Shown here: positions 1 through 64,000 of the stretch, one piece after another
How positions within the stretch are numbered: the first letter of the stretch is position 1
Layout: each line of letters starts with the position of its first letter
Assembly (NCBI GenBank): GCA_019670725.1
Contig: AP024629.1
Coordinates: 2,666,001-2,730,000, forward strand
Source of the DNA: Alphaproteobacteria bacterium SO-S41
Lineage (GTDB): Bacteria; Pseudomonadota; Alphaproteobacteria; Micropepsales; Micropepsaceae
Reading direction: 5' to 3'
Length of the DNA stretch: 64,000 nt
Translations under genes and position numbers: made by a program
The notes under the pieces: generated by a model
What the model saw: only the letters and a program-made list of their open reading frames with translations
The model's database searches: none
What the model was told of the DNA's origin: nothing

Positions 1-13
1 CGCAGGAGGTAAC

Positions 14-472
14 ATGCGGCTGGAAATCGGGCTGATCGCGGCCCTGGGACTGGGAGGATCAGCCATGGCAGGCGCTCGTCAGGATGCCACCGTCATCATG
101 CCGGAGAACGAGAAGGTCCGGAAAATCCACGAGGATTGGGGCTTCTCGGAAGCGGTGATCGCCGGCGATACCGCCTATCTGTCCGGCGTCGTGGTGGGGC
201 TGCGGCCGGGCGAGACGGATCTCGAGACCGCCTATACCCGCGCCTTCGACCAGATCGGCGGCATCCTGAAACGAGCGGGCCTAAGCTGGGACGACGTGGT
301 CGAGATCACCTCGTACCACACCGACGTGAAAGCGCAGATGGAGGCGATGATCGCGGTGAAGCACCGCTATATCGCCGCGCCCTTCCCGGCCTGGACGGCG
401 ATCCAGATCGTGCGGCTGATCCCGGACAGCGGCATCACGGAGATTCGCATCACGGCCAAGAAGCGGGGTTAG
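14..472 (+). CDS. Secreted RidA/YjgF-family protein lacking the catalytic Arg
   Basis: This encodes 152 aa. An AGGAGG ribosome site lies 5 bases before the ATG. Residues 1-19 look like a signal peptide (hydrophobic GLIAALGLGG, then AMA), so the product is probably periplasmic. Residues 30-150 follow the Rid fold, with a FDQIGGILKRAG helix and a closing EIRITA strand. Canonical RidA enzymes, which hydrolyse reactive enamines and imines, carry an Arg in a P-A-R-S motif. Here the motif reads P-A-W-T, with Trp at 127, so the usual deaminase activity is doubtful. Family assignment is firm; the substrate is unknown. The gene may be the end of an operon that begins left of the window. Confidence 0.85.
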   Translation: MRLEIGLIAALGLGGSAMAGARQDATVIMPENEKVRKIHEDWGFSEAVIAGDTAYLSGVVVGLRPGETDLETAYTRAFDQIGGILKRAGLSWDDVVEITSYHTDVKAQMEAMIAVKHRYIAAPFPAWTAIQIVRLIPDSGITEIRITAKKRG

Positions 473-501
473 AACTCCGCGTGTCTTGCCGACCCAGTTG
501 C

Positions 502-614
502 GTCATCCCGGGCGAGGCCGCCGGAGGCGTCCGAGACCCGGGACCCAGGAGCGACAAGCACGGGAGCCCAGTCACCTGGGTCCCGGCTCTCCGCTTCGCT
601 GCGGCCGGGATGAC
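502..614. repeat. Dispersed palindromic repeat, family A (copy 1)
   Basis: This 113 bp intergenic element begins GTCATCCCGGGCGAGGC and ends CTGCGGCCGGGATGAC. It contains an internal GGGACCCAGG / CACCTGGGTCCC pair. Closely similar copies lie at 16554-16665 (inverted), 37242-37353 and 62198-62324. It sits between the convergent ends of the RidA-like and GNAT genes, which suits a REP/MITE-like element or a transcript end. Confidence 0.9.
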
Positions 615-638
615 GAATACCTTGATCGAAGCGGCAAA

Positions 639-1166
639 CTAAAGCGTCTTCACGAAATAGAGGCCGACTTCCTCGGCGGCTTCGGTGCCGTTGTAGAGGG
701 TGGTGTCGAGGCCGCCGAGGCGGAAGCCTTGGCGCTCGTACCAGGCGATGCCGGGGGCGTTGAGGTTGGAGGTCTCCAGCCAGAGGCAGAGCGCCTTCTG
801 CCGCTTCGCCCGTGCGAGGACCGGTTCGAGCAGGCGGTGGCCGAGCCCCTGCCCGCGATAGGGCCGGTTCACATAGATGTGCCAGAGGACGAGGCGGCGG
901 TTCCAGAACTGCCATGAGGTGCAGGCGAAGCCGACGATCTGATCGCCGTCGACGGCGACGTGCGCCTCGTCCCAGTCGCGGTCGGGGCGGTTGAGGTCAT
1001 AGACCCAGAACCGTTTGGTGCGGGTCGGGATCGGCGTCGGGACGAGCTGGAAGCCGCGGGTGCCTTCCTCGACATGGAAGACGGTGTCGGTCTCGAAACT
1101 GCCGTCGACCGCCTCGATGCCGGCATTGTCGGCGGGGAGGCTGACCGGGCGGATGACGATCGCCAC
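639..1166 (-). CDS. GNAT-family N-acetyltransferase
   Basis: This encodes 175 aa from a GTG start 7 bases after the sufA stop. The reading frame continues upstream over sufA, but only this start leaves sufA intact. The acetyl-CoA binding motif RGQGLGH is at residues 104-110, followed by helix LLEPVLARAKR and the late motif AWYERQGFR, as in GNAT enzymes. The stretch SWQFWNRRL just before the motif resembles streptothricin acetyltransferases, but that specificity is only a possibility. The gene is probably cotranscribed with sufA and ends against repeat A1. Confidence 0.85.
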   Translation of the reverse strand: MAIVIRPVSLPADNAGIEAVDGSFETDTVFHVEEGTRGFQLVPTPIPTRTKRFWVYDLNRPDRDWDEAHVAVDGDQIVGFACTSWQFWNRRLVLWHIYVNRPYRGQGLGHRLLEPVLARAKRQKALCLWLETSNLNAPGIAWYERQGFRLGGLDTTLYNGTEAAEEVGLYFVKTL

Positions 1167-1173
1167 GGAGGCG

Positions 1174-1575
1174 TCAGGCGTCTTCGCGGGCTGGGACGAT
1201 GGTGACGCTTTCGCCGCAGCCGCAGGCTTCGGTCTGGTTCGGGTTGTTGAACATGAACTTCGCCGACAGCTTGTCGGTGACGTAGTCCATTTCCGTGCCC
1301 AGCAGGAACAGCACCGCCTTGGGATCGACCAGGATGGTGACGCCCTTGTCTTCGACGACCTCGTCGATGGCGCCGCGGCTTTCGGCGTATTCCATGGTGT
1401 ATTCCATGCCGGCGCAGCCGCCATTCTTCACGCCGACGCGAACGCCGACATAGCGGCCGTCGGCCTTCGCCATGATCGCCTTCACGCGGTCGGCGGCGGC
1501 CTCGGTAAGGCGCACGACCTTGGGCCGCTCGCGGCGCGGGCGCTTGGGGGCGGCAATGGGCGTGACATCGGTCAT
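1174..1575 (-). CDS. sufA: A-type Fe-S carrier, HesB/IscA family
   Basis: This encodes 133 aa. A-type carriers receive Fe-S clusters from the SUF scaffold and pass them to apoproteins in the cytoplasm. The three cluster-binding cysteines are C54 (GGCAGMEY), C118 and C120 (CGCGES), giving the C-x63-C-x-C spacing of IscA/SufA. A basic N-terminal tail of about 18 residues (KRPRRERPK) precedes the domain. The start ATG at 1575 gives a compact family-length protein. In many alphaproteobacteria this gene directly follows sufT; here it is separated by two plus-strand genes and repeats, so it needs its own promoter. Gene name inferred from context; ErpA or IscA are alternatives. Confidence 0.9.
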   Translation of the reverse strand: MTDVTPIAAPKRPRRERPKVVRLTEAAADRVKAIMAKADGRYVGVRVGVKNGGCAGMEYTMEYAESRGAIDEVVEDKGVTILVDPKAVLFLLGTEMDYVTDKLSAKFMFNNPNQTEACGCGESVTIVPAREDA

Positions 1576-1740
1576 GGGCAGAATATCGGGCTTCGCAGGG
1601 GCAACATCAACCCGCCGCGCCCAAAGGGTGAGGCATTTTGCCAAATCCCGGCGCGCAGCTTGTCCGCTTACTCTGTCGCGATCAGGCCGGCGCAGTGCGG
1701 GGCCGGTGGGCATTCGCAGGGCTGGACAGAAGGGCACGCA

Positions 1741-1941
1741 ATGTCGCGGTATGACAATCCCTTCGGCGTCATCGGCCTCATCTTGAGCTTGTTCGAACTG
1801 CTAACCCGGGGCCACCGGCGGGCCGTCGAACAGGCTGACAGGGACAGCCATGACGCGCTGGCTGCGCTGAAGATGCCGACGCCCAAGCTGGTGATGCCGT
1901 CCGCGAAGTCCAAGCCGCCTGAAGCGCCCCCGAAAGCCTGA
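1741..1941 (+). CDS. Small hypothetical protein (66 aa)
   Basis: This is a short reading frame from an ATG, without a clear ribosome site. One amphipathic or hydrophobic stretch (VIGLILSLFELL, residues 10-21) is followed by a charged region and a Pro/Lys-rich tail (KSKPPEAPPKA). I recognise no family. It lies 31 bases before the LCCL gene on the same strand and could be its operon partner. The frame stays open far upstream into sufA antisense, so an open frame alone is weak evidence. Confidence 0.4.
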   Translation: MSRYDNPFGVIGLILSLFELLTRGHRRAVEQADRDSHDALAALKMPTPKLVMPSAKSKPPEAPPKA

Positions 1942-1972
1942 ACCTGGCGCGTTTAATCCACCGGAGTCTCTC

Positions 1973-2380
1973 ATGAAGCGTTTCGCCCTGCTGCTCGCCG
2001 CCGGCGCCGTCTTGACCCTGCCGGCCGGGGCGCATGAACGCCGGCACGGCAGCCCGCCCCATTGCCCGATCAACGGGATCGAACTGGCGGCGCAGGGGCA
2101 GACGCTGACCTGCGTCTGCGCGCCCGGCGATACGATCGCCGGCGTGCTGTACGGCACGGATCGCTATACGGCGGATTCGTATATGTGCCTCGCCGCGGTG
2201 CATGCAGGCGCCATCGATGTGTCGGGCGGCGAGATCACCGTCTATGGCGGTGCGGGTTGCGACCGGTTCGAGGGCACGACGCGCAACGGGACCACTTCGC
2301 AGGATTGGGGTCCGTTCGGGCTGAGCATGTGGTTCGACGATCCAGCGCCGCCGGACTGCGCGCGCGCGAAGCGGCGCTGA
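1973..2380 (+). CDS. Secreted LCCL-domain protein
   Basis: This encodes 135 aa with a clear signal peptide (KRFALLLAAGAVLTLPAGA, cut near residue 20) and a GGAGTCTC region before the ATG. Residues 43-122 match the LCCL fold: VYGT-like VLYGTDRYTADS, then MCLAAVHAGAI, the VYGGAG turn and a C-terminal QDWGPFGLSMWF. Six cysteines (31, 47, 49, 72, 96, 129) suggest disulfides in the periplasm or outside the cell. LCCL domains are known as extracellular ligand- or lipid-binding modules, and bacterial members are mostly uncharacterised. It sits between sufT and sufA on the opposite strand, like an insertion into the SUF locus. Confidence 0.75.
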   Translation: MKRFALLLAAGAVLTLPAGAHERRHGSPPHCPINGIELAAQGQTLTCVCAPGDTIAGVLYGTDRYTADSYMCLAAVHAGAIDVSGGEITVYGGAGCDRFEGTTRNGTTSQDWGPFGLSMWFDDPAPPDCARAKRR

Positions 2381-2401
2381 TGTCTGTTCGATTTTCCTCC
2401 T

Positions 2402-2470
2402 GTCATGCCCGCGAAGGCGGGCATCCAGCCACCCCGTCCGTGCGTGGATGCCCGCCTGCGCGGGCATGAC
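2402..2470. repeat. Dispersed palindromic repeat, family B (copy 1)
   Basis: This 69 bp element starts GTCATGCCCGCGAAGGCGGGC and ends GATGCCCGCCTGCGCGGGCATGAC. Each end is itself a hairpin, and the two ends are mutually inverted. Related copies are at 41563-41640 and 44439-44516. It lies 21 bases after the LCCL stop codon. Confidence 0.9.
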
Positions 2471-2504
2471 AGGTTGGGTTTGTTGGCGGCATCTCGATCG
2501 TCGT

Positions 2505-2608
2505 CGTGGTGAGGTGCGGAGCGCGGCACGCGCGGAGCCTCGAACCACGCACACTGATGCAGCGTGCGTCCTTCGAGACGCGGCCGTTGGCCGCTCCTCA
2601 GGATGACG
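2505..2608. repeat. Dispersed palindromic repeat, family D (copy 1)
   Basis: The element contains GTGAGGTGCGGAGCGCGGC, GCGGAGCCTCGAACCACGC, CCTTCGAGACGCGG and CTCCTCAGGATGACGAA. The same building blocks in the other orientation form copy 2 at 38796-38899. Together with the neighbouring B repeat and hairpin it fills the 313-base gap between the LCCL gene and sufT, where I see no gene. Confidence 0.8.
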
Positions 2609-2634
2609 AATAGGGTAGTAATTCAAAGTCGTGG

Positions 2635-2656
2635 ATGGTCCGCCTTTGCGGACCAT
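2635..2656. terminator. Perfect 9-bp hairpin downstream of sufT
   Basis: ATGGTCCGC and GCGGACCAT form a perfect 9-bp stem with a 4-base loop, 38 bases past the sufT stop on the minus strand. There is no T-run after it. It may end the SUF transcript, or be a solo half of a repeat related to family C, since ...CCATGAC follows it. Confidence 0.4.
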
Positions 2657-2693
2657 GACAGTTGGGGGCGAAGCTGCAGTGAGCGCCCCGACC

Positions 2694-3038
2694 TCAGAAC
2701 ATGTTCAGTTCGAGCTTGGCTTCTTCGGACATGCGGCTGGGGTCCCAGGGTGGGTCGAAGACCATAGTGACCTTGACCTCTTTCAGCTCCGGGATGCGCT
2801 GGACGGCTTCCTTGACCCAGCCGGGCATTTCGCCGGCGACGGGGCAACCGGGGGCGGTCAGCGTCATGTCGATGGCGACGTTCATGTCGTTGTCGACGTC
2901 GATCTTGTAGATGAGGCCGAGTTCGAAGACATCGACCGGAATCTCCGGGTCGAACACGGTCTTCAGCTCCGTGATGATCTTGTCGGTGAGGACGTTCAGC
3001 TCATCCTGGCTGAGGGGGTGGGTTTCGGCGTCACTCAT
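2694..3038 (-). CDS. sufT: SUF-associated MIP18/DUF59-family Fe-S assembly factor
   Basis: This encodes 114 aa. The family (SufT, PaaD-like, MIP18) works late in Fe-S cluster assembly or maturation in the cytoplasm. Recognisable motifs are the VFDPEIPVDVFELGLIY segment (residues about 28-44), MTLTAPGCPVAG with a conserved Cys, and the WDPSRMSEEAKLEL tail. The start codon overlaps the sufS stop in an ATGA, indicating translational coupling. It is the last gene of the nine-gene minus-strand operon. Confidence 0.92.
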   Translation of the reverse strand: MSDAETHPLSQDELNVLTDKIITELKTVFDPEIPVDVFELGLIYKIDVDNDMNVAIDMTLTAPGCPVAGEMPGWVKEAVQRIPELKEVKVTMVFDPPWDPSRMSEEAKLELNMF

Positions 3039-4279
3039 GCGAACATCTCCCGCGCGGCGCGGACGGCGTCCACCAGCGCGTCGACTTCCTGGAACGTATT
3101 GTAGAAGGCGAAGCTCGCCCGTGTCGTAGATGTGACGCCCAGGCGCTGCATCAAGGGGTGCGCGCAGTGATGCCCTGCCCGCACCGCGACGCCCTTGCGG
3201 TCGATGATGGTGGCAAGGTCGTGCGCATGGACGCCGTCGGCCTCGAAGGCGACGATGGCGCCCTTGCCCGGCGCGCTGCCGAACATTTTGATCCAGTTGA
3301 GATCGCTGAGCTGCTTGGTCGCATAGGCGAGCAGCGCCTGCTCGTGCTCGTGGGCGGCGGCGCGGTCGAGGGTGTTCAGATAGTCAAACGCCGCCTTCCA
3401 GCCGACGCCTTCGACGATGGGCGGCGTGCCGGCCTCGAAGCGGTGCGGCGGGTCGGCATAGGTGATGGTGTCGAAGCCGACCTCGCGGATCATATCGCCG
3501 CCGCCCTGATAGGGGCGCATGGCGGCGAGGTGTTCCGTCTTCGCGTAGAGCGCGCCGATGCCGGAGGGGCCGTAGAGCTTGTGCGCGCAGAAGACGTAGA
3601 AGTCGCAGTCGAGCGCGCGCACATCGACGCTGGCGTGGACCGCAGCCTGGCAGCCGTCGAAGAGGACCGGCACGCCCTTGGCATGCGCGAGGCGGACGAT
3701 CTCGGCGGCGGGGGTGACGGTGCCGAGGACGTTCGACATGTGCGTGAGAGCAACGAGCTTGGTCTTAGGGCCGATCAGGCTGGCGAGGTGGTCGAGGTCG
3801 AGCGCGCCGTCGTCCGCAATGCGCGCCCATTTCAGCACCGCGCCTTGGCGTTCGCGCAGGAAGTGCCAGGGGACGATATTGGCGTGGTGCTCCATCTCGG
3901 AGACGATGATCTCGTCGCCCGGCTGGATCCGCGGGCTGAGCCAGCTTTCGGCGACGAGGTTGAACGCCTCGGTGCCGCCATGGGTGAGGATGATCTCCTC
4001 GCGCTTGGCGGCATTGACGTAGAGCTGCGCGGCGTCGCGGGCGGCTTCGTAGGCGTCGGTCGCGGTCGCCGAGAGATAGTGCACGCCGCGATGGACGTTG
4101 GCATAGCCGGTTTCCATGAAGCGGCTCATCGCGTCGATAACGGATTGGGGCTTCTGCGCCGAGGCGGCGTTGTCGAGATAGACGAGCGGCCGCCCGTAGA
4201 TTTCGCGCGACAGGATCGGGAAGTCGGCACGAATGCGGGCGACGTCGAAGGCCGGCGCGGGTTTGAGGATCGCGTTCAT
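3035..4279 (-). CDS. sufS: Cysteine desulfurase SufS (group II)
   Basis: This encodes 414 aa. It is a PLP enzyme that takes sulfur from L-cysteine, giving alanine and a persulfide for the SufBCD scaffold. The PLP lysine lies in CAHKLYGPSGIG and the persulfide cysteine in RAGHHCAHPLM, the arrangement of group II (SufS) enzymes. The N-terminal FPILSREIYGRPLVYLDNAA is typical. The start at 4279 overlaps the sufD stop (ATGA), and the stop overlaps the sufT start in the same way. No sufE or sufU partner is seen in the window, so its sulfur acceptor must be encoded elsewhere. A second desulfurase of the IscS type lies in the same operon. Confidence 0.96.
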   Translation of the reverse strand: MNAILKPAPAFDVARIRADFPILSREIYGRPLVYLDNAASAQKPQSVIDAMSRFMETGYANVHRGVHYLSATATDAYEAARDAAQLYVNAAKREEIILTHGGTEAFNLVAESWLSPRIQPGDEIIVSEMEHHANIVPWHFLRERQGAVLKWARIADDGALDLDHLASLIGPKTKLVALTHMSNVLGTVTPAAEIVRLAHAKGVPVLFDGCQAAVHASVDVRALDCDFYVFCAHKLYGPSGIGALYAKTEHLAAMRPYQGGGDMIREVGFDTITYADPPHRFEAGTPPIVEGVGWKAAFDYLNTLDRAAAHEHEQALLAYATKQLSDLNWIKMFGSAPGKGAIVAFEADGVHAHDLATIIDRKGVAVRAGHHCAHPLMQRLGVTSTTRASFAFYNTFQEVDALVDAVRAAREMFA

Positions 4280-5523
4280 GATGCGCCGTCCAGCGCGCGC
4301 AGGCGGGCGAGGACGAAGGTGCGCATGGCCTCGGCGGCGGGGCTTTCGGGAAGGCGGGTCAAGGCTTCCTCGAGGAACGCCTCGGTCAGCAGGGCGCGGG
4401 CTTCGTCGAGCGGGATACCGCGGGCCCGCAGATAGAACAGTGCGTCGGCATCGAGATCGCCGATCGCCGCGCCGTGGCCGCAGACGACATCGTCGGCGTG
4501 GATTTCGAGTTCGGGCTTGGCGTCGGCCTCGGCGGTTTTCGAAAGCAGCAGCGCGCGGGTCTGCTGCTTGCTGTCGGTGCCGATGGCGCCCTGGCGCACG
4601 ACGATGCGGCCCTGCGCGACGCCGCGCGACCGACCGGCGAGCACGTTCTTGAAGACGAGGTCGGAACGGCCTTCGCGCACCGCGTGGTCGATCACCGCTG
4701 TCATGTCGGCATGCTGGCGTTCGCCGAGCAGCTGGAAGCCGGTCATGCGGACCTGGCCCATGCGGGCGGCAAGCTTCACCTGGCTTTCGTGGCGGGCGAA
4801 GGCGCCGTTCGCGGCGACGGTGGCGGACTCGTAGGTCGTGTTGGCGTGGAGGGTGCCGAGCAGGGTCGCGACATGCACATCGCTCGCGGCGTCGTTGGCG
4901 ATTTTGAGGTGGGTGAGGTGCGCGTTGGCCTCGGCGGTCAGTTCGAGCGCGAGATTGGTCAGCGCGCCGCCGCCCTCGCCTGCATGGCTTTCCAGCAAGG
5001 TCAGGTGCGCGTTGGTGCCCATGACGAGGACGATGCGGATGTGGCGCGCTTCGGCCGCGTGCGAGCGGTTGAGGAAGGCGAGATGGATGGGGCGTTCGGC
5101 GGTGAAATTGTGCGAGACGCGGATCGCGACGCCGCCGGTCATTTTCGCCAGTGCGAGGTCGGCCATCGGGGATTCGTCGGTGCCGCGGGTCGCACCGAGC
5201 GCGGCCTCGGCCCAATCGGGCAGCGGGCCTTTCAAATCGGCGATCTGGATGGCGGGCACGGTCGGCACGCGCGAGAGATCGGGGCGATAGGCGCCGTTCG
5301 TGAAGACCAGCGTGTCGGCCTCGACGCCGGCGAAGACGTCGGCGAGCGCGCCCTCGCGGGTGACGGCGCCCTGCCATGCGGCGGGCGCCACGAGGTCGGC
5401 CTTCAGCGCGTTGCGCAGGTCGGAATAGTGCCACGCCTCGATGCGCCGATGCGGCACGCCTTCGGCCGCGAAGCGGGTTTCCGCATCGCGCCGCCGGTCC
5501 GTGCTGGTCGCGGGCAAGATCAT
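4276..5523 (-). CDS. sufD: SUF scaffold subunit SufD
   Basis: This encodes 415 aa. SufD pairs with SufB and the ATPase SufC to build Fe-S clusters. The C-terminal core shows KPELEIHADDVVCGHGAAIG (residues about 335-355), whose His matches the cluster-relevant histidine of E. coli SufD, followed by ADALFYLRARGIP. The N-terminal part (RFAAEGVPHRRIEAWHYSDL) matches the SufD entry domain. Four-base overlaps with sufC upstream and sufS downstream indicate coupled translation. Confidence 0.95.
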   Translation of the reverse strand: MILPATSTDRRRDAETRFAAEGVPHRRIEAWHYSDLRNALKADLVAPAAWQGAVTREGALADVFAGVEADTLVFTNGAYRPDLSRVPTVPAIQIADLKGPLPDWAEAALGATRGTDESPMADLALAKMTGGVAIRVSHNFTAERPIHLAFLNRSHAAEARHIRIVLVMGTNAHLTLLESHAGEGGGALTNLALELTAEANAHLTHLKIANDAASDVHVATLLGTLHANTTYESATVAANGAFARHESQVKLAARMGQVRMTGFQLLGERQHADMTAVIDHAVREGRSDLVFKNVLAGRSRGVAQGRIVVRQGAIGTDSKQQTRALLLSKTAEADAKPELEIHADDVVCGHGAAIGDLDADALFYLRARGIPLDEARALLTEAFLEEALTRLPESPAAEAMRTFVLARLRALDGAS

Positions 5524-6278
5524 GCCGCCGCCTTGATGATGTCGTCGTAGCCGGACTTTTCCAGCTCCAGCGCAAGTTCGCGCCCGCCGGACTTGATGAT
5601 CCGCCCGCCCGCGAGGACGTGGACGTGATCCGGCACGATATAGTCGAGCAGACGCTGATAGTGGGTGATGACCAGCATGGCGCGATCGGGGCCGCGCAGG
5701 GCGTTGACGCCCTCGGCCACCAGCTTCAGCGCGTCGATGTCGAGGCCGGAATCGGTTTCGTCGAGCACGGCGAATTTCGGCTCGAACAGCGCCATCTGCA
5801 GGATCTCGGCGCGCTTCTTCTCGCCGCCGGAGAACCCGGCATTGAGGGGACGCCGCAGCATCTCATCATTGACGTTCAGCGTCTTGCCCTTGGCGCGGAC
5901 GAGGCGGAGGAACTGCGCGGCGTCCATCAACTGCTCGCCCCGCGCCTTGCGTTGCGCGTTTAGCGCGGTGCGCAGGAAAGTCATGGTGGTAACGCCGGGA
6001 ATTTCGATCGGATATTGCAGCGCGAGGAAGACGCCCTTGGCGGCGCGCTGCTCCGGCAGCAGGCCGATGATGCTCTCGCCCTGATAGAGGATATCGCCGG
6101 AGGTCACGACATAACCGTCGCGGCCGGCGAGCGTGTAGGACAGCGTCGACTTGCCCGAGCCGTTCGGCCCCATGATGGCGTGGACCTCGCCGGCCGGGAT
6201 TGAAAGGGTGAGCCCTTTCAGGATTTCCTTGCCGCCGACTTCGACGTGGAGGTTGCGGATCTCAAGCATGGCGGACAC
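5520..6278 (-). CDS. sufC: SUF ATPase SufC
   Basis: This encodes 252 aa, the ABC-type ATPase of the SufBCD complex, soluble and cytoplasmic. Walker A is GPNGSGKST (about residues 38-46), the signature is FSGGEKKRAEI, and Walker B is FAVLDETDSGLD, which holds the SufC-type DETDSGLD. An alternative start (MLEIRN, 9 bases later) is possible. It lies 10 bases after the second small membrane protein gene and overlaps sufD by four bases. In most SUF operons sufC directly follows sufB; here two extra genes intervene. Confidence 0.96.
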   Translation of the reverse strand: MSAMLEIRNLHVEVGGKEILKGLTLSIPAGEVHAIMGPNGSGKSTLSYTLAGRDGYVVTSGDILYQGESIIGLLPEQRAAKGVFLALQYPIEIPGVTTMTFLRTALNAQRKARGEQLMDAAQFLRLVRAKGKTLNVNDEMLRRPLNAGFSGGEKKRAEILQMALFEPKFAVLDETDSGLDIDALKLVAEGVNALRGPDRAMLVITHYQRLLDYIVPDHVHVLAGGRIIKSGGRELALELEKSGYDDIIKAAA

Positions 6279-6288
6279 GATTTGAACC

Positions 6289-6585
6289 TTAGCTGCGCCG
6301 GGCTTCGCGGGCGCGGTATTCTGAAACAGTGAGCGTGTTGTCGGTCTTGAGGCGGGTGATGACGAAGAACGCGACGGCGTCGCCCACCACGACCACGATG
6401 AAAACGGCGAGCCAGAGCCACGGGATTTCCGGCACGGTGTCCTTGATGATCAAAGCGGCGACCGCCGAGATCAACGTGCTGAACAGGATCAGGCCGAACG
6501 CGACCCAGCCTTCAGGGCGGACGGGATAGACGCCGCGGCCGTTGTCGCGGCGGACATACCAGGTGGTGCCGTCGTCCAACCTCAT
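6289..6585 (-). CDS. Small two-TM protein in the SUF operon (paralog 2)
   Basis: This encodes 98 aa of unknown function. A short N-terminal segment carries TTWYVRRDNGRG and PVRPEGW, followed by two hydrophobic helices (about residues 28-46 and 54-74) and a cytoplasm-like tail ending SEYRAREARRS. The same plan is seen in the gene immediately upstream: TW-aromatic-V, Arg-Asn-Gly, PV-Arg, two TMs, T-D...T...YRA...RR. The two are therefore probably a tandem duplication. Its ATG overlaps the upstream stop (ATGA), and sufC follows after 10 bases. I do not recognise the family. Position suggests a membrane link to Fe-S assembly, but this is inference. Confidence 0.8.
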   Translation of the reverse strand: MRLDDGTTWYVRRDNGRGVYPVRPEGWVAFGLILFSTLISAVAALIIKDTVPEIPWLWLAVFIVVVVGDAVAFFVITRLKTDNTLTVSEYRAREARRS

Positions 6586-6886
6586 CCGCGTCGCCCCTGC
6601 TCGGCGCGATAGGCGGGAAGCGTCGTTGCGTAGTCGGTGTGGCGCGCGACCATGAGGAACAGGAAGCCCATCGACGCCGCGACGCCGATGACGATGATCG
6701 CAATGCCAAGGACAAAGTAATCCGGCATCAAGAATATGACCGCGAAGCCCGCCGCCATCGACGCGATCTCGCCGATCACGAACGCTACGAAGCTGAGATA
6801 GCCGGCGCGCGAAACGGGCGCGATGCCCTTGCGGCGGCCCATGGTGTTCACACGCGGCACGAACCAGGTTTCGCCGGAGGCCGAGG

Positions 6887-6890
<4 letters not shown>
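6582..6890 (-). CDS. Small two-TM protein in the SUF operon (paralog 1)
   Basis: This encodes 102 aa. The N-terminus holds [16 protein letters not shown] and [10 protein letters not shown], then two hydrophobic helices (about residues 30-50 and 56-80), then [21 protein letters not shown]. It aligns along its length with the downstream 98-aa protein. The start codon overlaps the sufB stop (ATGA), so ribosomes finishing sufB can restart here. Both neighbours are SUF genes on the same transcript. No metal-binding cysteines or enzymatic motifs are visible. Function unknown. Confidence 0.8.
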
Positions 6891-8341
<1,451 letters not shown>

Positions 8342-8343
8342 GG

Positions 8344-9492
8344 CTACGCGGCCTTCTGTGTGCGGCGCGCAAGGGCGCGCTCGGCGAATGAAATCCAGGC
8401 GGTCACGAAGGCATCCACCTCGGCTTCGGTCGTGGCTGGGCCGAGCGCGATGCGCACGGCATCGCCGGCATCGGCAACGCCCATCGCGGCGAGGACGTGG
8501 CTGGTCTTCACCCTGCCACTGGAGCAGGCGGCGCCCGAGCTGATGGCGAAGCCGGCGAGGTCGAGCGCCATGACCTGCGTCTCGCCGGAGACGCCAGCGA
8601 GGCCGAGCATGGTGGTGTTGGGCAGGCGAGAGGCGCCCGCGCCGTGGACAACGGCCTGCGGCATGGAATTCAGGACGCTCGCTTCGAGGCGGTCGCGCAA
8701 AGCGGCGAGCCGGGTCCAGACTTCGAGATGAGCGCGCGCGTGGGCGGCGGCCGCGCCGAAGCCGGCGATGGCGGGGACGTTCTCGGTGCCTGCACGGCGG
8801 CCGAGTTCCTGACCGCCGCCGGCGATCTGGCGCGCGATGGCGACGCCGTCGCGGACGATCAGCGCGCCGACGCCCTGCGGGCCGCCGAACTTGTGCGCGG
8901 AGAGCGTGAGAAGATCGGCGCCCAAGGCCTTGAAATCGACTCCCATTCGGCCGGCGGCCTGCGCAGCATCGACATGTACGAGGGCACCCTTCGCCTTCGC
9001 GCTGGCAACGATGTCCGCGAGCGGCGCGATGACGCCGGTCTCATTGTTGGCGAGCATGACCGAAACGAGAGTCGATTCAGGGGCTTCGGCGAGGAGGCTC
9101 TGAAAATGATTCAAGTCGATCCGGCCATCCCGATCGACCGCGATGCGCGCGACGCTCAGACCGCCCTCGCCCGCCAGGTCATCGGCGACGGTCAGGACGG
9201 AGTCGTGCTCGGTCGCGCCGACGAGAAGGCGGGTGACGCGATGCGCCTTGACCGCACCACGCAAAGCGAGCGCGTTCGCCTCCGACCCCCCGCTGGTAAA
9301 GATCACCTCGGCCGGCTTCGCGTTGACCAGAGCCGCCACTTCGGTGCGCGCGGTCTCGACAGTGCGGCGGGCGATGCGGCCCTCGTCATGGACGGAGGAT
9401 GGATTGCCGCCGGCGTCCAGCGCCGCGACCATGGCCGCGCGCGCTGCGGGCAGCAGCGGCGAGGTGGCGTTATGGTCGAGATACACACGCAT
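8344..9492 (-). CDS. iscS: Cysteine desulfurase, IscS/NifS type (group I)
   Basis: This encodes 382 aa. It is a PLP-dependent desulfurase, probably a sulfur donor for SUF or for tRNA thiolation. The N-terminus [12 protein letters not shown], the PLP lysine in [12 protein letters not shown] and the catalytic cysteine in [17 protein letters not shown], on a long mobile loop, mark group I, unlike the sufS product of the same operon. It starts 5 bases after the iscR stop and ends 2 bases before sufB. The iscR-iscS-sufB order is common in alphaproteobacteria. The symbol is by homology; NifS-like is an equally fair name. Confidence 0.93.
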
Positions 9493-9497
9493 GGAGA

Positions 9498-10007
9498 TCA
9501 GGCCACCATGCTTTCGGGCTTCTTCTCCGGCTCGATCAACTGGTCGAACAGGAAGGACGCGCCGGCCGGCTCACGCAGCGGGGCGCTGCGGCCGAGGACG
9601 CGGTTTTCCAGGATGTCGGCCAGCGTCACCGAGGAGAGGAAGATGTGGATCTGGCGGCTGAGCTCTTCCCACAGATCATGGGTGATGCAGCGGGCGCTGG
9701 TGCCGGTGCAGCCCTTGGGGCTGCCGATCTCGCAACGGGTCGCCTTGATCGGTTCATCGACGGCGAGGATGACCTCGGCGACGCGGGTTTCCGCCGCGCT
9801 GCGCGCCAGGCGATAGCCGCCGCCGGGGCCGCGCACGCTGCGGACGAGGCCCGCGCGGCGCAGTTTGGCGAAGAGTTGTTCAAGATAGGAGAGCGAAATT
9901 TCCTGCCGGGCGGCGATGTCTGCCAGCGAGACCGGACGGGCCGAACTGAACTTCGCCAGATCGGTGATCGCCATGACCGCGTAGCGGCCTTTGGTATTGA
10001 GCTTCAC
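9498..10007 (-). CDS. iscR: Rrf2-family Fe-S sensing regulator IscR
   Basis: This encodes 169 aa from a GTG start. An N-terminal winged helix (KLNTKGRYAVMAITDLA; ISLSYLEQLFAKLRRAGLV; GPGGGYRLAR) is followed by three cysteines C92, C100 and C107 and H110, matching the [2Fe-2S] ligands of IscR with slightly longer spacing than E. coli. The frame opens further upstream, but a promoter at 10096-10124 lies inside that extension, so the GTG is preferred. It is the first gene of the SUF operon and probably represses it when clusters are plentiful. Confidence 0.92.
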   Translation of the reverse strand: MKLNTKGRYAVMAITDLAKFSSARPVSLADIAARQEISLSYLEQLFAKLRRAGLVRSVRGPGGGYRLARSAAETRVAEVILAVDEPIKATRCEIGSPKGCTGTSARCITHDLWEELSRQIHIFLSSVTLADILENRVLGRSAPLREPAGASFLFDQLIEPEKKPESMVA

Positions 10008-10095
10008 GCGTCGCCCGCCATTCCTCGCGAAAATCCTTGTTTTTCCGCAGCTTGACCGCGTATAGAGCGCCCTCGCGAACGCGCCCGATGGCCTC

Positions 10096-10124
10096 CGTAT
10101 AAATTGTCCCACTTACGTGGTCAA
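10096..10124 (-). promoter_or_regulatory. Promoter and likely operator of iscR-suf operon
   Basis: Read on the minus strand, TTGACC (10124-10119) and TATACG (10101-10096) are separated by 17 bases, a good sigma-70-type promoter about 90 bases before the iscR GTG. The spacer and -35 edge hold the dyad CCAC-GTAA-GTGG (10120-10109), flanked by TTG and CAA triplets. This is a plausible IscR autoregulatory site. The divergent hydrolase gene starts at 10189, so the region may serve both. Confidence 0.6.
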
Positions 10125-10188
10125 CAATAACGGGCGGCGTTCGGGCGGGTCTACGCAATAGTTGATGCTGCCGGTAGGTCAAATATTC

Positions 10189-10845
10189 ATGCCTGAAGTC
10201 GTCTTCACCGGCCCCGCCGGCCGCCTCGAGGGGCGCTACCAGCACCAGAAGAAGTCCGGCTCGCCGATCGCGATCATCCTGCATCCGCATCCCAATGGCG
10301 GCGGCAACATGAACAATCGCATCGTCTACGACCTCTTCCACACCTTCGAGCGGCGCGGCTTCTCGGTTCTGCGGTTCAACTTCCGCGGCGTGGGGCGCAG
10401 CCAGGGCGTCTATGACGGCGGCATCGGCGAATTGTCGGATGCGGCCTCGGCGCTCGACTGGATGCAGAGCTTCAACCCGAACGCCCAGACCTGCTGGATC
10501 GCCGGCTATTCGTTCGGCGCCTGGATCGGCATGCAGCTGCTGATGCGCCGACCGGAGATCGCGGGCTTCATCTCGGTGTCGCCGCCGGCCAACATCTACG
10601 ACTTCACCTTCCTCGCGCCCTGCCCCTCCTCCGGCCTCATCACGACCGGCCTCAAGGATACGGTCGTGCCGACGCAGGACGTGGACAAGCTGGTCGACCG
10701 GCTGAAGGCCCAGAAGGGCATCGTTATCGACTACGCGAAGCTGGAAAACGCCAACCACTTCTATACCGAGGCGATGCCGGAGCTGTTCGAGACGATCGAA
10801 GGCTATCTGGACAAGCGCATCCCGCGGATCGTCGAGAGCGGCTAA
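10189..10845 (+). CDS. Alpha/beta hydrolase (Tex30/KANL3-like)
   Basis: This encodes 218 aa from the ATG at 10189. A start 27 bases upstream is possible but adds an unconserved tail. The N-terminus MPEVVFTGPAGRLEGRY and the IILHPHPNGGGNMNN oxyanion region are typical of a small dienelactone-hydrolase-like family common in alphaproteobacteria. The nucleophile Ser is in GYSFGAW, the acid in TGLKDTVVP and the His in NANHFY. No signal peptide is seen, so it is cytoplasmic. The substrate is unknown. It is transcribed divergently from the SUF operon. Confidence 0.88.
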   Translation: MPEVVFTGPAGRLEGRYQHQKKSGSPIAIILHPHPNGGGNMNNRIVYDLFHTFERRGFSVLRFNFRGVGRSQGVYDGGIGELSDAASALDWMQSFNPNAQTCWIAGYSFGAWIGMQLLMRRPEIAGFISVSPPANIYDFTFLAPCPSSGLITTGLKDTVVPTQDVDKLVDRLKAQKGIVIDYAKLENANHFYTEAMPELFETIEGYLDKRIPRIVESG

Positions 10846-10872
10846 CGCCGCCGCACTCTTCTCCCCTTCACC

Positions 10873-10955
10873 GTCATGGCCGCCCTTGAGGCGGCCATCC
10901 ATTTCGAGCGTCCCGCCGGTGGCCGCTGGATGGCCGGGTCAAGCCCGGCCATGAC
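10873..10955. repeat. Dispersed palindromic repeat, family C (copy 1)
   Basis: This 83 bp element opens GTCATGGCCGCCCTTGAGG and closes GGTCAAGCCCGGCCATGAC. An inverted copy lies at 35745-35829. It sits between convergent genes. Confidence 0.88.
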
Positions 10956-10980
10956 GAAGGGGTGGCTGTGAGGGCGGGAG

Positions 10981-11511
10981 CTAGGCCGCCTCGATCGGCG
11001 CCGGGGTTAGGTTGAGCTCCGGCAGATTGACCCGCAGCGTCTCGTAAAACGGCACGAACTTCTCCAGATAGGCCGGGGTATCCACCCGCGCGGAGAACTT
11101 GAACTCACGGCCGGCCGCCGTTCGGATATGGCCGTTGGCGGATTTGTAGACCTGCTGCTTGGTCCGCACGGTCGAGATCGAGTGCCAGACCGACGCGATC
11201 TCGTTCCAGGGGATCAGCGTGTCGCCGCGGGCCGCGAGGAACGACACGGGAGTCAGCCACTTTTCTGTGACATGCACGCCGTCGCGGCTGAGCCTGTAGG
11301 TGCTGCGGCCAAAGCTGGAGAGCACGCTGAGGCCGATCAGCAGAAACGACGCCCCCATGAAGATATATGCGTTGGCGCCGCCGCTCTTGTTGGGCGTCGA
11401 CTCGAACAACACGAAAACGAGGCCGACGCAGATCGCGGCAGCCAGGAAGACCGCCACAAGCGTCTTCCAGGTGGATATTGTGATGTGCGTGTAAACCGGG
11501 CCGTCCGTCAC
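10981..11511 (-). CDS. Two-TM membrane protein with PH-like C-terminal domain
   Basis: This encodes 176 aa. Two hydrophobic helices (about residues 15-37 and 48-66) precede a soluble part with RLSRDGVHVTEKWLTPVSF, LIPWNEIASVW and a strand-rich end. That pattern resembles bacterial PH-like (YcxB-type) modules: a short reverse-hairpin domain after two TMs. Family assignment is tentative and no function is known. It is convergent with the hydrolase across repeat C1 and divergent from the PrsW-like gene. Confidence 0.7.
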   Translation of the reverse strand: MTDGPVYTHITISTWKTLVAVFLAAAICVGLVFVLFESTPNKSGGANAYIFMGASFLLIGLSVLSSFGRSTYRLSRDGVHVTEKWLTPVSFLAARGDTLIPWNEIASVWHSISTVRTKQQVYKSANGHIRTAAGREFKFSARVDTPAYLEKFVPFYETLRVNLPELNLTPAPIEAA

Positions 11512-11635
11512 AGTGATCTCCTCGCGAAGCGACCAGTTTGCGAGGATTGGGGCCGGCGAAAAGGCGCATTTCGCCGCGCCCGCTGCGGCATCCCGGCGCG
11601 TCGCAGCGGACGGGCGGCGGCGTTAGCGTCCGCGC

Positions 11636-12460
11636 ATGGGCTTCGTGATCGCCGCGATCATCACCGCGCTTCTGACCGCGCTTGTCGTGGGCAGCATTGC
11701 GTTGCGGACGGCCGGACCGCCGCGCAGCCTGCCGCTGATCGCGCTAGTCTCAGCGCTGCCGCTGCATGCGGCCTCGCTCTATCTGCTGCGCCTGCCACTG
11801 CACGGGGTCCTGAAGGAGCAGTTGTCGCCGGACGTGCTGTTCTGGGTGAGCGGGCTCTATGCGCCGCTGCTGGAGGAGCCGGCGAAGTGGCTGGTCCTGT
11901 TTCTCCCTTTCATCGCCAGGCGGCTGACGCCGCAGAACGCAATCGGCGTGGCGCTGGCCGTGGGGCTCGGTTTCGGGCTGGGCGAGATCGGGACGCTGAC
12001 CGTGCGCACGCTCGTGAACGCGCCGGAGACGACGCACCTGCCCTTCTACATCTACACGGGCTTCCTGGTGGAGCGGCTGCTCGTGTGCTTCCTGCACGGC
12101 GCGATGATCGCGCTGGTGGCGCTGCGGCTGGCGCAGGGGCGTCCGGTCTGGCCCGCCATGCTGCTAGGGCTCGTGCTGCATTATCTCGTCAACCTGCCGA
12201 TCGCGCTGATGCAGATCGAGGCGTTCGGCATCGACCGCGATGTCTGGCTAGGCCTCGCGATGCCGTGGCTGATCGTTATGACGCTGGGGCTCGCCGTTTA
12301 TCTGGCCGCACAGGTCCAACGCACATCGGGACGCGCGCTCCTTGGCGAGGCGACTTGCGGCGCCTGCGCCAAGCCGTTCGAGCGCTCGCTTCTGGCGTTC
12401 AATGTCGGGCCGTGGAAACTGCAGCGCTGTCCGCATTGCGGGCGCTGGCAGCTCGTCTGA
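11636..12460 (+). CDS. PrsW/CPBP-like intramembrane protease fused to zinc ribbon
   Basis: This encodes 274 aa with about seven hydrophobic segments. The pattern fits the PrsW/CPBP superfamily of glutamic-type membrane proteases: E80-E81 in LLEEPAKW, E118 in GLGEIG, H155 in FLHGAMI, and H183 with N187 in LHYLVN. After the last TM (about 211-228) come two CxxC pairs, C242/C245 and C266/C269, a C-terminal zinc ribbon probably facing the cytoplasm. The active-site set is intact, so proteolysis is plausible, but no substrate is evident. The zinc ribbon is not part of the usual domain plan as I know it. Confidence 0.75.
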   Translation: MGFVIAAIITALLTALVVGSIALRTAGPPRSLPLIALVSALPLHAASLYLLRLPLHGVLKEQLSPDVLFWVSGLYAPLLEEPAKWLVLFLPFIARRLTPQNAIGVALAVGLGFGLGEIGTLTVRTLVNAPETTHLPFYIYTGFLVERLLVCFLHGAMIALVALRLAQGRPVWPAMLLGLVLHYLVNLPIALMQIEAFGIDRDVWLGLAMPWLIVMTLGLAVYLAAQVQRTSGRALLGEATCGACAKPFERSLLAFNVGPWKLQRCPHCGRWQLV

Positions 12461-12461
12461 G

Positions 12462-12872
12462 CTACGGCGCCGGGGTGGCGAGCGGCTGGCCCTTTTCGAC
12501 GACATAGACCGCGACGACCTTGCCCGCCACCGCGCCGGTGCGGGCGTCGTGCGGGACGCCGGCGGGCACCTGATAGGAGTCGCCCGGCTTCAGCGTCAGG
12601 TCCGGCGCGCCGTCGATGGCGAGAATGGTTTCGCCCTCGATCAGTACGCCCGCCTCGGCGCCGTTATGGATATGGCGGCCGATGGTCGAGACGCCGGGCG
12701 CGATCTCCGCAATGCCCAGCACGACCTCGTATTTGCTGTCGGGGACAGCGATGCGCTGGAGGATCGCGCGGGTGATGCCGGGCGGCGCCTCGGCACTGCG
12801 CGCCACGCGGTCGAGGCCGATCCCGCCGACCGCGCCGAGTGCGATCAACGCGACGCCTACATGCAGCTTCAT
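12462..12872 (-). CDS. Exported cupin-domain protein
   Basis: This encodes 136 aa from the ATG at 12872, preceded by GGGGAG. An N-terminal hydrophobic segment (VGVALIALGAVGGIGLD) acts as signal peptide or anchor. The cupin core shows GRHIHNGAEAGVLIEGE (metal-binding His-His-Glu region), a GDSYQVPAGVPHDA turn and a final strand. Enzymatic role is unknown; small exported cupins often bind a metal or a small acid. It ends 1 base from the convergent PrsW-like gene and lies 14 bases downstream of the next minus-strand gene. Confidence 0.82.
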   Translation of the reverse strand: MKLHVGVALIALGAVGGIGLDRVARSAEAPPGITRAILQRIAVPDSKYEVVLGIAEIAPGVSTIGRHIHNGAEAGVLIEGETILAIDGAPDLTLKPGDSYQVPAGVPHDARTGAVAGKVVAVYVVEKGQPLATPAP

Positions 12873-12886
12873 GACGTTCTCCCCTT

Positions 12887-13693
12887 TTACGTGCTGCGCG
12901 CCGCGCGCCATTTGCGCCAGCGGTTGAGCATGAAGCCGCCGAACAGCAGTGCGAACGGCAGACCGAACCCGATCATCTGCATGCCGACCGGTTCGCCCTC
13001 GGTGATGAGGATGAACGCCCCCACGGCGCACAGCAGTCCGAACAGCGCGGTAACGATCGAGAGGATCACCACGCCGGTGAGGCCGCTGGTCGCGGTGCGC
13101 AGCTCCTCGCCGGGCGGGACCGGCAGACCGGAGGCGCGGATGGTCTCGCGGATCGTGTCGATGAAGCGGTCGAAGCCGGCATGATCGACGGTGGCGGCCT
13201 TGCCGCTGCCGATGGTGGTGGGGAGCAGGCGAAAGCGGCGGCCGTCGCGGGCCTGGAGTTCGAACATCGCCATGCCGCTCAGCAGTTCGCCGAGGCGCGC
13301 GACGGCAATGTCGGCGAAGGCGAGGCGCCTGTGGCGGTAGAGGCCGAGCAGCGGCACATAGGGGCGCTGGCGGATCTCGACCGCATCAGGCCACAGGGTC
13401 CAGTGCCGGCGCGTGGTCGGGCCGAGCAGCGGCACGCAAACGAGCGAGGCAAACAGGAGCAGCATCGCGAGGACGCGCATACCGGTGCTGTAGGGGATGT
13501 CGTTCAGCTCACGCTCGTGCAGGACCATCACGACGATCAGCGCCACGACGACCGGCGTCCAGAGCAGCAGCAGCAGGCCCGACCATCCACGGTTGAGGTA
13601 AAGCGTCTTGTAGTCGGCGACGGGCCGCGGCGGCGCGGCGGCGGGCGGGGTTGCCGCCCGCCTGTTCCGCCATTTCGCGAAGGCATCGGCCAT
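12887..13693 (-). CDS. Membrane protein of unknown function (268 aa)
   Basis: Four hydrophobic segments (about residues 37-58, 70-90, 203-225 and 235-252) enclose a soluble middle part with PDAVEIRQRPYVPLLGLYRHRRLAFADIA and RDGRRFRLLPTT. That middle part resembles a PH-like fold between membrane helices, as in other small bacterial membrane proteins, but I cannot name the family. It is probably cotranscribed with anmK upstream (8 bases apart) and the cupin gene downstream. Confidence 0.75.
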   Translation of the reverse strand: MADAFAKWRNRRAATPPAAAPPRPVADYKTLYLNRGWSGLLLLLWTPVVVALIVVMVLHERELNDIPYSTGMRVLAMLLLFASLVCVPLLGPTTRRHWTLWPDAVEIRQRPYVPLLGLYRHRRLAFADIAVARLGELLSGMAMFELQARDGRRFRLLPTTIGSGKAATVDHAGFDRFIDTIRETIRASGLPVPPGEELRTATSGLTGVVILSIVTALFGLLCAVGAFILITEGEPVGMQMIGFGLPFALLFGGFMLNRWRKWRAARST

Positions 13694-13701
13694 CGGATCG
13701 C

Positions 13702-14817
13702 CTAGGGCTTCTTCGCCAGACGCCCGCCGGTCAGCGGCGTGGGGACGCCGGTGGTGGTCGGGAGGCTGAGAGGCAGACCGCGCAGATGGCGCGCCGCGAG
13801 GAAGGCGAAGGCTTCGGCCTCGAGGAAGTCGCCACGCCAGCCGACGGTCTCAACCCGCTCGACCGGCGTCCAGAGCGCCTCGTGCAAGGCCCCCATCAGC
13901 ACCGGATTGCGCCGCCCGCCGCCGCAGACGAGCCAGCGCTTGGCGGGTTCGGGAAAGTGCCTGGCGGCGCGCGCGACGGTGAACGCGGTGAAGGCGGTCA
14001 GCGTTGCCGCGCCGTTCTCCAGCGTGAGGCCGCGCACGGCATCGGCAGTGAAGTCCATCCGGTCCAGCGATTTCGGCGGGGGCTGGTCGAGCCAAGGGTT
14101 ATCGAGCATCCGCATCAGCAGGCCGCCATCGACGAGGCCACCGAGTGCGATGAAGCCGTCCTTATCCATCGACTGGCCGGTGTGCTGGAATACCCAGTCG
14201 TCGATCGCCGCGTTGCCGGGACCGGTGTCGAAGGCGAGCAGCGCGCCGTCCCGTCCGACCCAGGTGACGTTGGCGACGCCGCCGATATTGAGCACGGCGA
14301 CGGGGAGTTCAGTCTGCAGGCCCTGGACCAGCGCCTGGTGATAGAGCGGCACCAGCGGGGCGCCCTGCCCGCCCGCCGCGACATCGTCGCTGCGGAAGTC
14401 GAAGACGACGTCGATCCCGGTCGCGGCGGCAAGGCCGGCGCCGTCGCCAATCTGCCAGGTCAGTTTCTGGTGCGGACGGTGGAGCACGGTCTGGCCGTGA
14501 AAGCCGGCATAATGGATGTCACCGGCGGTCAGCCCTGCCGCGTCCGTCACCTTGGCGACGGCGGCGGCATGGGTTTCGGTCAGCAGCGCCTCGGCGGTCT
14601 TCATGATCTCGTCGTGCGGCGTCGCGCCCTCAGCCCCGCCGGCCACTGAAATCGCCTCGCGCAGGATCGCCCGCTGGGCATCTGAGTAAGGCAGGGTCAA
14701 AGCCGGCCCGAACGAAAGGACCCGCTCGCCGTCGGTCTCGATCAGGGCCGCATCCACCCCGTCCATCGAGGTACCGCTCATCAGGCCGATAATCCACCAA
14801 GGCCCTGCTTCCGCCAC
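13702..14817 (-). CDS. anmK: Anhydro-N-acetylmuramic acid kinase
   Basis: This encodes 371 aa from a GTG start. AnmK phosphorylates and opens 1,6-anhydro-MurNAc released by lytic transglycosylases, giving MurNAc-6-phosphate in peptidoglycan recycling. Hallmarks are [20 protein letters not shown] at the N-terminus (phosphate loop), [30 protein letters not shown], and [12 protein letters not shown] near the end. Length matches the family. The frame stays open further upstream, but that would overlap divergent tyrS. A 48-base gap to tyrS probably holds both promoters. Confidence 0.93.
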
Positions 14818-14865
14818 GCTATTCTCCCGTGCTATCGCTCGCGCCCTTTTTCGAGCCTTAGTCCG

Positions 14866-16113
14866 ATGACGACAACACAAGATTTCATTCGCCTGCTGCA
14901 GGAGCGCGGTCAGCTCCACCAGTGTTCCGACGAAGCGGGCCTCGCCGCCCGGTTCGCCGAAGGCGTCGTCACGGGCTATATCGGCTATGACCCCAACGCG
15001 CCCAGCCCGCATGTCGGGCACATGGCGAACATGATGATGCTGCGCCGCTTGCAGCAGGTGGGCGGACGCCCGCTCGTCATCATGGGCGGCGGCACGGTGA
15101 AGATCGGCGATCCCTCGTTCCGCGACGACCAGCGCAAGCTCTTCGACAACGAGCAGATCAACACCAATATCGCGACGTTCAAGCGCGTCTTCTCGAACCT
15201 CATGACGTTCGGCGAGGGCGCGACCGACGCGGTGATGATCAACAATGCCGACTGGCTGGACGGGCTCTCCTACATCCCCTTCCTGCGCGATGTCGGCCGC
15301 CATTTCTCGGTCAACCGGATGCTGTCGTTCGACAGCGTGAAGACCCGCATGGACCGCGAGCAGTCGCTCTCGTTCCTAGAATTCAACTACATGATCCTGC
15401 AGGCCTACGACTTCGTGGAGCTCTACAAGCGCTATGGCTGCATCCTGCAGATGGGCGGCAGCGACCAGTGGGGCAACATCGTCAACGGCATCGAGCTGGG
15501 CCACAAGATGCTGGCCAAGCAGCTCTACGCCCTGACCTGCCCGCTGATCACGACCTCGTCGGGTGCCAAGATGGGCAAGTCGGCGAACGGCGCGGTGTGG
15601 CTGAACGCCGAACAGCTGCCCGACTTCGACTTCTGGCAGTACTGGCGCAACACCGAGGACGCCGATGTCGGCCGCTTCCTGCGCATCTTCACCGACATGC
15701 CTTTGGCCGAGATCGCCAAGCTGGAAGCGCTGCAGGGCGCGGAGATCAACGACGCGAAGAAGATTCTCGCCAATGAGGTGACCGCGATGGTGCGCGGCCG
15801 CGAGGCCGCCGAGCGCGCGGCCGCAGCGGCCAAGGGCCAGTTCGAGGGCGGCGCGGCGGGCGATCTGCCCAGCTTCGATTTCGCGCGCGACAAGCTGGCG
15901 GCCGGGCTGCCGCTGGCGACCTTGCTGGCGGCCGCGGGCCTGACGGCGTCTTCCTCGGAAGCGCGGCGTCAGATCGCGGGCGGCGGCGTGCGGGTGAACG
16001 ATGCCGTGGTGGCGGACGACAAGGCGACGATCTCGCTGGACGCCGCCAATGCCGACGGCGCGATCAAGCTCTCGCTCGGCAAGAAGCGGCATGTTCTGGT
16101 GAAGGCGGTCTAG
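14866..16113 (+). CDS. tyrS: Tyrosyl-tRNA synthetase
   Basis: This encodes 415 aa and charges tRNA-Tyr in the cytoplasm. The HIGH-type motif is PHVGH at residues 48-52 within [15 protein letters not shown], the tyrosine-binding [10 protein letters not shown] is present, and the KMSKS-type loop is KMGKS near residue 235. A C-terminal S4 RNA-binding domain (about 345-412, [17 protein letters not shown]) marks the bacterial TyrRS form. It is followed after 4 bases by a SnoaL-like gene. Confidence 0.97.
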
Positions 16114-16117
16114 GGCG

Positions 16118-16534
16118 ATGGCCGACAGTCCGTCCGCGCTGGTCGTGCGGTTCCAGGAGGCTTGGAACACGCACGACATGGCGGCGTTCGGCCGGCTGTT
16201 CCATGCCGACGCCACGTTCGTGAACCGCTTTGCCTCGTATTGGCGCGGCGCCGACAAGATCGTCGCCGGCCATGTGGGCATCCACGAAACGATCTACAGC
16301 GACTCAGTGATGACGCTGGATGCGCCGGATATCGACCCGATTTCTGACGACGCGGCGATCCTGCACATCTGGTCGCGGCTTTCGATCGGTACCGCGCATC
16401 CCGCAGGGCCGCACCAGATCGATACGCTGCTGATGGCGGTGGCCACACGCCGCGCGGGCGAATGGCGGTTCCAGGCGATGGAGAACGTGACGCTGGTCGA
16501 TCCGCGGACCGGTGTGCCGGTGCTGCGCTCTTAA
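16118..16534 (+). CDS. SnoaL-like/NTF2-fold (DUF4440-type) protein
   Basis: This encodes 138 aa. The pattern VVRFQEAWNTHDMAAFGRLFHADATFVN and the final ATRRAGEWRFQAMENVTLVD are typical of NTF2-fold polyketide-cyclase-like or SgcJ/EcaC-type proteins. No signal peptide. These proteins bind small hydrophobic ligands or act as isomerases and hydratases; nothing here fixes the substrate. It is likely cotranscribed with tyrS (4-base gap) and ends before repeat A2. Confidence 0.82.
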   Translation: MADSPSALVVRFQEAWNTHDMAAFGRLFHADATFVNRFASYWRGADKIVAGHVGIHETIYSDSVMTLDAPDIDPISDDAAILHIWSRLSIGTAHPAGPHQIDTLLMAVATRRAGEWRFQAMENVTLVDPRTGVPVLRS

Positions 16535-16553
16535 GAACGCCATTCCTATTCCC

Positions 16554-16665
16554 GTCATCCCGGCCGCAGCGCAGCGGAGAGCCGGGACCCAGGTGACTGG
16601 ACACGGTATTTGCGGCCCCTAGGTCCCGGGTCTCGGGCGCCTACGGCAGCCTCGCCCGGGATGAC
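16554..16665. repeat. Dispersed palindromic repeat, family A (copy 2, inverted)
   Basis: This 112 bp element begins GTCATCCCGGCCGCAGCGC and ends CTCGCCCGGGATGAC, the reverse complement of copies 1 and 3. It lies between convergent genes, 16 bases from the end of the yhdP-like gene. Confidence 0.9.
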
Positions 16666-16680
16666 ATTTTGTTTTGAGCG

Positions 16681-19600
16681 CTAGCTGGGGTTTTCGACTT
16701 TCGGCACCGTGGCGTCCGGCGGCAGGTCGTATTCGAACCACTCGCGGATGAAGCCCGGCGCCAGGACCGAGAAGTAGTTGATCGAAACCTCCGGCGCGTC
16801 GAGTTCGCCCTGGACTTCGAAGGTGAGGCCCAGCAGGCCGCCGTCGCCGCCGAGGGCGTCGCCCAGCAGCGGGATGCAGCGGAGCAGCGTGTTCAGCGAA
16901 TAGACCGGCGTGAAGGTGCCGACGGCGTGCAGCGTGCTGGCGTTGCGGTCGATGTCGGCTTCGGCGCGGATGCCGGCGGAAGGGCCGACGACGCGGAGGC
17001 GGCGGACATTGATCATGTCCTCGGTCATCGCGAGATCGGCCTGCAGCCGATTGAAGAGAATGCCGTTGCCCTCGGCGAAGTCGCCCAGCCCCGAAAACGA
17101 GCCCGAGCCGAGCAGGCGGACGAGGAAAGGCTGATCGATCAGCCGGAAGTCCTGCATGAATGCCGTGCCGTTCGCGGCGCTGGGGTCGCCGACCTTGGGC
17201 AGCAGCAGCGCGAACTTCACATAGCCGCCGGAGACGCCGGCATAGCCGCTGAGCCCGTGGATGAAGCGGCCCATGTCGTTCGATTCCAGGATCACGCGCC
17301 GGCGGCCGTCCGCCTGGGGCCAGAGCCGGCCCTGCATCGCGCCATCGCCGATCCGGCCATAGACGTCGAGCCCGATCAGATTGCCGTGATCGAGATCGAT
17401 GTTGAACTTGAGGTCCTTGGCCTCGGCACCGCCGCGCATCAGCACGCGGTCGGCCTTGATCTCCATGACGATGTTGGGCGGCTGCGCGGGCGTCTCGCCG
17501 GCCGCGACCTGCGCGGTGTCGACCAGCGCGGACTCCGCGGGGTTGAGCAGCGCATCGACCAGGGTTTCGAGGTCGAGCGATTTCACGTCGGCGGTGACCT
17601 TCGCCTTCGGCCCGGTCAGATCGACGGTGAAGGCGGCGTCGTTGCGGCCCGCGGCAAGGCGCGTCGCGGTGATCTTCTTCAGCGTGCCGTCAAAGCCGAG
17701 CAGGATGTCGAGCTCGGCGTCGATCCCGGTGCCGACCAGCTTCACGGGGTTGGCGCGATAGCCGTCGGCGACGCGCTCGAGATCCGCGGTCATGGTCGCG
17801 GGGTCGCCCGCCTTCTTGTGGAAGCCGAGTTCGGGAACATTGAGCGCCGCGGCGTCGAGCCCGACCGTGGCGCTGGCGGTGACGGGGTCGAACCCGTTGC
17901 CGGTCATCGAGACCTCGACCGCGGCGGGGCCGTCGAGATAGGCGCCGGGATCGACGCCGAGCTTGCGGCGCAGCGCCTCGTCCACGACAGCGTTGGCGCT
18001 GAACTTGGTGGAGGTCTCGCCCGGCGGCGGGTTGAAGTTCTCCTCCCACGCGAAATTGCCGGTAACCCCCGCGATATCGCCCTTGCCCTTGGCGGTGAGC
18101 CCGGTGCCGGTGACCAGGAACTCGGCGTCGCCGTTGGTCAGGCGAATATTGTTGACGATGTCCATCGCGACATGGGTCAGCGCCGCCTTGATGTCGAAGG
18201 TGATGTCCTCGACCTTCAGCGCCTTCAGCGTCGGGACGATGAGGCCGAGCGTGATCACCGCATCGCCGCCGACGCTGTCAGGATTCAGGCCATACCTGCT
18301 GGGATAGCCGAGCGGCTTCATGTCGAGCAGCTTCAGCAGATCGGACGCCTTGCCGGTGATAAGGCCGGTGATATCAGCGGGCTCGCCCTTCCGGTTGAGG
18401 TCGGCGATGACGACCTTGCCGTCGCTGAGCGTCAGCGCGCCGACATTGCCCTTGTCGATCTGCCCCTCGAAGCGGTTGCCGAGCACGATCGCCCTGCCCT
18501 TCACGCCCATGAGATGGGGCATGCCGTCGATATAGGACATCTCGACATTCTCGTAGGCGAGCTCGATGCGGGCCGCGCTGTCGGGCACCAGGCCCGAGGC
18601 GAGCTGTTCGGACGTGAGGTTCACATGGATCGTGCCGCCGGTGATCGTGCCGCCATAGACGTTCTCGGTGATCCAGTCGCGCGCGCCCTGCGCGACGCCG
18701 TTCGGCCAGAGTTGGCCCATCGACATGACCGGCAGGTTGGAGATGTCGCCGTCCATCCTGACTGCCGGCGTGTTGGCGATCAGCCCGGCGGCGGTGCCGT
18801 GGATGCGGAACAGCGACGGGCCGCTCGCCATCTCCAGCGTTTCCAGCGTCAGCACGTCCGCCTTCAGGTCGTTGTCGGCGACCATGGTCAGGCGGTCGAT
18901 GGGCGTATCGCCGTCGAACAGGATGGGGATGGAGAGCTTGCCGTCCTCGATGCCAAGTTCGGCGCGCCATCCTGTTAGGAAGCCGTTCGCGCCGCGGCGC
19001 AGGCGGAAGGCCCCGGCGATGCGGCCGGAGATGCGGTCGGCGTCGATGGTGAGCTGGCGTAGCTCGAAGAGGTCCTGCGCGCGGTCATAGGCGGCGGTGA
19101 CGACCGCGCCCTTCACGTTGAACGGGATGTTCGACAGCGCCCTGATCTGGAAAAGGCCGGCATCGGCATTGAGCGTGCCCTCGCCGGAGAGGATCTGGCC
19201 CTCGGTGCTGACGGAGAGCTTCAGCTTGCCGTTGAGCGGGATGGCGGCCCCTTCGAACTCCTCGAAAAGCGGGCCGGCATCGGCGAGCGAATCCAGATTG
19301 GCGTTTACGAGGCCCGCATCGACCTCGATATCCGGCGCGCCGCGTTCATAGGTGGCGCTGCCGTAGAACCGCCAATTGCCCTTGGGCAGCGAGACCTGGC
19401 CCTCCAGCGTCGCCGACAGGCCGCCCGCCGTGCGCTTGACGACCAGCGTGCCGCGCGGCGCCTTGACGATCGACTCCGTCGCCTCGTCGATGAAGGTCAG
19501 CGTCGCCTCGCTGAGCGTGATCTCGTTGAGATAGGTGTCCTCCTCGCCCTCGCGCGGCGGTTCCAGCAGCGCGCGGATGAAGGGGCCGGCATCGGCATTG

Positions 19601-20103
19601 GCGGCCCGGACCTTGGTCTCGTCGTTGCGACGGACTTCGGTGCGGATGCCGACATCGTAGCCGCCGTTCAGCAGCCGGGTGAACGTCGCGGTCGGACCGA
19701 CAATGGTGAGGCTGCGCGGGGCGATATTGCCGGCCAGCAGCGCCTCGATCGAAAAGCTGATCGCGATGTCGTTGGCGGAGGCGATCTCAATGCCCTCGGC
19801 GTCGACCACCTTGGGCTCGACGAAGCGGATGACCAGCCGGGTCTCCTCCGCCGACCAGATGAGGAGCGCGTCGCTGGCGGTGATGCGATAGCCGGCGACC
19901 GTGTCGGACACCGCGCCCATCAGCACCGGGGCCAGCGGCCCCAGCGAGACCGGGCCGAAGGCGAGACCGATCGCCATCGCGCCCATGGCGCCGACGACGA
20001 TGACCAGGAAGCCGATGACCATATGGCCCAGCCAGCCGCGCCACGTCCGGCGCCGGCGCTTGGGCGCGGGCACGGCGGCGGTTGAAAGGGCGGGTTCGGT
20101 CAC
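16681..20103 (-). CDS. YhdP/AsmA-like envelope lipid-transport family protein
   Basis: This encodes 1140 aa. A basic cytoplasmic N-terminus (KRRRRTWRGW) and one TM (about residues 27-50) anchor a huge periplasmic part made of repeating beta-strand units, the DUF3971/AsmA-like plan of YhdP and TamB relatives. YhdP-type proteins form hydrophobic grooves bridging inner and outer membranes for phospholipid movement. The C-terminal AsmA-like region (GDPSAANGTAFMQDFRLIDQPFLVRLLGSGSFSGLGDFAEGNGI, in pieces) is characteristic. The protein is shorter than E. coli YhdP (about 1270 aa) but complete at both ends. Member-level function is inferred from family. Confidence 0.85.
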   Translation of the reverse strand: MTEPALSTAAVPAPKRRRRTWRGWLGHMVIGFLVIVVGAMGAMAIGLAFGPVSLGPLAPVLMGAVSDTVAGYRITASDALLIWSAEETRLVIRFVEPKVVDAEGIEIASANDIAISFSIEALLAGNIAPRSLTIVGPTATFTRLLNGGYDVGIRTEVRRNDETKVRAANADAGPFIRALLEPPREGEEDTYLNEITLSEATLTFIDEATESIVKAPRGTLVVKRTAGGLSATLEGQVSLPKGNWRFYGSATYERGAPDIEVDAGLVNANLDSLADAGPLFEEFEGAAIPLNGKLKLSVSTEGQILSGEGTLNADAGLFQIRALSNIPFNVKGAVVTAAYDRAQDLFELRQLTIDADRISGRIAGAFRLRRGANGFLTGWRAELGIEDGKLSIPILFDGDTPIDRLTMVADNDLKADVLTLETLEMASGPSLFRIHGTAAGLIANTPAVRMDGDISNLPVMSMGQLWPNGVAQGARDWITENVYGGTITGGTIHVNLTSEQLASGLVPDSAARIELAYENVEMSYIDGMPHLMGVKGRAIVLGNRFEGQIDKGNVGALTLSDGKVVIADLNRKGEPADITGLITGKASDLLKLLDMKPLGYPSRYGLNPDSVGGDAVITLGLIVPTLKALKVEDITFDIKAALTHVAMDIVNNIRLTNGDAEFLVTGTGLTAKGKGDIAGVTGNFAWEENFNPPPGETSTKFSANAVVDEALRRKLGVDPGAYLDGPAAVEVSMTGNGFDPVTASATVGLDAAALNVPELGFHKKAGDPATMTADLERVADGYRANPVKLVGTGIDAELDILLGFDGTLKKITATRLAAGRNDAAFTVDLTGPKAKVTADVKSLDLETLVDALLNPAESALVDTAQVAAGETPAQPPNIVMEIKADRVLMRGGAEAKDLKFNIDLDHGNLIGLDVYGRIGDGAMQGRLWPQADGRRRVILESNDMGRFIHGLSGYAGVSGGYVKFALLLPKVGDPSAANGTAFMQDFRLIDQPFLVRLLGSGSFSGLGDFAEGNGILFNRLQADLAMTEDMINVRRLRVVGPSAGIRAEADIDRNASTLHAVGTFTPVYSLNTLLRCIPLLGDALGGDGGLLGLTFEVQGELDAPEVSINYFSVLAPGFIREWFEYDLPPDATVPKVENPS

Positions 20104-20203
20104 GCGTTACGTCGGGCCATGAAAGACCGCCGCGTACTGGCGGCGGGGGGCGGGCTGCTCTATCTGCACAGTTGCGGCAAACCGGGCGCGAAGGGAAGGC
20201 AAC

Positions 20204-20680
20204 ATGGCGAAAGCACTGACCGAGGGCGACAAGGCCCCCGCCTTTTCTCTGGACGCGGACGGCGGGGCCAAGGTCTCGCTGAAGGATTTCGCGGGCAAGA
20301 CCCTGGTGCTCTATTTCTACCCCAAGGACGATACGACCGCCTGCACCCAGGAGGCGATCGACTTCTCCGCCGAGGCCGCCGCCTTCAAGAAGGCCGGCGC
20401 GACGGTGATCGGGGTCTCCAAGGACACCGTCGCCAAGCACGACAAGTTCAAGAAGAAGTACGAGCTGAAAGTGCCGCTGGGCGCCGACCCCGAGGGCAAG
20501 ACGGTCGAGGCGTATCAGTCCTGGGTCGAGAAGACGCTCTATGGTCGCACCTATATGGGCATCGACCGCTCCACCTTCCTGATCGACGGCAAGGGCGTGA
20601 TTCGGAATATCTGGCGGAAGGTGCGCGTGAAGGGCCATGTCGCCGAGGTGCTGGCCGCGGCCAAGGCGCTGAAGGCGTGA
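20204..20680 (+). CDS. bcp: Peroxiredoxin, Bcp/PrxQ type (one visible Cys)
   Basis: This encodes 158 aa, a cytoplasmic thiol peroxidase that reduces hydrogen peroxide and organic peroxides. The motif YFYPKDDTTACTQEAIDF holds the peroxidatic Cys. Classical PrxQ proteins have a second Cys five residues later (C-x4-C); here that position is Ile, so the enzyme must resolve through another thiol. Further motifs: GVSKDTVAKHDKF and STFLIDGKG. The start has GGAAGGCAAC before it. The stop overlaps the GTG start of the next gene. Confidence 0.93.
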   Translation: MAKALTEGDKAPAFSLDADGGAKVSLKDFAGKTLVLYFYPKDDTTACTQEAIDFSAEAAAFKKAGATVIGVSKDTVAKHDKFKKKYELKVPLGADPEGKTVEAYQSWVEKTLYGRTYMGIDRSTFLIDGKGVIRNIWRKVRVKGHVAEVLAAAKALKA

Positions 20681-21483
20681 CATCGGGCGCGCTCCGCGCC
20701 GCTTTCGAAGACCCCGATCCGCGCAGCAAGGCCCGGGCGGTGCTTGCGCTCGGAACGGTAATACCCGCGTTCGATCCCCCCTGGCCCGACCGTCCCGGCC
20801 GCCCGGCGCGGCCGGTGCTGGTGGGCGCGCGCGAAGTGCCGCGCCGTTCGCCCAATGGACCCGAGGGGCGGATCGCGCTGCTCCATGCCCTCGCCCACAT
20901 CGAACTCAACGCGATCGACCTCGCGGTGGACATTGTCGGGCGGTTCGGCACCGCGCCAGAACTCGCCGGTCGCGAGGCCGCGTTCGCGGCCGACTGGCTG
21001 GGCGTCGCGGCTGAAGAAGCTAAGCATTTTCTGATGCTTGCGGACCGGCTTGAAGAATTTGATTCACATTACGGCGCGCTGCCCGCGCATGACGGGCTGT
21101 GGCAGACGGCGCTCGGCACGCGCGGCTCGCTGCTCGACCGGCTGGCCATCGCGCCGCTGACGCACGAGGCGCGCGGGCTGGATGTGACCCCGGCGATGAT
21201 CGCCAAGCTCGACGGCGTGGGCGACCGCGCCAGCGCGCGGCTGCTGGAGGTGATCTATCGCGACGAGATCGGGCATGTCGCGGTCGGCTTCACCTGGTTC
21301 GCGCATCTCTGCGAACGGCTGAATCTGGAGCCGGGAATCGCCTTCGCCAACGCCCTCGACCGGATCGGTCTGGCGCGCCCTCACCCGCCCTTCAACGAGC
21401 CCGCCCGGCGTCAGGCCGGACTTACCCCCAAATTCGATGTGGATTATGTTGCGGTGCAGCAGCGGTTTTCCGCTAAATCCTGA
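20677..21483 (+). CDS. DUF455 ferritin-like diiron protein
   Basis: This encodes 268 aa from a GTG that overlaps the peroxiredoxin stop (GTGA). The frame is open far upstream, but this start avoids overlap with the peroxiredoxin gene. Carboxylate-His motifs typical of ferritin-like four-helix proteins are visible: ALAHIELNAIDLA, AEEAKHFLML and EVIYRDEIGHVAVG. Residues before the bundle (SKARAVLALGTVIPAFDPPWPDRPGRPARP, in part) match DUF455. Function is unknown; diiron oxygenase- or oxidase-type chemistry is plausible. Coupling with a peroxidase suggests a role in oxidative or iron stress. Confidence 0.88.
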   Translation: MTSGALRAAFEDPDPRSKARAVLALGTVIPAFDPPWPDRPGRPARPVLVGAREVPRRSPNGPEGRIALLHALAHIELNAIDLAVDIVGRFGTAPELAGREAAFAADWLGVAAEEAKHFLMLADRLEEFDSHYGALPAHDGLWQTALGTRGSLLDRLAIAPLTHEARGLDVTPAMIAKLDGVGDRASARLLEVIYRDEIGHVAVGFTWFAHLCERLNLEPGIAFANALDRIGLARPHPPFNEPARRQAGLTPKFDVDYVAVQQRFSAKS

Positions 21484-21614
21484 GTCAAGTTAAAAATGAG
21501 ATAAAAAGCGTGTCTTGCGCCTCCCCTTTGTTTGATTTTATGGAGGTGTGTCCGGCGCGCCAGGGCGCTTGACCAATACGTAACCGCGATAACGCGAACG
21601 GTGGGGCACGATCA

Positions 21615-23081
21615 ATGACAGCAGGCTTTACAGCCCGCGCGGCGACGCGTTTGCTGCGATGGTTCCCTGAGCGCCAGATCTATCATCGCAGCAACGGCCA
21701 CGTTCAGTTCGTCGTTCTGTCTACCCGTTTCCAGATTCTCAGCGTCGTCGTTGGTCTCTCCTGCATGGGCTGGGTTGCCTATTCCAGCGTGATGACGGCC
21801 TTCAAGAACGAGATCGTCGCCGCCCAGGAAGAGCGCATTCAGGCGCTGCAAGGCCGCTACGAGACCCAGATCGCGCGGATGCGCCTCGACTACGACGACC
21901 TGTCGACCAAGATGGCGCTCGCCGAAGACCGTTTCACCACCACCGTCGCCGCCATTGAAAAGCGCCAGAGCGATCTGCAGACCGCGATGGTCGAGCAGGA
22001 ATCGACCGGCGATGCGCTGGACGAAGTGACCCGCCGCGCCGCGACCGTCCGGGCCCTCGGCCTTGGTCCCGACGCCACGACGGTGCCGATGGAAGAAGAT
22101 CCGAGCGCCTCGGGCGGTCCGGATACCGAACACGATCATAGCGAAGACGCCGCCCCCAAGGCCGAGGACAAGCCCGCGCCGAAAGCCGACAAGGCCGCCG
22201 AAGTCACCTATCCCGAAGTCGACGCCCCGCTGCCCACCGCCAAGCCCGAGCATGTCCGTGTTGCCGATGCGGCGCCGGTCGAGGGCGACGCCGATCTGAC
22301 CAAGACGGCCCTGACGGGCGAGCCCTCGGACTTCACCGCCAGCGGCCGCAACCTCGCGGCGGGCGAAACCTTCGCCTCGCTGGAGACCCGCCTCGACGAC
22401 GTCGCCACCAAGCAGCAGGTCGCGGCCGCCGGAATCGCGCTGGCGACGACCGAGCAGGAAGACGCGCTGCGCGACATCATCGAGATCGCCGGCATGAACC
22501 CCGACGCCATCGCGCCCCGCGCCGATGCGCAGGGCGGGCCGTATATCCCCATGGGCCCCGACGCCGCATCGGTGGACCCGCTGAAGCGCGACCCCAATCT
22601 GGAACTTGCCGACGAGGCGCATGAGCGGATCGACACGCTGCAGACCGCGATGCTGTCGATCCCCTTCGCCAATCCCCTGCCCTCGGTCACCCGCATCTCG
22701 TCGGGCTTCGGCGGCCGCAGCGATCCCTTCAATCACGGCCGCGCCTTCCATGCCGGTCTCGATTTCAAGGCCGCCTACGGCGCCGATATCCGCGCGACGG
22801 CGCCGGGCACCGTCATCACGGCGGACTGGCATGGCGGCTATGGCCGGATGGTCGAAATCGACCATGGCTATGGGCTGAAAACGCGTTACGCTCATATGAG
22901 CGCAATCAGCGTCGTCGAGGGCCAGAAGGTGGCCTTCGGGGATAAGGTGGGCGAACTGGGCAGCACGGGGCGCAGCACAGGTCCGCACCTGCACTACGAG
23001 GTCTGGTATGACGGCCAGGCCCGCAACCCCTGGAACTATTTGAAAGCAGGCGCGAATGTTCTCCAAAGGCAAGGCACCTGA
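21615..23081 (+). CDS. M23 (LytM) peptidoglycan endopeptidase with coiled coil, LmdC-like
   Basis: This encodes 488 aa. After a cytoplasmic N-terminus a TM (about residues 42-62, SVVVGLSCMGWVAYSS) leads to a periplasmic coiled coil (about 65-150), a long acidic/Pro-rich linker and a C-terminal LytM domain (about 345-475). Zinc ligands are in HAGLD (near residue 380) and HLHYE (near 458). An intact active site suggests real cross-link cleavage. The gene overlaps the following bactofilin by 26 bases. In Hyphomonas the M23 protein LmdC and bactofilin BacA work together in morphogenesis, a likely parallel. Confidence 0.92.
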   Translation: MTAGFTARAATRLLRWFPERQIYHRSNGHVQFVVLSTRFQILSVVVGLSCMGWVAYSSVMTAFKNEIVAAQEERIQALQGRYETQIARMRLDYDDLSTKMALAEDRFTTTVAAIEKRQSDLQTAMVEQESTGDALDEVTRRAATVRALGLGPDATTVPMEEDPSASGGPDTEHDHSEDAAPKAEDKPAPKADKAAEVTYPEVDAPLPTAKPEHVRVADAAPVEGDADLTKTALTGEPSDFTASGRNLAAGETFASLETRLDDVATKQQVAAAGIALATTEQEDALRDIIEIAGMNPDAIAPRADAQGGPYIPMGPDAASVDPLKRDPNLELADEAHERIDTLQTAMLSIPFANPLPSVTRISSGFGGRSDPFNHGRAFHAGLDFKAAYGADIRATAPGTVITADWHGGYGRMVEIDHGYGLKTRYAHMSAISVVEGQKVAFGDKVGELGSTGRSTGPHLHYEVWYDGQARNPWNYLKAGANVLQRQGT

Positions 23082-23556
23082 GGCCCCGACCAGCAGCATG
23101 GCAGCTCCCGTTCCCAACATTCCGGCCGCGCCGCCGAAGAAGTCCGGTGGCCGTTCGGCCCCGTCGATCATTTCGGCCGACCTGCTGGTGCAGGGCGCGC
23201 TCGTCAGCCAGGGCGACATGCAGATCGACGGCACGGTCGAGGGCGACATCCGCTCGGTCACGCTGATGGTCGGCAATGGCGCAATCATCAAGGGCGAGAT
23301 CGTCGCCGAGGAAGTGGTCGTGCGCGGCCGCATCGAGGGCCGCATCCGCGCCCGCCGCGTGCAGCTCGATGCTTCCGCGGTCGTGATCGGCGACATCCTG
23401 CAGGAGCAGCTGACCGTCGCCGCCGGTGCGACCTTCGAAGGCACCTGCCGCAAGTCGACCGACCCGCTGAACCTGCAGGCCCCGACGCCTCAGATCACGC
23501 TGTCGAAGCCCGCCGGCCAGCCCTCGCTGGTGCAGACGGAAGCCAAGACCGCCTAA
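23056..23556 (+). CDS. bacA: Bactofilin
   Basis: This encodes 166 aa. Bactofilins polymerise into cytoskeletal filaments at the inner membrane and position cell wall enzymes. Residues about 38-140 form the bactofilin beta-helix: SIISADLLVQGALVSQGDMQIDG, GDIRSVTLMVGNGAIIKGEI, VVRGRIEGRIRARRVQL (in pieces), with Pro-rich flexible ends. It begins inside the 3' end of the M23 gene in another frame, so translation is probably coupled. An 11-bp perfect hairpin follows the stop. The symbol is by analogy with Caulobacter and Hyphomonas. Confidence 0.93.
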   Translation: MFSKGKAPEAPTSSMAAPVPNIPAAPPKKSGGRSAPSIISADLLVQGALVSQGDMQIDGTVEGDIRSVTLMVGNGAIIKGEIVAEEVVVRGRIEGRIRARRVQLDASAVVIGDILQEQLTVAAGATFEGTCRKSTDPLNLQAPTPQITLSKPAGQPSLVQTEAKTA

Positions 23557-23563
23557 CCCGTCG

Positions 23564-23590
23564 CCGAGCCTCCGCCCGCCGGAGGCTCGG
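23564..23590 (+). terminator. Hairpin after bactofilin
   Basis: CCGAGCCTCCG and CGGAGGCTCGG form a perfect 11-bp stem with a 5-base loop, 7 bases after the bactofilin stop. There is no T-run, as is common in GC-rich alphaproteobacteria. It probably ends the M23-bactofilin transcript and separates it from the metal-efflux genes. Confidence 0.65.
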
Positions 23591-23622
23591 GATCGACCGG
23601 TTCCGTCCGTCAGGAATTATCG

Positions 23623-23982
23623 TTGCGCGTTCTCGCCACCATTCTTGCGTTTGCAGCGATCCTGCTGATGCAGGGCGTGTGCCTCGCCGAGGCGCGTAGC
23701 AGTGGGCAGCCTCCCGGCGAGCCCTGCGAGACCCACAACCAGCTCCATCACGACGAACAGGAAGCGGCGCACTGCGATCACGCAGCCGCCATGCCCGCTG
23801 CCGCCAAGCAGATCGTCAAGGCGGTGCCGCAGGCCGATCCGCCGCTGGCCGTCCTGTCGGCGACGATCCGCATAATGACCGCGCTGGCCGAGCCGACGCG
23901 GCCTTACGCGCGCTATGAACCCCTGGCGGTGCTCGACCCGCCCCAGCTCGCGGTCATCCGCGTCACCCGTCTCCTGATCTGA
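23623..23982 (+). CDS. Small exported His-rich protein ahead of RND metal efflux genes
   Basis: This encodes 119 aa from a TTG start with AGGAATT before it. It has a signal peptide (VLATILAFAAILLMQGVCLAEA), then a stretch rich in metal-ligand residues: PCETHNQLHHDEQEAAHCDHAAAM (two Cys, six His within about 25 residues; residues about 33-57). The C-terminal half is plain. No family recognised. Position right before the adaptor and pump genes, and the His/Cys cluster, suggest a periplasmic metal binder or sensor, but that is inference. Confidence 0.65.
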   Translation: MRVLATILAFAAILLMQGVCLAEARSSGQPPGEPCETHNQLHHDEQEAAHCDHAAAMPAAAKQIVKAVPQADPPLAVLSATIRIMTALAEPTRPYARYEPLAVLDPPQLAVIRVTRLLI

Positions 23983-24046
23983 GGCCGCGTTCGGGCGCCC
24001 TTGCGGCGCCGTTATGCCTTGGCCCTCAACGATCAGGACTCCCTTC

Positions 24047-25189
24047 ATGCCCCACTTCATGCTGCGCGCCCGACGGGCGTGCCTCACCGGCGTGTTCGCC
24101 GCTGCCTTCACCCTTGCCTCAGCCGCCGCAGAGGAGCCGGGTCACGACGACCACGGCGGCGAACACACGGAGGGCGAAGCCGCACCGCGCATCTTCAGCG
24201 CCGAGGAGATGGCGGCGGCGGGCATCGTCGTCGCACCGGTTCAGCGTCAACCCCTGCCCCGCCTCTATCGCGCGCCCGGCGAGGTGGTGCTGAACGACTA
24301 TACCACGAGCATCGTCAGTGCGCGTGTCGCGGGCGTGGTGACCCGGCGCTATGCGGCGCTCGGCAGCACGGTTAAGGCGGGCGATCCGTTACTCCGTCTG
24401 CTGAGCTCGGGCATGGCGGAGGCGCAGAGCGCCTTTGCCCTCGCCCATCAGGAATACGCCCGCCTCACTGGCGCCGGCCGCAATGCGGTGACGCGCAAGG
24501 AAACCGAGCAGGCCTTCATCGCATTGCGCGAAGCGCGGGTGCGGCTGCAGACCTATGGTCTCACCGCCGACGACATCGCCGCGCTGGAACGGCGTGGGCT
24601 CAGCGATGTCGGGATCGGCGAGTTCGATATCCGCGCACCCCAAGACGGCGTGCTGGTCAGTGATGCCTATCGCCTTGGCGAACTTGCCGAGGCCGGCAAG
24701 AAGCTGGCGCAGATATCGGACGGTAAGACCGTGTGGGTCGAGGCGCGCGTCGCGCCCGCGGTCGCCGCCCTGCTGGAAGGCCATCACGCGGCGGTGACGT
24801 TCGGCGAAATGCGGATCGACGCACGGCTGCTGCAGATTTTCCCCACGGTCGATGAGGACACGCGCACGGTGCGCGTGCGGCTGCAGGCGGACGATACCGC
24901 GCAAGTGTTGCTCCCCGGCGCGTTCGTCGGCGCGGAGCTGCATGGCGCGGCCGAGCCCGTGCTTGCCGTGCCGCCCGAGGCCGTGTTGCGCAGCGCAGAC
25001 GGCGACTGGGCCGTGCAGGTCGAGCGCTCGCCCGGCCAGTTCGAGGCCGTGGAGATCGAGGTGCTCTACACGGTCGGTGCGCTGACCGCGATCGAGGGGA
25101 TTGCGGAAGGCACGCGCATCGCCGTGAAGGGCGCGTTCTTCATCGCCGCGGAGTCCGCCAAAGGCGGCTTCGACGCGCACGCGCACTGA
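24047..25189 (+). CDS. RND metal efflux periplasmic adaptor (CzcB-like)
   Basis: This encodes 380 aa. The ATG at 24047 has CAGGACT upstream and begins a normal signal peptide (RRACLTGVFAAAFTLASAAA); an ATG 33 bases earlier is less likely. After a His-rich mature N-terminus (PGHDDHGGEH) come the membrane-fusion modules: barrel-sandwich strands (VSARVAGVVTRRYAALGSTVKAGDPLL), an alpha-hairpin (about 125-175) and beta-barrel regions. It connects the inner-membrane pump with an outer-membrane channel. Nine bases separate it from the pump gene. No czcC or tolC gene is adjacent. Confidence 0.9.
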   Translation: MPHFMLRARRACLTGVFAAAFTLASAAAEEPGHDDHGGEHTEGEAAPRIFSAEEMAAAGIVVAPVQRQPLPRLYRAPGEVVLNDYTTSIVSARVAGVVTRRYAALGSTVKAGDPLLRLLSSGMAEAQSAFALAHQEYARLTGAGRNAVTRKETEQAFIALREARVRLQTYGLTADDIAALERRGLSDVGIGEFDIRAPQDGVLVSDAYRLGELAEAGKKLAQISDGKTVWVEARVAPAVAALLEGHHAAVTFGEMRIDARLLQIFPTVDEDTRTVRVRLQADDTAQVLLPGAFVGAELHGAAEPVLAVPPEAVLRSADGDWAVQVERSPGQFEAVEIEVLYTVGALTAIEGIAEGTRIAVKGAFFIAAESAKGGFDAHAH

Positions 25190-25197
25190 GCCGCACC

Positions 25198-28100
25198 ATG
25201 CTCGATGCTCTCATACGCATTGCGGTGGCCAACCGCCTGTTCGTGCTGATCGCCATCGCCGCTGTCGTCACGACCTTCCTCGTGCTGCTGCCGCGCCTCA
25301 ACCTCGACGCCTTCCCGGACGTGACCAACGTCCAGGTCGCCGTGAACACCGAGGCGCCCGGCTTTGCGCCCGCTGAGGTGGAGCAGCTCATCACCTATCC
25401 CGTTGAAGCCGCGATGTTCGCGCTGCCCGGCGTCGAAGATGTGCGCTCGATTTCGAAGACGGGTCTGTCGCTGGTCACCGTCGTCTTCGAGGAAGGCACC
25501 GACATCTACTTCGCGCGCCAGCTCGTGTTCGAGCAGATGCAGGCGGCGCGGGAAGACATCCCTCTCGAGGCCGGCTCGCCTGAGATCGGACCCAACACGT
25601 CCGGCATCGGCGTGATCTTCCAATACGTCCTGCTGCCCAAAACACCCGGCGCCTATAACGCGACCGCGCTGCGCAGCCTCAACGACTGGGTCGTGAAGCT
25701 GTTGCTGCTGCCGGTCGATGGGGTCACCGACGTGCTCTCGTTCGGCGGCGAGGTGCGGCAGTATCAGGTCCATCTCGATCCCTATCGCCTCATCGCCTAC
25801 GGCCTCTCGGCCGCCGAGGTGCGCGCGGCGATCGAGGCCAACAACCGCAATGCCGGCGGCTGGTACCAGGAGCGCGGCGCGGAGCAGCTGGTCGTGCGCG
25901 GCGTCGGCTGGATGCGGTCGGGCGAGGACGGGCTGGCCGATATCGGCGACACGCCGATCAAGGAGGCGGACGGCCAGATCGTCCGCGTCCGCGATGTCGG
26001 CGAGGTCGCGTTCGGCGGCGAGATCCGCCAGGGCGCGACGACGCTGACTTTGCGCAACGAGGACGGGACGCCCCGTCCGCTCGGCGAAGTCGTCACCGGC
26101 CAGGTGTTGAAGCGCATGGGCGCCAATGCCAATGCGACCATCGAGGGCATCAAAGCACGTCTGCCGCTGGTGGGCGCCGCCCTGCCCGACGATGTCGAGC
26201 TGCGTCCGATCTACGACCAGGCCGAACTCATCGACAAGGCGGTCGCGACGGTTACGACGGCGCTGATCGAATCCTTCGTGTTGATCGTGATCGTGCTGTT
26301 GCTGTTCCTTATGAACCTGCGCGCGGCGCTGATCGTGCTGATCTCCGTGCCGGTCTCGATCGCGGCGGCGCTCGCAGTCATGGCGGCCACCGGCCTGTCG
26401 GCGAACCTCATGTCGCTCGGCGGCCTCGCCATCGCGATCGGCATCATCGTCGACGGCTCGGTCGTGATGATGGAGAACGTCTTCGGCAAGCTCGGGCATG
26501 GCGACGATACGCGGCCGATCAAGACCCGTATCGTCGATGCAGCCCGCGAGGTGGCGCAGCCCGTCTTCTTCGCGGTGCTGATCATCGTCGTCGTGTTCGC
26601 GCCGCTGTTCTCGCTGGAGGGCGTGGAGGGGAAGCTGTTCCAGCCTATGGCGGTCAGCATCATCCTGGCGCTCGGTGCCTCGCTGCTGGTCGCGTTGCTC
26701 GCCGTGCCGGCGCTCTCGACCTATCTGTTCCGCGGGCCGGTCAAGCATCGCGACAGTCCGGTTCTGGCGCCGGTCGCGCGGCTCTATGACCGGATGCTGC
26801 CGCGGCTTCAGCGCAATCCCGTGCCGGTGATCGGCGCGGCGGCAACGGCACTCGTCGCTGCACTGGCACTGACGCCCTTCCTCGGCACGCAGTTCGTGCC
26901 GGAGTTGGAAGAAGGCGCACTCAACATCCGCGCGACGCTGGCGCCCTCCGCCAGTCTCGACACGGCGCTTGAGGTCGCCCCGAAACTGGAAGCGGCGCTG
27001 TTGGCGTTTCCTGAGGTGACCTACGCCACCGCACGCGTCGGACGCCCCGAACTCGGCGGCGATCCAGAACCTGTGTCGAATGTCGAAATCCTGGTCGGCC
27101 TGAAACCGCACGACGAGTGGACGACCGCCAAGACCCGCCCCGAGATCCAGGCGCGGATGGAGACGGCGATGGCGGTGCATCCGGGCCTGCTGTTCGGCTT
27201 CTCGCAACCAATCGCGACGCGCGTAGACGAACTCCTGTCGGGCGTGCGCGCGCAGCTCGCGATCAAGCTGTTCGGGCCGGACCTCGATGTGCTCGCTGCG
27301 AAGGGCGCGGAGATCGAGACGCTGGTGAAGGGCACGGCCGGCGCGGCCGATGTCGCGCTGGAGCAGGTGACCGGCGAAGCGCAGCTTGTGGTGCGTCCAA
27401 AACGGGCGGAGCTGGAGCGCTACGGCCTGTCGGTCGATGCGGTCATGGCGCTGGTGCAGGACGAGATCGGCGGCGCGGAAGCGGGCCAGATCATCGACGG
27501 CAACGAACGCTACGCGATCTATGTCCGCCTCGCCGAACGGTTCCGCGACACGCCCGAGGCGCTGCGCGATCTCATCCTCGTTTCGCCCAACGGCGCCGAG
27601 GTGCGGCTCGGCGAGGTCGCGACGGTCGCCTTCGAAAGCGGTCCGCCGCAGATCCGGCGCGACGACGCCCAGCGCCGCGTCGTCGTGCAGGCGAATGTCG
27701 AAGGCCGCGACATGGGCAGCTTCGTTGCCGAACTGGAGCAGCGCATCACAGCTGAGATCGACCTGCCGCCCGGCTATGCCGTGTCGTTCGGCGGGCAGTA
27801 CGAGAACCAGCAAAGGGCGCAGACAAGGCTGATGATCGTCGTGCCGATGGCGCTCGGCCTCATCTTCCTGCTGCTCTATCTCGCCTTCGGTTCGGTCGGA
27901 CAGGCGATGCTGATCATGGCGAACGTGCCGCTGGCGCTGGTCGGCGGCATCGTCGCGCTGTTCGTGACTGGGACCTATCTCTCGGTGCCGGGCTCGATCG
28001 GCTTCATCGCGCTGTTCGGCATCGCGGTGCTGAACGGCGTGGTGATGGTGAGCGCGATCAACCAGAACATCGCGCGCGGCCAGCCGGTCGGCGAGGCGGT

Positions 28101-28329
28101 GTTCGCCGGCGCGCGGGCGCGGCTGAGACCGGTGCTCATCACGGCGACGATCGCGGCGCTCGGGCTCGTGCCGTTGCTCCTCGCAACCGGCGTCGGCTCG
28201 GAGGTGCAGCGGCCGCTGGCCATCGTGGTGACCGGCGGCCTCGTCAGCTCGACCCTGCTGACCCTGCTGGTCCTGCCGGCCGCCTATGCGTGGTTCGCGC
28301 GGCGGCCAGAGGCTAATCCAGATCCTTGA
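25198..28329 (+). CDS. Heavy-metal RND efflux pump (CzcA-like)
   Basis: This encodes 1043 aa with the twelve-TM, two-loop RND layout: TM1 near residues 13-32, a second TM block at about 345-540, and the last at about 880-1035. The ending is complete. The TM4 motif reads [15 protein letters not shown] (D419, E426). CzcA-type zinc/cobalt/cadmium pumps have DFG in place of AIG, so one intramembrane carboxylate (position 413, Ala here) is missing and metal specificity is uncertain. The 3' end overlaps the convergent prfB end by 17 bases. Confidence 0.92.
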
Positions 28330-29444
28330 TCTCGATCGCGTCGGTGCCCTTGATCTTCTGCGCGAGCGACGCCGCCATGAAGGGATCGAGTTCGCCGTCC
28401 AGCACGTCGGACGGCGAATAGCTTTCGACGCCGGTGCGCAGGTCCTTCACGAGCTGATAGGGCTGCAGCACATACGAGCGGATCTGGTGGCCCCAGCCGA
28501 TCTCGGTCTTGGTCGCGTTCTGCGCGTCGGCGAGGGCTTCGCGCTTCTTCAGCTCGGCCTCGTAGAGCCGGGCGCGCAGCATCTTCCAGGCCGCGGCCTT
28601 GTTCTTGTGCTGCGAGCGCTCGGACTGGCAAGCGACGGTGATGCCGGTTTCGAGGTGGACGATGCGGACCGCGGACTCGGTCTTGTTGACGTGCTGACCG
28701 CCGGCGCCTGAGGCGCGATAGACGTCGATCCGCACGTCCGCCTCGCTGACGTCGATCTCGATCGTGTCGTCGATGACGGGATAGACCCAGACGCTGGAGA
28801 AGCTGGTGTGGCGGCGGGCGTTGGAGTCGTAGGGGCTGATGCGGACCAGGCGATGGACGCCGCTCTCGGTCTTGGCCCAGCCATAGGCGTTCTCGCCCTT
28901 GATGAGCAGCGTCGCCGACTTGATGCCCGCGGTTTCGCCCTCGCTCTCGGCGATCAGCTCGGTCTTGAAACCGCGCCGCGCCGCCCAGCGCGTGTACATG
29001 CGCAGCAGCATCGAGGCCCAGTCCTGGCTCTCGGTGCCGCCGGCGCCGGCGTTGATTTCCAGATAGGTGTCGTTGCCGTCGGCCTCGCCGGAGAGCAGCG
29101 ACTTCATCTCTTCCTCGCCGACCCGGGCCTTCAGGCCCTTCAGCGAGGCTTCAGCGTCGGCCACCATCTCAGCGTCGTTCTCGGCCTCGGCCATCTCGAG
29201 CAGTTCGATCGAGTCGGTGAAGTCCTTCTCGAGCGCCAGATAGCCGCTGACCGCCGAGTCCAGGCGGTTGCGGTCGCGCATGGTCGCCTGGGCGGCCATG
29301 GGGTTATTCCAGAGCGTCGGGTCCTCGGCCTTGGCGTTCAGTTCGTCGAGGCGGCGCTGGGCGGTATCCCAGTCAAAGAGACCTCCTCAGCAGCTCAAGC
29401 GACTTCTTGATGTCGCTGGAGACTGCCTGCATTTCGGCACGCAT
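28313..29444 (-). CDS. prfB: Peptide chain release factor 2 (programmed +1 frameshift)
   Basis: RF2 ends translation at UGA and UAA. The GGQ motif is in [10 protein letters not shown], and [16 protein letters not shown] and the [13 protein letters not shown] tail are typical. The complete protein needs two frames: ATG at 29444, 23 codons to CTT, then an in-frame TGA (29375-29373). Slipping one base forward continues D-W-D-T-A-Q-R-R into the main frame, about 376 aa in total, the normal RF2 length. RF2 scarcity promotes the shift, so the gene regulates itself. Without it only a truncated 328-aa frame from an internal ATG (29299) would be seen. Confidence 0.95.
29372..29387 (-). promoter_or_regulatory. 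RF2 autoregulatory +1 frameshift site
   Basis: On the minus strand the order is AGGAGG, TCT, CTT, TGA, C. The Shine-Dalgarno-like hexamer sits three bases before the slippery CTT, as in E. coli prfB. The tRNA-Leu slips from CTT to TTT-like pairing while TGA is decoded slowly, reading GAC next. Confidence 0.95.
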
Positions 29445-29547
29445 GGCAATTTTACCCGTTTGGCTAAGCGCGGACATATAGGGACCGTGCGCCGGGCCGT
29501 AAAGCCGTCTAGAAAGGCGCCCTTAGACGACTGCGGACCCGCCCAGC

Positions 29548-30984
29548 TTGGACACGCCTGCCAACGATTTCTGGAGCCAGTTCAAGGACGGCTGGAGGGA
29601 AGCCCGCAAGCAGATGGGGGCGGCCGTCTATGCCGCCGTGAACACCGAAACGGTGCGCCTCGCGGTGACCGGGCTCAGCCGGGCGGGCAAGACGGTGTTC
29701 ATCACCTCGGCGGTGCAGAACCTGCTCGCCATGGCCGACGGCAAGGGCTCGCTGCCCAAGTTCGACGATCACGGCATCTCGGCCCGGCTGAAAAAGCTGG
29801 GCTTGCTAGCGGCAACCGAGGATGCGCCGCGCTTCCCCTTCGAGACCAATTTCGCCGCCCTTGCCGCCGCCGCGCCGCATTGGCCGCCGCGCACCGCGAG
29901 CCTGGCGGAAGTGGCGATCAAGTTCGTCGTCCGCCGCCGCCATAGCTGGGGCATGGACCTGTTGAAGCAGCGCGAGATCACCGCCGAGATTCTCGACTAT
30001 CCCGGCGAGTGGCTGCTCGACCTGCCGATGCTGAACCAGGATTTCGCGGCGTGGTCGGACGAGACGCTGAAGCGGATGGATACGGGCCTGCGGGTCGAGC
30101 CGGCCAAGCCCTTCTTCGACTATCTCCGCACGATCGATCCCGATGCGCCGGCCGACGGCGATGTCGCGCGCAAGCTCTACGATCTCTATCTGGCCTACCT
30201 GTTCGACGCGCGCGATCGGCTTGGCCTGCGCTATCTGCAGCCCGGCGGGTTCCTGTGCGCGCCGCCTTGGCCGAAGACCGATGCGATGATCTTCGCGCCG
30301 TTGCGCCTCGCGCCGGGCCGCTCGTTCAAGCCGGGCTCGCTGGGCGAGATGTTCCGCAACCGCTTCGATCTCTATCGCACCGAGATGGGGACGCGCTTCT
30401 TCGACAAGCACTTCCGCCGCTTCGATCGCCAGATCGTGCTGGTGGACGTGCTGGGGGCGCTGCATGGCGGGCCGGATGTGTTCGAGGATACCCGCCTTGC
30501 CGTCTCGCGCCTCGCGGAATGCTTCGCCTATGGCGGTGCGACGCTGACCAATCCGTTCGCGCGCGGCATCACCAAGGTCATGTTCGCGGCGACCAAGGCC
30601 GACCATGTGCCGGAGCGCCAGCGCGATGCGCTGCAGATCCTGCTCGGGCGCATGGCCGGCGGCGATATCGATAGCATCCGCGAGGCCCGCGTCGCGGTCC
30701 GCACTGGGGCGCTTGCCTCGGTCCGCTGCACGATCGACGACATGGCGCAGGTCGACGGGCGCAACGTCGCGGTGGTCCGCGGCCTGCCCATGGGACGCGA
30801 CAAGCAGGTGCGCTTCTATCCCGGCGAAGTCCCGCTGAAGCCGCCGGGGCCTGACTTCTGGACCGGCGCGTTCTTCGAGCTGCCGGTCTTCCAGCCGCCC
30901 AAGCTCGATGCCTCCGGCGAATCCGGCGTGCCGCATCTCGCGCTGGACGATGCCCTCTTCTACCTGATCGGAGACCGCCTATGA
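29548..30984 (+). CDS. ycjX: YcjX-family (DUF463) P-loop protein
   Basis: This encodes 478 aa from a TTG start. The P-loop GLSRAGKT is at residues 42-49, followed by FITSAVQNLL. Further family features are ILDYPGEWLLDLPM, the YLQPGGFLCAPP segment and a final FWTGAFFELPVFQPPKL. YcjX proteins bind nucleotides and are linked to envelope or phage-shock stress in some bacteria; the cellular role is not settled. The stop overlaps the next start (ATGA), so it is coupled to ycjF, its usual partner. Confidence 0.9.
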   Translation: MDTPANDFWSQFKDGWREARKQMGAAVYAAVNTETVRLAVTGLSRAGKTVFITSAVQNLLAMADGKGSLPKFDDHGISARLKKLGLLAATEDAPRFPFETNFAALAAAAPHWPPRTASLAEVAIKFVVRRRHSWGMDLLKQREITAEILDYPGEWLLDLPMLNQDFAAWSDETLKRMDTGLRVEPAKPFFDYLRTIDPDAPADGDVARKLYDLYLAYLFDARDRLGLRYLQPGGFLCAPPWPKTDAMIFAPLRLAPGRSFKPGSLGEMFRNRFDLYRTEMGTRFFDKHFRRFDRQIVLVDVLGALHGGPDVFEDTRLAVSRLAECFAYGGATLTNPFARGITKVMFAATKADHVPERQRDALQILLGRMAGGDIDSIREARVAVRTGALASVRCTIDDMAQVDGRNVAVVRGLPMGRDKQVRFYPGEVPLKPPGPDFWTGAFFELPVFQPPKLDASGESGVPHLALDDALFYLIGDRL

Positions 30985-31877
30985 GCGAGACCCCGCGTCG
31001 GCCGCAGCTTATGGAGATCGACGCGCCCGCGACGCGCATCGATCACGACTGGGAAGCCTTCGTGAAACGGCCGGAGGCGACGCAGCCTTTCTTCGGCACG
31101 GCGACGCTGATTACGGGCGGGCTCTTCGTCCTGCTGCTCGGCTTCTTCGTCGTGCAGTCGATCGGCTGGATCGCCGACTTGATCCAACAGCGCCCATGGC
31201 TGGGCTTCCTCGGCGCAGGGGTGCTGGGGCTCGGCCTGCTGCTGATCATCTGGGCGATCTGGCGCGAGTTGTCGTCGCTGTTCGCGGTGCGCCGCATGGA
31301 AGACTGGCAGGAAGCGCTCGCGGAGGACGCCGACGATATCGAGAAGGCCCGCGCGGCGGCCAACGGCTATGTGGCGCTGCTGAAGGCGAACGGCGCCATT
31401 GTCGGCGATGCCCGCGAATCCATCCGCGGCGCCAATTCGGTCGAGCAGATCCGCAATGCGCTGGAGACGACCGTCCTCCCCTCGCTCGATGCCCGCGCGG
31501 CGCAGGCGACCCGCGCCGCCGCCGCCCAGGCGTTCGGCCTCACCGCCGTCAGCCCGACCGCCTCGATCGACGCTTTGCTCTTCTCGGTCCGCGGCGTCCG
31601 CCTGATCCGCCAGATCGCCCGGGCCTATGGCCTCCGCCCCCACGGCCTCGCGACTTGGGAACTGCTGCGCCGGACCATGAGCAGCGCCTCGCTGGTGGCT
31701 GTCGCCGACATGGCGAGCGGGATGCTGAGCCACGCCATCCTGACCAACCCCTTCGCCGCCAAGATCGCGGGCGAAGTGGCTGGCGCAACCGTCGCCTCTC
31801 AGCGCATGTACCGGCTCGGCCGGGTGGCCTCCACCGCCTGCCGCCTTTTCCCCCGCCGCAGCGGGTCCGAGGATTGA
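30981..31877 (+). CDS. ycjF: YcjF-family (TIGR01620/DUF697) membrane protein
   Basis: This encodes 298 aa. The N-terminus is soluble (RPEATQPFFGTATLITGG follows residue 40), then two TM helices (about 48-68 and 74-92), then a long soluble part ending with further hydrophobic helices (SLVAVADMASGMLSHAIL; KIAGEVAGA). This is the plan of inner-membrane proteins paired with YcjX. Four-base overlap with ycjX supports a joint function. The exact role is unknown. Confidence 0.88.
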   Translation: MSETPRRPQLMEIDAPATRIDHDWEAFVKRPEATQPFFGTATLITGGLFVLLLGFFVVQSIGWIADLIQQRPWLGFLGAGVLGLGLLLIIWAIWRELSSLFAVRRMEDWQEALAEDADDIEKARAAANGYVALLKANGAIVGDARESIRGANSVEQIRNALETTVLPSLDARAAQATRAAAAQAFGLTAVSPTASIDALLFSVRGVRLIRQIARAYGLRPHGLATWELLRRTMSSASLVAVADMASGMLSHAILTNPFAAKIAGEVAGATVASQRMYRLGRVASTACRLFPRRSGSED

Positions 31878-31951
31878 ATCGTTGAATTCGGACCCTTTGG
31901 CGGGGTAATGCGTTCGGCGCTTGTGCAGCGCACAAAGTTAGGGATTTCGGC

Positions 31952-34630
<2,679 letters not shown>

Positions 34631-34650
34631 GCGCGACTCGGGCCCTCGCT

Positions 34651-34680
34651 CCGAAAATCGCCGCGACCGGCGATTTTCGG
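34651..34680 (+). terminator. Perfect 12-bp hairpin after ppdK
   Basis: CCGAAAATCGCC and GGCGATTTTCGG pair perfectly around a 6-base loop, 20 bases past the ppdK stop. The stem holds an A/T run in each arm, unusual for this GC-rich DNA. No T-run follows. Likely a transcript end. Confidence 0.65.
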
Positions 34681-34986
34681 CGGCCGACCGCCGGAAATGT
34701 CTTCAATCCCCCGCCGGATCTTCATGATCCGTATACGGATGGAGCCGGATTTCAGCCATTTTATGCATTTTCAATCCTGACGGACCGTCACGATTCGGGT
34801 TTGTCGAGTCTTGTAGGGGGCGGAACCGGGTCCTAGGTTCCGCGCCTTCCTGGCGGGGGTAGGGCTAGCCGGGGAGCAAACTGCTCCGCCGCCGGCGCGC
34901 ATCCATCCAGGGAATGCGAGCCGCGGACAGGGGCGCCCACCCGCCGTTCCACCCGGGACGGACTCGATAAGGAGTGCTTCGGTTTC
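34681..34986 (+). other. Gene-free leader before cell wall hydrolase, with palindrome
   Basis: I find no gene in these 306 bases. A 14-bp perfect palindrome, ATCCGTATACGGAT, lies at 34727-34740 inside the most AT-rich part and could be an operator. An AAGGAG ribosome site precedes the ATG at 34987. Otherwise nothing recognisable. Confidence 0.45.
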
Positions 34987-35718
34987 ATGTCTAACGCCTC
35001 TGCAGCCGCCCGGCGCTGCCATCCGCTTGCCTTGGCCGCCTTTGCCGGCCTCGCCGCCACCATCTCGCTGTCCGCCACCGCCGTCGCCGCAGAGCGCGTC
35101 CAGACCGTGACCGAGCTGAAGACCGTTGTCCCGGTCGCCATGCTGTATTGGGGCTCGCTGAAATATGCCGAGCAGGCCGCCGCCACGGCGCCCGCCGCAG
35201 ACGCCACCCCCACCCCCGAAGCCAAGCCGGTCGTGGAAGCCGCGCTGGCGACGGACCGCCTCGCCGAGACGTCCGTGACGTTCAGCGAAGCCGAGCGCCA
35301 GTGCCTCGCCCAGGCGATCTACTATGAGTCGCGCGGCGACACGAAGGAAGGCCAGCGCGCCGTCGCGGACGTCGTCGTCCGCCGCACCCAGACCCGCCCC
35401 TTCCCCACCACGATCTGCGGCGTCGTCAGCCAGAAGGTCGGACGCACCTGCCAGTTCTCCTATGCCTGCAACGGCCCGCTCGCGAAGCCCTATGCCGCCG
35501 ACTGGAAGCTGGCGCTGGAAGCCGCGGACTATGAGCTGACCGGCCCCGGTCGCAACGAGGACCTGACGGGCAGCGCGACCTTCTTCCACGCCGCCCGCAT
35601 CAAGACCAACTGGAAGGCCCGCTACGTCCTGACCCGCCGGGTCGGCGCGCATGTCTTCTACCGCATGACCGACAAGTCGATGCGCGCCTACAAGAACAAG
35701 GTCGTTCCGGCGAGCTGA
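34987..35718 (+). CDS. SleB-type cell wall hydrolase (first copy)
   Basis: This encodes 243 aa. An N-terminal hydrophobic signal (LALAAFAGLAATISLSATAVAA) leads to a Thr/Pro/Ala-rich linker and a C-terminal Hydrolase_2/SleB domain (about residues 100-230): CLAQAIYYESRGDTKEGQ with the catalytic Glu, VVVRRTQTRPFPTTICGVV, CQFSYACNG and TFFHAARIKTNW. Such enzymes cut peptidoglycan glycan strands. The paralog at 36726 shares the whole domain. Start chosen at the ATG with AAGGAG upstream. Confidence 0.9.
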   Translation: MSNASAAARRCHPLALAAFAGLAATISLSATAVAAERVQTVTELKTVVPVAMLYWGSLKYAEQAAATAPAADATPTPEAKPVVEAALATDRLAETSVTFSEAERQCLAQAIYYESRGDTKEGQRAVADVVVRRTQTRPFPTTICGVVSQKVGRTCQFSYACNGPLAKPYAADWKLALEAADYELTGPGRNEDLTGSATFFHAARIKTNWKARYVLTRRVGAHVFYRMTDKSMRAYKNKVVPAS

Positions 35719-35744
35719 GTTCTCGGCGGGGATTTCTCCCGCCT

Positions 35745-35829
35745 GTCATGGCCGGGCTTGACCCGGCCATCCACTGCCACCGCACCGCCGCTTGCCCTCT
35801 GGATGGCCGCCTCAAGGGCGGCCATAACG
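35745..35829. repeat. Dispersed palindromic repeat, family C (copy 2, inverted)
   Basis: It begins GTCATGGCCGGGCTTGACC and ends CGCCTCAAGGGCGGCCATAAC, the inverted form of copy 1 (10873-10955) with one changed base in the end pentamer. It lies between convergent genes. Confidence 0.88.
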
Positions 35830-35855
35830 GAGAAATAGCGATCGTTTGCCCCTAC

Positions 35856-36698
35856 CTACGGATCCGGCGTCATGATGGCCGGGAACAGCTTCTGGATGCG
35901 CTTGCGCATCGATTCCGCGCTGAAGCCCTTGATGCGGTCGATCCATTTCAGCTCCTTGGGCACATACCAGTGGAGCTGTTCTGAGCCATAGGCGGCATAG
36001 GCGGATTCCGCGACGCTGGAGGCCGGCATCAGGCGGAACATGCCCTTCTTGGGTGCCCCCGCCTGCAGCGCCTCGCGCGAGGGCGGCGACGGCCGGTCGC
36101 CCGAACGGTTGGGGGTTTCCAGCAGGATCGCGGTGTCGATCAGGCCGGGCAGCACATCGGCCACCCGCACGCCATGGCGCTTCCACTCGACGCTCAGCGC
36201 CTCGGTGAGGCCCTTCACCGCGTGCTTGGTCGCCGCATAGACCGCGATGCGCGGCATGCCGTAGGTCGCCGATGACGAGGAGGTCGAGAACATCAGGCTG
36301 TTCTTCGCCTTCTTCAGATACGGCAGGCCGGCATAGGCGCCGGTCAGCACCGCCTTGAAATTGATGTCGACGACCCGCATCGCCGCCTCGTAGGGCACGT
36401 CCTCGAACCAGCCGCTCTCGCCGATCCCAGCATTGTTCCAGAGCATGTCGAGCCCGCCATTCGCGTTGTCAGCGCAGAAATCCGCGAGCGCTGACTCGAA
36501 CGAGGCCTTGTCGGTGACATCCACTGCGCGGGTCCACAGCCGGTCGCGGCCGAGTTCCTGCTCCAGCGTCTTGAGGCCGCCATCGTTGCGGTCGATGGCG
36601 CCCACACGCCAGCCCTTCGAGTGGAACAGCTTGACGCCCTCGCGGCCCATGCCGCTGCCCGCGCCGGTGATGAAGATCGATTTGATGCCCGCTGACAT
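35856..36698 (-). CDS. SDR-family oxidoreductase
   Basis: This encodes 280 aa. It is a short-chain dehydrogenase/reductase, NAD(P)-dependent. The cofactor loop TGAGSGMG is at residues 11-18, NNAGIG follows, the catalytic Ser is in STSSSSATYG and Y154/K158 form YAATK. The ATG at 36698 is preferred over the GTG 9 bases upstream because GGGGAG would overlap the latter. The C-terminus is long (KELKWIDRIKGFSAES), as in SDRs acting on bulky substrates. The substrate is unknown. It is divergent from the second cell wall hydrolase. Confidence 0.9.
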   Translation of the reverse strand: MSAGIKSIFITGAGSGMGREGVKLFHSKGWRVGAIDRNDGGLKTLEQELGRDRLWTRAVDVTDKASFESALADFCADNANGGLDMLWNNAGIGESGWFEDVPYEAAMRVVDINFKAVLTGAYAGLPYLKKAKNSLMFSTSSSSATYGMPRIAVYAATKHAVKGLTEALSVEWKRHGVRVADVLPGLIDTAILLETPNRSGDRPSPPSREALQAGAPKKGMFRLMPASSVAESAYAAYGSEQLHWYVPKELKWIDRIKGFSAESMRKRIQKLFPAIMTPDP

Positions 36699-36725
36699 GC
36701 GCAGCACTCCCCGTTAGAGTTTCTT

Positions 36726-37232
36726 ATGCGCTCCACCATCGGCAAAGCCGCCCTCCTCGTCCAGTTCGCGTTTTTGCTGGCCCTGGCGCCGGCCTGTGCG
36801 GCCAGCCCGGAGGCGCAAGCCTATGCCGACCAGAAATGCCTGACCGAGGGGCTCTATTTCGAGGCGGGGACCGAGGGTGAGGCCGGGCAGATCGCGGTCG
36901 CCGAGGTGATCCTCCGACGTTCGATCACCCGGGGCTTCCCCACCACGATCTGCAAGGTCGTCTATAACGGCGCGCCGGCCTATGGCTGCCAGTTCTCGTT
37001 CGCCTGCGACGGCGCGCGCGTGCGGCCGCGGGGCAAGGCGCTATGGAAGTCCACCTGGGCGCTCGCCGGGCGCATCCTGAAGGACCGGCAGGCCATCCTC
37101 GATGCGAACACGACGCAGGATGCCGTCTTCTTCCACGCCGACTATGTCGATCCGAACTGGGAGGCGACGATGGATGTCGAGCGCACCGTCCAGATCGGCC
37201 ACCACATTTTCTACCGCCTGAAGACGGAATAA
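36726..37232 (+). CDS. SleB-type cell wall hydrolase (second copy)
   Basis: This encodes 168 aa: signal peptide (ALLVQFAFLLALAPACAA) plus a bare Hydrolase_2/SleB domain. Motifs parallel the first copy: CLTEGLYFEAGTEGEAGQ with catalytic Glu, VILRRSITRGFPTTICKVV, CQFSFACDG and VFFHADYVDPNWEA. The linker of the first copy is missing. It is probably exported to the periplasm to trim peptidoglycan. It lies divergent from the SDR gene and ends 9 bases before repeat A3. Confidence 0.9.
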   Translation: MRSTIGKAALLVQFAFLLALAPACAASPEAQAYADQKCLTEGLYFEAGTEGEAGQIAVAEVILRRSITRGFPTTICKVVYNGAPAYGCQFSFACDGARVRPRGKALWKSTWALAGRILKDRQAILDANTTQDAVFFHADYVDPNWEATMDVERTVQIGHHIFYRLKTE

Positions 37233-37241
37233 ATTCTTCTC

Positions 37242-37353
37242 GTCATCCCGGGCGAGACCGCCGAAGGCGCCCGAGACCCGGGACGCAGGGCCGCAAGCAC
37301 CGGCGTCCAGTCACCTGGGTCCAGGCTCTCCGCTCCGCTGCGGCCGGGATGAC
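37242..37353. repeat. Dispersed palindromic repeat, family A (copy 3)
   Basis: This 112 bp copy is in the same orientation as copy 1: GTCATCCCGGGCGAGACCG at the start and CTGCGGCCGGGATGAC at the end, with the internal ACCTGGGTCC arm. Confidence 0.9.
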
Positions 37354-37454
37354 GGCTGTAGGGCGATCACACATCCTGCCCACGTGACCGCCGTTACAGG
37401 CGGCGGGGCGTTCGGGGCCTAGCGTCCTCCCATTCTTACGGGAGGGGAAACCCC

Positions 37455-38348
37455 ATGACCATCAGCCGCCGCACGCAGTTCGCGCTTCTCGCCTCCGCCG
37501 CCTCGCTTGCCCTCCTGCCCGCCCTCGCCGCGCCGCAGAACCAGAGCCTTCAGGGCAGCAGCCTGCGGCTCGACAATCTCCAGGTCGCCGAGGTCACCGT
37601 GAATGTCGTGCCGGGCACGCAGGGCATCCAGGTCACGCTGGACGGCAAACCGGAAGCCGTGGCGCGCACCAGCTTCCGCACCGAGGCGAATGTCGCGATC
37701 GTCCATATGGACGACCGGCCCTACGACACCTGGAACTCCAACGATGGCTACGACGTCAATCTGGTCGTGACGGTCGCGCCGGGCACGCCGCTTGAGCTCG
37801 CCAGCTTCACAGGCAAGGCGACGGTCGGCGATCTCAATGCGCCGCTGGCCGTCGATACCTCGGGCTCGGGCGAAATCCATGCGGGCCGCGTCACCGTCGC
37901 CAGCCTGGATGCTAGCGGTTCGCTGGATGTCGAGATCGCTTCCATCGACGGTGCGCTGTCGGTCGACACGTCCGGCTCAGGCTCGATCAAGGCGGGCGCG
38001 GTCGGCTCCACTTCGATCTCGATGTCCGGCTCGGGCGACGTCACGCTCGCCTCGGTGAAGGGCGGGTTGAACATCGACACCAGCGGCTCGTCCAACATCG
38101 TGGTGGGGACAATCGACGCGGCGCTGTCGATCGACACGACGGGTTCAGGCGACGTGAAGATCGACCACGGCCGGGCCTCGACCTTCACGGTTTCGACCTC
38201 GGGGTCGGGCGATGTCAGCTTCGGCGGCACGGCGGTCAACCCGCAGATCTCGACAAGCGGCTCGGGCAATATCTGCATCGACAGCGTCGAAGGCTCGATC
38301 GAGATGGACGGTGCCAGCGTCAAGATCGGCAAGGGCGCCTGCGGCTGA
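37455..38348 (+). CDS. Exported GIN-domain (DUF2807) protein
   Basis: This encodes 297 aa. A signal peptide (FALLASAASLALLPALAA) and GGAGGGG before the ATG mark the start. Residues about 110-295 are a right-handed beta-repeat in which the units D-T/S-S-G-S-G recur about every 20 residues (DTSGSGEIHAG, DTSGSGSIKAG, MSGSGDVTLA, DTTGSGDVKID, TSGSGDVSFG). This matches the head/GIN domain of putative surface adhesins. It is secreted or periplasmic; no outer-membrane anchor or autotransporter barrel is visible. Function unknown. Confidence 0.85.
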   Translation: MTISRRTQFALLASAASLALLPALAAPQNQSLQGSSLRLDNLQVAEVTVNVVPGTQGIQVTLDGKPEAVARTSFRTEANVAIVHMDDRPYDTWNSNDGYDVNLVVTVAPGTPLELASFTGKATVGDLNAPLAVDTSGSGEIHAGRVTVASLDASGSLDVEIASIDGALSVDTSGSGSIKAGAVGSTSISMSGSGDVTLASVKGGLNIDTSGSSNIVVGTIDAALSIDTTGSGDVKIDHGRASTFTVSTSGSGDVSFGGTAVNPQISTSGSGNICIDSVEGSIEMDGASVKIGKGACG

Positions 38349-38391
38349 ACCTCGCGTTGACCGCCGGGACGGGGCGCCTATCGTCCCGTTC

Positions 38392-38772
38392 ATGGCGAAA
38401 CCGACGCCTCATCAGAAGGTCGAAGCGGCGCTGACCGCCTATGGCCTCACCTTCCCCGAAGCGACGGCGGGCCTCTGGATCCCGCCCGCGCGGCAGTTGC
38501 TGGTGAAGGGCAAGACGTTCTGCATCTTCGGTGCGAAGAACGAGCCGCTGGATGAGCTTACGCTGGTCCTGAAACTGCCGCTCTCCGCCGAGATGGTGCA
38601 GGACCTCTATTACGTCCGCGAGGCGAAGGGCTGGTACAAGCAGCACAACTGGGTCACAGCGCATTTCGACCCCGGCGACGACATCGCCGCCGAGATCGAC
38701 ACGCTGAAGGCCTGGCTGCTGCAAAGCTGGCGCGCGATCGCGCCGAAGCGGTTGGTGAAGGGGTTTGGGTAG
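38392..38772 (+). CDS. MmcQ/YjbR-family protein (first copy)
   Basis: This encodes 126 aa. The pattern PHQKVEAALTAYGLTFPEA, then KGKTFCIFG, LTLVLKLPLS and a closing KAWLLQSWRAIAPKRLVKG fits the MmcQ/YjbR fold (a CyaY-like alpha/beta domain, often annotated as DNA-binding). Enzymatic function is unknown. The frame extends upstream into the GIN gene, but the ATG at 38392 gives the family length. A second member is at 52155. Confidence 0.85.
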   Translation: MAKPTPHQKVEAALTAYGLTFPEATAGLWIPPARQLLVKGKTFCIFGAKNEPLDELTLVLKLPLSAEMVQDLYYVREAKGWYKQHNWVTAHFDPGDDIAAEIDTLKAWLLQSWRAIAPKRLVKGFG

Positions 38773-38795
38773 ACCCTCCCCACGCCACTATATTC

Positions 38796-38899
38796 GTCAT
38801 CCTGAGGTGCGAGCGTAGCGAGCCTCGAAGGACTCAAGCTGCCGGTAGCCTGCGTGGTTCGAGGCTCCGCGCGGGCCGCGCTCCGCACCTCACCATGAC
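38796..38899. repeat. Dispersed palindromic repeat, family D (copy 2)
   Basis: It begins GTCATCCTGAGGTGCGAGC and ends CGCTCCGCACCTCACCATGAC, with GAGCCTCGAAGGAC and GGTTCGAGGCTCCGCGC as inner arms. Copy 1 is at 2505-2608. Confidence 0.85.
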
Positions 38900-38922
38900 G
38901 GAGGGGCGGAGCGCTTGAAGCC

Positions 38923-39900
38923 TTACTTCATCTCCTTCACCAGCCCTGCGATCCGCCCGATCACTGCTTCCGCTTCCGCCACCATCCGGCGAACGATCTC
39001 CCCGGCCGGCGGGGCGTCCTTCACGGCGCCTGCACCCTGCCCCATCGCGAAGCAGCTTTTCGACTTGTCGAGGCCTTCGAGCTGGCCGCCGATGCCGCCC
39101 ATCACGCCGGCGCGCGAGGAGAGCTGCGCCTGTGCCGGGAAGGGCTGGATGTCCTGCGGGCGGCGTTCCCAGTCCATGACATAGGGGTTCTTGAAGACGC
39201 GCATCGTCTTGCCGGAATAGGAGCGCGTGATGATCGTGTCCTCGTCCGACGCCTCGATGATGACGTCCTTGTACATCTGTCCGGCGTGCGCCTCGGCCGA
39301 GGCAATGAAGCGGGTGCCGACCCAGACGCCCTGCGCGCCGAAGGCCAGCGCCGCCGCGAGGCCGCGGCCGTCGACGATGGAGCCCGCCGCGATGACGGGA
39401 ATCTTCACGGCATCGACCACCTGGGGGATCAGCGCCATACCGGCGACCTTGCCGGTGTGGCCGCCCGCTTCCGTGCCCTGCGCGACGACGGCGTCGAGCC
39501 CGCCATGTTCGGCATGGCGCGCGTGTTTCACCGTGCCGGCGACGTTCATGACCTTGAGGCCCGCATCGTGGAACTTCTTCACCAGATGCGGTGCCGGAAC
39601 GCCGAGGCCGGAGATGAAGGCCGCGGCGCCCTCCTCGATGATGATGTCGGCAGTCTGCTCTAGCGATTCCGGCACGGCGGCCAGGAGATCGACGCCGAAC
39701 GGCTTTTTCGTCAGTGAGCGGACGATCCGCATCTGCTCGCGCACGTCCTTGGGCGCGACGCTCGCCATGCCGAGCGTGCCGAAGCCGCCGGCCTCTGAAA
39801 CCGCTGCAGCGAGCTCGCCATAGGAGACGCCGCCCATGCCCGCGAGCATGATGGGATAGTCGATGCCGAGCAGATCGCAGAGCGGGGTGCGAATGGTCAT
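38923..39900 (-). CDS. Nitronate monooxygenase / FabK-like FMN enzyme
   Basis: This encodes 325 aa from the ATG at 39900, preceded by GGAGGA. The 2-nitropropane dioxygenase fold is shown by TPLCDLLGIDYPIMLAGMGG, GTLGMAS, ISGLGVPAPHLV, the FMN/active-site GTEAGGHTGKV, IPVIAAGSIVDGRGLAAALAFGAQGVWVGTRF (in pieces) and SYSGKTMRVF. Members oxidise nitronates or act as enoyl-ACP reductases (FabK). With no fatty acid genes next to it, nitronate detoxification is the default guess, not a firm call. The reading frame continues upstream but is not conserved-looking. Confidence 0.88.
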   Translation of the reverse strand: MTIRTPLCDLLGIDYPIMLAGMGGVSYGELAAAVSEAGGFGTLGMASVAPKDVREQMRIVRSLTKKPFGVDLLAAVPESLEQTADIIIEEGAAAFISGLGVPAPHLVKKFHDAGLKVMNVAGTVKHARHAEHGGLDAVVAQGTEAGGHTGKVAGMALIPQVVDAVKIPVIAAGSIVDGRGLAAALAFGAQGVWVGTRFIASAEAHAGQMYKDVIIEASDEDTIITRSYSGKTMRVFKNPYVMDWERRPQDIQPFPAQAQLSSRAGVMGGIGGQLEGLDKSKSCFAMGQGAGAVKDAPPAGEIVRRMVAEAEAVIGRIAGLVKEMK

Positions 39901-39996
39901 GGGTGTCCTCCGGAGGTCATGTTCTTTGTCGCCAGTCTGACGAAGTGCCGCCATAGTCTCAAGCGAGGCTACGGCCTGACCCCACGGAAGCGGATC

Positions 39997-40422
39997 ATGC
40001 GTAAAACACTGTATTTGGCCCTCGCGGCGCTCCTTCTGACCGGCCCGGTGCTGGCCGCGCCGGACATGAGCGGCCTCACCGCCGAGGAGCGCGAGATCGT
40101 CGCGGCACTGGCCGCGGGCGGCATGAATGACCAGAATTTGGCGGCCGCGATCGACTATTGGCGGACCGCGCCGGAGGACCTGAAAGCCCGGGTCCGGGCC
40201 GCGCCGAAGGAAAAGCGCTGGTCGATCATCATTTGTAATGTTCTCGGCTTTAAGATCGGGGCCGAAGGGGCGGCCAGCGCCGAGCGCTGCGAGGCCGGGG
40301 CCTATGCCGACACGGTGCGCGGCGCGGCCAGCTGGTCGTCCGATGGACAGTGGATAGGGCCTTCCGAGGCATGCAAGGCGCAGAACAAGCGGAACGCGTA
40401 CGGCCAGTTGATCTGCGGCTGA
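39997..40422 (+). CDS. Small exported protein of unknown function
   Basis: This encodes 141 aa with a signal peptide (KTLYLALAALLLTGPVLAA) starting at the ATG at 39997. The mature part has a helical LTAEEREIVAALAAGGMNDQNLAAAIDYW region and a C-terminal half with a few cysteines (ICNVLGF, ERCEAG, EACKAQ, LICG). I recognise no family. Its last 73 bases overlap the start of the acyltransferase gene in another frame. Confidence 0.6.
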   Translation: MRKTLYLALAALLLTGPVLAAPDMSGLTAEEREIVAALAAGGMNDQNLAAAIDYWRTAPEDLKARVRAAPKEKRWSIIICNVLGFKIGAEGAASAERCEAGAYADTVRGAASWSSDGQWIGPSEACKAQNKRNAYGQLICG

Positions 40423-41492
40423 CACCGGCCGCGGCGAGCTTCCGCTTCGGCGCGCTCGACGCCTGGCGCGGCGTCGCCGCCCTCGCCGTCGCGCTCTACC
40501 GGTTGCAGGCGGACGGCGTGTTCTACGCCCTGCCCTTCGTCCGGAATTCCTACCTCTTCGTCGATTTCTTCTTCGTCCTCTCCGGCTTCGTCATCGCTTA
40601 TGCGTATCTCGGCAAGCTGACCGACGGGCGCTCGACCGCCGTCTTCGCGATCCGCCGGTTCGGACGGGTGTGGCCGCTGCATATCGCGATGCTGCTCGCC
40701 TTCGTGGCGCTGGAGGCGAGCCATCTGCTGCGCGGCGAGGCGGCGTTCCAGGGCGCCAAGGCGCCGTGGACGATCCTGCCCGAACTCGCGCTGCTGCACG
40801 GGCTCGGCTTCACCGGGCTCACCGACTGGAACTCGCCGGCCTGGTCGATCTCGACGGAGTTCTGGACCTATCTCATCTTCGCCGCAGTGGCGCTCAGCTT
40901 CCGACGGCAGATGGCGATCGCCTGTTTTACAATTGTGACCTTCAGCATGGCAGCGCTGGTGGCGCTGTCGCCGACCGGCATGGATGTGACGTTCGACTAC
41001 GGCATGCTGCGCTGCCTCGCCGGCTTCTTCGCAGGCGTCGCGACGTTCCTGGTATGGCGCGCGATCCATGAGGGCGTGGCGCTGAAGCGCGGCACCGCGA
41101 CGGCGCTGGAATGCGCCGCCATTCTTGCCGTCATCGCCTTTGTCAGCTTCGCGGGTATCGGGCCGCTATCCTTCGCCGCACCGCTTGTCTTTGCCCCGGC
41201 CGTGCTGCTCTTCGCGTTCGAGGCAGGCGCATTGTCGCGCGCCATGCTGACACGGCCGTTCCAGGCGCTCGGCGAGTGGTCGTATGCGATCTACATGACC
41301 GCCTATTTCATCGCGCTGTTCTTCAACCTGAAGCTGGTACCGCGGCTTGAAGGCCTGCCCATGGACCTCGTGGCGGTCGCCTATCTCGCGACCGTCATCA
41401 TCGCCTCATGGCTCGCCTTCCGCCTGATCGAAACGCCGACGCGGCGGTTCTTCAACGCGCGGGCGGCGCGGGTCCAGCGCGCTCGATTCTGA
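40350..41492 (+). CDS. Acyltransferase family 3 membrane protein, His of RX10H replaced
   Basis: This encodes up to 380 aa (GTG at 40350; ATG at 40371 also possible) with about ten TM helices, the AT3/OafA plan that transfers acyl groups to envelope sugars. The opening FRFGALDAWRGVAALAVALYR aligns with the family motif R-x10-H, but the final His is Arg (residue 51, codon CGG). Other family segments are present: YLFVDFFFVLSGFVIAY, FGRVWPLH and NSPAWSISTEFWTY. No start codon lies between the overlap and this motif, so the overlap with the upstream gene seems real. Activity is uncertain without the His. Confidence 0.88.
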   Translation: MDRAFRGMQGAEQAERVRPVDLRLTPAAASFRFGALDAWRGVAALAVALYRLQADGVFYALPFVRNSYLFVDFFFVLSGFVIAYAYLGKLTDGRSTAVFAIRRFGRVWPLHIAMLLAFVALEASHLLRGEAAFQGAKAPWTILPELALLHGLGFTGLTDWNSPAWSISTEFWTYLIFAAVALSFRRQMAIACFTIVTFSMAALVALSPTGMDVTFDYGMLRCLAGFFAGVATFLVWRAIHEGVALKRGTATALECAAILAVIAFVSFAGIGPLSFAAPLVFAPAVLLFAFEAGALSRAMLTRPFQALGEWSYAIYMTAYFIALFFNLKLVPRLEGLPMDLVAVAYLATVIIASWLAFRLIETPTRRFFNARAARVQRARF

Positions 41493-41562
41493 ACCACTGC
41501 CCCCTTACCGTCGAGGAAGGATGCTCGAGCGGTGCGCAGTTCTTATCGATCAAACGTTGTTA

Positions 41563-41640
41563 TCATTCCCGCGCAGGCGGGAATCCAGATCATTAAGCAC
41601 TTGTGCTTGCACTGTGGATGCCCGCCTACGCGGGCATGAC
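41563..41640. repeat. Dispersed palindromic repeat, family B (copy 2)
   Basis: This 78 bp copy runs from TCATTCCCGCGCAGGCGGG to GCCCGCCTACGCGGGCATGAC, with an extra inner pair AAGCACTTGTGCTT. It lies between the convergent acyltransferase and phaZ genes. Confidence 0.88.
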
Positions 41641-41678
41641 AATCTAGTAGAATTCACAACACCAATGCGCTGCTCCCG

Positions 41679-42542
41679 TTACGCCACCGCGGCGGGACGC
41701 GGCGCGCGATAGGCCTTGGGTTCCGCCAGCGGCTCGTTCAGGAAGCTGCGGATGATCGGCAGGATTTCCGGCAGCCGCGTGATGATGAACAGGTGCCCGC
41801 CGCCTTCGACGACATGCAGCCGCGCATTCGGCATCGCGCCCTTGATCATCTTGGAATTGATCAGCGGCACGATCTTGTCGCGGTCGCCGCCCATCACAAG
41901 CGTCGGGACTTTGAGGAACGGGAGGAACGGCAGGCTGGTCCAGCCGACCATCGCCAGCATCTGGTAGATGTAACCGCGCACGCTGGGTGGCTGGATGCGG
42001 ATGTGGTGCTTGCCCGCGAAGTCGCCTTCGTCGCCATACAGCTTCTCGAAGTTCTTCATCAAATAGTCCTTGTCGAGATAGCGGCGCGGGGTCGCCATTT
42101 TCGACAGGGCCTCGAAATTGCCGGGGATCATCGTCATCCCCGTCGAAGTGGCGCACAGGATCAGCTTCTTGGTGCGGCGGCGGTATTGCAGCGCGAATTG
42201 CTGCGCCGCGCCGCCGCCCCACGAGACGCCGATCACGTCGACATCGCCGAAGCCGAAGCGCTCGAGGATCTTGGCCGCGGCGGCGCTGATCATCCACGGA
42301 CGGTACGGGATCACCGCTGCAGGCGAGCCGCCGATGCCGGGCATGTCGAAGGTGATGATGTCACGCTCCGGCATCGCATCGGCGAGCGGCTGGGCGAGTT
42401 CCAGATTGGCGCCGATGCCGTTGAAGAACAGCAGCGGCCGTTCGGCGGAGCGTTCGGTCGCGCGCCAGATAGCCGTGCGATAGGTCTGCCAACCCACCTT
42501 CTGCATCGAAAGCTCGGGCGCGCGCGTCTGGCTGGAACTCAT
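41679..42542 (-). CDS. phaZ: PHA depolymerase-like alpha/beta hydrolase
   Basis: This encodes 287 aa. The nucleophile Ser is in GVSWGGGAAQQFA, the acid in GGDRDKIVP and the His in EGGGHLF. The opening WQTYRTAIWRAT and PLLFFNGIGANLEL match intracellular PHA depolymerases of the pseudomonad PhaZ type. Its place 82 bases after the PHA synthase gene on the same strand strongly supports turnover of stored polyhydroxyalkanoate. No signal peptide. The start ATG gives the conserved N-terminus. Confidence 0.85.
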   Translation of the reverse strand: MSSSQTRAPELSMQKVGWQTYRTAIWRATERSAERPLLFFNGIGANLELAQPLADAMPERDIITFDMPGIGGSPAAVIPYRPWMISAAAAKILERFGFGDVDVIGVSWGGGAAQQFALQYRRRTKKLILCATSTGMTMIPGNFEALSKMATPRRYLDKDYLMKNFEKLYGDEGDFAGKHHIRIQPPSVRGYIYQMLAMVGWTSLPFLPFLKVPTLVMGGDRDKIVPLINSKMIKGAMPNARLHVVEGGGHLFIITRLPEILPIIRSFLNEPLAEPKAYRAPRPAAVA

Positions 42543-42624
42543 GGACTCTTTTCCCTTCGCGCCGCCTCTGCGGCTGCGTGCCTTCACAACGGTCTTGGGT
42601 GTAGCGCGGTTCCGGGCTTGACGC

Positions 42625-44307
42625 TCAGTCATGCACGTAAAGGCCGGGGGCCTTGTCGAGCGGCTTGTGCTTGGCGTCGCCCAGCTTCTTGGGCGCCGGC
42701 TTCTTCGCGCCCGAGCGCTCGGCCAGCCATTGTGACCAGGTTTCCCACCATGACGCGGCGGTCTGTGAGGCGCCGTTCGGGAACTGCTCGACATCGTCGG
42801 GCAGCGCCGGATTGGTGAAGAAGCGCGCCTTGGGATTGCCCGGCGGGTTGATCAGCGACTGGATGTGGCCGCTGGACGAGAGGATGAAGGTCTTGTCCTT
42901 CGAGCCCAGCAACTTCATCGAGCGGTAGACCGCCTTCCACGGCGTGATGTGGTCGGTCACGCCCGCGAGGAAGAAGACATCCTGCTGGATTTTCCCCAGG
43001 TCGATCTTGTGCCCCATGAACGGCACCGTGCCCGGCTTCCGCATCGGCTCGCTCTCGTAGAAGTCGAGATAGTCGTGATGCAGCTGCATCGGCAGATTCG
43101 TGGAATCGTTGTTCCAGTAGAGGATGTCGAACGGCGGCGGGCTGTTGCCGAGCAGGTAGTTGTTGACGACGTAGTTCCAGATCAGGTCGTTCGGCCGCAG
43201 CCACGCAAAGGTGCGGCTGAGATCCTGACCGGTGAGGATGCCCTTCTGCTTCGAGCGCGCCTTGGCGAGCTTGATCGAGCGCGGCGAAATGAACGCGCCG
43301 ACATCGCTGTCCTCGGGCCGCGCGTCCAGCACGCAGACCATGAAGGTCGCGGCGTTGACGCGCTTGTCCTTCTTCGCGGCGAGATAGGAGAGCAGCATCG
43401 CCTGCGTGATGCCGCCCGAGCAGGCGCCCGAGACGTTCAGGCTCTTCGTCTTGGTGATCGCCAGCACGGCGTCGATCGCCTTGATGATCTCCTTGACGTA
43501 GGCCTCGAGGCCCCAGCCCGCATGCTCCTTGCCCGGGTTGCGCCACGAGATCGCGAAGAGCTGCTGGCCCTGGGTCAGCAGGTAGCGGAACATCGAGCGG
43601 TCGGGCGTCAGGTCGGACGCGTAGTACTTGTTGATCTGCGGCGGGATGATGAGCAGCGGCGTCTCGTGCACTTCGGCCGTCAGCGGCTTGTACTGGATCA
43701 GTTCCATCATCTCGGTGCGGAAGACGACATTGCCCTCGGTCGTCGCGAGATTCTCGCCGACCTTGAACGGCCGCTTGTCGACCTGGCTCGGCAGGCCGCC
43801 ATTGTGGCGGATGTCGCCGACGAAGTTCTTCAGGCCCTTCACCAGCGACTGGCCCTTGGTGTCCCAGGCCGTCTTCAGCGCGAGCGGGTTGCCGATCAGC
43901 GTATTGGTGGGTGCGACGGCATCGGCGAAGATGTCGAGGATGAAGTTGGCGCGGGTGCGGTCCTGGTCGTCGAGCTCCAGATCGCCCAGCCACTCCTTCA
44001 GGTTCTTGCGGAAGGCGAGCCAGCCCTGCATGCCGCGCTTGAAGACGGGACTCTTGCCCCAGACTTCATGCTGGAAGCGCTTGTCCTTGGGCTCGGCGGC
44101 CAGCTTCGACTTGCCGGTGACGACGTCGGCGGCGTCCTTCAGGAACGAACCGCCATGCTTGGCGAACAAAGTCGGCTGGCGGATGATTTCGGTCAGGACC
44201 AGACCCGCCGCGCGCCACAACTCTTCAGGATTGATCCCCACGATGGGGTTCAGGGCCATGTTGGAATCCGGGCCCTTGTCGCCGAGCTTGGTCTCGTCGA
44301 TCTTCAT
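42625..44307 (-). CDS. phaC: Poly(3-hydroxyalkanoate) synthase
   Basis: This encodes 560 aa. PhaC polymerises hydroxyacyl-CoA into storage granules. The lipase-like box SGACSGG has catalytic Cys 296, the Asp lies in GVTDHITPW and the His in SSSGHIQSLINPPG. The preceding TPLLIIPPQINKYYASDL and the FAISWRNP region are typical. The length and sequence resemble class I/II synthases. No phaA, phaB or phaR is nearby, so monomer supply is encoded elsewhere. phaZ follows on the same strand. Confidence 0.94.
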   Translation of the reverse strand: MKIDETKLGDKGPDSNMALNPIVGINPEELWRAAGLVLTEIIRQPTLFAKHGGSFLKDAADVVTGKSKLAAEPKDKRFQHEVWGKSPVFKRGMQGWLAFRKNLKEWLGDLELDDQDRTRANFILDIFADAVAPTNTLIGNPLALKTAWDTKGQSLVKGLKNFVGDIRHNGGLPSQVDKRPFKVGENLATTEGNVVFRTEMMELIQYKPLTAEVHETPLLIIPPQINKYYASDLTPDRSMFRYLLTQGQQLFAISWRNPGKEHAGWGLEAYVKEIIKAIDAVLAITKTKSLNVSGACSGGITQAMLLSYLAAKKDKRVNAATFMVCVLDARPEDSDVGAFISPRSIKLAKARSKQKGILTGQDLSRTFAWLRPNDLIWNYVVNNYLLGNSPPPFDILYWNNDSTNLPMQLHHDYLDFYESEPMRKPGTVPFMGHKIDLGKIQQDVFFLAGVTDHITPWKAVYRSMKLLGSKDKTFILSSSGHIQSLINPPGNPKARFFTNPALPDDVEQFPNGASQTAASWWETWSQWLAERSGAKKPAPKKLGDAKHKPLDKAPGLYVHD

Positions 44308-44438
44308 TACGCCTCCCCTGCCCGAAACCGTGTCGGCGCAAAACGCAGCCGCCGCTTCGTGACAGTGCAGCGTGGCGCAAGGCTAAGGGGTTGTCGAGAC
44401 CGCCTAGGACGTTGCCTCACTCAGCGCCCAGCCCACCT

Positions 44439-44516
44439 GTCATGCCTGCGAAGGCAGGCATCCATGTCCCAAGCACGGTGTTCGACGCGTTGGATTCCCG
44501 CCTTCGCGGGAATGAC
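44439..44516. repeat. Dispersed palindromic repeat, family B (copy 3)
   Basis: This 78 bp copy runs from GTCATGCCTGCGAAGGCAGGC to TCCCGCCTTCGCGGGAATGAC. Base changes in one arm of each end hairpin are matched by changes in the other (CCTGC...GCAGG; TCCCGC...GCGGGA), so pairing is kept. It lies in the gap between mrcA and phaC; both genes are on the minus strand. Confidence 0.9.
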
Positions 44517-44536
44517 AGCGAGAAAAGCGAGCGGCC

Positions 44537-46909
44537 CTAGTAGAGTCCGCCTGTACCCGTCGAGACGCTCTCGGGCGGCGGCGGCGGGGCTTCTTCGGCG
44601 GGGTAGTCCGCTTCGTCGGCGCCGGCGGTGTTCGCTTCCTTCGAGTCCGGGTCGGTGCCCAGCTTGAAGGGCTCCATGATCGCGCCCGGATCGTCGGCCG
44701 AGGTCGGACGGCCCGAGACGGCGTTGACCCGCATCATGACGACGCCCGGCGGGGTGCGCAGCGGCAGCGCACCAGTTTCAGGCAGGACGGCCTCGAAGAT
44801 GTCCGCCGCGATCGGCGCCACGACGGTACCGCCGAAGCTGCCGCGGCGCAGCGGATGGTGGTCGTCGTATCCAACGTAGGCGGCGACGATGAGGTCAGCC
44901 GTGAAGCCGACGAACCACACATCGCGCGACTCGTTGGTCGTGCCGGTCTTGCCGCCGATCGGGTAATCCTTCAGCTTCTTGAAGGCGTTCTTCGCCGTGC
45001 CGCGCTGGACCACGCCCTGCAGGATGGTCGCGACCTGGAAGCCGGTGCGGGGATCGAACTCCTCGCGGCCGATATCGGGCAGCAGCGGCTCTTCCTGGTT
45101 CTCCCAGCCGTTCGGGGCATAGCAGCCCTCGCACGAGCGGTCGTCGTGGCGGAAGATGGTCTTGCCGTAGCGGTCCTGGATGCGGTCGATGATGGTCGCG
45201 GGCACGACGCGTCCGCCGTTCAGGAAGGTGGCATAGCCGCCTGCCAGCTTGATGACCGTGGTCTCGGCGGCGCCCAGCGCGTTGGCGAGCACCGGGTCGA
45301 TCTTGTCATAGGCCCCTGCCCGCTTCACGCGGTCGACCACCAGCTTCATGCCGATGTCGTAGGCAAGACGCACCGTCATCAGGTTGCGGCTCTTTTCCAG
45401 ACCCTGCCGCAGCGTCGCTAGGCCGAGATAGCGGCCATCCGAGTTCTTCGGGTTCCAGCGCCGCCCGTTGCCCATAGGCAGCGAGATCGGGCCGTCGAGC
45501 ACGAGGCTGGAGGGCGTATAGCCGTTGTCGAGCGCGGTCGCGTAGACGAACGGCTTGAAGGACGAACCGGGCTGGCGCATCGCCTGCGTCGCGCGGTTGA
45601 AGACCGAGGCGTAATAGGAGAAGCCGCCGACCAGCGCGAGCACGCGGCTGGAGTGCGGATCGAGGATGACGAGACCGCCGTTCACTTCCGGAATCTGGCG
45701 CAGGCTGTAACCGCCGTCCGCTTTCTCGACATAGATGACGTCGCCGGCCTTGGCCTTGCCTGAGCCGTTCAGCTTGCGGCCCGAGGCCGGCACCTCGCCG
45801 GTCGTGCCGTCGGTGAAGCCGACCGTCCAGGTGCCGCCGGCGTCCTGGATGACCGCGATGCGCCAGTTGGTGACGTCGCGTGCCGAGGGAATGTCGTTCA
45901 GCCGCTGCTCCCAGCCGGCGCCGAGTTCGATCGTTGCCACCGGGCCGTGCCAGCCGGAGGCGCGGTCATAGCGCTGCAGGCCGATGCGGAAAGCGTTGAG
46001 GGCGATCGACTGGAACTTGGAATCCAGCGTGGTGCGGACCGAGAGGCCGCCCGAGAACAGCTTGTCCTCGCCATAGCGGTTGGTGATGACGCGGCGCGCT
46101 TCCTCGGCGAAATACTGCGCGTCTTCATAGCGCGTGCCGAGCGGGCGGAAGGTGACGACGAGGTCTTCGGCCTTGGCCTTCTCGCCGTCGGCCTTGGAGA
46201 CGTAGCCGACCTCGACCATCTGATCGATGACGTAGTTGCGGCGCTCGATCGCGCGGGTCTTCTGCGTCACGGGGTGATAATTCGACGGCGCCTTGGGCAG
46301 CGCCGCGAGATAGGCGACTTCGGCGATCGACAGCTCGTCGAGCGACTTGTCGAAATAGTTGAGCGCCGCCGCGGCGACGCCGTACGAGTTCTGCCCCAGG
46401 AAGATCTGATTGAGATAGAGCTCGAGGATCTTGTCCTTCGAGAAGGTCGCCTCGATCCGCATCGAGAGCAGGATTTCCTTGATCTTGCGGATGTAGCTGA
46501 CGTCCTGGGAGAAGAAGAAGTTGCGCGCGACCTGCTGCGTGATGGTCGAGGCGCCCTCGGGCCGCTTGTCGCCGCTCGACTGCAGGTTGGTCAGCAGCGC
46601 GCGGGCGATGCCCGACGGGTCGAAGCCGGGATGCAGGTAGAAGTTCTTGTCTTCGGCGGCGATGAAGGCGTTCTTCACCAGCGGCGGAATGTCGTCGATG
46701 GGAACGAAGAGCCGGCGCTCCTTGGCGAACTCGGCGATCAGCGTACCGTCATAGGCGTGGACGCGGGTCGTGACGGGCGGCTCGTACTTGGCCAGCGTCT
46801 CGGCGTCCGGCAGGTCGCTCGACAGATACCAGAAGGCAAGGCCGGCCGCCAAAGCGCCAACCCCGATGATCGTCAGAATCGAGACGAAGAAAAACCGCAA
46901 AAACCGCAT
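44537..46909 (-). CDS. mrcA: Penicillin-binding protein 1A (bifunctional)
   Basis: This encodes 790 aa. It polymerises and cross-links peptidoglycan at the inner membrane. One N-terminal TM (about residues 10-30) precedes the GT51 transglycosylase (FIAAEDKNFYLHPGFD with the catalytic Glu; GASTITQQVARNFF), an OB-like domain, and the transpeptidase with Ser 449 in SSFK, SRN in LEKSRNLMT and KTG in GGKTGTTNE. The tail is acidic and Pro-rich. Minus-strand genes orf70 and amiC lie just upstream, suggesting one cell wall transcript. Confidence 0.97.
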   Translation of the reverse strand: MRFLRFFFVSILTIIGVGALAAGLAFWYLSSDLPDAETLAKYEPPVTTRVHAYDGTLIAEFAKERRLFVPIDDIPPLVKNAFIAAEDKNFYLHPGFDPSGIARALLTNLQSSGDKRPEGASTITQQVARNFFFSQDVSYIRKIKEILLSMRIEATFSKDKILELYLNQIFLGQNSYGVAAAALNYFDKSLDELSIAEVAYLAALPKAPSNYHPVTQKTRAIERRNYVIDQMVEVGYVSKADGEKAKAEDLVVTFRPLGTRYEDAQYFAEEARRVITNRYGEDKLFSGGLSVRTTLDSKFQSIALNAFRIGLQRYDRASGWHGPVATIELGAGWEQRLNDIPSARDVTNWRIAVIQDAGGTWTVGFTDGTTGEVPASGRKLNGSGKAKAGDVIYVEKADGGYSLRQIPEVNGGLVILDPHSSRVLALVGGFSYYASVFNRATQAMRQPGSSFKPFVYATALDNGYTPSSLVLDGPISLPMGNGRRWNPKNSDGRYLGLATLRQGLEKSRNLMTVRLAYDIGMKLVVDRVKRAGAYDKIDPVLANALGAAETTVIKLAGGYATFLNGGRVVPATIIDRIQDRYGKTIFRHDDRSCEGCYAPNGWENQEEPLLPDIGREEFDPRTGFQVATILQGVVQRGTAKNAFKKLKDYPIGGKTGTTNESRDVWFVGFTADLIVAAYVGYDDHHPLRRGSFGGTVVAPIAADIFEAVLPETGALPLRTPPGVVMMRVNAVSGRPTSADDPGAIMEPFKLGTDPDSKEANTAGADEADYPAEEAPPPPPESVSTGTGGLY

Positions 46910-46984
46910 CGAGGAACCTGGCGCGCCCGCAAATCGCTGTTGTCGCGATTCTACATGGGAAGAGCGCCGATAACTATGGCGGTT

Positions 46985-47197
46985 TTAGGATCGCCGCCAG
47001 CGCCGCGTAAACCGGCGCACGGCGCGCAGCGGCGCGGTGATGCGCCACGAGACCGTCCGGCGCATCGCCTCCAGCTCGCGCTTGGCGAGCGCCGCCTCCA
47101 GAGCGAGGAACTGCGACACGGCCTCCAGGTCCGCTACCCGCTCGGCCGCCGTTTTCAGGGCGGCGACGTCTTCCGTGGGTGGGGTGTCGCCGGTCAT
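46985..47197 (-). CDS. Small basic coiled-coil protein between amiC and mrcA
   Basis: This encodes 70 aa: a predicted helix (AALKTAAERVADLEAVSQFLALEAALAKREL, in part; residues about 12-43) and a basic tail with SWRITAPLRAVRRFTRRWRRS. The S-W-R-x-T-A-P-L-R motif following a coiled coil is commonly seen inside large glycosyltransferases; here it stands alone. No full glycosyltransferase domain is adjacent. It lies 49 bases after amiC and 75 before mrcA. It may be a small peripheral membrane protein or a relic. Coding status is supported by position and a Pro-rich but sensible protein. Confidence 0.55.
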   Translation of the reverse strand: MTGDTPPTEDVAALKTAAERVADLEAVSQFLALEAALAKRELEAMRRTVSWRITAPLRAVRRFTRRWRRS

Positions 47198-47246
47198 GGG
47201 CGTCAGCTTGGCCGCCGAATATCGGGCTGTAAACCGCCGTTGGCGC

Positions 47247-48485
47247 TCAGTGGCCGGTCTCGGCGACGCTCGACATATGGGCGTAGTAGTCGTCCACCGC
47301 GCGGGCGATGGCACGGGCGGCGCCCTTGCGCCATTTGGGCGAGGTCAGGCGCTCCTCGTCCGTCACGTTCGACAGGAAGCCGAGCTCGATGAGGACGCTG
47401 GGGACGTCCGGCGCCTTCAGCACGCGGAAGCCGGCGAAGCGGTGCGGCTTGCTGATGAGGCCGGTCTGCTTGTCGAGTTCGGGCAACACCATCTGGGCAA
47501 AAACCGAGGCGCGGTTCTTGGTCTCGCGCTGGGCGAGGTCGATCAGGATCGTGCTGACCTCGTCATTCTCGCCCGAGAGATCCACGCCCGATATGATGTC
47601 GGAGGCGTTTTCGGACTCCTCCAGCTCGGCCGCGACACTGTCGGAGGCGGTCTCCGAGAGGGTGTAGATCGAGGCGCCGTGGACGCTTGCATCGCTGACC
47701 GAGTCGGCGTGGAGCGAGATGAAGAGGTCCGCCTTCCCCGCCCGGCCCGCGCGGACGCGGTCCTTCAGGGTGATGAAATTGTCGTCGCCGCGGGTCAGCA
47801 CGACCTTGTAGTTGCCGCGGGCCTCCAGCTCGGTCTTCAGGGCCTCGACCGTCGCCAGGACCACGTCCTTTTCCAGCGTGCCGGACGCGCCGGTCGCGCC
47901 CGGGTCGACGCCGCCATGGCCGGCATCCAGCGCGATGATGAAGACGCCGTCCTTGTTGTCGACCGGCTTGGCCTCTTCGACGGGATCGATCGGCGGCACG
48001 GGTTCGGCGCCCGCCGCGTCGTCCGGCCAGCCGGCGGTCGCCAGGAAGGCGATCTCGTCGGTGGGGACAATGTCGAGCACGAGGCGGGCCGGCTTGCCGT
48101 CTTCCGGCGGCATGATGAAATTGGCGTCCACCTTGGCCGGCGAGGCGAGGTCGAGCACGACCCGCGAGCGGCCCTTGCGGAAGGGTCCGTAGCGGTAGGA
48201 GGTGACGAGGCCCGCGCCCTTGATGCCGGCCTTGGCCTGCAACCGCCATTCGATATCGGGCAGCTCCAGCACGATCCGGTTGGGTTCGGCGAGCGTGAAG
48301 ATGCGATAGTCGACGGTCTCGGTCAGCTCGAGAACGAAACGGGTATGCTCCGGGTGCTCGCCGAGTCGGGCGTTGGTCGCCACGGGCGCAGCCACGGCCG
48401 TGCCCGAAAGGCCCGCCATCCCAAGGCAGACTGCCATCGCTACGCGACGCATCCACCGTGCTATCGGGCGACATTCTGTCGTCAC
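47247..48485 (-). CDS. amiC: N-acetylmuramoyl-L-alanine amidase (AMIN + Amidase_3)
   Basis: This encodes about 412 aa from a GTG with GGGGAA upstream; the ATG at 48452 would give 401 aa with a very compact signal peptide (RRVAMAVCLGMAGLSGTAVAA). A periplasmic AMIN domain (about residues 35-135) is followed by the zinc amidase: ligands in DAGHGGVDPG, GTLEKD and SLHADS, and the catalytic Glu in ELGFLSN. It cuts the amide bond between MurNAc and the stem peptide, mainly in cell division. It is the first gene of the amiC-orf70-mrcA group and divergent from rne. Confidence 0.93.
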   Translation of the reverse strand: MTTECRPIARWMRRVAMAVCLGMAGLSGTAVAAPVATNARLGEHPEHTRFVLELTETVDYRIFTLAEPNRIVLELPDIEWRLQAKAGIKGAGLVTSYRYGPFRKGRSRVVLDLASPAKVDANFIMPPEDGKPARLVLDIVPTDEIAFLATAGWPDDAAGAEPVPPIDPVEEAKPVDNKDGVFIIALDAGHGGVDPGATGASGTLEKDVVLATVEALKTELEARGNYKVVLTRGDDNFITLKDRVRAGRAGKADLFISLHADSVSDASVHGASIYTLSETASDSVAAELEESENASDIISGVDLSGENDEVSTILIDLAQRETKNRASVFAQMVLPELDKQTGLISKPHRFAGFRVLKAPDVPSVLIELGFLSNVTDEERLTSPKWRKGAARAIARAVDDYYAHMSSVAETGH

Positions 48486-49045
48486 CGATTCCCCACACTT
48501 CTTAAAGGTCGTTGTCTGACCATACCTTAGCATAGGTGTCTTGCGTTAGCGTTACCGCCCGCGCGCGCCGGGACTCGGCGGAAAAGCGCCCGGGCCACCC
48601 TTCCCCACCCTGGCCTTCACCGCAACCAGGGCCGGTTTCCGCACCCCGTCACAATGGCGGTTGCGGAAGCCGATATATTGTCGCTACATACCCCCATCGA
48701 TCCTCCGGGGTCGCCCCCAGGCGGGAAGCCGGGGCGCAGGCGACTGACCCCTTCCCCCTCCTGACGCCGGCGATTTCGGTCCGGACGACACGAGCGCGCG
48801 ACTGAGGACCATCCCGATTGGGCAATCCGACGGCGCCGCCCGGCCCGACCACCTGCCCAAGCGCCTATTCCGGCGCGGAGCCAGACTTCTTATGCGCGCA
48901 GCGCGGCTGATTTCGGACGCATGGAGCTTTGGCTCCCGCGCAGCGCGTGGCGGCATCCCCTCTTCAACCAACACCGAGCCGGCCTCTTTCGCCGGGACCG
49001 CAGCGCCATTCGCGCCGGCCCCGCGGCCGCTCCCAGGAGTATTCC
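48486..49045 (+). promoter_or_regulatory. Long leader of rne and divergent control region
   Basis: No gene is supported in the 560 bases between amiC and rne. Short inverted repeats occur (for example CCCTGG at 48608 with CCAGGG at 48626). RNase E genes in other bacteria have long 5' untranslated regions through which the enzyme degrades its own mRNA; a leader of up to about 500 bases here fits that idea. An AGGAG lies 7 bases before the rne ATG. Confidence 0.5.
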
Positions 49046-52000
49046 ATGTCAAAGCGTATGCTGATCGACGCCTCCCACCCGGAGGAAACACGGGTCGTCA
49101 TCCTCTCGGGTAACCGGGTCGAGGAATTCGACTTCGAATCTGCCTCAAGAAAAGTCCTTAAGGGCAACATCTACCTGGCAAAAGTGACGCGCGTTGAGCC
49201 GTCGCTGCAGGCCGCCTTCATCGAGTATGGCGGCAACCGCCACGGCTTCCTGGCGTTCAGCGAAATCCACCCCGACTACTACCAGATCCCGGTCGCCGAC
49301 CGGCAGGCGCTGCTCGCCGCCCAGCGCGCCGACGAGAAGTCGCAGCGCGATCGCGACGACCGCGAGGACGAGCAGCAGGCCGCCCACGTCACCCCGTCCG
49401 AGCCCGACCCGATGCCGGTCGTCGCCGAGGCGCAGGACGAAGCTGCCGTTGCGGCAGCCTTTGAGGAAGTCACCCTCTCGCCCGAAGCTGCCGCCGCCCA
49501 GGCGCCGGAAGATCCCATCGTTGCCCCGCCCTCGGGCCTGGTCGAAGAGACCCCGGCCCCCGGCGACGAGCCCGCCGGCGATCCGGTCGCCGCGGCGTTC
49601 GAGGAAACCTCAGAGAGCGACAGCGAGTCGGCCGGCGAATCGCAGATTGAGGAGATCGCGGTCGAGCGCGTCGAGGCCGAGACCGTCAGCTCCGGCGACG
49701 ACGATGCGATGGACGAGGCGGAAAACCGCCGCCCCAGCCAGCGCATGATGCGCCACTACAAGATCCAGGAAGTCATCAAGAAGCGCCAGATCCTGCTCAT
49801 CCAGGTCGTCAAGGAAGAGCGCGGCAACAAGGGCGCGGCCCTCACCACCTATCTCTCGCTCGCCGGCCGCTATTGCGTGCTGATGCCGAACAGCGGCCGG
49901 GGCGGCGGGATTTCGCGCAAGATCACCAACTCCGCCGACCGCCGCCGCCTCAAGGACGCCGCCGAGAGCCTGGATGTGCCGGAGGGCATGGGCCTGATCG
50001 TCCGCACCGCGGGCGCCAGCCGGACCAAGCAGGAAATCCAGCGCGACTACGAATACCTGCTGCGCCTGTGGGACTCGATCCGCGACCTGACGCTGCGCTC
50101 CAGCGCGCCCGCCCTCGTCTACGAGGAAGGCAACCTCATTAAGCGCGCGATCCGCGACCAGTTCAGCAAGGACATCGAAGAGATCGTGGTCGAGGGTGAC
50201 GAAGGCTTCGCCGAAGCCCACGCCTTCACCAAGATGATCATGCCGCAGCAGATCGAGGCGGTGAAGCATCACGACGGCCGCCCGCCGCTGTTCCAGAAGT
50301 ACAAGGTCGAGAGCCAGCTCGACTCGATGTTCAACCCGCGGGTCCAGCTCAAATCCGGCGGCTACATCATCATCAACCAGACCGAAGCGCTGGTCGCGAT
50401 CGACGTGAACTCGGGCCGTTCGACCCGCGAGCACAATATCGAGGACACCGCCTACAAGACGAACCTGGAAGCGGCCGAGGAAGTCGCGCGCCAGCTTCGC
50501 CTGCGCGATCTCGCGGGCCTGATCGTCATCGACTTCATCGACATGGAGGAAGGCCGCAACGACCGCGCCGTCGAGCGCCGGTTGAAGGACTGCCTGCGCC
50601 ATGACCGCGCGCGCATCCAGCTCGGCCGGATCAGCGCCTTTGGCCTCCTCGAAATGTCGCGCCAGCGCCTGCGTCCCGGCATGGTCGAAGGCTCGACCAT
50701 CGCCTGCCCGCACTGCAACGGCACCGGCCTCATCCGCTCGGTCGAAAGCCTCGCGCTCCGCGCCCTGCGCAATGTCGAGGAAGAAGCCCACGCCGCCCGT
50801 GCCGAAGGCATGACGCTGCGCGTGCCGACCGAGGTCGCGGTCTACATCTTCAACCACAAGCGCGCCGACGTCGCCGCGATGGAAGAGCGCCTCGGCATCT
50901 CGATCTTCGTCGAGGCCAAGGCCGACATGTTCGGCGCCGACTGCGAAGTCGAGATCGGCACGCCCGGCGGCTTCCGCTCGCGCCGCACCGCGCATGCAAC
51001 GGCCGTCTCGGCCGAGACCGCGCTCGCCCAGATGCCGGAGATGTCCTACGACGCCTCCGACGAGGACGCCTCGGACAGCGACGGCGAAAGCAACATCACC
51101 GAAGTCGGTGAAGACGGCGAGGCCCCGCGCACCGAACGTCCCCGCGACGGCGAGCGCGGCGGACGCCGCCGTGGCCGCGGCCGTGGTCGCGACCGTGAAC
51201 GCGGCAGCGAGCGTGGCGGCGATCGCCCGCCGCGCGAACCGCGCGAGCGCACCGAACCCGTCGCCGCTGAAGGCGATCCCCTGCCCGTCATCGCCATCGA
51301 GGGCGACAGCGAAACCGGCGAGCCCGTCGAAGGCGCCGCCGCCGATGCCGCCGGCCGTGAAGGCGCGCGCGACGGCAACGATCGCCGCCGCCGCCGTCGT
51401 GGCCGTCGTGGTGGCCGTCGCACCGGTCGTCCGGAAGGTGGCTTCGCCGCCGACGGTACGCCCCTGCCCGCCTCCGAAGGCGGCGATGAGGACGGCGACT
51501 CCGAGGAGGCCGAAGAGGCGTTCGAGCAGACCGCCAACCCGGCGCCCGAAGTCCAATCCGTCGAACCGCCGAAGCCCGAGCGCAAGTCGCCGGTCGCCGC
51601 GATCGCCCGCTTCTTCGGCTTCACACCGAAGCCCGAGACGCGGCCCGAGACGCGGGCGGAATCCGTGCCGATCGCCGCGCCGCAGACGAGCGCCGCGCCG
51701 GTGGTGAGCCAGCCCGAACCCGCGGCCCCCGCGGCGCCCGAACCGGAAGCCCCGATCCCGAACGAGATCTTCGTCGCGGGCCACGATCCCGAACCCGTCG
51801 CGCCCGTCACCGTTCTCCTGCCGGAAACGCAGGCGGCGATGGCCGAGCCCGCGCCGGTGGTCCACACGGAAGCCGCGACTGAAGACGCCGCGCCGACGAC
51901 GCCTTATGTGCCCGAGCCCACGGTTCTGGCGCCGGCGCCCGTCGACGAGCCGGAACCCGCGCCCGTCGCGCCGGCCCCTGGACCCGCCGTGGCAGCGCCC

Positions 52001-52147
52001 GAACCCGTCGCCGCTGCGCCGGAGCCGGTCGCCGAAGTCGTTCCGCCGCCGCCTGCCGAGCCCGAACCGCCGCAGGGCGTCGTCGTGGTCGGCGACGCGC
52101 CGACCGGCCCACCGAAGGCCGGCTGGTGGAAGAAGCGCGAGGAGTAG
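49046..52147 (+). CDS. rne: Ribonuclease E
   Basis: This encodes 1033 aa, the endonuclease core of the RNA degradosome. The S1 domain begins at residue 37 (VLKGNIYLAKVTRVEPSLQAAF) and is broken by an acidic, Ala/Glu-rich insertion (about residues 95-228) before the KIQEVIKKRQILLIQVVKEE strand resumes. The catalytic Mg-binding Asp is in DVNSGR (near 453), the zinc-link cysteines in CPHCNGTG (near 553). The C-terminal half is disordered, with Arg-rich patches (RRRGRGRGRDR) and Pro-rich repeats. The last residues, GWWKKREE, match the GWW motif by which Caulobacter RNase E binds PNPase. Confidence 0.97.
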   Translation: MSKRMLIDASHPEETRVVILSGNRVEEFDFESASRKVLKGNIYLAKVTRVEPSLQAAFIEYGGNRHGFLAFSEIHPDYYQIPVADRQALLAAQRADEKSQRDRDDREDEQQAAHVTPSEPDPMPVVAEAQDEAAVAAAFEEVTLSPEAAAAQAPEDPIVAPPSGLVEETPAPGDEPAGDPVAAAFEETSESDSESAGESQIEEIAVERVEAETVSSGDDDAMDEAENRRPSQRMMRHYKIQEVIKKRQILLIQVVKEERGNKGAALTTYLSLAGRYCVLMPNSGRGGGISRKITNSADRRRLKDAAESLDVPEGMGLIVRTAGASRTKQEIQRDYEYLLRLWDSIRDLTLRSSAPALVYEEGNLIKRAIRDQFSKDIEEIVVEGDEGFAEAHAFTKMIMPQQIEAVKHHDGRPPLFQKYKVESQLDSMFNPRVQLKSGGYIIINQTEALVAIDVNSGRSTREHNIEDTAYKTNLEAAEEVARQLRLRDLAGLIVIDFIDMEEGRNDRAVERRLKDCLRHDRARIQLGRISAFGLLEMSRQRLRPGMVEGSTIACPHCNGTGLIRSVESLALRALRNVEEEAHAARAEGMTLRVPTEVAVYIFNHKRADVAAMEERLGISIFVEAKADMFGADCEVEIGTPGGFRSRRTAHATAVSAETALAQMPEMSYDASDEDASDSDGESNITEVGEDGEAPRTERPRDGERGGRRRGRGRGRDRERGSERGGDRPPREPRERTEPVAAEGDPLPVIAIEGDSETGEPVEGAAADAAGREGARDGNDRRRRRRGRRGGRRTGRPEGGFAADGTPLPASEGGDEDGDSEEAEEAFEQTANPAPEVQSVEPPKPERKSPVAAIARFFGFTPKPETRPETRAESVPIAAPQTSAAPVVSQPEPAAPAAPEPEAPIPNEIFVAGHDPEPVAPVTVLLPETQAAMAEPAPVVHTEAATEDAAPTTPYVPEPTVLAPAPVDEPEPAPVAPAPGPAVAAPEPVAAAPEPVAEVVPPPPAEPEPPQGVVVVGDAPTGPPKAGWWKKREE

Positions 52148-52154
52148 GTCCCGC

Positions 52155-52496
52155 ATGACGCCCGACGGCTTCCGCAAGCTCGCTTTGAGCCTCGAGGGAG
52201 CCGTCGAGGGCGCGCATATGGGTCACGCGGACTTCCGCGCGAACGGCCGCATCTTCGCGACGCTGGGGTCGCCCAACGACACGATGGGCATGGTCTCGCT
52301 CACCCCCGACGAGCAGACCATCGTCGTGGAAGGCGCGCCCGCCATCTTCCGCCCGGTCAAGGGCGGCTGGGGCCTCAAGGGCGCGACCAATGTCGTGCTC
52401 GCCGCGGCGGACAAGGCAGCGGTGATGAGCGCCCTCACCCTCGCCTGGAAGGGCGTGATGGCGAAGAAGCCCGCGCGGCCCCGCAAATCATCTTGA
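52155..52496 (+). CDS. MmcQ/YjbR-family protein (second copy)
   Basis: This encodes 113 aa. The start TPDGFRKLALSLEGAVEGAHMGHADFRANGRIFATL (in part) and the DEQTIVVEGAPAIFRPVKGGWG region are characteristic of the family. It begins 7 bases after the rne stop, so it is probably cotranscribed. It differs clearly from the first copy at 38392. Function unknown; a CyaY-like fold is expected. Confidence 0.87.
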   Translation: MTPDGFRKLALSLEGAVEGAHMGHADFRANGRIFATLGSPNDTMGMVSLTPDEQTIVVEGAPAIFRPVKGGWGLKGATNVVLAAADKAAVMSALTLAWKGVMAKKPARPRKSS

Positions 52497-52629
52497 TGGC
52501 GCCACATTCCGGGTCGATTGACTTGGCCCAGCCGCGCCCTCTAGCTAGCGCGCCCGGCCGGGAATGGCGGCGCGCTGAGGGGCCGCGCCGTTGTCTGGTA
52601 TCTGCCGGCGCCGTCATTCGGAGTTGTCC

Positions 52630-54024
52630 TTGACCCGTCTCCTGCCCCGCGCCCTCACTGCCATTGTCGCCGCCGCCATGGCCTTCGTCTGGACGGGTCC
52701 GGCGCTCGCCATCTCGGTCGCGCGCGATACCGAGATCGAGGAATATCTGTGGGATCAGGTGAAGCCGGTCCTCGTCACCTCCGGGCTCGATCCGAACGCG
52801 GTCACGATCTACCTGATCAACGACGACACGTTTAACGCCTTCGTCTCGGGCGGGCAGAACATGTTCATCTTCACCGGCCTTATCGACCAGGTGGATACGC
52901 CCAACCAGCTGCTCGGCGTCATGGCGCATGAGACCGGCCACATGGCGGGCGGCCACCTCGCCCGCGCCGGCGGCGCGATGACCGACGAGGCGACGCCGTT
53001 CCTCATCACCATGCTCGCCGGTCTCGCGGCGATGCTGGCGGGCGCGGGCCAGGCCGGCATGGGCATCATCATGGGCGCGCAGCAGGCGATGCAGCGCGCC
53101 ATCCTCGGCTACTCCCGCGTGCAGGAATCCTCCGCCGACCAGGCCGCCATCACCTTCCTCGACCGCATCCACAAGAGCGGCAAGGGCATGCTGGAAACCT
53201 TCGAGAAGCTCGGCCAGCAGGAATTGCTGAGCGCGACAATGCAGGACCCCTATGCCCGCTCGCACCCGATGTCGCGCGAACGCATCGCCTCGCTGGAAGA
53301 CCGGGTCAACAAGTCGCCCTATGTCGACGTGCCCGACCGCCCCGAGGACATCGCGCGCTTCAAGCTGATCCAGGGCAAGGTCCGCGGCTTCATGGACGAC
53401 CCACAGACGACGCTGCGCCGCTACCCCACCAGCGACAACAGCGACGAGGCCCGCTATGCCCGCGCCGTCGCCTATTACCGCTATCCCGATTTCACCGCGG
53501 CCAATCGCGAGATCGATGCGCTGATCGCCGCGCACAACACCAATCCCTATTTCTGGGAGCTGAAGGGCCAGATCCTCGCCGAGCAGCGCGACTTCCGCGG
53601 CGCGGTGAAGGCGTTCGACCAGTCGGTGAAGCTGAAGCCCAAAGCGCCGCTGCTGGAAGTCAATCTCGGCGCGACGCTCTTCGCGCTCGGCGACGCCAAG
53701 CAGTTCCCGCATGCCCGAGATGTGCTTGAGGATTCGCTCCGCCGCGATCCGACCAACGCCTTCGCCTGGCTGCAGCTTTCATTCATCTACGCCGAACTCG
53801 GCAATGAAGGCATGGCGGCGCTCGCAATGGCCGAGCAGCGCTTCAACATGGGCGACTATGGCGAGGCGATCCGCTTCGCCGCCCGCGCCAAGAAACTCCT
53901 GCCCGCCGGATCGCGCGAGGCGGGCCGCGCCGATGACATCATCGTCATCGGCCAGGCCCAGGATCCCGACGACCGCGGCGGGCGAAATCGCCTAAATATC
54001 GAAACCCAGTTCACAACGAGATAG
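52630..54024 (+). CDS. M48-family periplasmic metalloprotease with TPR tail (BepA-like)
   Basis: This encodes about 464 aa. The TTG at 52630 has GGAG 7 bases before it; a TTG at 52591 is the longest option. A signal peptide (ALTAIVAAAMAFVWTGPALA) exports it. The zinc motif H100-E-T-G-H104 is followed by the distal Glu/Asp in QESSADQAA. Residues about 265-430 carry TPR-like repeats (ARYARAVAYYRY, AVKAFDQSVKLKPKAPLLEVNLG). The layout matches BepA/YfgC proteases that police outer-membrane protein assembly. The dsbA-like gene follows after 2 bases, hinting at a shared job in envelope folding. Confidence 0.9.
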   Translation: MTRLLPRALTAIVAAAMAFVWTGPALAISVARDTEIEEYLWDQVKPVLVTSGLDPNAVTIYLINDDTFNAFVSGGQNMFIFTGLIDQVDTPNQLLGVMAHETGHMAGGHLARAGGAMTDEATPFLITMLAGLAAMLAGAGQAGMGIIMGAQQAMQRAILGYSRVQESSADQAAITFLDRIHKSGKGMLETFEKLGQQELLSATMQDPYARSHPMSRERIASLEDRVNKSPYVDVPDRPEDIARFKLIQGKVRGFMDDPQTTLRRYPTSDNSDEARYARAVAYYRYPDFTAANREIDALIAAHNTNPYFWELKGQILAEQRDFRGAVKAFDQSVKLKPKAPLLEVNLGATLFALGDAKQFPHARDVLEDSLRRDPTNAFAWLQLSFIYAELGNEGMAALAMAEQRFNMGDYGEAIRFAARAKKLLPAGSREAGRADDIIVIGQAQDPDDRGGRNRLNIETQFTTR

Positions 54025-54026
54025 TC

Positions 54027-54761
54027 ATGCGCCTCAAAGCCACCATCCTCGCCGCCGTCGGCGCCCTCGCCCTGCTCGCGCCGCTGCCGGCCGTTGCCAA
54101 GGAGATGGAGCGCGAGGACATCGAGAAGATCGTGCGCGACTACCTGCTCGCGAACCCCGAAATCCTCAACGAGATGATCGCCGAACTCCAGGCGCGCGAG
54201 CAGAAGACCGCGAGCGAGAAGGCCCAGACCGGCATCGCCGAGAACAAGGACGCCCTCTTCAATGACGGCTTCTCCTATGTCGCGGGCAATCCGAACGGCG
54301 ACGTGACGCTGGTCGAGTTCTTCGATTACCGCTGCGGCTACTGCAAGAAGGCGCGGCCTGAAGTGCTGGGGCTGATCGAGGCCGACAAGAACGTGAAGCT
54401 GATCATCAAGGAGCTGCCGATCCTCTCCAAGGTTTCCGAAGAAGCGGCGAAGGCGGCGATCGCCGCGCAGAACCAGGGCGGCGACGTCTACTGGAAGTTC
54501 CACCAGGCGATGCTGTCGGCCGACGATCTGGACTCCGACGCGATCTACGACATCGCGGGCGGCCTCGGGCTCGATGTCGATCGCCTGAAGAAGGACATGC
54601 AGGACCCGGCGGTCGAAGAGAAGATCAAGAAGACCCACGAGCTCGCCGAAAAGCTGGGCGTCGACGGCACCCCGGCCTTCATCGTCGGCGACCAGCTCGT
54701 CCCCGGCTACATGTCGCAGGACGAACTGAAGGACCTCGTCGCCGCGCATCGCGGCGGCTGA
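54027..54761 (+). CDS. DsbA-family thiol-disulfide oxidoreductase
   Basis: This encodes 244 aa. A signal peptide (ATILAAVGALALLAPLPAVA) is followed by a helical dimerisation-like segment (residues 25-65) and a thioredoxin fold with C103-G-Y-C106 and the cis-Pro in GTPAFIVGDQ. The N-terminal extension with EDIEKIVRDYLLANPEIL resembles ScsC/Com1-type oxidoreductases, which may be isomerases. It acts in the periplasm. It is part of a run of same-strand genes 52630-55706. Confidence 0.92.
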   Translation: MRLKATILAAVGALALLAPLPAVAKEMEREDIEKIVRDYLLANPEILNEMIAELQAREQKTASEKAQTGIAENKDALFNDGFSYVAGNPNGDVTLVEFFDYRCGYCKKARPEVLGLIEADKNVKLIIKELPILSKVSEEAAKAAIAAQNQGGDVYWKFHQAMLSADDLDSDAIYDIAGGLGLDVDRLKKDMQDPAVEEKIKKTHELAEKLGVDGTPAFIVGDQLVPGYMSQDELKDLVAAHRGG

Positions 54762-54765
54762 TCCC

Positions 54766-55386
54766 ATGGTGGCGGGGGTGGAATTCTGGTTCGAGTTCGC
54801 CTCGACCTATTCCTATCTCGCCGCCGCCCGGATCGAGGCGCTGGCGCGTAGCCGCGATGTCGCGGTCGCCTGGCGTCCCTTTCTGCTGGGGCCGATCTTC
54901 AGCGCGCAGGGCTGGACGACCTCGCCGTTCAATATCTACGAAGCCAAGGGCCGCAATATGTGGCGCGACATGGAGCGCCTGGCGCAGCTCTATGGCCTCC
55001 CCTTCGCCAAGCCCTCCGTGTTCCCCCAGAACGGCCTCAAGGCCGCGCGCCTCGCGCTCGCTCTGCCCGACGGCCCGCGCCGTGCGGCATTCGTGAAGGC
55101 GGTCTATGCCGCGAACTTCGCCCACGACGAACCGATCGCCGAGGATGCCGTTCTCGACGGCATCCTCCACGGCCTCGGAGAAGATGTGGCCGCGCTCCAT
55201 GCCGTCGCTGCAACGCCGGAGATCAAGGACGCGCTGCGCACCAATACCGCTACCGCCATCGCCAAGGGCGTCTTCGGCGCCCCCGCCGTCATCTGCGCCG
55301 ACGGCGAACTCTTCTGGGGCAATGACCGCCTCGAACACGCGCTCGACTGGGCCGCCAGGCTCGACCAAGGGGAGAGTTCAGCATGA
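54766..55386 (+). CDS. 2-hydroxychromene-2-carboxylate isomerase-like (kappa-class GST fold)
   Basis: This encodes 206 aa without a signal peptide. The start VEFWFEFASTYSYLAA contains the Ser used for glutathione in HCCA isomerase/kappa GSTs, and WRPFLLGPIF, FPQNGLKAARLAL and GVFGAPAVICADGELFWGNDRLEH (in pieces) are typical. Family members isomerise aromatic intermediates or act as DsbA-like glutathione enzymes. No aromatic-degradation genes surround it, so the classical pathway role is doubtful. The stop overlaps the ybjQ-like start (ATGA). Confidence 0.87.
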   Translation: MVAGVEFWFEFASTYSYLAAARIEALARSRDVAVAWRPFLLGPIFSAQGWTTSPFNIYEAKGRNMWRDMERLAQLYGLPFAKPSVFPQNGLKAARLALALPDGPRRAAFVKAVYAANFAHDEPIAEDAVLDGILHGLGEDVAALHAVAATPEIKDALRTNTATAIAKGVFGAPAVICADGELFWGNDRLEHALDWAARLDQGESSA

Positions 55387-55706
55387 TCGTCACGACCGCC
55401 AACAATCTCGAAGGCTATCGCATCACCAAGCAGCTCGGCGTGGTGCGCGGCCTGACCGTCCGCTCACGGAGCATTCTCGGCAATATCGGCGGTGCGGTAC
55501 AGTCGCTGTTCGGCGGCAATCTCTCGATCTATGTCGAACTCGCCGAAACCGCGCGGCGCGAAGCCTACGACCTGCTGATCAAGCATGCCGAGGAAGTCGG
55601 CGCCAACGCCATCATCGCGATGCACTACGACGCGAACGAGATCATGGAAGGCATCACCGAAGTCCTCGCCTATGGCACCGCCGTGCGGGTCGAGCCGGCG
55701 GCCTAG
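55383..55706 (+). CDS. YbjQ/UPF0145-family protein
   Basis: This encodes 107 aa. The pattern TTANNLEGYRITKQLGVVRGLTVRSRS (in part) with LAETARREAYDLLIKHAEEVGANAIIAMHYDANEI (in part) is the heavy-metal-binding-domain-like UPF0145 family, which forms pentameric rings. Function unknown. Coupled by ATGA overlap to the HCCA-isomerase-like gene and followed by the amidase gene after 69 bases. Confidence 0.92.
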   Translation: MIVTTANNLEGYRITKQLGVVRGLTVRSRSILGNIGGAVQSLFGGNLSIYVELAETARREAYDLLIKHAEEVGANAIIAMHYDANEIMEGITEVLAYGTAVRVEPAA

Positions 55707-55775
55707 ATCAAACGCCCTGCCCGTTCTAGTCTTCCTGACGCGCCCGGCTGAGAGGCGCATCAGGAGGAGCACAGC

Positions 55776-57140
55776 ATGTCGGATTTCGCTTACGCCAGCG
55801 CCATCGATACCGCCGCTGCGCTGCGCCTCAAGGACGTCTCGTCGGCCGAGCTGGTCGACGCCGCGATCCGCCGCATCGAGCGGCTCGATCAGAAGCTGAA
55901 CGCCGTCGTCGTCCGCGATTTCGAACGCGCCCGCGCCGACGCCAAGGCGGCAGATGCCGCCATCGCCGGCGGCAAGACCGCGCCGCTGCTCGGCGTGCCG
56001 CTGACGGTCAAGGAATCCTACGACCTTGCCGGCTATCCCACGACCTGGGGCATCGGCATGCTGCACGACCATCGCGCCCCCGCGGACTCCGAACTGGTCA
56101 CGCGCCTCCGCGCCGCCGGCGCCGTCTTGCTCGGCAAGACGAACATCCCGCCGGCGCTGGGCGACTGGCAGAGCGACAATCCGATCTACGGCCGCACCAA
56201 CAATCCCTACGATCTCACGCGCAGCCCCGGCGGCTCGTCCGGCGGCTCGGCAGCGGCTTTGGCCGCGGGCTATGTGCCGCTGGAGTTCGGCTCGGACATC
56301 GGCGGCTCGGTCCGCATCCCCGCCGCCTTCTGCGGCGTCTACGGCCACAAGCCGAGCTACGGTGTCTTCCCGCTCGGCGGGCATGTCCCGGGCGGGGCGG
56401 CAGGTGCCGGCGTGCTGCTCGCGGTCGGCGGCCCGCTGGCACGCACGGCGGAAGATCTGACACTGGCCTTCAAGCTGACGGCCGGATCCGAAGGCGACGT
56501 CGCCAAGGCCTGGTCGCTCAACCTGCCGCCGCCGCGCCGCACGACGCTGAAGGGCATGCGCGTCCTCATCGTCGATAGCCATCCGCGCTGCGCCACCGCG
56601 AACGCGATGAAGCAGGCGCTCGCCGATTTCGCCGAGACGATCGCGCGTCAGGGCGCGGAGGTCGCGACGGCGAGCGAGCTGCTGCCCGATCTCGGTGCGC
56701 AGTACGACGTCTACTTTCCGATGCTGATGACCATCGTGCTGCGCAACTCGCCGGCGCCGGGCAATCCGCCCTCGGCGCATGGCTGGATGGACCTGCTCGA
56801 TGGCCAGGCCTCCTTCCGACGCCAGTGGGCCGCTTTGTTCGAGGCGTTCGATATCGTGGTGACGCCGGCCTTCGGCAGTGCCGCCTTCGCGCACAACACC
56901 GAGCCCTACGAAAAGCGCCTGCTCACCATCGACGGCGCGGACACGGTCTACGGCACCCAGCTCGCCTGGCCCTCCGTCGCGACCCTGCCGCACCTGCCCG
57001 CGACGGCTTTCCCGATCGGCTTCGACGCCGACGGCCTGCCGCTCGGCGCGCAGGCGATCGGCGGCTTCGGCGAGGACTACACGACCCTCGCCTTTGCCGG
57101 TCTCGCCGGGCGGCCGTTCGTGCCGCCGAAGCTCGACTAG
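55776..57140 (+). CDS. Amidase-signature hydrolase
   Basis: This encodes 454 aa, preceded by AGGAGG. The amidase triad is visible: Lys in PLTVKESYD, the cis-Ser in GGSSGGSAAALAAG and the nucleophile Ser in GSDIGGSVRIPAAFCG. The rest (YGHKPSYGVFPLGGH) matches the family. It is cytoplasmic; substrate unknown, as in most of this large family. GatA is unlikely because gatB/gatC are absent and the sequence is the stand-alone type. The 3' end overlaps the convergent GGDEF-EAL gene by 4 bases. Confidence 0.92.
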   Translation: MSDFAYASAIDTAAALRLKDVSSAELVDAAIRRIERLDQKLNAVVVRDFERARADAKAADAAIAGGKTAPLLGVPLTVKESYDLAGYPTTWGIGMLHDHRAPADSELVTRLRAAGAVLLGKTNIPPALGDWQSDNPIYGRTNNPYDLTRSPGGSSGGSAAALAAGYVPLEFGSDIGGSVRIPAAFCGVYGHKPSYGVFPLGGHVPGGAAGAGVLLAVGGPLARTAEDLTLAFKLTAGSEGDVAKAWSLNLPPPRRTTLKGMRVLIVDSHPRCATANAMKQALADFAETIARQGAEVATASELLPDLGAQYDVYFPMLMTIVLRNSPAPGNPPSAHGWMDLLDGQASFRRQWAALFEAFDIVVTPAFGSAAFAHNTEPYEKRLLTIDGADTVYGTQLAWPSVATLPHLPATAFPIGFDADGLPLGAQAIGGFGEDYTTLAFAGLAGRPFVPPKLD

Positions 57141-59494
57141 GCGGCGGCGCGCGCTTCGGGCAGTGCGGCGTCCATCGCATAGGCCGTCATGACGGCGACG
57201 CGCGCCGGGCGGCCGATCGCATAGCCCTGCAGCTCCGCGCAGGCCTCGCCGCGCAGGAAGGCGACCTGCTCCTCGGTCTCCACACCCTCCGCGACGACGG
57301 GGATATCGAGGCTGCGGCCGAGACCCAGTACTGTGCGCACGATCACGTTGGCGCGTTCGTCGCGGTTGATGTTCTCGACGAAGCTCTTGTCGATCTTGAT
57401 CTTGTCGAACGGAAACGACTGCAGCGTCGAGAGCGACGAGAAGCCGGTGCCGAAATCATCCATCGCGATGCCGACGCCCATCGCCTTCAACTGGCGCAGC
57501 GTATCGAGCGCGCGCTGGTAGTCCTTGAAGAGCGCGCTCTCGGTCACTTCCAACTCCAGCCGCGCGGCGGGCAGACCGGTCTCGATCAGCACCTCGGCCA
57601 CCAGCTTCACGAGATCGCGCTGATGCAGCTGCAACGGCGAGAGATTGACCGCGAGCTTCAGCGGCTGGTCCCACGCCGCGGCATCGGCGCAGGCGCGGCG
57701 CAGCACCCACTCGCCGAGCGCTCCGATCATGCCGGACTCCTCGGCCAGCGGAATGAACTCGGCCGGAGAGATCGGGCCGCGCAGAGGATGGGTCCAACGC
57801 GCCAGCGCCTCGAAGCCGCAGATCGTGCCGTCCGCCGCATTCGCCTGCGGCTGGTAGTGCACTTCCAGGATCTCATCAGTGATCGACTGGCGCAGGTCGC
57901 GCGCGAGGCCCCGGCGGTCGCGGATGGTCTCGTCCATCTCGCGCTTGAAGAAGCAGAACGTCCCGCGTCCGTTATCCTTGGCGCGATAGAGCGCCATGTC
58001 GGCATTGGCGAGCAGGGTCTGGACGTCGCCGCCGTCTTCCGGGAACAGCGCGATGCCGACGCTGCAGCCCGCGACGACATGCTGGCCCTCATAGGGGACC
58101 GGCTGCGACAGCGCGTCGACGATCCGGCCGCCCAGCGCGCCGCTGGTCGCGAGGCTCGCCTCGCCGACCTGCACGATCACGAATTCGTCGCCGCCCAGGC
58201 GCGCGGCGAAAGACGGCGCCTTCAGTTCGCGCACGATGCGCCGCGCCGTCTCCGCCAGCAGCCGGTCGCCGGCGAGATGGCCGTGAATGTCGTTCGCTTC
58301 CTTGAAGTGATCGAGATCGATGCAGAGCACCGCGATGCTCTCGCCCGTCGCGGCGGCGCGTTCCAGCGCGGCGTCCAGTTTCACCTTCAGCGCATGCCGG
58401 TTCGGCAGGCCGGTGAGATTGTCGTGCTCGGCGAGATAGCGGATGCGCGCCTCGGCGGCGTTGCGCTCGCGCAGGTCGCGCAGCGCCAGCACCACAGTCG
58501 CGGCCTGGCCGCGGCTCGCCTGTTCGATGCTGCGCTCCAGCACCTCGACGGGGATCGGCGGCTGTCCATCATGCGGCGTCAGGAAGCCGTTGCCGTCATG
58601 GCGGCGCAGCAGGCCCTCGTCGAGATCGCGGCCGATGACATCGGAAAGACGGCACTCTGCGAGGCTTAGGAAGGCGGCATTGGCATCGACCACCTTGCCG
58701 TCGCGGACCAGCAGCAGGCCCTCATGCGCGGCATTGGCGAGGCGGCGCATACGTTCGACCGCCGAGCTCCGCGTGAGGTCGCCCATCATGATGACGCCGG
58801 CGCCCGCGAGCAGGATCAGCAGGGCCACGGCGCCGGCCAGGAAGGCGATGGCGCCGTTGGAGAGTTCGGAGGTCGCGACCTCGACACCGCCGACGGGGAC
58901 GATCGTCACCGCGCCCATGCCGGTGAAGTGCAGCGAGCAGATGGCGGCCGTCAGCACCAGTCCGCCGACGATCTGGTGGCGGGCATTGCGCAGCGCTCCG
59001 GCAAGGCAGAAGGCGGCGGCGGCGATCGCGATGCCCATGATCAGCGAGACCGCGACGATCGACGCGTCCCACTGCACATAGCCTTCGGTGCGGAACGACA
59101 GCATGCCCGTGTAGTGCATGGTGCCGATGCCGGCGCCGAACAGCGCACCGCCGAGAGCGCGCCCTTTCCAGCCCGTGCTGGACGCCGCGGCCCAGACGCC
59201 GAGCCCGCTGAAGAGGACCGCGAGGCCGAACGACATCAACGTGCCTTCGATCTCGTAAGCGGTCTTCAGGCCAGGCTCATAAGCCAGCATGGCGATGAAA
59301 TGGGTCGCCCAGATGCCCGAGCCGCCGACCAGTGCGGCGAGGCCGATATAGGCGACGCGCACGTTGCCGCCGGAATCCTTCAGCCCGAAATAGATCCGCA
59401 TGACCGCGAGGCTGGAAAGCACACAAATGGCGGCGGCGAGAAAGACGAGGCTGTGATTGTGCTCGACGGCGAGGCAATCCAGGACGCGCAACAT
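57137..59494 (-). CDS. MHYT-GGDEF-EAL cyclic-di-GMP signalling protein
   Basis: This encodes 785 aa. Seven N-terminal TMs form an MHYT sensor with three His motifs (WATHFIAML, GTMHYTGML, SLHFTGMGA), thought to bind copper and sense redox gases. A short PAS-like linker (about residues 260-355) is followed by GGDEF at 434-438 in RLGGDEFV and EAL at 562-564 in GFEALARW. Both signature motifs are intact, as are DFGTGFSSLS and the VVAEGVET end, so it could make and break c-di-GMP. It lies downstream of thiG on the same strand. Confidence 0.94.
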   Translation of the reverse strand: MLRVLDCLAVEHNHSLVFLAAAICVLSSLAVMRIYFGLKDSGGNVRVAYIGLAALVGGSGIWATHFIAMLAYEPGLKTAYEIEGTLMSFGLAVLFSGLGVWAAASSTGWKGRALGGALFGAGIGTMHYTGMLSFRTEGYVQWDASIVAVSLIMGIAIAAAAFCLAGALRNARHQIVGGLVLTAAICSLHFTGMGAVTIVPVGGVEVATSELSNGAIAFLAGAVALLILLAGAGVIMMGDLTRSSAVERMRRLANAAHEGLLLVRDGKVVDANAAFLSLAECRLSDVIGRDLDEGLLRRHDGNGFLTPHDGQPPIPVEVLERSIEQASRGQAATVVLALRDLRERNAAEARIRYLAEHDNLTGLPNRHALKVKLDAALERAAATGESIAVLCIDLDHFKEANDIHGHLAGDRLLAETARRIVRELKAPSFAARLGGDEFVIVQVGEASLATSGALGGRIVDALSQPVPYEGQHVVAGCSVGIALFPEDGGDVQTLLANADMALYRAKDNGRGTFCFFKREMDETIRDRRGLARDLRQSITDEILEVHYQPQANAADGTICGFEALARWTHPLRGPISPAEFIPLAEESGMIGALGEWVLRRACADAAAWDQPLKLAVNLSPLQLHQRDLVKLVAEVLIETGLPAARLELEVTESALFKDYQRALDTLRQLKAMGVGIAMDDFGTGFSSLSTLQSFPFDKIKIDKSFVENINRDERANVIVRTVLGLGRSLDIPVVAEGVETEEQVAFLRGEACAELQGYAIGRPARVAVMTAYAMDAALPEARAAA

Positions 59495-59649
59495 GTGATC
59501 GACCGTAAACTAACTTGACGGTCGACTTTGGCAGGTCCGCGCTTAACGGCAGGTCGAGGGACGTGGTTAATCCCGTGCCAAATACGCAAAATATGCAGTT
59601 CACCGCCTACCATAGAAATGCGCACCGCACCGCGCGCACGCATGGGTTG

Positions 59650-60435
59650 TCAGATCAGGCCCGCCAGCGGGCTCGACGGATCGGCGTAGAGTTTCTTAGG
59701 CATGCGCCCCGCGAGATAGGCTTCGCGGCCCGCGATGACCGCGTGCTTCATCGCGCTCGCCATCAGAACGGGGTTCTTCGCCTCGGCGATCGCGGTGTTC
59801 ATCAACACGCCGTCGCAGCCGAGTTCCATCGCCACCGCCGCGTCGCTCGCCGTGCCGACGCCGGCATCGACGAGGACCGGCACCTTGGACTGTTCGATGA
59901 TCATGCGGATGGCGATCGGGTTCTGCACGCCGAGGCCCGAACCGATCGGCGCCGCCAGCGGCATGATCGCGACCGCGCCGGCATTCTCGCAGCGCTTGGC
60001 CATCAGCGGGTCGTCGCTGCAATAGACCATGACCTCGAACCCGTCCTTGGTGAGGATTTCGGTCGCGTGCAGGGTCTCGATCATCTCGGGGTACAGCGTC
60101 TTGCGGTCGCCCAGCACTTCCAGCTTCACGAGGCTCCAGCCGCCGGCTTCGCGCGCCAGGCGCAGGGTGCGCATAGCCTCCTCGCCGGTGTAGCAACCGG
60201 CGGTGTTGGGCAGGTACGTCACCTTCTTCGGATCGATGAAGTCGACCAGCATCGGCTCGTCGGGATTGGAGAGATTCACGCGGCGCACGGCGACGGTCAC
60301 GATCTCCGCCCCGCTCGCTTCCAGCGCCCGGGCGTTCTCCTCATAGGTCTTGTACTTGCCCGTGCCGACAATAAGGCGCGAACGGAAGGTCCGCCCGGCG
60401 ACGGTCCACGAGTCGGCTGAAGGATCGATGCTCAT
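59650..60435 (-). CDS. thiG: Thiazole synthase
   Basis: This encodes 261 aa from the ATG at 60435 (another 9 bases upstream). ThiG forms the thiazole ring of thiamin from DXP, dehydroglycine and ThiS-thiocarboxylate in the cytoplasm. The Schiff-base Lys is K104 in [10 protein letters not shown], with [28 protein letters not shown] and [21 protein letters not shown] (in pieces). Its usual neighbour thiS lies about 2 kb upstream on the same strand, with a large plus-strand gene in between. Confidence 0.95.
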
Positions 60436-60607
60436 GGCCCACATCTAGGGGCTGGCGCGGCCCCGCACAACGCTCGACGGCGGTGGCCGATGAACGCCCG
60501 TTCATCGCGATCACGTCTCCGCCCCGCGACGGAATGTCCAAGTGGGGAGAACGGGAATTCCCGCTAGGGTTGTTGTGGGCTGGGACTCGCCTGAGGGGAC
60601 TTTCGAC

Positions 60608-62182
60608 ATGGTATTTTCAACCGCGGCCAAGCGCCGCCTGCTGATCTCTGCCTCCATGGCCGCGCTCATCGCCTGGCCCGCCGGGGCCGCGGCGCCCTCG
60701 GCCTTGCCGGCCGGCTACGCCGCCCTCTTCGCCGCGGCGCCCGCCAAGGCGACGAAGAATGCGACCGGCGCCGAACTGCTGAAGAAGGCGCAGCGCGGCC
60801 TGTCCGTCGCCCTGACCGCCGCCAAGAAGCTGGCGGCGCCCGCGCGCGCCAAGGCCGGACCGTTCTTCAAGGCCGTCAGCAAGGCCGACAAGGCGCTGAA
60901 GGATCTTGCCGCCGCCGTCGGCGCCAAGGACAGCAAGGCGCTCGGCCGCGCGCTCAGCGCGGCGTCCACGGCGGTCGGCACGCTCAACTCGACCTACAAG
61001 CGCGCCGGGATCAAGGACAAGGCGACCAAGGAAGGCATGCGCGCCTTCAACGCCTCGTGGACCGAAACCGTGAAGCGGCTGAAGGGTACGAAATCGAACC
61101 CTGAAACCCGCCAGGCCAACAATCGCCGCATCGGCGGCGTGAAGCGCAAGGTCGAGGACCTGCGCGGCCAGCGTTCGGGCAATGGCGCGGAGGATGCGGC
61201 GCTCGCCTATCTCCTCGGCCTGCTCGACGACGCGATGGCATATAACCGCTCCGACGACGAGGCCTGGTACGCCAACTATCTCTTCGACCAGGCGATGGGC
61301 TGGTATGACGGCTATTACGACTATCTCGGCGCCTACGACCCCGCGACCGCCGGCTTCTATCTCGACGGCTACGGCTATTGGCGCTCGATCTACGACGACT
61401 ACCTGCCGACCTACGACGCCTACTACAACGGCTACGACTACACGCCGTACGATGCGTCGGTGCCGGTCAGCGACTACGTCGATATCGGCACGAACTTCGT
61501 CGATCCCGCGCTGCTCGCCGAGGCCGATACCCAGACCGACAATATCGGCGCGCTCGCCAACGAGATCGCGCTGACCGACACCGACTACGCGAACATGGAA
61601 GCCGCCGACGCCGCGGCCGCCGCCCTGCCCCCGGTCGATGTCGCCGCGGTCGCCGCGACGCCCGATCCCGAAATCGACACCGGCACCAACCAGCCGTTCG
61701 ACGAGGCCGAAGCGCAGCGGATCGCGCAGGAGCAGGAGATGGCCGGCGAGGCCGAGGCCGATGCGCAGACCCTCGACAGCGACGGCGACGGCACGCCCGA
61801 TGTCGCCGACACCGACGACGACAATGACGGCACGCCCGACGAGGCCGATACCGATCACGACGGCGACGGCATCGTCGACAGCGAAGAGACGCCGGACGAT
61901 CCGGTTGCCGAGGATACGGACGGCGACGGCCAGCCGGACGCCGTCGACAATGACGACGACAATGACGGCATTCCCGACGCCGACGATCCCGACGACAACA
62001 ATGACGGGTCGGTGGACGAGCCCGACGAGGGGTCGAACGAGGTCGACACCGACGGCGACGGCACGCCGGACGAGGCTGACGCCGACGACGACAATGACGG
62101 CCAGGCCGACGAGGTCGACACCGACGACACCAATGACGGCGAACCCGACGGCGGCGGCGATGACGGTGGCGGGGAAGAGTAG
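60608..62182 (+). CDS. Large secreted Tyr-rich protein with TSP3-like calcium repeats
   Basis: This encodes 524 aa from an ATG with GAGGGG upstream. A signal peptide (RLLISASMAALIAWPAGAAA) is followed by an Ala/Lys-rich helical part (30-205), a Tyr/Asp/Gly-rich stretch at 212-282 (WYDGYYDYLGAY, YYNGYDYTPYD), an acidic linker and nine D-x-D-x-D/N-G-x-x-D units at about 390-518 (DSDGDGTPD, DTDDDNDGTPD, DTDHDGDGIVD and others), the thrombospondin-type-3/EF-hand-like calcium repeat. It ends GGGDDGGGEE with no anchor. I recognise no family for the first half. It lies inside the thiS-thiG pair. Confidence 0.8.
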   Translation: MVFSTAAKRRLLISASMAALIAWPAGAAAPSALPAGYAALFAAAPAKATKNATGAELLKKAQRGLSVALTAAKKLAAPARAKAGPFFKAVSKADKALKDLAAAVGAKDSKALGRALSAASTAVGTLNSTYKRAGIKDKATKEGMRAFNASWTETVKRLKGTKSNPETRQANNRRIGGVKRKVEDLRGQRSGNGAEDAALAYLLGLLDDAMAYNRSDDEAWYANYLFDQAMGWYDGYYDYLGAYDPATAGFYLDGYGYWRSIYDDYLPTYDAYYNGYDYTPYDASVPVSDYVDIGTNFVDPALLAEADTQTDNIGALANEIALTDTDYANMEAADAAAAALPPVDVAAVAATPDPEIDTGTNQPFDEAEAQRIAQEQEMAGEAEADAQTLDSDGDGTPDVADTDDDNDGTPDEADTDHDGDGIVDSEETPDDPVAEDTDGDGQPDAVDNDDDNDGIPDADDPDDNNDGSVDEPDEGSNEVDTDGDGTPDEADADDDNDGQADEVDTDDTNDGEPDGGGDDGGGEE

Positions 62183-62197
62183 TCTCCCTAACTCACC

Positions 62198-62324
62198 GTC
62201 ATCCCGGCTCTCCCCCTCGGGTTTAACCCGAGGGGGAGAGCCGGGACCCAGGTGACTGGGCATAGTGCTTGTGGCCCCTGGGTCCCGGGTCTCGGACGCC
62301 TGCGGCGGCCTCGCCCGGGATGAC
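62198..62324. repeat. Dispersed palindromic repeat, family A (copy 4, inverted)
   Basis: This 127 bp copy has GTCATCCCGGCTCT at one end and CTCGCCCGGGATGAC at the other. One end differs from the other copies: a TCCCCCTCGGGTTTAACCCGAGGGGGA palindrome (in pieces CCCTCGGGTT/AACCCGAGGG) replaces the CGCAGCGAAGCG-like part. It separates the Tyr-rich gene from thiS. Confidence 0.88.
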
Positions 62325-62346
62325 GATGGAATGCGCAGCAGAGGCC

Positions 62347-62553
62347 CTACCCGCCCCCGATGAACCGCACGATCTCGAAGCGGTCGCCGTCGACCACGGC
62401 GACGGCTTCGTAGGTCGAGCGGGGGACGATCTCGAGATTGCGCTCGACGGCGACCTTGCCGCGGGTCAGACCGAGCAGGACCAGCAGGTCCGCCACGGTC
62501 AGCGGCCCCTCGACCCCGCGCGGTTCGCCGTTGATGGTTACCTCGATCGTCAC
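62347..62553 (-). CDS. thiS: Thiamin biosynthesis sulfur carrier ThiS
   Basis: This encodes 68 aa from a GTG. It is a ubiquitin-like sulfur carrier whose C-terminal Gly-Gly is thiocarboxylated; here the protein ends RFIGGG. Motifs [37 protein letters not shown] and DRFEIVRF are typical. The frame extends 20 codons upstream, but family length favours the GTG. thiG would normally follow directly; here it is displaced by about 1.9 kb. Confidence 0.9.
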
Positions 62554-62642
62554 ATCGTCACCCTGACCCACGCTTTGCGCCCGGGTGGGGGACAGGTATA
62601 ACCCCCTCCCCAACAGATGCGCCGATCCGGCGCCCGGAGCCC

Positions 62643-63098
62643 ATGGCGAAACCGATCTACATTCTGAACGGGCCTAACCTCAACCTCCTGGGCGCCCGCG
62701 AGCCGGAAATCTACGGTTCGCAGACCCTGGCGGATATCGAGAAGCTGTCGGCCACGCGGGCACAGGCGGGCGGTTTTTCCGCGGTTTTCCGCCAGACCAA
62801 CCGCGAAGGCGAGCTGGTCGAGTGGATCCACGAAGCCCGCGAAAAGGGTTCGGCCGTGGTCATCAACGCCGCCGCCTACACCCACACCTCGGTCGCCCTT
62901 CACGATGCCCTGAAGGCGGTTGACCTGCCGGTTATCGAGGTTCATCTGTCGAACATTCACCGGCGGGAATCCTTCCGCCATCATTCCTTCATCTCGGCCG
63001 CTGCGGACGGGGTGATCGTGGGTCTGGGCGCTCATGGCTACGAGCTCGCCGTGGACGCCGCCATCGCCCTCGCCAAGAGCCGGACAAAAGCCCCATAA
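62643..63098 (+). CDS. aroQ: 3-dehydroquinate dehydratase, type II
   Basis: This encodes 151 aa. It makes 3-dehydroshikimate in the shikimate pathway. The start [20 protein letters not shown], the active-site Tyr/Arg loop ([16 protein letters not shown]), [15 protein letters not shown] and [18 protein letters not shown] are all typical. Length is normal for the dodecameric enzyme. accB follows after 6 bases, as in many alphaproteobacteria. Confidence 0.97.
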
Positions 63099-63104
63099 CG
63101 ACGC

Positions 63105-63653
63105 ATGACGACTCCCAAGAAGACATCGATCGTTCTCCCGCCGCGCATGAAACTTCCCGTGAAAACCTCTGACGCCGGTTCCGCCGAGGGCGACATCGCC
63201 TTCGTCACCACCCTTGCCCACCTGCTTGAGCAGGCCAACGTGACCGAGATCGAGGTCGAGCGCGCCGGGCTGAAGGTCCGCGTCTCGCGCGCCTCCGCCG
63301 CCGCGCCGCAGGTGGTTTATGCCCCCGCGCCTTCGGCCGCGCCGGCCGCTGCCGCGCCTGTCGCCGCAGCCCCTGCCGCCAAGCCTGCGGCCCCCGCCGA
63401 GACCGACTGGGCGAAGCACCCCGGCGCCGTGACCTCGCCGATGGTCGGCACCGCCTATCTTTCGCCCAAGCCCGGCGATCCGGCCTTCGTCCAGGTCGGC
63501 GACACCGTCAAGGAGGATCAGACCCTCCTCATCGTCGAAGCGATGAAGACGATGAATCCGATCCCCTCGCCGAAGGCCGGCCGCATCACGCAGATCTTCG
63601 TGGTCGACGCCCGTCCCGTCGAGTACGGCGAAGTCCTCATGATCATCGAGTAG
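63105..63653 (+). CDS. accB: Biotin carboxyl carrier protein of acetyl-CoA carboxylase
   Basis: This encodes 182 aa. It carries biotin for acetyl-CoA carboxylase in fatty acid synthesis. An N-terminal helical domain (residues 25-65) is followed by a Pro/Ala-rich hinge and the biotinyl domain, with Lys 148 in EAMKTMN. The N-terminus ([22 protein letters not shown]) is somewhat longer than in E. coli. It is cotranscribed with aroQ and accC (13-base gap). Confidence 0.96.
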
Positions 63654-63666
63654 GGGGAAGACCCCG

Positions 63667-64000
63667 ATGTTCGACAAGGTTCTGATCGCCAATCGCGGCG
63701 AGATCGCCATGCGCGTCGTGCGCGCCTGCCGCGAGATGGGCATCAAGACGGTCGCGGTGCACTCCACCGCCGACGCCAATGCGATGCATGTCCGCATGGC
63801 CGACGAAAGCGTCTGCATCGGCCCGCCCGCCGCGAAGGACAGTTACAACAACATCCCCGCGCTGATCGCCGCCTGCGAGATCACCAACGCGAACGCGATC
63901 CATCCCGGCTACGGCTTCCTCAGCGAGAACGCCCGCTTCGCCGAGATCGTCACCGCCCACAACATCACCTTCATCGGCCCGACCGCGGAACACATCCGCA
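63667..64000 (+). CDS. accC: Biotin carboxylase subunit of acetyl-CoA carboxylase (partial)
   Basis: The first 111 codons are in the window; the gene runs off the right edge. The start [50 protein letters not shown] and [10 protein letters not shown] are the classical biotin carboxylase N-terminal domain. It carboxylates the biotin of AccB using ATP and bicarbonate. Confidence 0.97.

Follow-up and report, generated by a model that had tools for sequence, protein, structure and literature searches.

What is a gene for a 524-residue protein doing between thiS and thiG, and what might its product do? The question comes from a window of 64,000 nucleotides of the genome of Alphaproteobacteria bacterium SO-S41, in which an initial annotation, made from the letters alone, had placed this open reading frame between the two thiamine genes and on the strand opposite to them. 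The coordinates and the length of the frame, its forward orientation and the identity of both neighbors hold (Table 1). We favor, with a probability of roughly 45%, the reading that the gene encodes an accessory protein exported to the cell envelope or surface, probably controlled by a two-component system in distant relatives, and that the anionic spacer tail of this protein has turned calcium-type in the window.

Table 1. Features of the thiS-thiG junction, with their positions in the window.
Feature	Positions	Strand	Evidence
thiG	59650..60444	-	PF05690, E 1.8e-109
Shine-Dalgarno-like GAGGGGAC	60593..60600	+	The G001 and G004 copies are preceded by a similar sequence in the same position
Gene for the 524-residue protein	60608..62182	+	Open frame; homologs in the same genome, the genus and distant Alphaproteobacteria
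Probable Sec signal peptide, residues 1 to ~30	60608..60697	+	Sequence read by eye
Predicted folded, mostly helical domain, residues 48-288	60749..61471	+	AlphaFold; homology to distant members
Tyr-rich part, residues 213-304	61244..61519	+	Composition (92 residues, 21% Tyr); lies mostly inside the predicted domain
Acidic tail, residues 305-524	61520..62179	+	Composition (net charge -82)
Nine calcium-type D-x-D-x-D/N-G units	61775..62152	+	Shuffle test; match to cartilage oligomeric matrix protein
Dispersed palindromic repeat (family A)	62193..62332		About 40 genomic places, a lower bound (40 of 117 candidates scored); fold z-score -7; no match in Rfam
thiS	62347..62613	-	PF02597, E 6.6e-12

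A recent guest of the thiamine genes

The initial annotation had suggested comparing the spacing of thiS and thiG in relatives, where a gene commonly present at this junction would be an old resident. We compared 27 relatives that have both genes on one contig, and none of them carries the gene of the 524-residue protein between the two. The gap does not exceed 62 bp in 26 of these genomes, and the split seen in the window is therefore recent. The one exception is a congener (G001) with a gap of 721 bp, which holds genes for a DUF433 and a DUF5615/PIN-like protein; this antitoxin-toxin-like pair split the junction independently (L072:2379-2996). Since the junction was entered twice in one genus, and by unrelated genes, the host operon is uninformative on the function of its guest, and the thiamine genes are probably hosts of the insertion rather than functional partners of the protein.

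A foreign composition of the inserted gene was considered and rejected, as its GC content (0.684) and GC3 (0.887) resemble those of thiG. Scans revealed no sigma-70-type promoter, and terminator-like sites were not above chance. Read by eye, the N-terminus of the protein has KRR, followed by a hydrophobic run and then by small residues, and the N-termini of the congener copies are similar.

A patchy alphaproteobacterial family

No Pfam or NCBIfam model matches the 524-residue protein above its curated cut-off. The statement of the initial annotation that the first half resembles nothing recognizable thus stands for named domains, including the known domain that it had left room for in that half, but homologs do exist. 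The weak library matches, Exo70_N and XLF_CC among them, fell below the cut-offs and were discarded as coiled-coil noise. The genome itself (G000) carries one paralog, and three of the four congeners have one homolog each. No further members emerged when 96 genomes of the family and 385 of the class were scanned with profiles, which suggested a gene confined to one genus. This was overturned by a distant member in another family (G648, E 5.9e-23), found among 398 scanned genomes of the phylum, and by a tblastn search with the G648 protein, which retrieved 23 plasmid records of Agrobacterium (including pAtC58), Rhizobium and Phyllobacterium. Given these occurrences, the family is alphaproteobacterial and patchy, and not bound to the genus. 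We found no relative of the protein in viral contigs and phages.

The helical part alone suffices to relate the genus group to the distant group, in both directions of reciprocal profile searches and with no shuffled sequence listed. The window protein matches the profile of the distant group with E 3e-19. The Tyr-rich part, which follows the helical part, gives weak scores across the groups when used alone, and has Tyr columns that are invariant in the alignment of ten members. All ten share one architecture, in which a helical part of basic pI (9.7-11.6) precedes an acidic part with 14-23% Tyr, and the tail is acidic as well. The helical part of the window protein has 160 residues and a pI of 10.4. 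The window protein, an orphan at first sight, belongs to an undescribed alphaproteobacterial family with a consistent architecture and a changeable tail.

Two comparisons exemplify this. The protein ATU_RS26285 (WP_010974726.1), encoded in pAtC58 of Agrobacterium fabrum C58, and its relatives in Rhizobium and Phyllobacterium plasmids have homologous helical and Tyr-rich parts, share an acidic tail with the window protein and, as read by eye, seem to have a secretion-type N-terminus like it. However, they are only about 20-24% identical to it, lack calcium-type repeats and, unlike the window gene, lie opposite to an operon encoding a PepSY protein, a regulator and a kinase. The paralog (G000:C1:27463, at L008:9464-11191), found downstream of RegA, matches the architecture of the window protein, with 42% identity over the first 313 residues and a tail net charge of -82 in both. 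It differs in its genomic place and in its tail, made of Pro/Glu repeats with a single DGDG unit at the end. In the tree, as drawn, the end branch of the window copy is by far the longest (1.29 changes per column, where the other branches have about 0.2-0.75), and this copy is therefore an old or a fast-evolving paralog.

Several sites in one genus

The gene occupies four sites within the genus. The paralog and the G003 copy lie downstream of RegA and face MmcB, a site that is empty in G004, where RegA and MmcB are 21 bp apart. The G001 copy lies between a porin gene and the DUF3576-leuS pair, and this site is empty in G000, G002, G003 and G004. The G004 copy adjoins the gene of formate-tetrahydrofolate ligase, with flanks that are rearranged in the other genomes, so that no empty counterpart is seen there. 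The window copy, between thiS and thiG, takes the fourth site. In its behavior, the gene is an accessory unit complete in itself. We propose that it is an accessory transcription unit found at varied intergenic sites; the comparison of genomes shows that, in this species, one copy was inserted between thiS and thiG. The copies revealed neither a mobility gene nor a target duplication, and the gene may have passed from relative to relative just as well as moved inside a genome.

In close species, this one gene is seen at differing intergenic sites, each time with no mobility gene beside it (L008:9464-11191, L010:8500-10203, L011:2462-4258, L009:9239-10831). A close homolog of RegA was not found in G001 and G002, which incomplete assemblies may explain, and is 86-94% identical in two other congeners.

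A predicted fold and an acidic tail

When G648 was added to the alignment, AlphaFold gave a mean pLDDT of 76.5 and a pTM of 0.75, with residues 48-288, including the Tyr-rich part, mostly confident and helical; the mean pLDDT was 54 with the five close sequences alone. Two of the five models were good and in agreement and three were poor, so the prediction must be held loosely. The stretch that the initial annotation described as Tyr-rich is so, but the models suggest that it is helical and part of one folded domain, not a separate repeat region. The better model had no significant match among solved structures. A likeness to copper-storage proteins and pectin-methylesterase inhibitors came from the first, poor model (E near 2) and was absent from the top matches of the better one. 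Two viral entries, K9MCR6 and Q684G3, gave weak fold matches (E 1e-3 to 6e-3, TM 0.40-0.48, 10% identity), which were set aside.

The last 137 residues contain 8 strict matches to D-x-D-x-[DN]-G, of which one pair overlaps, whereas in 20,000 residue shuffles of the same segment such matches averaged 1.1 and numbered 7 at most. The nine units that had been read from the sequence are thus real, if counted as the strict matches, with the overlap merged, and two further units in which the third position is N or T. The tail matches cartilage oligomeric matrix protein (3fby) with E 1.7e-4, and its score for PF02412 (TSP_3) is 14.2 bits, below the Pfam cut-off of 25. It has tandem D-x-D-x-D/N-G units, as do the thrombospondin type 3 repeats (PF02412) of that matrix protein, but the window protein has no other thrombospondin domain. 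It also differs from the OmpA/OprF-type proteins with a TSP3-like linker, since the peptidoglycan-binding OmpA C-terminal domain is absent (the full protein matches no Pfam family).

Among the members examined, the calcium-type repeats occur only in the window copy. The tails of the four genus relatives are rich in Pro/Glu, and three of these have a lone DGDG unit at the end; tails elsewhere in the family are Pro/Glu or mixed acidic. Yet the net charge of the window tail (-82) is within the range of the four close relatives (-77 to -111), despite wholly different sequences. Lys and Arg each account for less than 0.5% of the genus tails; the tails of distant members are less acidic (-24 to -31). 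The conserved feature of the tail is its charge, rather than the calcium motif. We found no donor of the tail elsewhere in the genome. With a tail that has changed in chemistry and kept a nearly constant charge, the family offers a natural experiment on the role of acidic tails in exported proteins.

Linkage to a two-component system in distant relatives

In each of the six plasmid or distant loci that we examined (pAtC58, Agrobacterium sp. CGMCC 11546, Phyllobacterium, R. tropici CIAT 899, Rhizobium CCGE532 and G648), the gene is divergent from an operon of three genes, for a PepSY protein, an OmpR-type regulator and a HAMP histidine kinase. In pAtC58, the PepSY gene of this operon is ATU_RS26290, and the kinase and regulator genes are ATU_RS26300 and ATU_RS26295. 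A small ORF separates the two in Phyllobacterium, and about 1 kb in two Rhizobium plasmids. The conserved operon is at L119:4093-6572, L121:2510-4868 and L118:4860-7495. Neither the window nor the surroundings of any copy in its genus showed this operon; for the genus group, the linkage is context and not a defining feature. The presumed older site in the genus adjoins another two-component pair, RegB/RegA. The two-component linkage in distant relatives is the best outside clue to function.

Possible functions

In the reading that we favor, the signal peptide would deliver the protein by the Sec pathway. The folded helical domain, with its basic start and Tyr-rich end, would be the conserved working part, with an envelope polymer or a partner protein as its probable ligand. 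The long and flexible polyanionic tail may act as a spacer or as a brush that attracts cations. Calcium-type D-x-D-x-D-G repeats replace the Pro/Glu repeats in the window tail, which should therefore become compact or stiff upon binding of Ca2+. The divergent PepSY/regulator/kinase operon of the distant relatives probably has the gene as its target or its partner. A bolder version has a roaming envelope gene that keeps its folded domain and swaps its anionic tail between Pro/Glu and calcium-type forms at constant charge, the window copy being the calcium-responsive version of a surface protein that is two-component-controlled elsewhere; we regard this version as doubtful.

The linkage may also be read as that of a periplasmic signaling partner, which would bind the sensor kinase or the PepSY protein and tune the two-component system, as FeuN does for FeuQ. 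In the FeuN-FeuP-FeuQ system of Sinorhizobium meliloti, the periplasmic protein FeuN binds and restrains the kinase (PMC12486126). This module of a small periplasmic protein, a response regulator and a sensor kinase would be analogous to the operon beside the distant homologs (PMC12486126), where the divergent arrangement in 6/6 loci fits such a role. However, no FeuN-type operon is known to adjoin the window gene, the gene lies far from such an operon in the window's genus, and a long acidic tail is unexpected in a small modulator; we consider a signaling partner unlikely. Slightly less likely still is the surface, matrix or biomineral protein that the initial annotation had in mind, in which crosslinking or adhesion would fall to the Tyr-rich part, and the organization of a matrix or a mineral to the calcium repeats. 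Its ingredients are all there, from the putative secretion-type N-terminus to the Tyr-rich part and the nine calcium-type units, and the tail is similar to the type 3 repeats found in cartilage oligomeric matrix protein. This reading is nevertheless weakened because the Tyr-rich part, itself conserved, is predicted to be helical and folded, and because the calcium repeats are private to the window copy, whose close relatives have Pro/Glu tails; nor do the neighborhoods hold any pointer to matrix or mineral formation. Finally, the longest end branch of the family would suit a decaying or neutral duplicate, a paralog that is losing its function and whose repeats are slippage products. But the frame is intact and preceded by a ribosome-binding site, the invariant residues are shared, the charge pattern is preserved and the calcium-type units are far above chance, so that we consider decay very improbable.

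These readings bear on more than one genome, as a family that has kept its architecture and lacks a domain model now has a member in A. fabrum C58, a genetic model organism. This member lies beside a candidate regulator, and its function is therefore testable.

A palindromic repeat next to the gene

On the 3' side of the gene, a family A repeat had been noted at the outset, and we confirm there a dispersed palindromic element. It was considered as the carrier of the gene and rejected, as no copy lies in the stretches examined around the paralog or the congener copies. The repeat was not found in the sister-genome stretches examined. It folds far better than its shuffles and forms strong hairpins. 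Further copies are found in the window at 501-598, 16576-16665 and 37240-37331.
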